Below, piece by piece: positions 1 through 30,394 of a stretch of DNA of 30,394 nucleotides. The DNA comes from a virus. The notes under the pieces are model-generated. The model was not told the origin of the DNA and ran no database searches. It saw nothing but the letters and a program-made list of their open reading frames with translations. The stretch is from the IMG/VR virus record IMGVR_UViG_3300030117_004104, positions 1 through 30,394 of that record; one strand, 5' to 3'. The position numbers and the translations under genes were made by a program. How positions within the stretch are numbered: the first letter of the stretch is position 1; each line of letters starts with the position of its first letter.

Positions 1-2
1 AA

Positions 3-278
3 GAAATACAAAAACGAATATTAGCATGGCTAAGAAAGCATGGCTTTTCTGTTGATGTGATAACATCGGGACTCTATAACCGAAGTGGTATTGCTGATAT
101 TGTTGGTTGCACAAATACAGGTAAGTTCTTTGCTGTAGAAGTTAAGCGTGGTGCTAATAAAGCATCAAAGCTTCAGCTCGAATGGTTAGAAGAAAAAAGA
201 AAGAAAGGTGCTTACGTTTACGTTGCTAATTCTTTGGAATCACTTAAAGAACAACTTGAGAGGGATATGATTGAATAA
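3..278 (+). CDS. VRR-NUC domain nuclease, 5' end outside window
   Basis: The reading frame is open from base 3, so the gene starts upstream of the window. A GTG at 57 lies inside the domain and is unlikely to be the real start. The product reads as a VRR-NUC fold (PD-(D/E)xK superfamily): an N-terminal helix (IQKRILAWLRKHG), the metal-binding Asp in GIADIVG, the E-x-K pair in AVEVKRG, and the Gln in KLQLEW, followed by a C-terminal helical stretch with SLESLKEQL. Phage VRR-NUC proteins of about 90-110 residues are stand-alone nucleases linked to replication and repair or to Holliday-junction cleavage; the substrate here is inferred from the family only. It is the only rightward gene left of the divergent promoter region and converges on the leftward block. 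Family call is confident, exact role is not. Confidence 0.85.
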   Translation, partial: EIQKRILAWLRKHGFSVDVITSGLYNRSGIADIVGCTNTGKFFAVEVKRGANKASKLQLEWLEEKRKKGAYVYVANSLESLKEQLERDMIE

Positions 279-279
279 A

Positions 280-311
280 AAAAAGCCGACCACTTTCGTA
301 ATCGGCTTTTT
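280..311. terminator. Bidirectional intrinsic terminator between convergent genes
   Basis: The arms AAAAAGCCGA (280-289) and TCGGCTTTTT (302-311) are perfect reverse complements around a 12-base loop. The T run after the GC stem gives a terminator on the plus strand, and the A run before it gives the same on the minus strand. It lies just after the nuclease stop codon and just beyond the last leftward gene, as expected for a shared terminator. Confidence 0.85.
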
Positions 312-328
312 CAACAAGGGGAACTTAG

Positions 329-490
329 TTACTCGTTAGCATTTACATACGCTTCAACTAATTTCTGTAAAATCTCCCGCATCGATTTATCTTTCTTAGC
401 ACAGACCGCTTTGAATCTGCTCCACAAATATCTAGGAACTTTAAAATAGTAATAGATATCTCTAACAGGATTGTAGTTTTTAGTTGCCAT
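329..490 (-). CDS. Small ribbon-helix-helix-like DNA-binding protein
   Basis: This 53-residue ORF starts at the ATG at 490, after the strong Shine-Dalgarno GGGGGGATGAGTAG, and abuts the stop of the gene before it (TAG then ATG). The sequence has a short beta-like stretch (DIYYYFKVPRYLW) followed by two helices (RFKAVCAKKDKS and MREILQKLVEAYVN), which is the layout of Arc/CopG-type ribbon-helix-helix proteins. Such proteins bind DNA as dimers and often act as small phage repressors. It is the last gene of the leftward operon and is followed by the two-way terminator. Another minus-strand frame covering 358-540 is a shadow: it lacks a ribosome binding site and family features. The fold call is from pattern only. 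Confidence 0.7.
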   Translation of the reverse strand: MATKNYNPVRDIYYYFKVPRYLWSRFKAVCAKKDKSMREILQKLVEAYVNANE

Positions 491-679
491 CTACTCATCC
501 CCCCTTTCAACTGTTTGGCCCTTGTCCCATACCTGACCATCTACGACCATTGGTCTTTTGATTAGCACGGATTTTTTATCGCCAGCGGGCTTTTCTGGAG
601 CAAAATCTGACGTGCTAACCCACTTACAGTTTGAACCTTTTGCCCTTTTAAAAATAGCAACCATTTTTTTAACACCCAT
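491..679 (-). CDS. Small hypothetical protein (62 aa)
   Basis: The ORF starts at the ATG at 679, directly after the stop codon of the upstream gene and a strong AAGGGGGAT site, and its own stop abuts the next start at 490. The product is basic at the N-terminus (GVKKMVAIFKRAKG) and ends with an acidic tail (ERGDE). I recognise no family. The tight coupling on both sides and the good ribosome binding site support that it is translated. Its centre contains two copies of the TTAGCAC/GTGCTAA core in different reading frames (562-568 and 612-618). Confidence 0.7.
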   Translation of the reverse strand: MGVKKMVAIFKRAKGSNCKWVSTSDFAPEKPAGDKKSVLIKRPMVVDGQVWDKGQTVERGDE

Positions 680-829
680 CTACTTATCCCCCTTTTTAAT
701 TAACCAATCTTCAAAACTGACGCTCCCACAATTAGTATCAAATTCTGAGAACTCTGATAGTAAGTTGTAAATTTGGTCAACATCATGAAGACTGAAGTAT
801 TTTTCTAGTACCTTTAATAACTCTTCCAT
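680..829 (-). CDS. Small acidic hypothetical protein (49 aa)
   Basis: The ATG at 829 follows directly on the TAA of the zinc-binding protein gene, with GGAGAG as ribosome binding site. The TAG ends at 680, one base before the next start. The product (begins MEELLKVLEKYF, ends DWLIKKGDK) is short, acidic and probably helical. No family is recognised. Gene status rests on the exact head-to-tail packing with its neighbours and on the ribosome binding sites on both sides. Confidence 0.65.
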   Translation of the reverse strand: MEELLKVLEKYFSLHDVDQIYNLLSEFSEFDTNCGSVSFEDWLIKKGDK

Positions 830-1003
830 TTATTTGCTCTCCTTATTTATTAGCATTATTCTGTATGGTATAACAACATCGGTATTGCACGCATCGCAAC
901 ACACTCCGCAAGGAACTACGGGTTTGGCGTTGTGACCGCCAAACCCTCTAGAATCCAAGTGAATGTTATCCCCACAGATTGAACATTCTCTTAATCGCTC
1001 CAT
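830..1003 (-). CDS. Small Cys-rich zinc-binding phage protein
   Basis: The 57-residue product starts at the ATG at 1003, ten bases downstream of a CTAGGAG site that overlaps the stop of the gene before. It has a CSIC pair (Cys7, Cys10), then GHNAKP, a CGVCCDAC cluster (Cys32, Cys35, Cys36, Cys39) and the ending VVIPYRI. This order (CxxC, GHNxxP, CC-x-x-C, N-x-VVIPxR) is one I recognise from many small phage and plasmid proteins of unknown function, probably one zinc site. Partner and role are unknown. The segment coding GFGGHNAKP also forms a 10-bp hairpin in the mRNA (920-946). Confidence 0.75.
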   Translation of the reverse strand: MERLRECSICGDNIHLDSRGFGGHNAKPVVPCGVCCDACNTDVVIPYRIMLINKESK

Positions 1004-1012
1004 TTTAATCTC

Positions 1013-1372
1013 CTAGAACGGACACTCAGAAATCTCTGAGTCGTCTTCAATGTCTGCATTAACCACAACACCTATGCCGACCGTGTGTTGCTTGATGTGA
1101 ACCTCGTAGGTTACCCCCACATTAGAGTCCGCCGTAAAAGAGAACCTAGGCATCGAATTACAGATGTTAGCACGCAACTTATCTGCACAAGGCGCTATAA
1201 ATCCTTCCATCTGTCCAAGGTGGTCAACAACATTGATAACCTTGCTAATGGTGTTTACAACAACCTGTTTATCCACACTTGGCGGGTCTGCCTTTTGATG
1301 CTCAGACTCCTTAACATAGGAGATTAGCACCACAGAATATAGATTGGCTTGCGCCTTTCTTAGTTTGGCCAT
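1013..1372 (-). CDS. Hypothetical protein with SSB-like acidic C-terminal tail
   Basis: The 119-residue protein starts at the ATG at 1372, which overlaps the TAA of the upstream gene (TAATG), with GGGGGGATAG as ribosome binding site, so translation is probably coupled. I recognise no family over the main body, which looks alpha/beta with a helical middle (TISKVINVVDHLGQMEGFIA). The last residues (IEDDSEISECPF) form an acidic run ending in Pro-Phe. That resembles the tail of bacterial single-stranded DNA-binding proteins (DDDIPF type), which recruits replication and repair partners. The protein may therefore act in replication, but this rests on the tail alone and no OB-fold motif is evident. 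Confidence 0.7.
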   Translation of the reverse strand: MAKLRKAQANLYSVVLISYVKESEHQKADPPSVDKQVVVNTISKVINVVDHLGQMEGFIAPCADKLRANICNSMPRFSFTADSNVGVTYEVHIKQHTVGIGVVVNADIEDDSEISECPF

Positions 1373-2097
1373 TAAGCTATCCCCCCTTTGTCTTTTATTG
1401 CCCCGCCTAGATGCTCTTTCATAATACTCTCCATCTTTTCAGATGCATTTTTTAGCGTTTGCAACTCCTCAGGGGTTATCTCAGGGTCGACTCCCTCACT
1501 CTCTGATTTTTCTATTCTACTCATTATTCTCTCTGAATTAGCATACTCTCTTGCTAATTCAGTTTGAGTATCAACAGGGATACCTGACCCGCTCATCATT
1601 TTGAGAATCTTAGCTTTCTTTCGTGCTAATTCAGAGTCTTTAGGTTTTGTGGCCTCGTATGCTAAATCAAGCATCTTGGTCACCTCTTTAAGGGTGTTAA
1701 TATCACCATCCCTAGTTTCCATGATTTTAAATCCTAAGATACTCTCATCAAAACCTAAGCTCATCCCATCAAGAACAGGGAACAACTCATAGAGTCTTTT
1801 ATGTAATGTTAATTGGTCCATTTCCAGTTTCACCCCAACAACCTCAATCAACGACATTAATGATTTTGTTGTACGCTCGCTAGGGTTCTCCTCATCTATA
1901 ATGTCTTTGAGGTGCATCAGTGAATCAAATGCGCCCTGACTACTTAATAGCGTGGCTCTACATGTGAAGATAGTTTTATCGAAAGGCATAGGACCAACCT
2001 CTCCTAATTTAACTACCATTTTTTCTGTTTTTACTTTACCATCTTTTACGTCAAAAACTATGTCTATCGATTCTTGACCTTTGTTTTTCTTTTTCAT
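1372..2097 (-). CDS. Hypothetical helical protein (241 aa)
   Basis: The gene starts at the ATG at 2097 behind the clear site CAAGGAGAAAAACG and ends in a TAATG overlap with the next gene. The product is rich in Lys and Glu. It has an N-terminal beta-like part (SIDIVFDVKDGKVKTEKMVVKL), a long helical middle and a helical, charged C-terminus (EITPEELQTLKNASEKMESI). I recognise no family. Its message should begin at the hammerhead cleavage site about 70 bases upstream, so it may be translated from a processed mRNA with a 5'-hydroxyl end and a stem-loop leader. Confidence 0.75.
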   Translation of the reverse strand: MKKKNKGQESIDIVFDVKDGKVKTEKMVVKLGEVGPMPFDKTIFTCRATLLSSQGAFDSLMHLKDIIDEENPSERTTKSLMSLIEVVGVKLEMDQLTLHKRLYELFPVLDGMSLGFDESILGFKIMETRDGDINTLKEVTKMLDLAYEATKPKDSELARKKAKILKMMSGSGIPVDTQTELAREYANSERIMSRIEKSESEGVDPEITPEELQTLKNASEKMESIMKEHLGGAIKDKGGIA

Positions 2098-2129
2098 CGT
2101 TTTTCTCCTTGTTTTAACGATATTAATCG

Positions 2130-2210
2130 GGTTGTCTCATCAGGTGCAAGGTTCCCAACCTACACACGACCCGCACGCATCACTGCGTTCGGATTTCGAC
2201 TAGTCTAACC
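2130..2210 (-). ncRNA. Type II hammerhead ribozyme
   Basis: Read on the minus strand, every conserved core element of a hammerhead is present in order. GAAA is at 2197-2194. Stem III (2194-2169) is AUCCG/CGGGU, an A-G mismatch, ACGCA/UGCGU and a GUGA tetraloop. The cleavage-site C is at 2168, giving GUC. Stem I (2167-2144) pairs GUGUG and AGGUU with AACCU and UGCAC around a bulged U and a GGG loop. CUGAUGA follows at 2143-2137. Stem II is GUC (2200-2198) with GAC (2136-2134), extended across a 6-base bulge by GGUU (2210-2207) with AACC (2133-2130). Stems I and III are closed and stem II open, which defines type II. Cleavage is expected between 2168 and 2167. The 5' strand of stem II overlaps the last codons and stop of the upstream gene. 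Known family: self-cleaving hammerhead RNAs, type II being common in bacterial and phage DNA. Confidence 0.92.
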
Positions 2211-2568
2211 TCGCCTCTCCATGCAATATAACCACATCACCAACCAAGAAATCAACCTTGTTAACAAACTCTTCAAAGGTCCAAAATTCATCGGGGTTTG
2301 TATCTAACTGCATAAGCCTGTACCAATGCTCTGTTGCTCCCATATTCATTGGTTTGCCTTTCAGTTTGCCCTCTTCATCTACGATGATTTGAACTCTCAG
2401 GTCATCATCACTGAACGCAACCTCAATATTACCACCCACCGCACTCTGTAACTCCTCTACAGTTGGCTTTTCGTTAGCACCGCTAAGATTTGTAACCTTA
2501 GGTTCCAATATATCAAAGCTTAGCCTTGGTGGATTGATTGATGGTTTTACTCTCTTATTATTTTTCAT
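2200..2568 (-). CDS. DUF3846-like phage protein
   Basis: I place the start at the ATG at 2568 (MKNNKRVKPS), which has the site CAAGGAGAATAAAA. The open frame continues up to an ATG at 2637, but that stretch holds a hairpin and overlaps the upstream stop. The 122-residue product has a basic N-terminus. The block from VEELQSAVGGNIEV through IIVDEEGKLKGKPMNMGATEHW to VDFLVGDVVILHG matches, from memory, DUF3846 proteins (VGGYIE, NEEGKLKGLPxN and VGDVLI are their hallmarks). These small phage and plasmid proteins are of unknown function, some related to ArdA-type contexts. The 3' end of the gene runs into the hammerhead ribozyme, whose stem II includes the stop codon, so a ribosome finishing this gene would transiently disrupt that stem (inference). 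Confidence 0.75.
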   Translation of the reverse strand: MKNNKRVKPSINPPRLSFDILEPKVTNLSGANEKPTVEELQSAVGGNIEVAFSDDDLRVQIIVDEEGKLKGKPMNMGATEHWYRLMQLDTNPDEFWTFEEFVNKVDFLVGDVVILHGEARLD

Positions 2569-2586
2569 TTTTATTCTCCTTGTTTT

Positions 2587-2607
2587 AGGGGCGGTGCTAA
2601 CGCCCCT
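2587..2607 (-). promoter_or_regulatory. Intergenic mRNA hairpin upstream of a ribosome binding site
   Basis: AGGGGCG (2587-2593) and CGCCCCT (2601-2607) are perfect 7-bp arms around the loop GTGCTAA, which is part of the interspersed 8-mer. In the leftward mRNA the hairpin lies about 10 bases before the AAGGAG of the DUF3846-like gene. With no T run after it on the minus strand it is not a normal terminator for the upstream gene; it is more likely an mRNA-stabilising or translation-modulating stem-loop. Confidence 0.7.
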
Positions 2608-2617
2608 GTGTTTTTGT

Positions 2618-3691
2618 TTATTGTTTAATTGCTTCATCGATTGCTCTTGTTATTCTTTGAGCCTGCCCCATAGTACCGCCCATGCTCCAAGAGTTTTCAA
2701 CCAAGATGTCAATCCCTAGGAAACCTTTCATCTCATCACTAGTTTGTCTACAGTTTCCATTATCTTGTCTAAAGATAAAGTCTCTAGCGATAAAGGTGTA
2801 GTACCTTAAAAGTGATGGTAATCCTATTGAACCAACTCTCTCAACATCTACAGGTTCAGATGATTTCTTTAAGTCAAACACCATAGCGTTCTCATCTTGG
2901 CCTAGCTTGTTAGCAAGACACCATGAAGACATAAGAGTTACAATCTCAACACCGTATCCAAGATTTTCTAGTGCTTCCGCGGTTACGTATGCTAACGCTA
3001 CATTCTTAGCGAACGCTCCTGAGCCATTCGTCCAACTCATTGACCCGTTGACCGCTATTTTTATAACTCTCTTCTTACCGTTTCTCTTGGTGTTTACCCA
3101 ATGTTGCGGGTCACCTGTCATTATTCTATCAATGTCAAGTTCCGCGCCATCCTCAGACCATACACGCTTACGCTTTACAGATTCAAAACGCTCATTCAAC
3201 ATTTTATCAACGCCCGCTAATCTGATATCTTTTAGCGTTTTTCTGATGATTCTTCTAACTCCTGATGTTGAGCGCCCATCTTCTAAAAGTTTGTCCGTTT
3301 TGCTAGCGCAATCACTTTCTTTGGCTTTACCAAACGCCCACTCATCACCGTCCTCTACAATAGAAGAGTAATGTTTTTGCTCTCTAGCTACCCAATCCTG
3401 AGGGAGATTCTCATTTCTCCCATCCTGTAGCTTTCTTTTCTCTTCATAGGTGGCTAGTTTGTGAGAGTTAGCACTGACAAACCTGTGCATCTCATCCTGA
3501 GAAGTAAACTCAAACTTCTTCAGTAACCTGTGACCCACAAAGTGGTTCCCATAACTATGAGTGTCACCGTTGATTGTGTCCGTGATTCTAACATCAGTTC
3601 CCTCTGTTACGAAGACACTCCTGTTAGCATCAGGTGTTCCGTCCTCTTTTACCTGAGGATATGAGATATATTTTCCGTTCTGTAGTCTCAT
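2618..3691 (-). CDS. VWA-like protein, probable partner of the AAA+ ATPase
   Basis: This 357-residue protein starts at the ATG at 3691, one base after the stop of the ATPase gene, with GAGGGAG as ribosome binding site. The centre reads as a von Willebrand A-like Rossmann domain: strand RVIKIAVNGSMSW (residues 208-220), helix AFAKNVALAYVTAEALENLGY (226-246), then strand VEIVTLMS (248-255). The first metal-site motif, normally D-x-S-x-S, is N215-G-S217-M-S219, so the Asp is replaced by Asn. N-terminal residues 1-200 are charged and largely helical. MoxR/CobS-type ATPases usually sit next to a VWA protein and remodel substrates with it, and phage versions of the pair exist (VWA-like DUF7192-type proteins next to such ATPases). 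The substrate is unknown. The VWA call is pattern-based. Confidence 0.7.
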   Translation of the reverse strand: MRLQNGKYISYPQVKEDGTPDANRSVFVTEGTDVRITDTINGDTHSYGNHFVGHRLLKKFEFTSQDEMHRFVSANSHKLATYEEKRKLQDGRNENLPQDWVAREQKHYSSIVEDGDEWAFGKAKESDCASKTDKLLEDGRSTSGVRRIIRKTLKDIRLAGVDKMLNERFESVKRKRVWSEDGAELDIDRIMTGDPQHWVNTKRNGKKRVIKIAVNGSMSWTNGSGAFAKNVALAYVTAEALENLGYGVEIVTLMSSWCLANKLGQDENAMVFDLKKSSEPVDVERVGSIGLPSLLRYYTFIARDFIFRQDNGNCRQTSDEMKGFLGIDILVENSWSMGGTMGQAQRITRAIDEAIKQ

Positions 3692-3692
3692 C

Positions 3693-5120
3693 TTATACTC
3701 CCTCTGATATAGATTTAGACTCTAGGATAATATCTTTAACGCCAACCTTATTGATTTCTTCCTTGGTCCATCCTGTTGTCACGTGGTCCATAAGATATGC
3801 TACATCTTTACCGTTAGCACTGCATCGGCCCGCATCTTTAAATTTACGTGTTCCGACTATTCTATTCAGGCCATTAGATTTCACTCTTTTTCTCAACTCA
3901 TTTAGAGCGTAAATCATAGCTTTATCATCATTTGCTAACATCTTCTCTAGCTTTGTGTCATATTTCACCTCTATACCCCAAAATCTATCCAAGGTAGCGG
4001 AATCTAGCTTGTTACGCCCTGAATAAAGTGAAGACCCTTGACCTGTTCCCCATGTGTTACCCGCTCCAATCACAAAGAAATTCTCGTGACGTTTTGCGGT
4101 AGGGTTATCTTTCCTGTTTGGAACTGAGATTATACCGTTAGCAAGGGCGGAATTAATAACCACCGCTACATTAGAGTCCATAGCATCCATCTCATCTAAT
4201 AAGAAGACACCGCCATTCTCGTACAATGTCACAAACTCTGACGCTACATAATCACCATTGAACAACATTCTACCTAACAGGTGCGCTTCAGACATGCCCT
4301 CAGTACAGGATAGAAATCCGAAAGGCAATTCCATAGTTTTAGCTACTTGCTCCGCTAGCGTTGTTTTACCTGTTCCCGCATCACCACAAAGGTAAACACA
4401 TTTGTCTGCGTTTAACTGTAGTTTCTCGACTATATCCTTGAACTTAGGATGATGGTGAACGCCCTCTATTTTCTTAGCTTCTTTTATGGTGCTAACCTTA
4501 ACAGTAACATTTCCACCACCTGAACCTGAGCCTGAGCCTGAGCCTTTAGAGATTTTGTCTATCTTAGCTTTAAAAACTCTGTTCACCTCTTGTTGCTTTT
4601 TTGTTGCATCAATCATCACGTCCATCACCTGAGCCTGACCCTCAACAACTTCAGAGATTTTCAACACTCCTAGAGTATCCTGAGAGTCTTCGACCGTCCT
4701 CATGCCTTTGTCGGTCACAAACTGAACGCCATCATCAGAACTTTCATTATTATGAGGTAATTCTGATGCTAGTTCTTTCATAGCATTCTCAGGAACTTCA
4801 CGACTAGGCTCGTCGGTATTTTCAGAGTCTTGTTCTTGGTCAGAGTCACCATCCTCTTCGGTGTTATCACTGTTAGCACCGCCATTTCCATCATCAGAGT
4901 CATTATCCTCAGGTATTGAGTTAGAGATGTATATGTCCTCTCTCTCTATAATTGTTGGATAATCACTATAATTGATTGAGCCGTTTTCTATCACGTTATC
5001 ACACTGTTCAGAATTTAAATTTCTGATAACTTTGCTCCTCGATGATACTGAGCCAACCTCTTTGATTTCACCTGTGTTGATTAGGTGGGTTATTTGTCTT
5101 CTTTTTTCAACTGTTTTCAT
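3693..5120 (-). CDS. MoxR/CobS-type AAA+ ATPase
   Basis: The 475-residue protein starts at the ATG at 5120 with the site AAGGAGAAACAAA and is first in the leftward operon. Residues 70-110 are very acidic (Asp, Glu, Asn, Ser), and residues 193-203 are a Gly-Ser linker. The AAA+ domain follows: Walker A GDAGTGKTT (246-254), Walker B VFLLDE (305-310), sensor 1 GAGNTWG (352-358) and a likely arginine finger in DRF (Arg379). The pattern GRMLFNGDY...ENGGVFLLDEMD is typical of the CobS/MoxR group, which act as ring-shaped chaperones with a VWA partner. The next gene encodes such a protein, which supports the call. Phage members are common but the remodelled target is unknown. The acidic arm before the linker is probably disordered and may bind a partner. 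Confidence 0.9.
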   Translation of the reverse strand: MKTVEKRRQITHLINTGEIKEVGSVSSRSKVIRNLNSEQCDNVIENGSINYSDYPTIIEREDIYISNSIPEDNDSDDGNGGANSDNTEEDGDSDQEQDSENTDEPSREVPENAMKELASELPHNNESSDDGVQFVTDKGMRTVEDSQDTLGVLKISEVVEGQAQVMDVMIDATKKQQEVNRVFKAKIDKISKGSGSGSGSGGGNVTVKVSTIKEAKKIEGVHHHPKFKDIVEKLQLNADKCVYLCGDAGTGKTTLAEQVAKTMELPFGFLSCTEGMSEAHLLGRMLFNGDYVASEFVTLYENGGVFLLDEMDAMDSNVAVVINSALANGIISVPNRKDNPTAKRHENFFVIGAGNTWGTGQGSSLYSGRNKLDSATLDRFWGIEVKYDTKLEKMLANDDKAMIYALNELRKRVKSNGLNRIVGTRKFKDAGRCSANGKDVAYLMDHVTTGWTKEEINKVGVKDIILESKSISEGV

Positions 5121-5144
5121 TTTGTTTCTCCTTGTATTGTTTAT

Positions 5145-5211
5145 CGAGAGTTCATCTCTCGTTTCGTTATTTTAACCTGACCACATTGTCAGGCAATTTA
5201 CTCCGTAAATT
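5145..5211 (-). promoter_or_regulatory. Structured 5' leader of the leftward operon
   Basis: Three inverted repeats lie in a row between the candidate leftward promoter and the ATPase ribosome binding site: CGAGAG/CTCTCG (5145-5150 and 5156-5161), CCTGAC/GTCAGG (5176-5181 and 5188-5193), and AATTTAC/GTAAATT (5195-5201 and 5205-5211). The first would be a stem-loop about 10 bases upstream of AAGGAG. They may stabilise the 5' end of the mRNA, or some may be protein-binding operators. Confidence 0.6.
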
Positions 5212-5236
5212 AAGGATTTTCTTATATATAAGTCAA
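5208..5236 (-). promoter_or_regulatory. Candidate leftward promoter
   Basis: On the minus strand TTGACT (5236-5231) is a good -35 box; 17 bases further on is TTAATT (5213-5208), a poor -10 match. The -35 overlaps the perfect 12-base palindrome CTTATATATAAG (5221-5232), a possible operator. The location in front of the leftward operon fits, but the weak -10 leaves the call tentative. Confidence 0.4.
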
Positions 5237-5294
5237 TACTAAATATCATATTTATCATATTAATGTAATCTAAGCCCTGAAATTTAACAGGACA

Positions 5295-5323
5295 ATGCCA
5301 GTTTATAGAGGAGAAAATATACT
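5295..5323 (+). promoter_or_regulatory. Candidate rightward promoter for the packaging/structural genes
   Basis: ATGCCA (5295-5300, 4 of 6 to TTGACA) and TATACT (5318-5323, 5 of 6 to TATAAT) are separated by exactly 17 bases and lie about 40 bases upstream of the small terminase start. The rest of 5237-5363 is AT-rich with repeated ATCATATT words and no recognisable gene. A phage-specific promoter type cannot be excluded. Confidence 0.4.
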
Positions 5324-5363
5324 TTGTTATTTTTTGCGTTAACCTCTAATCTATCTGTCAATT

Positions 5364-5885
5364 ATGAAGAAAATAAAAGATAAACCTGAAATAACTGAAA
5401 AAACACCTACTAAATCTATATTGCGTAGCAATGAAATCGTAGCCAAAAAGGATATCGATGCCCTCGTTGCTAACCTTGAGCCATGGAAACAGGATTTTCT
5501 CAGTGATTGGATAGCATCAGGCTCAATTAGCACCGCATCACTGAATTTCAACGCGGTCGATGTAGCGGTGGCGCTCAAAGTGGATAAGAAATTCAACACC
5601 GCCTACAATAAAGTCAGAAAGATATTAGACAGGGTTGAGCTAATGAAATTAGAAGAGGTCAGTGAATCCAACGCTTTAGCACCGAAGAACATGGTAGAAA
5701 GATTATTCAGATTGAAATCACTAGATAGAGATAGGTATGCAGACAGAGGTAAGAATGTAGGTGCTAATGTACAGGTAAATATTGCGTTTGGCGACGGTGT
5801 CAGCGGATACACTCGTAACAGTGCTAACAGTGCTAAAGTTGAGAAGAAAAACAAGTTTACGGAAATCGTTGGAAAGGTAGATTAA
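5364..5885 (+). CDS. terS: Probable terminase small subunit
   Basis: The 173-residue protein lies directly before the large terminase gene, the normal place for the DNA-recognition subunit of the packaging motor. Residues about 38-90 (EPWKQDFLSDWIASGSISTASLNFNA and following) read as a helix-turn-helix segment followed by helices (KFNTAYNKVRKILDRVELMK), typical of small terminases. The Gly/Asn-rich C-terminus ends in a basic, probably oligomer- or TerL-binding tail (KVEKKNKFTEIVGKVD). The ATG at 5364 has no good ribosome binding site; a GAGGAG lies too far upstream, so translation may be weak or start differently. The 3' half carries four copies of the GTGCTAA/TTAGCAC core. Assignment is by position and fold pattern rather than a clear sequence signature. 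Confidence 0.7.
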   Translation: MKKIKDKPEITEKTPTKSILRSNEIVAKKDIDALVANLEPWKQDFLSDWIASGSISTASLNFNAVDVAVALKVDKKFNTAYNKVRKILDRVELMKLEEVSESNALAPKNMVERLFRLKSLDRDRYADRGKNVGANVQVNIAFGDGVSGYTRNSANSAKVEKKNKFTEIVGKVD

Positions 5886-5994
5886 CGGGGGGGCGCACCA
5901 CCCTGCCGAGGCCGCCACGAATTTATACACTGATATTAAAGTTAAAATGCCAAAAGGGCCTCAAAAATAATTTTGATTTACCAAAAGGGACGTT
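5886..5994 (+). other. terS-terL intergenic gap with a GC-rich patch
   Basis: This gap starts with a run of seven G and a strongly GC-rich stretch (about 5885-5921), in sharp contrast with the AT-rich surroundings. It then holds a direct repeat CCAAAAGGG (5950-5958 and 5981-5989). A 7-codon ORF (5947-5970) covers the first copy, and the second supplies AAGGGA as the likely ribosome binding site of the large terminase. Packaging sites (cos or pac) often lie in or near terminase genes, so this is a candidate, without proof. Confidence 0.45.
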
Positions 5995-7389
5995 ATGGAA
6001 ATATATATAGGGTTTAAAGACGCAGACGGAGAACCATCTGATGCTCTGCCTAATCAAAAAGAACTAATAGCATCTAGAGAAAAGCATGTCTTAGCTGCAG
6101 GGTCTCTTGGTTGGGGAAAAACGGACTGGTTAATGGTGCAAATAATAGTAGAAGCTGTAACCTTTCCTAACAATGTTATACTATTAGGACGTAAAAATTT
6201 AAGTTCTCTTAAAAAATCAACGCTTGTATCGCTATTCGATATTATAGACCCTAAACTAATTAAACGTCATGACAGACAAGGTCAAACTATAGAGTTTCTC
6301 AATAATAGTAAGATATTCTATATGCAATTAGATGAGTCACGTGAAGCGATGCAAAAAGTAAAATCTATGAACATCGGTGCTGTATTTGTTGACCAGATAG
6401 AAGAGATTACAGAGAATGTATGGATTGCCTGTATAGGTCAGATGCGTAGACGTAATGCTTCAAGGAGAAGCTTTGCTACAGCTAACCCAAATGGTCACAG
6501 CTGGGTATGGAGACGTTGGATTAAAGGTGGTGGTAGAAAAGACTATAAGATTGTAGAGGGTACTATATGGAAAGAAGATGTGCCTGCGCCTAAATGTCAA
6601 AAAGACGTTACATTACTACACTGTGCTAACCCTTACCTGCCATGGGACTATATTGTAGACCGTTTACAGCAGCCCAAAAGATGGGTAAGTAGGTATGTGT
6701 TTGGTTCATGGGATAACTTTGAAGGATTGGTATGGAGTGATTTTGATGAGAATACGCACGTAGTAAAACCGTTTTCAATACCAGAATGGTGGCATAGATA
6801 TGTTGTACTTGACCATGGACACCGTAATCCTACAGCTGTGTTATTCTTTGCGGTCAGTGATGAGCGTGATATATATTTATATAATATGCACTATAAAGCA
6901 GATGAGTGGATAGATTTCCATGCTGAGGAGATATGGCGTAAGGTTGGCACCCAAGAAATAACTAGATGGCTTGCTGACCCTAGTATATGGCATGTTAGAG
7001 GTGGAATGTCTACAGATGTTACTATTGGTGCGCAGTATGAGGAGTACGGTATCTATTTTGAAAAAGCAGACAATGACGTAGCTGCTGGCATAGATAGAGT
7101 TGCTAAATATATGCAAATTGATGAAGGTCTACAACGACCACGCTTTTTTGTGTTTGATAAGCCAGCCATGGAACCGTTTATTGAAGAAATAACCGATTAC
7201 AGGTGGGAAGACTACGGTGGCGATAAAAAGAATGCGTCAGAGAAACCTATGAAGAAAAATGACCACGCTATGGATGCACTCAGATACATGATAAATCACA
7301 TAGAAACCTCGGCTAAACCACAACCAAAACGTATACCACCGCAATGGTTGCAGAAAAAAATGAAAAAAGATAATTGGAAAACAGTATAA
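5995..7389 (+). CDS. terL: Terminase large subunit
   Basis: This 464-residue protein is the packaging motor ATPase and nuclease. The ATPase domain has a Walker A variant AGSLGWGKT (35-43), Walker B with the catalytic acids in AVFVDQIEE (129-137) and the coupling motif ATANPNG (161-167). The RNase H-like nuclease domain shows its three Asp positions in VLDHGHRNPTA (Asp273), ADPS (Asp328) and NDHAMDALRYM (Asp423). Length and motif order are those of P22/phage-type large terminases. It should act as a ring on the portal, translocating DNA into the prohead and cutting concatemers, with the small subunit encoded just upstream. The start is the ATG at 5995 behind a weak AAGGGA. Confidence 0.95.
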   Translation: MEIYIGFKDADGEPSDALPNQKELIASREKHVLAAGSLGWGKTDWLMVQIIVEAVTFPNNVILLGRKNLSSLKKSTLVSLFDIIDPKLIKRHDRQGQTIEFLNNSKIFYMQLDESREAMQKVKSMNIGAVFVDQIEEITENVWIACIGQMRRRNASRRSFATANPNGHSWVWRRWIKGGGRKDYKIVEGTIWKEDVPAPKCQKDVTLLHCANPYLPWDYIVDRLQQPKRWVSRYVFGSWDNFEGLVWSDFDENTHVVKPFSIPEWWHRYVVLDHGHRNPTAVLFFAVSDERDIYLYNMHYKADEWIDFHAEEIWRKVGTQEITRWLADPSIWHVRGGMSTDVTIGAQYEEYGIYFEKADNDVAAGIDRVAKYMQIDEGLQRPRFFVFDKPAMEPFIEEITDYRWEDYGGDKKNASEKPMKKNDHAMDALRYMINHIETSAKPQPKRIPPQWLQKKMKKDNWKTV

Positions 7390-7406
7390 ATACTTTTGTT
7401 ATAACT

Positions 7407-7418
7407 TGTTAACCATTA
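7407..7418 (+). repeat. TGTTAACCATTA repeat, copy 1
   Basis: This 12-mer in the gap after terL recurs exactly at 28759-28770. In both places it lies 26-28 bases before the ATG of a small structural-protein gene, with a strong AGGAG between. It may be part of a promoter or leader element. Confidence 0.5.
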
Positions 7419-7444
7419 AACTACGCCCAACATAAAGGAGTTTT

Positions 7445-7960
7445 ATGGCAGATGATGCTATTATGACCATTTCGGCACAGTTGTTGCCAGATGAGATTTC
7501 AAAAACACTTACAGGGCAAACATTGTCCTACGAGCCTGCAGATTCAACTGAAGGTTGGTATTATAAAATTGTAGACGTAACTACTACTAGTTCAGACCTT
7601 ATTTCAACAGAAACCTTTCTACAAAAAGGTACAACTGCTGCTGGGGTTGATGCAGGGTCTACAATGCCATCAATAGCTACAACAGATAAAATCAAATTCG
7701 TATATATTAAACATACTGGGTACACAGATGATGGTACAACTGCAAATGCAGCAGACAGCATCTATGTACTTTTTGATGGAGGTACAGTAGCTCACAATAC
7801 TGTTGACGCTGTTGAGATTGGACCAGGGGAATCTTGGTTTGGTAAGTTTAACGAGTTACAAGTTCGCAACTTGCATGGCATATCTGGTCAAAAAGCTGGC
7901 GCAGGTACTGGTGGTAACAAAATTCAAGCGATTGTCGCTGCAATAATTAAAGACGTATAG
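7445..7960 (+). CDS. Putative structural protein (171 aa)
   Basis: The gene starts at the ATG at 7445 after AAAGGAG, between the large terminase and the portal. The product is Thr/Ser/Gly/Asp-rich and beta-strand-like throughout (TISAQLLPDEISKTLT, KIKFVYIKHTGYTDD, SIYVLFDGGTVAHNT, VEIGPGESWFGKF). This is the look of small head-decoration or fibre proteins. No catalytic motif is seen. I recognise its general type from marine phage structural clusters, not a named family. It shares the glycine-proline-gly (GPGxS/GPGQ) beta style of the 157-residue protein at 28175, so the two may be distantly related. Confidence 0.7.
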   Translation: MADDAIMTISAQLLPDEISKTLTGQTLSYEPADSTEGWYYKIVDVTTTSSDLISTETFLQKGTTAAGVDAGSTMPSIATTDKIKFVYIKHTGYTDDGTTANAADSIYVLFDGGTVAHNTVDAVEIGPGESWFGKFNELQVRNLHGISGQKAGAGTGGNKIQAIVAAIIKDV

Positions 7961-7968
7961 GAGGATAC

Positions 7969-8139
7969 ATGAAACCAATGATGACAGATAAATCTGTTTG
8001 TAACACAGATAGGTTAGATAAAAATAGACCGATGGGGGCAACAACAACATCGTATGCTTCTGGTACTATTAAAAATGAAAAAATCAATTCCAAAACTGGA
8101 ATGGGTATGAACTATAAAGATAAGAAAATGAGGTATTAA
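7969..8139 (+). CDS. Tiny basic protein 1 (56 aa)
   Basis: The ATG at 7969 follows a strong AGGAGGATAC site that overlaps the stop of the gene before. The product (MKPMMTDKSVCNTDRLDKNR...) is basic, Met- and Lys-rich and has no recognised family. Its stop is adjacent to the next start. Perfect Shine-Dalgarno and packing support that it is a gene. Confidence 0.65.
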   Translation: MKPMMTDKSVCNTDRLDKNRPMGATTTSYASGTIKNEKINSKTGMGMNYKDKKMRY

Positions 8140-8271
8140 ATGCCAGCAGGAAATAAAAAAGGTTACGGTGGTGGTGGTAGCATGACAGCTATGAAAACTA
8201 CCAAAAAGAAAAACAACAAATCAATGAAAAAAGGTGGCTCTGCACCAGGAATGATGAACGATAAAGCTTAA
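8140..8271 (+). CDS. Tiny Lys/Gly-rich protein 2 (43 aa)
   Basis: This ORF starts immediately after the TAA of the previous one and ends in TAATG overlapping the next. The product is very basic and Gly-rich (GNKKGYGGGGSM, TTKKKNNKSMKKGG). There is no separate strong ribosome binding site, so it is probably translated by coupling. It is likely disordered and may bind nucleic acid or be a minor virion protein; function unknown. Confidence 0.55.
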   Translation: MPAGNKKGYGGGGSMTAMKTTKKKNNKSMKKGGSAPGMMNDKA

Positions 8272-8411
8272 TGGCTGAAACTACATTTAATGAAGGTCTC
8301 CAAGTTTCAAGGATGCACGGAGATAAACCTAAAAAAAGGAGAGGTGTGAAGAAGAGGAGAGGTAAGACTACTTCTGCTGTTCATTGCATGATGATAGATA
8401 ATGGCAAATAA
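8271..8411 (+). CDS. Tiny Arg/Lys-rich protein 3 (46 aa)
   Basis: The ATG overlaps the stop of the preceding ORF by one base and the TAA overlaps the portal start by 11 bases. The centre is protamine-like (KPKKRRGVKKRRGKTTS), and the end contains a VHCMM stretch. Its location just before the portal suggests a small head or internal protein, but I recognise no family. The RNA in this region also supplies the GA-rich sequence upstream of the portal start. Confidence 0.55.
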   Translation: MAETTFNEGLQVSRMHGDKPKKRRGVKKRRGKTTSAVHCMMIDNGK

Positions 8412-10278
8412 AGATGACGGATTTAGACCAACAGTTTATAATGATGATGCTACAAGGCTTAGGGAGACTATGGAGATTTACTCATTCCTTGAAGCTGGAA
8501 ATAAAAACGACATACAATCATACAAAGATTATATGGCATATTATACAGGGTCAGGTCAGTGGACAGATGCAGAAAGAGCATTACTTGAAAGTGAAGGAAG
8601 GCCGCCATTAACTTTTAACTTTATCTTTTCTAAGGTAAATACTGTAGCTGGTCTAGAGCAACAAATTAGAAGTGGCTATAAAGTTTATCCAGTTGCTTCT
8701 GAAGACGAAAACTTAGCAAGAATAGCTGGACTTGTGCTAAGGCATGAAGATAGAAATAAGCGTTTACAGAAAGTTTTTTCTAGAGCATTTAAAACTGCTG
8801 CTGTTTGTGGCAGAGGTTGGATTGACTGTTCTGTAGAACAATTACCAGGTGAGCTGACAGTTTCTAATGTTGTTAGAAACGAAAGTGTATATAATGTATA
8901 TAAAGACCCAGACGGTAAAGAGCTTGACATGTCTGATTGGACTTATATGTCAAGGCAAAAGTGGTTAACAATTGGCCAGCTTAAATTATTATATCCCGAC
9001 ATATTTATGGGTAAATCTAATGCAGAAATTGCTATGATGGTTAATTTTACTCCTGACGAAAGATACCCACACCCTGCTGTAGAATATGTAAACGACTATC
9101 CTACTAATCCAAATATTAATGATTGGTCATCTTTTGTAGACAATGAAAAAAGACGTGCTAAAATTATAGAGCTTTGGACTAAGAAAACTGAGTATGGATG
9201 GTTTATAGCTACACCAGGAGGTGATATGTATGAGGCTGGAAAGACAAAAGAAGAAGCTGAAACTGTTGCTGCTAACTTAACTGAACAGTCAGCGTTAGCA
9301 GGAATGCAACAACAATTCACTGTAGTTAAAGTTCCAAGAACAGTTATATATCAAGATGTTTTTTCTGGTAATTTAATGCTAAGAAAACAAGTGGTTTCAC
9401 CATATAGGCATGGGAAGTTTCCTATCGTCCCTGTATTTGCTTATGTTGAAGACACTGGAAGTAAAATGGAATCTTTTGGTATAGTTAAAAATTTAGTTGA
9501 CTTACAAGATGAGAAGAATAAAAGACATAGTCAATTTACTGATATTTTAAATAGAGCTCCAAAGGGTGGAGGATTTTATCAAATGAGTGCAGTAGATGCA
9601 GAGCAAATTAAAGCTTTATCTACTCCAGGGGCTTGGGTCGGTGTAAGAGGTAATATAAAAGATAAAATACAATCATCTTCTGCTAATTATATAGGTATAT
9701 TAGGTCACTATCAGTGGCTAGAAGCGCAAGCTGAAGAAGATGCTAAAGCAATAAGCGGTATAAATGATAGTTTGGTCGGGATGCCAACTAATTCAAGAGA
9801 GAGTGGTATAGCTGCTCAAACAAGGATTCAACAAGGGTTAACAACAATGCAAGAGTTATTTGATAATTTAAATACAGCTAAAATAGCAGTAGCTGAACAA
9901 TTGTTATCAAACATACAGCAGTTTTATGACCCAAACAAAATAACAAAAATAGTTGGTATACAAAATAAGAAAGAACCAAACTGGACAGTAGAAGCAACAC
10001 AAGAATTAATTGAAAAGTTTTACAGTATGAAATATGATGTACAGATAGATGAAGGTGAAACTTCACCAACAGCTAGAATAGCATCAGTACAATCGGCTAA
10101 AGAGTTGCTACAATATGCAACAGCTATGCCACCTGCGGCAGTTATGACTATAGTACAAGCAATTGTAGATATGTCAGACTTCCCAGGCAAGCAAGAAATA
10201 CTAGATAAATTAGGCCAAGCTGAACAAATGGCTCAGGCCGCTGAAATGATGGAAGCTCAACAAGGACAGGGCGAATAG
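8401..10278 (+). CDS. Portal protein, P22 type
   Basis: The 625-residue product fits P22 gp1-like portals. After an N-terminal helical region, SGQWTDAERALLESEGRPPLTFNFI (residues 51-75) and the following INxVxGxxxQxR-like stretch (NTVAGLEQQIRSGYKVYPVA, 80-99) are the family signature. The middle holds the wing and stem, with NLVDLQDEKNKRHSQFTDILNRAPKGG before the clip. The C-terminus ends in a Gln/Met-rich tail (QAEQMAQAAEMMEAQQGQ) that may extend as a barrel-like helix. Portals form the dodecameric ring at the capsid vertex where terminase docks and DNA enters and leaves. The ATG at 8401 overlaps the previous ORF. Confidence 0.9.
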   Translation: MANKDDGFRPTVYNDDATRLRETMEIYSFLEAGNKNDIQSYKDYMAYYTGSGQWTDAERALLESEGRPPLTFNFIFSKVNTVAGLEQQIRSGYKVYPVASEDENLARIAGLVLRHEDRNKRLQKVFSRAFKTAAVCGRGWIDCSVEQLPGELTVSNVVRNESVYNVYKDPDGKELDMSDWTYMSRQKWLTIGQLKLLYPDIFMGKSNAEIAMMVNFTPDERYPHPAVEYVNDYPTNPNINDWSSFVDNEKRRAKIIELWTKKTEYGWFIATPGGDMYEAGKTKEEAETVAANLTEQSALAGMQQQFTVVKVPRTVIYQDVFSGNLMLRKQVVSPYRHGKFPIVPVFAYVEDTGSKMESFGIVKNLVDLQDEKNKRHSQFTDILNRAPKGGGFYQMSAVDAEQIKALSTPGAWVGVRGNIKDKIQSSSANYIGILGHYQWLEAQAEEDAKAISGINDSLVGMPTNSRESGIAAQTRIQQGLTTMQELFDNLNTAKIAVAEQLLSNIQQFYDPNKITKIVGIQNKKEPNWTVEATQELIEKFYSMKYDVQIDEGETSPTARIASVQSAKELLQYATAMPPAAVMTIVQAIVDMSDFPGKQEILDKLGQAEQMAQAAEMMEAQQGQGE

Positions 10279-10298
10279 CAATCCAAAAGGAGTAAATT

Positions 10299-11270
10299 AT
10301 GAATGAAGAATTAAATGAAGAATTGAATCAGGAAGAAAATAAGACCGAGGAAAAAAGAGCAGGAGATGAGACAGCTGAAGGCTACTCTCATCTAACTCAA
10401 GCAGACCTTGACCCTGATTACCAACCAACTGAGAAGGAGTCCGAAACTGAGGAACCTGCAGACGTTCAGGCTGAGGAATCAGAAAATGTCGAACAGGAAA
10501 ATGAGGTAGAGGAAAGTCCTAGTAAGATGGAGGAGTACCAAATTAATGGTACAACATACACTAAAGATGACCTAGAAAAGAGAATGGTTAAAGATTATAA
10601 AAATCTTGCATCTCATACTGGGAAGCAGGCCGAAGAGATTGGTAAATATAAAGCCAGAATCGAGGAACTTCAAAAACAAGTAGAGAACCAAATTGAATCT
10701 TCGTCTGATATGTATGGCGACAAGAAGTTAGCAGGTGACGAAAATATTGAAAAAAAATACGATATTTTTACTGAAGAAGGTATTAAAGAGCTTTCTAGAG
10801 ATATTGCATTAAGTACAATACAACAGTCACAAAAAGAGCTAGAAAGTAAGCAAGAAAAACAAACTGTTGAACAAATAGCAAAAGATGCTTCTAATGCTTT
10901 TGTTGAGAATCATAATCTAGATAACGATTCTTATGTAACAGAGCTTGTTGAGTATGCTAAAGAAACTGGCTTTCAACTTCAATCTGTCGATTCTGTTGAC
11001 CAAGTTGCTAATTATTTAGAGCATTTACATGCTATGAAAACTGGTGACTATAGTCAATTTTCAAACAACAAAGAGGTAAAAACACCAGAGCCTGACACTA
11101 AAGTAGATAGTTCTACTATGGAAAAGGTTGCAGAAGGTCAAAAAGTTGAAAAAGGTTTAGGGAATGTAAATTCATCTGAGTCTGACAACGTGGATTATGA
11201 TAATCTTAACTTCGAAGAATGGGAAAAGTTACCTCGCAACAAACGAAACCAATTACTTGGAATAAACTAA
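10299..11270 (+). CDS. Scaffolding protein
   Basis: The 323-residue protein starts after AAAAGGAG and lies between the portal and the decoration and capsid genes, the usual scaffold position. It is highly charged, with an acidic N-terminus (MNEELNEELNQEENKTEE and onward to about residue 85), a predicted coiled-coil middle (KQAEEIGKYKARIEELQKQ) and a short C-terminal region ending NFEEWEKLPRNKRNQLLG, which is the likely capsid-binding part. It should direct prohead assembly and then leave or be degraded. No protease motif is evident. The call is based on composition and position. Confidence 0.8.
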   Translation: MNEELNEELNQEENKTEEKRAGDETAEGYSHLTQADLDPDYQPTEKESETEEPADVQAEESENVEQENEVEESPSKMEEYQINGTTYTKDDLEKRMVKDYKNLASHTGKQAEEIGKYKARIEELQKQVENQIESSSDMYGDKKLAGDENIEKKYDIFTEEGIKELSRDIALSTIQQSQKELESKQEKQTVEQIAKDASNAFVENHNLDNDSYVTELVEYAKETGFQLQSVDSVDQVANYLEHLHAMKTGDYSQFSNNKEVKTPEPDTKVDSSTMEKVAEGQKVEKGLGNVNSSESDNVDYDNLNFEEWEKLPRNKRNQLLGIN

Positions 11271-11282
11271 GAGGAGTATAAA

Positions 11283-11750
11283 ATGGCAAATGTTAGTTTG
11301 ATGAATGCGGATGGAGTGACACCAAATTCATCTATCAAGCTTAATACTACTAATGACGAGGTTTCAAAAGTCAATGTTTTCTCTGTGGATTTAATTCACA
11401 GTGATTTCCCGACCGCTGCAAACACTTACGTATTAGGCAAACTGCCTGTTGGTTCAGTAATCACAAATGTTACATGTTTAGTTACCTCTGCTTTTAACGA
11501 TGGATTTGATTTAGGAATTTCTGACGTTGATGGTACTGCAGGTACTGATGGTAATCTAGATGGGTTAGCTGACGATTCAGCAGTAAATAACCATACTGCT
11601 GGTGTATACACTGGTGGTAGAACACTACATGCTAGTAATAATTTTGCTGGTCATGTATGCACAACAGACAGCTATGTAGTTATATCAGCAACAAATGATA
11701 TGACTCAAGGCGCAATGAACGTATTTATAGAATACATTAAACCATTATAA
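11283..11750 (+). CDS. Probable head decoration protein
   Basis: The 155-residue protein lies immediately before the major capsid gene with GAGGAG as ribosome binding site. It is beta-rich: VNVFSVDLIHSDFPTA, then TYVLGKLPVGSVITNVTC, then a Gly/Asp-rich loop region and a final strand (AMNVFIEYIKPL). Comparable small proteins in this location of N4-gp56-type capsid clusters coat the capsid surface or plug gaps between hexons. The specific family is not certain. Confidence 0.65.
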   Translation: MANVSLMNADGVTPNSSIKLNTTNDEVSKVNVFSVDLIHSDFPTAANTYVLGKLPVGSVITNVTCLVTSAFNDGFDLGISDVDGTAGTDGNLDGLADDSAVNNHTAGVYTGGRTLHASNNFAGHVCTTDSYVVISATNDMTQGAMNVFIEYIKPL

Positions 11751-11762
11751 AAGGAGAAATAA

Positions 11763-12779
11763 ATGGCTGAAGTACAATGGAACTCGGGTCTTGAGGTATC
11801 AAGATGGTCGAAAGAATTGTTCACCGAAGCAAAAAACGATACATATTTTTCTCGTTTTTTCGGTGGTTCTAGTTCTGCGATTCACGTCTTAAATGACCTG
11901 AAGGCTGCAAAAGGAAAAGACATTACTATAGGTCTTAAAATGAAGATTGATGGTGGTGGAGTTACAGGTGACAGCACACTTGCTGGTAACGAAGTGACAA
12001 TTGACACTTACACACAAACAATAACGCTAGACCAATTAAGACAAGGTGTTTTATCTAAAGGTAAAATGCACAACAAAAAAGTTTTAATTGATTTTCGTAA
12101 AGAAGCTCTAGATTCATTAAAAATCTGGTTTGCTGAAACTATGGAGCAAGATATGATTGACACTTTATCAGGTGCCACATCTGATGCGTCTGGTGTTGCA
12201 ACTTATGCGTTTGGTACAGACTGTACATACGCAGTATGGAATGATGGTGGTACAATTAAGCAAACTACACCAGCAGGTTCATTAGCTACTGCTGACATAC
12301 TAACACCAAAAACAATTAGTTTTATGGCTGCAAGAGCTAAACTAATTGACCCTAAAATGCGTCCAATCAGAGTTGGCGGAAAAGACTATTATGTTCTTAT
12401 CGTTCACCCTGAAACTGCTAGAGAGTTAAAAAATGACTCTACATGGCAAAACGCACAACAATACGCAATGCCAAGAGGTGGAGATAATCCTCTATTTACA
12501 GGTGCATTAGGTATGTGGGATGGTGTAGTAGTACACGAGCATGATGGAATCCAAAAAATGACAGTTAACTCAGTTAATGCTAATAGAAACTTATTCTTAG
12601 GCGCACAAGCTGGTTTAGTTGCATTTGGTGGTGACCACTCATGGCACGAAGAAACAGTTGACAGAGGTAATAAGTTGAGTGTATCAGCAAGCATTATCTA
12701 TGAAATGGCGAAGTCTAAATTTAACAGTAAAGACTTTGGTGTTATAGAAAATGTAGCCGCTGCTACAAGTATGACTTAA
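11763..12779 (+). CDS. Major capsid protein, N4-gp56 family
   Basis: This 338-residue HK97-fold protein follows AAAAGGAG. The block DITIGLKMKIDGGGVTGDST (residues 54-73) with LAGNE, then QTITLDQLRQGV, KVLIDFRKEALDSLKIWFAETM and KDYYVLIVHPETARELK is the signature order of the N4-gp56 (DUF4043) capsid family. There is no long N-terminal delta domain; the separate scaffold gene provides that role. It should form the icosahedral shell with the portal and the decoration protein. A 36-bp palindrome follows the stop codon. Confidence 0.92.
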   Translation: MAEVQWNSGLEVSRWSKELFTEAKNDTYFSRFFGGSSSAIHVLNDLKAAKGKDITIGLKMKIDGGGVTGDSTLAGNEVTIDTYTQTITLDQLRQGVLSKGKMHNKKVLIDFRKEALDSLKIWFAETMEQDMIDTLSGATSDASGVATYAFGTDCTYAVWNDGGTIKQTTPAGSLATADILTPKTISFMAARAKLIDPKMRPIRVGGKDYYVLIVHPETARELKNDSTWQNAQQYAMPRGGDNPLFTGALGMWDGVVVHEHDGIQKMTVNSVNANRNLFLGAQAGLVAFGGDHSWHEETVDRGNKLSVSASIIYEMAKSKFNSKDFGVIENVAAATSMT

Positions 12780-12797
12780 TCATCTGACTAAGTAATC

Positions 12798-12833
12798 TAA
12801 GGTTAGCATGCTAATTTTAGCATGCTAACCTTA
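12798..12833. terminator. 36-bp palindromic hairpin after the major capsid gene
   Basis: TAAGGTTAGCATGCTAA (12798-12814) and TTAGCATGCTAACCTTA (12817-12833) are perfect 17-bp arms with a TT centre. Four copies of the TTAGCA/TGCTAA core make up the arms. There is no U run after it, so it may be a Rho-independent-like pause, an mRNA 3'-end stabiliser for the capsid message, or a protein-binding site rather than a full terminator. Confidence 0.75.
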
Positions 12834-12846
12834 ACCAAAGGAAAAT

Positions 12847-13836
12847 ATGGCAACATTAAATGATTTAGCAAGACAAGTTAAAAGAAAGATGGGATTATCT
12901 CAAGGTAGTCACTCTTTAACATTTACAACCAATACTGTTGATGGGGATACAATTACTATTAACGGTATTAAGTTAACATTAAGAGCAACCCCAGCGGTAG
13001 CAGAATTTAATGTAAGTAGAGCTTCCACAGCAGCAAACGCAATGGCAACAGCTTTTAAAGCATCTATAGACGGAGGTTTTGGTGAAGCTCAAGGTATTAC
13101 TGCAGGGACACCATCTGGTGCTACAGTTGTGCTAACAGGAGCTAGAACAGTAGAAAGTTCTAATAGTAGTGGTTGTTCTGTAACTATTTCTGATACGGAA
13201 ATGGAGCCACCTACTTTTTCTGACATATTAGAATGGATTAAAGAAGGTCAACTTGATGTTACTAATAAAGCAAATGACCAATCTTTAATGGCTGAAGCTA
13301 CTAGTATGATAGAGGAAGCTACCATTGAAACTTCTTCTGCATCTAATGAGCTTACACCTCCTTCAGACTTTTTAAGACCTATTGTTTTAAGGTACGTAAC
13401 AAGAGTTGCTGGAGATAAGCTAACTAGAGCAGAAAAAATACCTTTTGACTTATTAATAGATATTAGGGATGATAAACACCCATTTTATGTTAAAAGTAAA
13501 AATCCTGAAGAAGGTAATAAATGGTATTCTATTTTTAATGGAAAAATACAAACAGCAGGACTCGTTAGTCAGGCTATAGATGCTGAAATAATGTATATAA
13601 AAAAACCTCAAACTACAGCTGCTACTGAGTGTGACTTGCCTGAGTCTTTAGAAAAACTAGTTGTAGATTATGCGTGTTATAAAAGTCTAATCTCAATAGG
13701 AAAGGAAGAAGAGTCTCAATTGTATCTTCAACAATACTTATTAGATATTCAAGCATTAAATGCTAAATATGGATTTGAAGATAAAAATACACACGAGACA
13801 AAACCTAATGATGCAAGGCTACAAGGAGGGGTATAG
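12847..13836 (+). CDS. Head-tail adaptor-like protein with inserted beta domain
   Basis: The 329-residue protein begins with an adaptor-type helix (MATLNDLARQVKRKMG). A beta-rich stretch then follows (residues about 20-117; VDGDTITINGIKLTLRATP, STAANAMATAFKASIDG, GATVVLTGAR). This is the repeat-like domain often found in phage fibre and virion surface proteins. The helical and beta core resumes at TFSDILEWIKEGQLDVTNK, with LTPPSDFLRPIVLRYV and AEIMYIKKPQTTAATECDLPESLEKLVVDYACY matching adaptor features of the next two ORFs. It probably sits under the portal. The insertion is the odd feature. The stop overlaps the next gene's GTG start by one base. Confidence 0.65.
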   Translation: MATLNDLARQVKRKMGLSQGSHSLTFTTNTVDGDTITINGIKLTLRATPAVAEFNVSRASTAANAMATAFKASIDGGFGEAQGITAGTPSGATVVLTGARTVESSNSSGCSVTISDTEMEPPTFSDILEWIKEGQLDVTNKANDQSLMAEATSMIEEATIETSSASNELTPPSDFLRPIVLRYVTRVAGDKLTRAEKIPFDLLIDIRDDKHPFYVKSKNPEEGNKWYSIFNGKIQTAGLVSQAIDAEIMYIKKPQTTAATECDLPESLEKLVVDYACYKSLISIGKEEESQLYLQQYLLDIQALNAKYGFEDKNTHETKPNDARLQGGV

Positions 13837-14117
13837 TGAAATTAAAAGAATTAAGAGAGTTGGTGAGAATGGGTCTTGGAAATATTGACAGAGAAGCTGT
13901 TAGTGACCAAGAAATAGATTTTTATTTAAATAGAGCGCAAAAGAAGATTAATAAAATGGGTCTTTTAAAAAGAGCGAGTGCTACTACTAATTCTGTAGTA
14001 GACCAAGAAAGATACAATTTACCATCAGATTTAGTTAACATATTAAGAGTTGATTATGATGGTGACAAAATTGATGTTGTTGACTATAATGATATAATAG
14101 AATTGGATGTAACTTAA
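13836..14117 (+). CDS. Head-tail adaptor, N-terminal half
   Basis: This 93-residue ORF starts at GTG 13836, one base overlapping the previous TAG and with AAGGAGGGG upstream. It reads KLKELRELVRMGLGN, VSDQEIDFYLNRAQKKINKMG and RYNLPSDLVNILRVDYDGDKI. This is the N-terminal half of gp4/gp6-like adaptors (usually about 200 residues), up to the point where the conserved segment after IELD would continue. The next ORF carries the rest, in a different frame, via a TAATG overlap. Either the adaptor is naturally made of two coupled peptides or an indel has split one gene. Confidence 0.7.
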   Translation: MKLKELRELVRMGLGNIDREAVSDQEIDFYLNRAQKKINKMGLLKRASATTNSVVDQERYNLPSDLVNILRVDYDGDKIDVVDYNDIIELDVT

Positions 14118-14464
14118 TGAACACAAAAGATTATCATATATTTAATACAGGTAAATTTTACTATCAGTGGGGGAACGATACAATTGGTATATACCCTACC
14201 CCAACAGAAGTTAAACAGATTAGAGTTCATTATGTTGCTGATGTGCAAGATATGGAAAAGGGTGACGATACACCAGATAGTGTAATATTAGATGAACATC
14301 AAGAAGCTTTAGTAGCTTATGCTACTTTACAGCTAGTTAAAAGGTTAGCACCACAAATGTACCCGTTATACAAAGAAGAGTGGGAAAAAATGAAAGAAGA
14401 AATTAGTATGGGTAGCAAGTTAGTTAGGGAAGAGATTATTCAAAGCAGTCATAGGGATTTTTAA
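14117..14464 (+). CDS. Head-tail adaptor, C-terminal half
   Basis: The 115-residue ORF starts at the ATG overlapping the previous TAA. It has the second half of the adaptor fold: KFYYQWGNDTIGIYPTPTE, IRVHYVADVQDMEKGDDTPDSV and HQEALVAYATLQLVKRLAPQ, the last being the long C-terminal helix of the family. It has no separate strong ribosome binding site, which fits translational coupling. Together the two ORFs equal one ordinary adaptor in length. Confidence 0.7.
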   Translation: MNTKDYHIFNTGKFYYQWGNDTIGIYPTPTEVKQIRVHYVADVQDMEKGDDTPDSVILDEHQEALVAYATLQLVKRLAPQMYPLYKEEWEKMKEEISMGSKLVREEIIQSSHRDF

Positions 14465-17400
14465 ATGCCTAGACAACCATTCAGAAAAGCGGTAGCTAAT
14501 TTTTCAAGAGGTTTCGCAACTTATTTGGGAGAGCTTGATATTCCAGATGATGTGTTTACCATATATAAAAATTTATCGAGTTTTTTCCCTGGCAAAATTA
14601 AAAAGTCACCAAAAGATGTTCAAATTACAACTGCTGATACAACTGCGGATATACAAAGTGGTGGTAAGAGTTATATTTTATTATATAAAAGTTCCTGGAC
14701 AATAGAAGATACTCCTGTAAATACTGGTAGAAGCTATTATTTAATGTTTGTCAAAAATAATGATAAAATAGGAATATTAATACATGAAGCATCTACAAGT
14801 GACAGTGATAGCGGTACAACTTTAGATAATAGTTGGGAGTGGTGGTCATCAGATATAGGTTGGGACATTCCTACTGGCGAAGAAGTAGATATTGACTTTT
14901 TCTCAGGAAATGGAAATATCAGAATATCAGATGCTAACATTAATACTACAAATGTATCTAAATGGTTTGGTCATATAAAAAGATTTGTGTTTGGAAAGAA
15001 AGATTCTACTAGTAATACAGGTGGTAATGAGCTTTATATGATGGCACCTAGCCCATCAATGCCAAGCCAGGCAGAAGAAATAAATAAATGGGAAATTTAT
15101 GACCAACATATAAAACCTCCTACAAATGTAAAGCTTACTAGCTATTTAGATAGAGATAACGCTTGCAAAAATGTAGGTGATGTTGGAATATTTGTTCAAG
15201 ACCCTTGGCTTAATACAAGGAGATTTACGGGGAATGCGTGGGAAGATACCGATAGAGATTGGTGGGGCAACTTTTCTTTGGATGCTATGGTTTGGCCAGA
15301 TACAGACGCAAGAACAAGGTTCAGTGAAAGAGATAGGTACGCTGTTAGTTATATTTATGATTATACGAGTGAATCGGAACTTTCTAGGGATGAGTTTGGT
15401 AATTTAGGTATTTCTGGTTTCCCTTGTTATGAACCGCCAAATATAGTTTTAGAACAAGAAGATACTTTATTTTCTGAAAAATTAAAGTATGACGTAAATA
15501 AAGTTCAAAATTATATTGAGTTTTCAGACCCTGACGATTTACAAGGTTTAGTTGGTAAAGTTATACGTATAGGTTCTGAAAAAATGTATGTTATAAAAGG
15601 TCAAACTACTTTTAGTCCAAGCAATAATTCAAATTGCGTTACAGTTATGCGTGGAGTTTTGGGTACTAGTCCTCAAGAACATATTGGTACAGCTGGAGGT
15701 GCGACAGGAGATGAAATATACTTTGTTCAAGAAACACAACCAGCCAGAGCTGTATCTATAGTTGTAAACACAGGGGCAAAATCTTGTACATCTAGAGGAG
15801 ATGCAGGTAACCTTGATGCTATTTTAAACAGTAGCGGAGACCCTCATTATTTACAGCTGACAACAAATAAGAGGCTAGGCAAAAAGGGTAGCTTAATAAA
15901 TTTCACTATAGAACATACTACAACTGGTTTTGACCTATCAACTATGGGTGCTAACACTTTTGAAATTGCTATTATTAGAAAGGTCGTCAGCTCTCAAGAG
16001 GTTGTTGATATAAAATTAAAATGCGAAAATGGTGGTGGTAGAACTTTTACTTGTCAACAAATCTTAGATATAATAAACACAGGAACTTGCTCTGGAAAGA
16101 CAGGCTCTTTCCCAGGCGTTACAGTTAATACTGTGCAAGCTGCCCCAGAAGGGTTAACAGCAGAAAGATTTGTTAGCTTTTTCGATAAAGCAGAATTTTA
16201 TGGTAGTGGAAGCTTAGATGGTAGTCCTACAGCTACAGAAGACACAAGTATAACAATAAGAGAAGATGGTGCTAATTCTAGCGATGAATGGAACAAAAGA
16301 ATTACAGGGGTTAATTTATATTGGAATCCAGAAGGGGAGACTGACTTTTATCTTGTGAACTCTTATGATATAAATACATGTTTAGTAGACTCGCCTGTTA
16401 GCTCAATGAAAAAGTCTTTTCAAGCTTATACAGATGTTGGAGAATTTGAGCTTTTACAAAACAACGATTCTGATGCTTTTACTCATAAAACTCAGGCAGA
16501 CACTTCTTCTTTTTCTGAGGAAACTCAAGCTTTTTCTGGGAATATCGGTGCATGGATTGAGGCTCCATTTAGCTCACCGTTATTTACTATAGGAGAGAAA
16601 GGAACAGGTAGCGGAGATGGTAATGCTACCAATACATATAATTGGGCAATATGTAATAGGTGGGGAGTAGCACTTTCCCCTCAAGATGTAACTGATGGTT
16701 ACCCAACAGGGGCTGACCCTTCAATCACTGTAAGAAATGCAGCAGCATGTCCTAATGAAACTATAATATTGGCATCTGCTGTAGGAAAACAATTTGATTT
16801 GCAAATGAATTATACTACTGACTTGATACACACAACATATTATGCTAGTGTAAATAGAAGACAAAACACTTATGGAAGTTTAAATAATACAGAGAGCGCT
16901 AGGTGGCAGAGCAAACATGAGGATACGGTGTTTTTTGGCGGTGTTGCTTTAAATGCTTTGTCTACTGGTGAAACTTTGGCAAATTTAGTTTTTGATAAAG
17001 ATGCTAACACTATAAAAATAGGTATAGATAATGTACGGTTAGATAGATTTGGGTATAAGTCTGGTGATTTTATTTTTATAGCAACAAATGATTCATCATT
17101 ATCTGTTAATGGTATGTATAAAATATCATCTATAAGCGATGGAGATTACACGAATGATATGATAACTGTAGATACCACTTTTAGGCCTATTCCAACCAGT
17201 GGTAGTTTTCCTCCTGCTAAAACTTTTATGAGCGGTACAAAATATTTTACAAACGATGCTGGATTGGCATTGTCCTATCCACCTATGCACGGATTTGGTG
17301 TTGGTACTCTTGGTCTTGGCAATGGATATACTGTACCTATTGATACAGATGGGATATTTGGTAACCAAAATCTAAGCAATCCTGGTGCGTGCAGTTATGG

Positions 17401-18571
17401 ATATTTTATAGAAGGTTTTCTTCCTCGTCAAGATGTTGTTGCGACCAGAAGAATACCTCATTATGGTTTTAAAGGAATAAATTATAGAGATAAGCTAGAT
17501 AGAGCGTCAAAAGATAGATTTGCTCCAGTTAGATGGGCTTGTTCTACACAAATATCGGGCATAACTATAATAGGAAATGTCGATGTTATGGATGAGAATG
17601 AACAAACTATCAATGAGCGTGGCAAAATATTATGGACAACTGCTTATAAGTTAGATGAGTTTACGTTAGCACGGTCTAGAACTATTGGTAAAATAGATGC
17701 TGATGCTGTTGTAGCTCTAGAGTCTTTTAATGGCGCTTTAGTGGTTGTTAAGGAGTCTGATTCTTATTTGTGCGACCCAGCGCAAAATTTTTCTGAAGTT
17801 GGTGTTATGCCAGCTATGGGAACTAAATGGAAAAATGCTGTAGTAGCTACACCTTTTGGTGTTTCTGTTGCTAATGACTCTGGAATATTTTTAATCCCAG
17901 CAAAAGAAAATTTAGCTTTACCTATACTTGACACATACCAAAAATTAACATTTAACAATCCTATTTTAGGATACTCACCAAAGAAAAATGAAATTGTATT
18001 TGTTCCTGACACATCTTTACAGAACGCTCAAGACGCTTTAAGGTATGTATACAATTTTGATAAAAAATCTTGGTCAGAAGAAAACTGTGATGACCCTATA
18101 GCAGCAAATCAACAAGTAAAAATAGGAAACTTTTTTGTAGGAGATACTGGGTTTCTTGAATATGTAAGTGACACGCAAGTAGGGTTAACTGTAAACAGGA
18201 TTCCAAGTACATTTAATGATGCTAACGGTGTTGAGATTACTGACGATACTGTGAGTCACTTAAAAGAAAGTGTCTTTCAGCTAAAATCAAAAAATCATAC
18301 ATTTGATGACCCGTCACAAAAAAAGTACATAGAATATATGTATATAACCTATAAATTTGGCGCAAATATAAAGCTAATCGTATACACAGACGGTAGTAAG
18401 GTTGGAGAAACTTTACTGCCTATACATAAAACTTTAAAAAACAGAAAAATACCAATTAAAAGAGAGGGTAAAACCTTTCAATATGAATTAATACAAGAAA
18501 CAGGAAGCTCTTTAATAGATTTAGAGGTAGAAGATATTATTATAGAGGGTTTTTATAATGGAAAGCAATAG
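14465..18571 (+). CDS. Large tail protein (nozzle/stabilisation-like), 1368 aa
   Basis: The gene starts directly after the previous stop. The N-terminus (NFSRGFATYLGELDIPDD, residues 12-29, then KNLSSFFPGKIKKSP) resembles the opening of short-tail nozzle and DNA-stabilisation proteins, which begin with a glycine-rich segment followed by a note of fixed entry points. Most of the protein is beta-rich. The C-terminal third has a propeller-like run (ARSRTIGKIDADAVVALESF, GALVVVKESDSYLCD, and GVSVANDSGIFLIPA, about residues 1065-1150) typical of T7 gp12 / P22 gp10-like tails. By position after the adaptors it is expected to form the lower tail tube. It is longer than most family members, so the middle may include extra receptor- or fibre-docking domains. 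Assignment is by context and style. Confidence 0.6.
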   Translation: MPRQPFRKAVANFSRGFATYLGELDIPDDVFTIYKNLSSFFPGKIKKSPKDVQITTADTTADIQSGGKSYILLYKSSWTIEDTPVNTGRSYYLMFVKNNDKIGILIHEASTSDSDSGTTLDNSWEWWSSDIGWDIPTGEEVDIDFFSGNGNIRISDANINTTNVSKWFGHIKRFVFGKKDSTSNTGGNELYMMAPSPSMPSQAEEINKWEIYDQHIKPPTNVKLTSYLDRDNACKNVGDVGIFVQDPWLNTRRFTGNAWEDTDRDWWGNFSLDAMVWPDTDARTRFSERDRYAVSYIYDYTSESELSRDEFGNLGISGFPCYEPPNIVLEQEDTLFSEKLKYDVNKVQNYIEFSDPDDLQGLVGKVIRIGSEKMYVIKGQTTFSPSNNSNCVTVMRGVLGTSPQEHIGTAGGATGDEIYFVQETQPARAVSIVVNTGAKSCTSRGDAGNLDAILNSSGDPHYLQLTTNKRLGKKGSLINFTIEHTTTGFDLSTMGANTFEIAIIRKVVSSQEVVDIKLKCENGGGRTFTCQQILDIINTGTCSGKTGSFPGVTVNTVQAAPEGLTAERFVSFFDKAEFYGSGSLDGSPTATEDTSITIREDGANSSDEWNKRITGVNLYWNPEGETDFYLVNSYDINTCLVDSPVSSMKKSFQAYTDVGEFELLQNNDSDAFTHKTQADTSSFSEETQAFSGNIGAWIEAPFSSPLFTIGEKGTGSGDGNATNTYNWAICNRWGVALSPQDVTDGYPTGADPSITVRNAAACPNETIILASAVGKQFDLQMNYTTDLIHTTYYASVNRRQNTYGSLNNTESARWQSKHEDTVFFGGVALNALSTGETLANLVFDKDANTIKIGIDNVRLDRFGYKSGDFIFIATNDSSLSVNGMYKISSISDGDYTNDMITVDTTFRPIPTSGSFPPAKTFMSGTKYFTNDAGLALSYPPMHGFGVGTLGLGNGYTVPIDTDGIFGNQNLSNPGACSYGYFIEGFLPRQDVVATRRIPHYGFKGINYRDKLDRASKDRFAPVRWACSTQISGITIIGNVDVMDENEQTINERGKILWTTAYKLDEFTLARSRTIGKIDADAVVALESFNGALVVVKESDSYLCDPAQNFSEVGVMPAMGTKWKNAVVATPFGVSVANDSGIFLIPAKENLALPILDTYQKLTFNNPILGYSPKKNEIVFVPDTSLQNAQDALRYVYNFDKKSWSEENCDDPIAANQQVKIGNFFVGDTGFLEYVSDTQVGLTVNRIPSTFNDANGVEITDDTVSHLKESVFQLKSKNHTFDDPSQKKYIEYMYITYKFGANIKLIVYTDGSKVGETLLPIHKTLKNRKIPIKREGKTFQYELIQETGSSLIDLEVEDIIIEGFYNGKQ

Positions 18572-18579
18572 GAGATAAA

Positions 18580-19446
18580 ATGGCAGGATTTAGCTCAAAA
18601 AAAACTAATGTATCTGCAACTTACAGAAACGAAAAAGGTCAAGTAATTAAGCTAATTCAAGTTAAGGGAAAATCAGCTTATGAAATAGGAAGTCGTTCTC
18701 ATCAAGGGTACATATTAGAGGTTGATGGGGAAAAGGTCGCTTATGTTGGAGACAGTAGGATAGGAGAAGAATGGAGCGGAATGTCAAAAGTTTCTGGAAG
18801 TGAAAGCTCTGGAAATCTTATTTCTTATGCTAAAGATAATTATGGTGACAATGCTATTTTAATGTCAGAAAGTGATTTTAAGGCATTTGAAGAAGGTAGA
18901 AAAGCTGAAGAGGACATGAAGAGGGAAATTCAAAAGTCTCAAATAGCAGGAGCTGAAGCGCTTGAAAAAACGGGCGAGCTTCAAAAGCTTGAAACATCTA
19001 AAGCTGCTAGTGAAACTGCAAAAATGCTAGAAACAGCTTTACTTGCTGGAGGTATGACACCAGAAGAGGTTGGGACCGTTACATCTAAAGTTGTTGAAGA
19101 TACTGGTAGCATAGGTGCTAAACTCGGCGCTGGCACTGAAGCCGCAAAAGCAGGATTAAGTTCACAGTTAACTGGGTTAAACCTTGGCGCTGTAAAAACT
19201 GGAGCAGATGTTGAAGCTGGAGCAAAGCAATTAGCAGCGACAATTGATTTATCTAAGCAACAAATGAAAAGTCAGGAAAGAATAGCTGAATTACAAAAAG
19301 GGGGTGGTCTCGGTTCTTTCCTTGGAGATTTAGTAGGTAGCGCTGGTAAAACAATAGTTGGCGATTTAGCTGGAAAGTTTATAGGCGCTGGAGCTAGTAC
19401 ACCATCTAGCGGATATAGTGCGTTATTGAAATTTTTAGGATTATAA
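18580..19446 (+). CDS. Putative internal virion/ejection protein (288 aa)
   Basis: The gene has TAGGAGA upstream of the ATG at 18580. Residues 1-100 look folded (SATYRNEKGQVIKLIQVKG, YILEVDGEKVAYVGD). Residues about 100-240 are a long Ala/Lys/Glu-rich helical region (EEGRKAEEDMKREIQKSQIAG and onward), and the C-terminus is Gly/Ala-rich and weakly hydrophobic (GGGLGSFLGDLVGSAGKTI). This mix is typical of T7 gp14 / P22 gp7-type ejected proteins, which line the head core and leave with the DNA. It is followed by two further likely ejection proteins. No sequence family is certain. Confidence 0.55.
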   Translation: MAGFSSKKTNVSATYRNEKGQVIKLIQVKGKSAYEIGSRSHQGYILEVDGEKVAYVGDSRIGEEWSGMSKVSGSESSGNLISYAKDNYGDNAILMSESDFKAFEEGRKAEEDMKREIQKSQIAGAEALEKTGELQKLETSKAASETAKMLETALLAGGMTPEEVGTVTSKVVEDTGSIGAKLGAGTEAAKAGLSSQLTGLNLGAVKTGADVEAGAKQLAATIDLSKQQMKSQERIAELQKGGGLGSFLGDLVGSAGKTIVGDLAGKFIGAGASTPSSGYSALLKFLGL

Positions 19447-19447
19447 T

Positions 19448-20722
19448 ATGTCAAATTTTTGGAAATCAGCGACAGAGGCTAAAGCCTTTACTTACGATGA
19501 ACCTAAAAAGACTGAGGGTCCCAGTAACAAAGAGATAGCTAATGTATTAAAAAATAAGGTTAGTGTATACAGAACAAGAGCTAATAATATTGAGGCTGAA
19601 GAAGGTTCACCACTGCACGATTGGAAGAAGAAGGTGCTATTAAAGTCAGACGAGTATCTTACATATATAGCTAATCCAGAGCTTCCAGGAGCTAACAATG
19701 CTAACGTAGATGTTTTTCTAAATGAATCTCAAACAGAACTTAATAAAATATTAGAGGAACACGGTGGAAGTTATGATACCGCTGGTAAAGCTCCAGTAGG
19801 TGATATAAAAGAGTTTTTTCAGCAAGAGTCTGAAAATAGGAATAAAAACGAGGCTATTAAATATAAAGAAGAGATATTTGATAACTTAAGTGAAGAAGAC
19901 AAGACTAAAATAGTTAGACAAAATGTAGATTTTCAAAAAGTAATAGACAGGGGTGTTTTAGAGAATTACAACACTTACGTTAGTGAGATAAGAAAGCAGT
20001 TTGAGCGGGAAGATAATTTAATTAAAAGTGACCCTGTTATAGCTGGGAATCTAAAAAGAATTACAGACCAGTTAAAAAAATATGATGCTTCTATATTGTG
20101 GGGCAGATTTAAATCTCAAAATCCTGATACAGCTAAATACAAAGCTTCAATGAAAGAAGAGATGGGTTTAACCCCTATACTTGAAATGGATGACAAAGCT
20201 CAAAAAGAGTATGCTAACTTAATTGACTCTTATAAAAAAATAATAAAAGATGCGACAGGGTTTGATGTTGACTGGTTACCTATGCCTATGAGTTTTAAAG
20301 AGATTCCTGGAAAGCCAGGGACATCAAAACCAGGCGAAGCAGGTATGTATTTAGCTTTTGCAACTAGCGACCCTTCTGCTGTAGAATGGTCTTTAACTCA
20401 GTTGAAAGATAGAAATGAATTAATAGAATATGCTGGTGCAAAGCATATCTCTAAAAATATAGAAGATGCAACAGGTTTAAATATTAATCAGTTCAATACT
20501 GCAATAGACAGTATTATAGCTAATCCAGAAAAGTATCACCCTGAGTTTGTGTCTTCATTAGAAGATGTTAATGAGACTATTGACTTTTTATTAAAACAGT
20601 TAGATATAGATTTAAACGATTTAACTTATCAAAAGAGAGAATTTTTAACAGATGTCCCAGTGCCTAGTAAGGATGATGTGGACCCAACAGCAGCACAATT
20701 AGCACCATTTGTTGAGGAGTAA
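19448..20722 (+). CDS. Putative ejection-module protein (424 aa)
   Basis: The ORF starts two bases after the previous stop. The product is strongly charged and helical, with no membrane segment. Coiled-coil-like stretches include KIVRQNVDFQKVIDRGVLEN and SEIRKQFEREDNLIKSDP. The C-terminus is acidic (DVPVPSKDDVDPTAAQLAPF). I recognise no family. Its place between the putative gp14-like protein and the giant polyvalent protein suggests a second internal protein, as in T7 gp15 or N4 gp-type sets. Confidence 0.5.
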   Translation: MSNFWKSATEAKAFTYDEPKKTEGPSNKEIANVLKNKVSVYRTRANNIEAEEGSPLHDWKKKVLLKSDEYLTYIANPELPGANNANVDVFLNESQTELNKILEEHGGSYDTAGKAPVGDIKEFFQQESENRNKNEAIKYKEEIFDNLSEEDKTKIVRQNVDFQKVIDRGVLENYNTYVSEIRKQFEREDNLIKSDPVIAGNLKRITDQLKKYDASILWGRFKSQNPDTAKYKASMKEEMGLTPILEMDDKAQKEYANLIDSYKKIIKDATGFDVDWLPMPMSFKEIPGKPGTSKPGEAGMYLAFATSDPSAVEWSLTQLKDRNELIEYAGAKHISKNIEDATGLNINQFNTAIDSIIANPEKYHPEFVSSLEDVNETIDFLLKQLDIDLNDLTYQKREFLTDVPVPSKDDVDPTAAQLAPFVEE

Positions 20723-20724
20723 AA

Positions 20725-23700
20725 ATGGCTGAATCTTATTTAGATAAGTCTAAATACCCAATTGACCCTAATATGCAATTGGATTTACCTGACCCTAATC
20801 CTAGCCCAGAAATTCAAGAAGGGGGTGACATCAGCGTCTCATCTTCTCAAGCACCCGCACCCAACGATACACAAAAGGTTGATGTTACCCCTACCGCTCC
20901 TATAGATATGGAGGAAGTGGAAAAAGATTCTTTTTCCGTTTTAGGTGAAAAGAGAAAAGCTGAAAATACAGCTATTTATGCAGCTCTAAAAGATGTTAGT
21001 AATATTGTAAAATATATACATACTAAAAGAAATGCGCCTATAGCTACAGAAATAGAAACACCTTTTGGTAACATTCCTAATGATGATATAATGCCTATTA
21101 GCACGCAAGACGCTGTAACTTCTATGGTTGATGGCATTCTTGATTCTAGAATGAATCGTGGCAAAAGGTTGGCATCTGAGCTAATGGTAGACAATAAAAT
21201 GGGTGATGATGTAAGAGCTGCTTATGAAAAAAACAAAGACCTAGCTTTAGATAATTTAGATAATACTGTCAATTCATTTAAAAATAACATAAGAGAAAAT
21301 TTATCTAAGCGTGGCTATGATATAACTAGCGACAAAGATATTACGATAGCGCTCTCTAAAGAGTTTGATAAAAATCAAGATTTCTTTATTGGTGAAAAAG
21401 CTATGGATATAGGCAAAGCTCAAATGCTTGGTCATGGTCAATGGTTAGAGGGTACTGTTTGGAATGAGGTTTTCAATGCCGACTCAAAAGACATTTATTT
21501 AAATTTAATTAGCACGGTTAATAAACATTTACAAAAAAATGAATATGTTAGTGAAGTAGATGCTAAAAGAATATATCTAAACTATGCTAGGGCTGTGCTA
21601 ACGCTTGATGATAGTGCTTATTTTAGTTCGGTAAGTGAATTAGAAAAAGCAACAAACACAGAGTATTCGGCTCTTATTTCAGGTGTTTCTGATTATCCTA
21701 TAATAGATTTTGCAAATGAGTGGGTAGCTACTGCAGCTAGGCAAGGTCTTACAGATGACCTTCCAAGTGTAGCTCAATTAACATTAAACTCTATCAGTAA
21801 TTATCATGATATAGGTTGGGATGAATCTTCAGCGGTGGATGCTATGAGGCGTAATATAGGTGGAAGAGCTATAGACTGGAACTCTGAACATGGTCAAAAT
21901 TTATATAATGAACTTTTAACTATAGCTGAGGGAGATGAGTCAAAAGCTTTAAGATACAAACAGTACTTATCAGACCCTGAGCTAAATGATGCTTTTTCTT
22001 TATCTGCTAACGCTACTTGGCATGCTATTAGAGATACATTTAGAGATTTTACAACAGCTGAAGGCATTACCTTTCTTCTTATGTTAGGATACGGAAGGCA
22101 AGGAATACAAAGTCTTCTTGGTATGGCTGGCCTTTCTAACCCTACAGCTGGGGTAGTTGCAGGTGGAACAGCTATGACACTTATAACAGGGGCGGGTATA
22201 TACGGAACAGTTCATTCTACAGTTTCTGGAAAACAAAGTTATGATAGATGGGTTTCTGGCGAAGCTAGTAATTATCAAACTGTATACGAGCAAACACAAA
22301 ATCTTTTACATTTAGGTATGTCAGCTGCTATGGCTAAACATGGCCTTAAACAGCCTGTAGGTTATTCTACATTCAAAAGTAGAGATGGAAAAACTTACAC
22401 TTTACCTACAGCTGAAACTGCATGGGACTGGACTGTTAGACAATTAAAACCTAATTATAGACTTAAACAACCTGCGCTTGTTAACGAGAATTTCAATAAT
22501 TATGTACATAAAATAAATGCAAATCATTACAAAAGTTCAGCTGAGTTTAAAGATGCTTTTTTAAATGACCCTAATGTTCCAGCAAGGCTTAAGGTTGAAG
22601 GTATGCCAGAGATGATTTACGATAATGCTGGCGCTTTATATGCACAAGGTCATGGTTGGAATAGAGAAGTATTACCTCAAGTAGAAAAAATTACAGGGAA
22701 AAATATAACAGATAACGTAAAGTATGCTGTTATAGAGGGAGAACCAGTACAAAATGTTGCTCTTAAGAAAGTGCGTAACTTAAGGGTTGAAGTAGAGAAT
22801 ATAAAAGGGGAAGTTAAGAATCTTGAAAAAATAGAAACGGAAGGTTCTACTAAAAAAGGTATAGCTGGACTTACTGAAACTTACACTGCTAAAATAGATT
22901 TAAAAAATGCAAAAAACAAACTTAATGAAAAAGTTGCTGAACTTGAAAAAGCAAAGGTAGAAAGAAAAACTGAAATAGCTACCAATAAAGATATAAAGGC
23001 TAAAGCTCAGAATGAGGGTGATTTAATTATATGGAGCAACTACAGGACATCTTTAAAAGATTGGGCGTATATAAGAATAGGTAAGAATGATGGTAAAGTA
23101 TATATGGGTAACTTGCCAAAAGGTGTTGAACCTTTAAAAGGGGGTGAAATTAATTACTTTTCTATTAAAGGTGACAAGGTGCCTGGAATTACAAAAGAAA
23201 TGCCTGCATCATCATCTATGGTGGAAAGTTACACAGGACACAAACTTAGCGCTAGAGGCAGTGCTATAATGAACGGAATATTTGTTTTAGATAAAGTTAG
23301 ACCTAGATATAACGACAAAGCTGGAGAATCTGGAGAGTATGTATATACTGGAAATAAATTTGGCTGGCGTAATATGGTAGAAGATGGTGTAAAAAGTGCA
23401 GATGAGTGGTTAGCAGCTGCCAACAGAATGGATAAAACTTTATTTGACGGTGGAAGATTAAATGACTATGTTAAAAAGTTTAAAGCTTATACACGTAAGT
23501 TTCCAAAGTTTGATTTGCCTGTACCAACAGAAAAGTATTCTAGTAAATTTACTCAACCTGACGCAAGAGGTAATATATATACAGGCAACCCTAACCATAA
23601 ACTATTTAAAGTTTCTGAACAAATAAAACTTGATTTGCAAAAACGTGGAGTTGTAGTAAAAGACCAATATAAGATTATAGATGGTAATGAGCCTTGGTTT

Positions 23701-26700
23701 AAAGAGGTTCAAAAAGAATTAGCAACAGGGTATGAAAAATTAGAGCATAGACCAAATTACGGTCCACTAAAAGAGTCTTATGAGTCTTTAAACAAAGAGC
23801 TTGTTAGTCAGTGGAAAATCTTAGAAAAAGAAGGGTTTGAAATTGAAGTATGGAAAGGTAAGGGCGAGCCTTATAAAAATTCAGCGGAAGCTATGAAAGA
23901 TATGACTAATGGTCACCTATATATTCGTCAAACAAAAAATGGCTTTGGTCCAATGGAAAATTTAGAGGGAGTCACTGTCAACCAATTTATAAAAGAAATG
24001 GGTTTGCCAGATAAGTTTCAACTTTCGGTTAGACTAGGAAAAGAAATGGCTATTGATGCTAACGGTAATTTTCATCCTCACTTAGTAGAAAACTATCCCA
24101 TGTTGCGTCAAAGCGGAATTAAGGCAAAGAGTGGTGAAAACTTAACTTACAATGATTTATTTAGAGGCATACATGATTATATGCACCATGGAAAAAGTGG
24201 TAACGGTTTTGGGCAATATGGAGAAATGCAAGGGTTTATAGATGGTCTTTCTACACTTCCAGAATCGGCTCATTTAGCGTTCTTTTCTGAAACTGCAATG
24301 CAAAACTCTTTTTATAATTTCTTTGGCAAATATGCTAACCAGAAGAGTGTATACGCACCTAAACTGTATAACATGGTAATGAAACATATTACTAAACCTT
24401 TAGAAAAAACATTTTTAGTTGAGCCGACTTCACCTTTTGTGAATAGAGCGAATTTTAAAGAATTTATAAATAATTCAGACAAGTTAAATTTTGATAGAAA
24501 TGGTGGAAATTGGGCAGTTATTGCAAATAATGTTACTGATGTAAGAGGTGTTAAATTTATTCTTGATAAACTTGGAGATAAGGATATTAACTTTAATGGA
24601 TACAGCTTAAAGAAACATTTAAACAAAATTAAAGATTTACCTATAGAGGAAGTCAATAAAGTAAATAAGAAGTTTTTAGATGATTATATACGTAACGCTG
24701 AAAAGGATGGAAAAGTAATTCATATCGCTGAAGGAAAAGGTTGGTATGAAAATAAATCTGAAACATCAAATATGTTAACAGGAGATATTAATACTACCGA
24801 CATGCAGATTATTAGTTTATTCTTTGGTCAAAAATCTTTCCTTAATAATTACGGTGAAGTTTTTACTGCAACACCTAGGGTTAATGGAATTAGGGATTTT
24901 AGAATGCAAAATGAAAGGCCAAGCAGTGACATTCCTTATACAGAAATCACAACTCAAGATGGACATGTTAGTTACCTTGTGGGTAAAGGGCAGGATATAG
25001 CAACTTTGCGGCAGAGTTCAACTGTAGACCTAATGAATAGGTATGGTGAGTTCGATGCAAACAATACAAACTTTTTTACCTCAGCTTCAGACATGGCAAA
25101 ATGGAGAGAGACTTTTGGGCCAAACGGTAAATTTGATATTGACCCTATTCCTCAAGATATAAATCTTGCTAATCAAAATAGGTTAACTTTAGAAAAGAAA
25201 GTTATAGAAGATGGCTATCTTGTTATAGATTGGGCTAATATATCTCATCCACATAATATAAAGATGATGGAGCAGATGTATGCTAAAAACAAAAAATTAG
25301 AATTTAGGTATCACGATAAAGAAACTGGTAATCTTAAGAAAACTACAGTAGAGTATGTATTTGACGAAACTTTACCTAATATAGAAACCAGATTTATTAC
25401 TGACAGAGAACCTTTAGTTCTTTCGCCTAAAGAGCTAGGGCAAGCAAGAAGTATAGATGAGCAAGCTATACTGAGCGGTGCTAACAAAAAGATTGTTAAA
25501 ACAGAAGAGATGCCAGTGGTAGAGGGTGACCCTATTACACCAAATAAAGGGTTAAGTGATAATCATTTAGGTAATATAAATCTTTCAAAACTTCCTAAAG
25601 AAACTAGAGAGGTGCTAACGGTTTTACTAGATGAAATTGGTAACAAAAAGTACACAGAATTAGTTAGAAAATTTATTGGACATGAAGAGCAGATAGCTCA
25701 AGCATTAAAGCCAAATAATTTTGAGAACACTATTAACATGTTGCTTATTGATGGACACAAAAATGGTGTATGGAAAAAGGATGGAACAGTTAATGAGTTA
25801 GTGAGAACAAATCATGTTGATGTTATAGGCGGTCAATTCTTTTTGTTAGAATTATTAAATAAGTATCAGTCAAATCCATCAAAATATGCTAACCTTGTTC
25901 CTATTATTAAAAAAGTTAGCTTAGGTAATCATACTATGCGTGCTAACGCAGGTAGAACATTAAACGCTATGCAGGTAGAGATAAACGGTGAAAAGATGAA
26001 CTTTGACAATTTATCGATGCTAGGTGCTGATGAGCTTAATGCTATTTATTCAATATTTAGCGAACCTGACCCTGCGACTTTAGTTCAAAAATTGGTAGAA
26101 CTTAGAAGAAATAATCTTCTTTCTTCTGCAAGTTCAGTAACCCGTAGTTTAGTAGGTAATACAAGTAATTTATTAATGCAGCTCCCTATTAAGCTTGTTT
26201 CAGGGTCTTTAAATGAAGTTCTAACAGCATTTGATTATGGTATAAGAGGAGGAAAATGGGACCCTCTTGCTAATTACAGAGCTATGGATGCTTTTCATTT
26301 TACAGAAGGATTTTTAAAAACCAAGAAAGTTCCTAACCTTATGTGGGATATATTAAAAGGTAAAGAAGAGGTTCTTTCTGAATCTTCTCTTGCAAAGAGG
26401 GAAGGTTGGTACAGCACCCCTAAAATTGGTGGCAAGACTGGAACAATTGTAACCACACCCCAAAGAATACAGATAATGATAGATGCAATGATAAGAAAAC
26501 CAGCTGAGAATGGCTTCTTACATGAATATGCTCATAAAATAGCAAGAAGTGAAAAACTTTCAGGAGAGGCATATAGAAATAGAGTTAATGAACTTATAAA
26601 TAACCCATCAGCTGAAATGATTACTCAAGCAAAAACAAGTGCAGAATATATTACTTTCCAAGCTCAACTAGGTAAAATGGGAAGAATGTTTAACAGAATA

Positions 26701-28182
26701 AGAACTGGAAAAGGAACCGAAGCTATTCAATTTTTCGTTCCTTTCTTTAATACCAGTGCTAACATAATGAAAACTGCATATAATATGACACCTCTTGGCG
26801 TGGCTACACCTAAATATTTTAGAGCGGCTAGCGAGGGAATAAGAACTGGAAACTGGGGTAAGTTTTCAGACCAAACAGCTAGAGTTTCTGTAGGTACAGG
26901 AATATTATATTGGATGGGACAAGCTTTAGGGGATGGTCAATACAATTACGAAGGTGATTGGAAAGATGAAGATGAGGCTACAAGAGAATTAAAAGATAAA
27001 CTTGGTTACCAACCAAACTCAATATGGTGGAAAGATATAGATGGTGATATTAAAAGTTTTAGTACACTTGGTTATGAACCGTTAGCATCATTATTAAATA
27101 TAGCTGCTACATGGAAACAAGGTGAGGGAGAAGATTTTACAGATAGGTCAGCTAAAGTAATGACAGCTTGGGTTAATCAATTTGCTCAAAATCCATTTAT
27201 GCAAGGTACACAAGACTTACAGTCACTTGTAGAGGGATTTGTTTCTGGTGGTGAAAAAGGAAAAGATGCTCAAACTTATTTCACAAGATTACTATTAAGT
27301 AGTTTTGTTCCTAATATGATAATGCAAGGGGGCAAAATAAAAGACGATATACGTTATGAGCCAGCATATAGAGAAGAAAGAGGTGAAAATATGGTAAGCC
27401 TTACTAGCTGGTATAACTCGATTGTAACTGAATTTAGATATGTAGGGGGCGACAAGGCTGTACCTAAAGTTAATTTGTTTGGTGAGCCAGTAAGAGTAGC
27501 GGACCCTAAAGGCGCATTACTTGCTTTGAGAGTATCTGAGGGTAAAGAAAATGAAACATCTAAAGCTATAACAGAAGAAATACTTAGGTTAGCACCTAAT
27601 TTGGGTGACCTTAGTTTTGAAATGAAATATAAAAACTTAATACAGCTTACTCCTAAACAGAGATTTTTGTTAGAGGTGGCTGCTGGTAGAGAGTTTTATG
27701 CTCAATTAAAAAGAATGATGTCTGACAGTTGGGTTATGGAAAATGGAGTGGTTGCTGTTGATGAAAATAACAACTTTATTGCAGAAGAAGGTCAAGGGTT
27801 AAACTCTTCGTGGAAGTCAATGCCAGATGCTGCTAAGATAAAAATGATTAAAGCTATACAAGAGCAAACAAAGAAAGCTCAATTATTTGGAGTAGCGCCT
27901 GAGCTTTTCGTGCAATCAGAATATGGTAATTTTGAGCTAATGGACCCAGAAGATTTTGTGGTATATAAAGAGGGTGGAAAATCTGCAGGGCTTGAAGAGA
28001 GAGATGTAATAAAAGAGCAGTTAACAAAAAAATATAGAGAAAGTGCTGAAGGTAGTTTAGAAGTAGAAAGAGCTACACAAAGTGCTAATGAAGTAATTAC
28101 CCTTATGCGACAAGGTATAGATAAAGGGGAAGCAATAGATAATGTAATACAAAAGTTAATAGAAGGAGAAACTAATGAGTAG
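20725..28182 (+). CDS. Giant polyvalent/ejection protein, 2485 aa
   Basis: The ORF starts three bases after the previous stop with GAGGAG upstream. It is the largest gene here, and such giants in podoviruses are packaged in the head and ejected into the cell. The N-terminus is acidic and Pro-rich. Residues about 446-496 have two hydrophobic segments (GITFLLMLGYGRQ and the stretch NPTAGVVAGGTAMTLITGAG) that could reach a membrane. Residues about 1040-1200 hold a conserved phage domain with the motif HDYMHH (1150-1155), then GEMQ (Glu1167) and SETAMQN (Glu1189). I recall this pattern from large polyvalent proteins of phages and conjugative elements, and it looks like a metal-binding site. The C-terminal third (RNNLLSSASSVTRSLVGNTS, residues 1795 on; FFVPFFNTSANIMKTAYNMTP, about 2002; NPFMQGTQDLQSLVEG, about 2156) matches the associated domain of such proteins. 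No polymerase, ART or protease motif is obvious. The reaction is unknown. Confidence 0.75.
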   Translation: MAESYLDKSKYPIDPNMQLDLPDPNPSPEIQEGGDISVSSSQAPAPNDTQKVDVTPTAPIDMEEVEKDSFSVLGEKRKAENTAIYAALKDVSNIVKYIHTKRNAPIATEIETPFGNIPNDDIMPISTQDAVTSMVDGILDSRMNRGKRLASELMVDNKMGDDVRAAYEKNKDLALDNLDNTVNSFKNNIRENLSKRGYDITSDKDITIALSKEFDKNQDFFIGEKAMDIGKAQMLGHGQWLEGTVWNEVFNADSKDIYLNLISTVNKHLQKNEYVSEVDAKRIYLNYARAVLTLDDSAYFSSVSELEKATNTEYSALISGVSDYPIIDFANEWVATAARQGLTDDLPSVAQLTLNSISNYHDIGWDESSAVDAMRRNIGGRAIDWNSEHGQNLYNELLTIAEGDESKALRYKQYLSDPELNDAFSLSANATWHAIRDTFRDFTTAEGITFLLMLGYGRQGIQSLLGMAGLSNPTAGVVAGGTAMTLITGAGIYGTVHSTVSGKQSYDRWVSGEASNYQTVYEQTQNLLHLGMSAAMAKHGLKQPVGYSTFKSRDGKTYTLPTAETAWDWTVRQLKPNYRLKQPALVNENFNNYVHKINANHYKSSAEFKDAFLNDPNVPARLKVEGMPEMIYDNAGALYAQGHGWNREVLPQVEKITGKNITDNVKYAVIEGEPVQNVALKKVRNLRVEVENIKGEVKNLEKIETEGSTKKGIAGLTETYTAKIDLKNAKNKLNEKVAELEKAKVERKTEIATNKDIKAKAQNEGDLIIWSNYRTSLKDWAYIRIGKNDGKVYMGNLPKGVEPLKGGEINYFSIKGDKVPGITKEMPASSSMVESYTGHKLSARGSAIMNGIFVLDKVRPRYNDKAGESGEYVYTGNKFGWRNMVEDGVKSADEWLAAANRMDKTLFDGGRLNDYVKKFKAYTRKFPKFDLPVPTEKYSSKFTQPDARGNIYTGNPNHKLFKVSEQIKLDLQKRGVVVKDQYKIIDGNEPWFKEVQKELATGYEKLEHRPNYGPLKESYESLNKELVSQWKILEKEGFEIEVWKGKGEPYKNSAEAMKDMTNGHLYIRQTKNGFGPMENLEGVTVNQFIKEMGLPDKFQLSVRLGKEMAIDANGNFHPHLVENYPMLRQSGIKAKSGENLTYNDLFRGIHDYMHHGKSGNGFGQYGEMQGFIDGLSTLPESAHLAFFSETAMQNSFYNFFGKYANQKSVYAPKLYNMVMKHITKPLEKTFLVEPTSPFVNRANFKEFINNSDKLNFDRNGGNWAVIANNVTDVRGVKFILDKLGDKDINFNGYSLKKHLNKIKDLPIEEVNKVNKKFLDDYIRNAEKDGKVIHIAEGKGWYENKSETSNMLTGDINTTDMQIISLFFGQKSFLNNYGEVFTATPRVNGIRDFRMQNERPSSDIPYTEITTQDGHVSYLVGKGQDIATLRQSSTVDLMNRYGEFDANNTNFFTSASDMAKWRETFGPNGKFDIDPIPQDINLANQNRLTLEKKVIEDGYLVIDWANISHPHNIKMMEQMYAKNKKLEFRYHDKETGNLKKTTVEYVFDETLPNIETRFITDREPLVLSPKELGQARSIDEQAILSGANKKIVKTEEMPVVEGDPITPNKGLSDNHLGNINLSKLPKETREVLTVLLDEIGNKKYTELVRKFIGHEEQIAQALKPNNFENTINMLLIDGHKNGVWKKDGTVNELVRTNHVDVIGGQFFLLELLNKYQSNPSKYANLVPIIKKVSLGNHTMRANAGRTLNAMQVEINGEKMNFDNLSMLGADELNAIYSIFSEPDPATLVQKLVELRRNNLLSSASSVTRSLVGNTSNLLMQLPIKLVSGSLNEVLTAFDYGIRGGKWDPLANYRAMDAFHFTEGFLKTKKVPNLMWDILKGKEEVLSESSLAKREGWYSTPKIGGKTGTIVTTPQRIQIMIDAMIRKPAENGFLHEYAHKIARSEKLSGEAYRNRVNELINNPSAEMITQAKTSAEYITFQAQLGKMGRMFNRIRTGKGTEAIQFFVPFFNTSANIMKTAYNMTPLGVATPKYFRAASEGIRTGNWGKFSDQTARVSVGTGILYWMGQALGDGQYNYEGDWKDEDEATRELKDKLGYQPNSIWWKDIDGDIKSFSTLGYEPLASLLNIAATWKQGEGEDFTDRSAKVMTAWVNQFAQNPFMQGTQDLQSLVEGFVSGGEKGKDAQTYFTRLLLSSFVPNMIMQGGKIKDDIRYEPAYREERGENMVSLTSWYNSIVTEFRYVGGDKAVPKVNLFGEPVRVADPKGALLALRVSEGKENETSKAITEEILRLAPNLGDLSFEMKYKNLIQLTPKQRFLLEVAAGREFYAQLKRMMSDSWVMENGVVAVDENNNFIAEEGQGLNSSWKSMPDAAKIKMIKAIQEQTKKAQLFGVAPELFVQSEYGNFELMDPEDFVVYKEGGKSAGLEERDVIKEQLTKKYRESAEGSLEVERATQSANEVITLMRQGIDKGEAIDNVIQKLIEGETNE

Positions 28183-28648
28183 AAAAAGTTCATTTGCAGC
28201 TTCTACGTTGACAGTTACCTTGAAGGAGTCTTTGACTTTAGATGGAAGAGATTATGGTGGTGTACAATCTTACTCTTTTTCTGGCATAGGTAATGTAACT
28301 AGAAGAATTGAAACAATAACAACAGCTGAAGCAAGTATCGCAACATTTGATACTGTTATCGGTCCAGGACAGTACGTTCCAGCTAATGTTAGATATATGA
28401 GATTTAGTAATTTAGATGATACTAATTTTATAACATTGACATTTAAAAATGCAGCTGATGATGAGTGTGCTATTAAATTAGATGCAGGCCAATCATTTGT
28501 TTGGAATGGTGATAATTCAGGTGGTATGGCAGCTGTTATGGATGCAGATTCAAGCGCTCTAACTGTAAGTCTTGGCGATTTAAAGTCTATCACAGCTGAT
28601 GCTGATACAGCGTCTTGTGATATGGAAATCTTTATTGCTAGCGTATAA
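28175..28648 (+). CDS. Putative virion structural protein (157 aa)
   Basis: The start overlaps the previous stop by 8 bases, with AGAAGGAG as a strong ribosome binding site. The product is beta-rich (TLTVTLKESLTLDGRDYGG, FSNLDDTNFITLTFKNA) and ends in a short strand (CDMEIFIASV). Small beta proteins of this style lie before the fibre genes in many phages and may be head-tail or fibre adaptor proteins. It shares the GPGQ-type beta style with the protein at 7445 but a direct relation is unproven. Confidence 0.6.
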   Translation: MSRKSSFAASTLTVTLKESLTLDGRDYGGVQSYSFSGIGNVTRRIETITTAEASIATFDTVIGPGQYVPANVRYMRFSNLDDTNFITLTFKNAADDECAIKLDAGQSFVWNGDNSGGMAAVMDADSSALTVSLGDLKSITADADTASCDMEIFIASV

Positions 28649-28737
28649 TGACCTGGATAAAAGACGATAGTCCACCTACAGTTACGTGGACAGAAGATGT
28701 AAAAACTTTAACTCAAACAATTTGGGTGAAAGATTAA
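28648..28737 (+). CDS. Tiny Trp/Thr-rich peptide (29 aa)
   Basis: The ATG overlaps the TAA of the gene before, so translation is coupled. The product (WIKDDSPPTVTWTEDVKT and so on) is a short, Trp- and Thr-rich tandem-like sequence. Similar very small ORFs (WTKD-type repeats) precede fibre genes in marine phages, as I recall. It may be a small fibre-associated protein. Gene status is likely but not certain given its size. Confidence 0.5.
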   Translation: MTWIKDDSPPTVTWTEDVKTLTQTIWVKD

Positions 28738-28748
28738 TAAAATAGTTC

Positions 28749-28780
28749 TGTGCTAACATGTTAACCATTACGTTAGCACA
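28749..28780 (+). promoter_or_regulatory. Inverted pair of the GTGCTAAC motif before the fibre gene cluster
   Basis: TGTGCTAAC (28749-28757) and GTTAGCACA (28772-28780) are perfect 9-bp arms around a 14-base loop containing the TGTTAACCATTA repeat (28759-28770). The hairpin lies between the small Trp-rich ORF and the next gene, with AGGAGG between it and the ATG. It may be a transcript terminator, stabiliser or binding site. Confidence 0.65.
28759..28770 (+). repeat. TGTTAACCATTA repeat, copy 2
   Basis: This copy is identical to 7407-7418 and lies in the loop of the motif hairpin. Both copies precede small structural genes at nearly the same spacing. Confidence 0.5.
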
Positions 28781-28798
28781 TACAAATTAGGAGGAATA

Positions 28799-29080
28799 AT
28801 GGCAGATACGGGATTACAAGTCCTTACAGAGCAAGAAGCTGATAACGCTGCTTTAGGTCAAGCTGGCTCAGTCTTTATAGATGATACAGCGCAACATACA
28901 GGCCCTTTTGTTGCTATTACGGCGATTGAAGATTCTGAAGTAGATGTTAGTGATTGTACTGATATTGCTAATACAATGGCTGATGCTGTTGATTTTACAA
29001 TACCAGCAGGGCTTACTATCTATGGTAGATACTCAGTTTTTTCACTTGTTAGTGGAAAAGTTATAGCATACAGAGGTTAA
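28799..29080 (+). CDS. Small virion/fibre-associated protein (93 aa)
   Basis: The gene has AGGAGG eight bases upstream of the ATG at 28799. The sequence TGPFVAITAIEDSEVDVSDC, then FTIPAGLTIYGRYSVFSLVSGKVIAYRG, is a pattern I recognise from small phage virion proteins encoded next to fibres. A beta-sandwich-like protein with the conserved IPAG-TIYG and SGKVIAYRG segments is expected. It may be a fibre-base or cap protein. Confidence 0.6.
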   Translation: MADTGLQVLTEQEADNAALGQAGSVFIDDTAQHTGPFVAITAIEDSEVDVSDCTDIANTMADAVDFTIPAGLTIYGRYSVFSLVSGKVIAYRG

Positions 29081-29083
29081 TAT

Positions 29084-30316
29084 ATGCCTTTAGGATTAAA
29101 AAATAGCCTATCTATTCAGAAGCTAACAACACCTGGTATAGTAACAGATAACCTCGTACTAAAGCATAAGTATGATGCAGGCAGTGTAGTACCTGTAAGT
29201 GATGGTGCTGCATATTTTGATGGTACTGATGATTATATTACAATGGGTGATATTACATCTTTTGATGGTTCCGATACGTTATCTTTATGTTGTTGGGCTT
29301 ATTTGACAGATGCTAATATTCAAGAATTTATAACAAAAGGATATTATAATAATTCAGGTTCTTCTTTTAACTTTAGATACGATTTACAATCAGGGACAGA
29401 TAGCGGTGCTGGTAGATTAAATTTTTCTGTTGGAAATGATGTATACGCTTATAAATCCAGTGCTGGCTATACAGTAAATAGGTGGTATCATTTTGCTGTT
29501 ACATATTCAAATACTGCTGATGAAATATGGTTTTATGTAGATGGAGTACGGATTACTCCTAACTCGTCTGGGGCTGAAGCAGGCACAGGAACACCTGTTT
29601 CTATACCTAATACATCAAAAGAATTAAGGATAGGCAATGGAGATGGTGCATCTAATTATACACAAGGGTATATATGTAATGCAGGAGCATGGACATCAGT
29701 ATTAACACAACCACAAATTAAATCTATAATGAACAAAAATTATGCTGGATTAACAGACAGCGAAAAAACAAACTTAGTATCATGGTGGAATTTAGATGAA
29801 TCTCACGAAACAAATGTTACAGGACAAGGACCTATTGTATATGATAACCATCATTCTGGGTCAACTATTTATGGAGACGAATTATTAAATTGGGATTCTA
29901 ATTTTATTGGAACAGGTATAAGTACAGGCAATGTTGGTGATTTTATAACAAATGCTAATAATTCTACTACATTTACTTATATTGATAACGATAATAAAAC
30001 TCTGCGATTACAGACCGATTCAGATGGTGACCATGTTCAAATTAAACACCAGCCTAGTTCTGCTATACTAGAAGCAAATTCTGCATATAAAATGGTCGTA
30101 ACTGTTACTAGTCTTACTGGAAGATGGAGAATAAGACCTGCAGCTGATGACCCTGATGCAGACATGACCGCACCTGGAACATATACATTTTTATGGAACT
30201 CATCTGACAGTACATACTGGAGAGTAGAAAGAGATACTTCTAGCCAGGTAAATGATATAACTATATCTGATGTAAAAATATATAAAATTAATGGAAACGT
30301 GGGGTTACTGGTTTAA
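29084..30316 (+). CDS. Tail fibre/receptor protein with LamG-like domain
   Basis: The 410-residue product has a LamG / concanavalin-like carbohydrate-binding domain over about residues 35-215. Its signs are AYFDGTDDYITMGDI, the CCWAYL strand, RWYHFAVTYSNTADEIWFYV, then LRIGNGDGASNYTQGYICNA. The second part (NWDSNFIGTGISTGN to KIYKINGNVG) is another beta-rich module, possibly carbohydrate-binding. As a C-terminal fibre part it should recognise the host cell surface. The short N-terminal stretch (MPLGLKNSLSIQK) would attach it to the virion. The gene is followed by a second fibre-like gene with a one-base overlap. Confidence 0.75.
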   Translation: MPLGLKNSLSIQKLTTPGIVTDNLVLKHKYDAGSVVPVSDGAAYFDGTDDYITMGDITSFDGSDTLSLCCWAYLTDANIQEFITKGYYNNSGSSFNFRYDLQSGTDSGAGRLNFSVGNDVYAYKSSAGYTVNRWYHFAVTYSNTADEIWFYVDGVRITPNSSGAEAGTGTPVSIPNTSKELRIGNGDGASNYTQGYICNAGAWTSVLTQPQIKSIMNKNYAGLTDSEKTNLVSWWNLDESHETNVTGQGPIVYDNHHSGSTIYGDELLNWDSNFIGTGISTGNVGDFITNANNSTTFTYIDNDNKTLRLQTDSDGDHVQIKHQPSSAILEANSAYKMVVTVTSLTGRWRIRPAADDPDADMTAPGTYTFLWNSSDSTYWRVERDTSSQVNDITISDVKIYKINGNVGLLV

Positions 30317-30394
30317 TGGCAGCTACAATACAAACAATATTAAAACCAACACGAGCTAGAGGATTAGATACTTCTGGTAACAACAATCACGCAC
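30316..30394 (+). CDS. Second LamG-type fibre gene, 3' end outside window
   Basis: The ATG overlaps the TAA of the fibre gene before. The visible 26 residues include ARGLDTSGNNNHA, the D-x-SGxNNH opening typical of LamG-type domains. It is therefore probably a second, related fibre or adhesin. The rest lies outside the window. Confidence 0.55.
   Translation, partial: MAATIQTILKPTRARGLDTSGNNNHA

Follow-up and report, generated by a model that had tools for sequence, protein, structure and literature searches.

A candidate divergent type II hammerhead ribozyme at a gene junction of a leftward phage operon

The window, 30,394 nucleotides of viral DNA from an IMG/VR record, carries a leftward phage operon with a compact RNA motif in the gap between two of its genes. 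The question that this locus raises is whether the motif is a ribozyme, and what it would do to a transcript that runs through it. The reading proposed here, which we hold to be very probable, makes the motif an authentic though divergent type II hammerhead, with its cut in the leftward transcript falling between C2168 and G2167. The literature already covers type II hammerheads, how common they are in bacteria and phages, their intergenic placement and the idea that they process transcripts (Perreault et al. 2011, PMC3088659; PMC6155905). The initial annotation of this DNA was right that the class is not new (PMC3088659), and its suggestion that the location might be new does not hold, since intergenic locations in phages are already on record (PMC3088659). 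What is new is the element itself, a divergent member of the class that is invisible to Rfam.

The leftward operon and the anatomy of the element

The operon comprises five genes, and its sole sizeable gap holds the element. This gap is 102 nt long, as first annotated, with one gene ending at 2200 and the next starting at 2097; the remaining junctions overlap or are 1 nt apart. The opposite strand of the window encodes a terminase and a P22-type portal. No relative of the portal among named phages reaches 60% identity, and no DNA similarity of the window to named phages was found. The features of the operon around the element are as follows.

5120-3693, minus strand: gene for a CobS-like AAA+ ATPase (PHROG 249, Pfam AAA_5)
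3691-2618, minus strand: gene for a DUF7192 protein (open reading frame and family match)
2200-2637, minus strand: upstream gene, encoding a DUF3846 protein of 145 aa with stop codon TAG at 2202-2200 (Pfam PF12957, E 2.4e-8; PHROG 3777)
2105-2110, minus strand: Shine-Dalgarno sequence AAGGAG of the downstream gene, 7 nt ahead of the ATG at 2097 (sequence)
1372-2097, minus strand: downstream gene, encoding a 241-aa protein with no family match (open reading frame; N-terminal part 33% identical to its counterpart in the relative L001, described below)
1372-1013, minus strand: gene for a 119-aa protein (open reading frame)

The CobS-like AAA+ ATPase gene lies directly beside the DUF7192 gene (2618-5120, minus strand), and the pair may resemble the pairing of MoxR/CobS with VWA/CobT proteins.

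Read from the sequence, the type II hammerhead core is complete on the minus strand at 2200-2128, as GUC-GAAA-UCCG-AA-CGCA-GUGA-UGCG-UG-CGGG-UC-GUGUG-U-AGGUU-GGG-AACCU-UGCAC-CUGAUGA-GAC-AACCCG. The order is that of a stem II 5' strand, GAAA, a closed stem III, a GUC triplet, a closed stem I, CUGAUGA and a stem II 3' strand, so that stems I and III are closed by loops and stem II is open, which is the type II layout. The hammerhead core of CUGANGA, GAAA and an NUH triplet is present as CUGAUGA, GAAA and GUC in the window, and as CUGAUGA, GAAA and AUA in L001. The parts of the element are listed below.

2198-2200, minus strand: stem II 5' strand GUC, its G being the last base of the stop codon (sequence; GUU in L001 still pairs)
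2194-2197, minus strand: core GAAA, comprising G12, A13, A14 and A15.1 (sequence; invariant in L001; matched by model R1)
2169-2194, minus strand: stem III hairpin, consisting of A-U, UCCG/CGGG, an AA/UG internal loop, CGCA/UGCG and a GUGA tetraloop (sequence and comparison with L001)
2170-2168, minus strand: cleavage triplet GUC (sequence; L001 has AUA, likewise NUH)
2167-2168, minus strand: predicted cleavage site, after C2168 (sequence and hammerhead chemistry)
2144-2167, minus strand: stem I hairpin GUGUG-U-AGGUU-GGG-AACCU-UGCAC (sequence; two compensatory changes at its base in L001)
2137-2143, minus strand: core CUGAUGA (sequence; invariant in L001; matched by model R1)
2134-2136, minus strand: stem II 3' strand GAC (sequence)
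2128-2133, minus strand: 3' tail AACCCG, of which CCCG (2131-2128) may pair with the loop I sequence UGGG (2157-2154)

The initial annotation had described the core as free of deviation and placed the cut at 2168/2167. All core bases do agree with the hammerhead, and the site predicted here falls at the same position. Its stem II stands in part: the GUC/GAC pairing is supported, but the proposed GGUU/AACC extension becomes GGCU/AACC in L001, is not kept there, and was dropped. AACCC is more likely a 3' tail that pairs with loop I than an extension of stem II. The stop codon had also been placed within stem II, and this applies to the G of TAG (2202-2200) only, the other two bases being outside.

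Pairing of loop I with a tail 3' of stem II is a pseudoknot found in the majority of type II hammerheads (PMC3088659). The corresponding pairing in the window would be UGGG/CCCG, with only four pairs, one of them G-U, and L001 has UGGG/CCCA. The GGG/CCC register, extended by U-G (U-A in L001), is the same as that of GGCU/AGCC in other phage type II elements, and a short pseudoknot of four pairs is plausible in the window. Among the matches listed, at least four Watson-Crick pairs between the stem I interior and the tail occur in 76 of 116 phage elements, as against 26 of 116 on average, and 38 at most, when the tails are shuffled, which agrees with the published pseudoknot (PMC3088659).

The phage type II elements of the loci L161-L280 seem to fall into two subclasses. 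The first combines a stem I hairpin of 17 nt with a stem II of 4 bp and shows little pairing in the pseudoknot; the second has a stem I of 22-24 nt, a stem II that is mostly 3 bp long, and a pseudoknot.

Covariance models and the stop codon upstream

Rfam gives no hammerhead match to the window at its gathering thresholds, nor do its hammerhead families in the 251 nt around the element at E up to 10. A direct search with RF02276 (Hammerhead_II), which has a gathering score of 37 bits, also gave no match. Running this model on the minus strand had been put forward as a check in the initial annotation, and the outcome is negative even at permissive settings. Elsewhere Rfam detects a type I hammerhead (locus L126) and, in further phage contigs, type II elements, so the search tool works.

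A pattern search for type II hammerheads yielded at least 120 phage contigs, on which a scanner for stems and core found at least 125 elements, a few being duplicates. A covariance model, R1, was made from 33 of these elements, with the window and L001 both excluded. In a search of 139 kb (the window, the L001 contig and other loci), R1 has a single match in the window, at 33.6 bits and a rough E-value, the calibration being short, of 9.5e-8. The L001 contig scores 32.7 bits, and the next match in the 139 kb after these two has an E-value of 0.25. With filters off over 1800-2600, the E-value of the window match is 5.4e-10, and R1 also recovers the published element of phage Bcep176 (E 4.4e-5). 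Among the matches listed, the window element is near the bottom of 140 R1 matches, and stem III of the window and L001 opens with U-G or U-A, compared with C-G in 111 of 116 scanned elements. The low rank, this opening pair and the internal loop make the element a divergent member of its class. Since R1 does find it, the failure of Rfam is attributed to the divergent stem III and tail. On nine of the phage contigs where Rfam does detect type II elements, Rfam marks 21 places and R1 marks 43 (some of these being R1 training elements), and Rfam misses about half of comparable phage elements. Divergent type II hammerheads are therefore under-counted, as the public model misses members like that of the window.

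The stop codon of the upstream gene ends 2 nt ahead of GAAA. The initial annotation had regarded a coupling to the stop codon as possibly new at this locus; the adjacency proves instead to be a rule among phage type II hammerheads. The rule was examined in 114 distinct phage type II elements among the matches listed, excluding the window and L001, with open reading frames of at least 60 aa. Such a frame ends near the element in 94 of them, and in 81 (71%, or 86% where a frame could be called) the upstream stop codon ends 0-12 nt before GAAA, the distance being 0-3 nt in 31. The same spacing is found at 3% of random same-strand positions (138/4560) and on the opposite strand in 2 of 114 cases. 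When one element is taken per contig, 58 of 68 obey the rule, and so do 94 of 115 in a set defined by R1, where the mode is -2, the window's own value (both among the matches listed). Start codons, from calls that are simple and approximate, lie mostly 20-35 nt after CUGANGA and have a Shine-Dalgarno sequence in 94 of 113 cases among the matches listed. At junctions with at least 15 spare nucleotides, the majority of these lie downstream of the element in 28 of 34 (among the matches listed), indicating that the elements keep closer to the stop codon than to the start codon. The layout of the window matches that of more than 110 phage elements, with the stop at most 12 nt upstream and a start typically 20-35 nt downstream, usually with a Shine-Dalgarno sequence.

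The stop-codon rule is absent from the main text of PMC3088659, and no other report of it appeared in the open-access literature searched; the strength of this anchoring across phages seems not to be on record. The role of prokaryotic hammerheads has been called an open question (PMC6155905). The rule that a phage type II ribozyme begins close behind the upstream stop codon and finishes shortly ahead of the next ribosome-binding site turns a vague idea of RNA processing into a testable one, and offers a handle on what such ribozymes do.

It is conceivable, if on balance unlikely, that phage type II hammerheads, including that of the window, are a form of punctuation anchored at stop codons, which ties them to the end of the upstream cistron, caps each cistron with a hairpin and couples cutting to the termination of translation. 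A main role in translation gating is also unlikely for an active ribozyme at this locus. Here a ribosome terminating at 2202-2200 would cover GAAA and the start of stem III, and cutting would occur only when no ribosome finishes the upstream gene. The stop codon does lie inside the expected ribosome footprint, and both the general spacing of at most 12 nt and the downstream position of the spare bases at 28 of the 34 junctions (among the matches listed) would fit such gating, but genome compactness explains short spacing on both sides, and the start-codon calls are approximate.

The phage contigs L188, L237, L166, L189, L232 and L265 each carry 4 to 10 type II hammerheads, located at successive same-strand gene junctions. 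For 140 elements (L161-L240 and others, among the matches listed), mean identity of the stem III 5' arms is 0.50 within a contig and 0.39 between contigs, a result obtained in 0 of 2000 label shuffles. This suggests that, within one phage genome, the ribozyme has been copied from one junction to others.

The relative L001 and the case for a catalytic element

The L001 contig was reached via its DUF3846 protein and is the only independent relative found. It has the same gene order (AAA, DUF7192, DUF3846, the element and a homologue of the 241-aa protein), and the proteins are 65, 54, 61 and 33% identical, respectively, to those of the window. The gap at the same gene boundary is 103 nt, compared with 102 nt in the window. 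The initial annotation had suggested looking for the element at this boundary in related phages, and L001 has it there with its core unchanged, next to proteins that retain 33-65% identity; this answers the refuting case it had named, of relatives that keep the flanking genes but lose the core bases. Searches of IMG/VR for relatives of the 241-aa, AAA and DUF7192 proteins returned the L001 contig only, or none, and DUF3846 relatives in GTDB genomes were not found. Among the DUF3846 loci run through the scanner, only L001 and L126 carried a hammerhead, that of L126 being type I. The 15-mer pattern AACGCAGTGATGCGT gave mostly chance matches, and the pattern GAACCTTGCNNCTGATGAGAC gave the L001 contig and two chance matches, L122 and L123. 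By luck the 15-mer brought in L013, which has a type I hammerhead (579-627, plus strand; RF00163 30.5 bits, cut-off 34) between tRNA genes of a phage array of at least 11 tRNAs.

A MAFFT alignment of the window and L001 elements misplaces the base of stem III, and pairs were therefore counted from an explicit layout. Of the pair changes, three are compensatory on both sides and four are consistent but one-sided; in addition, one pair is inserted and one is broken. Stem II changes from C-G to U-G. In lower stem III, which covaries and reads UACUG/CAGUA in L001, U-G becomes U-A, one A-U pair is inserted, and C-G becomes U-A on both sides. At the base of stem I, G-C to U-A and U-A to A-U are two-sided changes and U-G to C-G is one-sided. 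The remaining one-sided change is in the tail-loop pairing (U-G to U-A in L001), and the broken pair is in upper stem I (U-A to C/A). The core bases, upper stem III and the tip of stem I show no difference, and the cleavage triplet changes from GUC to AUA. All three helices are kept, with compensatory change. The R1 match, together with these changes around an unchanged core, supports the type II call that had been made from the window alone.

It is distinctly improbable that the element is a conserved hammerhead-like hairpin structure that is no longer catalytic and simply stabilizes mRNA between the genes. The hammerhead fold, at -21.2 kcal/mol with the pseudoknot excluded, is not the predicted minimum of -23.7 kcal/mol, which would be in keeping with such a structure, as would the negative Rfam result and the inactivity in vitro of some hammerheads that conform to the consensus: of 18 tested, 14 cleaved and 4 were inactive (PMC3088659). 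The folding stability is not unusual (z -1.2). Plain hairpins have no need of a hammerhead core, however, and in L001 GAAA and CUGAUGA are unchanged where stems and proteins have changed, and the altered triplet there still obeys the NUH rule. An intrinsic transcription terminator or attenuator is very improbable. Two adjacent hairpins do lie in the intergenic gap, but they are joined by an exact hammerhead core, and neither a T-run terminator-like site nor a promoter-like site was found in 1900-2400. Finally, hammerheads are simple motifs that arise by chance in large databases (PMC3088659), but in 1500 dinucleotide-preserving shuffles of the whole window only 2 type II motifs had stems of at least this length, before the conserved place, the L001 covariation and the R1 match are counted, and the compensatory changes in L001 refute chance assembly for practical purposes.

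Proposed working and comparison with known hammerheads

If the element is an active type II hammerhead, one cut at 2168/2167 would separate the leftward transcript into an mRNA for the CobS-like AAA+ ATPase, DUF7192 and DUF3846 proteins and another for the 241-aa and 119-aa proteins. The upstream mRNA, its stop codon intact, would run on for 32 nt past that codon and finish in the stem III hairpin with a 2',3'-cyclic phosphate. On the other side of the cut, the downstream mRNA would begin 70 nt ahead of its start codon, with a 5'-hydroxyl and the stem I hairpin. Held only by the weak 3-bp stem II after cutting, the two halves should part easily. Type II is alone among the three hammerhead layouts in giving both new ends a closed hairpin, and this would explain its use at gene junctions. 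The hairpins may set the stability of the two mRNAs, and the role of the element would be to give separate lifetimes to mRNAs made as one. Activity in cells is plausible by analogy with a tandem hammerhead cluster from Agrobacterium, which was cleaved on transcription in E. coli, and with a halovirus transcript whose end lies within three nucleotides of a hammerhead site (PMC3088659).

The element shares with Rfam type II, RF02276 (PMC3088659), the order of its parts, the core bases, a short stem II, loops that close stems I and III, a tail that may pair with loop I, and an intergenic position in phage genomes. It differs in being unmatched by that model, in a stem III that starts with U-G or U-A rather than C-G, in the AA/UG internal loop and in its candidate pseudoknot of the GGG/CCC type.

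The hammerhead of phage Bcep176 (PMC3088659; L289, 12169-12242) likewise starts just past a stop codon, 3 nt beyond that of annotated gp32 (which ends at 12165), is matched by R1 and, as aligned to that model, has the permuted layout with an open stem II. Unlike the window element, it has a variant core (A6C) with a rate below 0.1 per min (PMC3088659), and the annotated gene that follows lies on the opposite strand.

The type I hammerhead of L126 (514-566, plus strand; RF00163, 40.4 bits) lies in the gap that separates a DnaJ-like gene from a further DUF3846 gene. Like the element of the window it is intergenic in a phage and adjoins a DUF3846 gene, and the upstream stop codon TGA is inside its CUGAAGA. 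It differs in its type I layout, in being visible to Rfam and in lying upstream of the DUF3846 gene, whereas the element of the window lies downstream.
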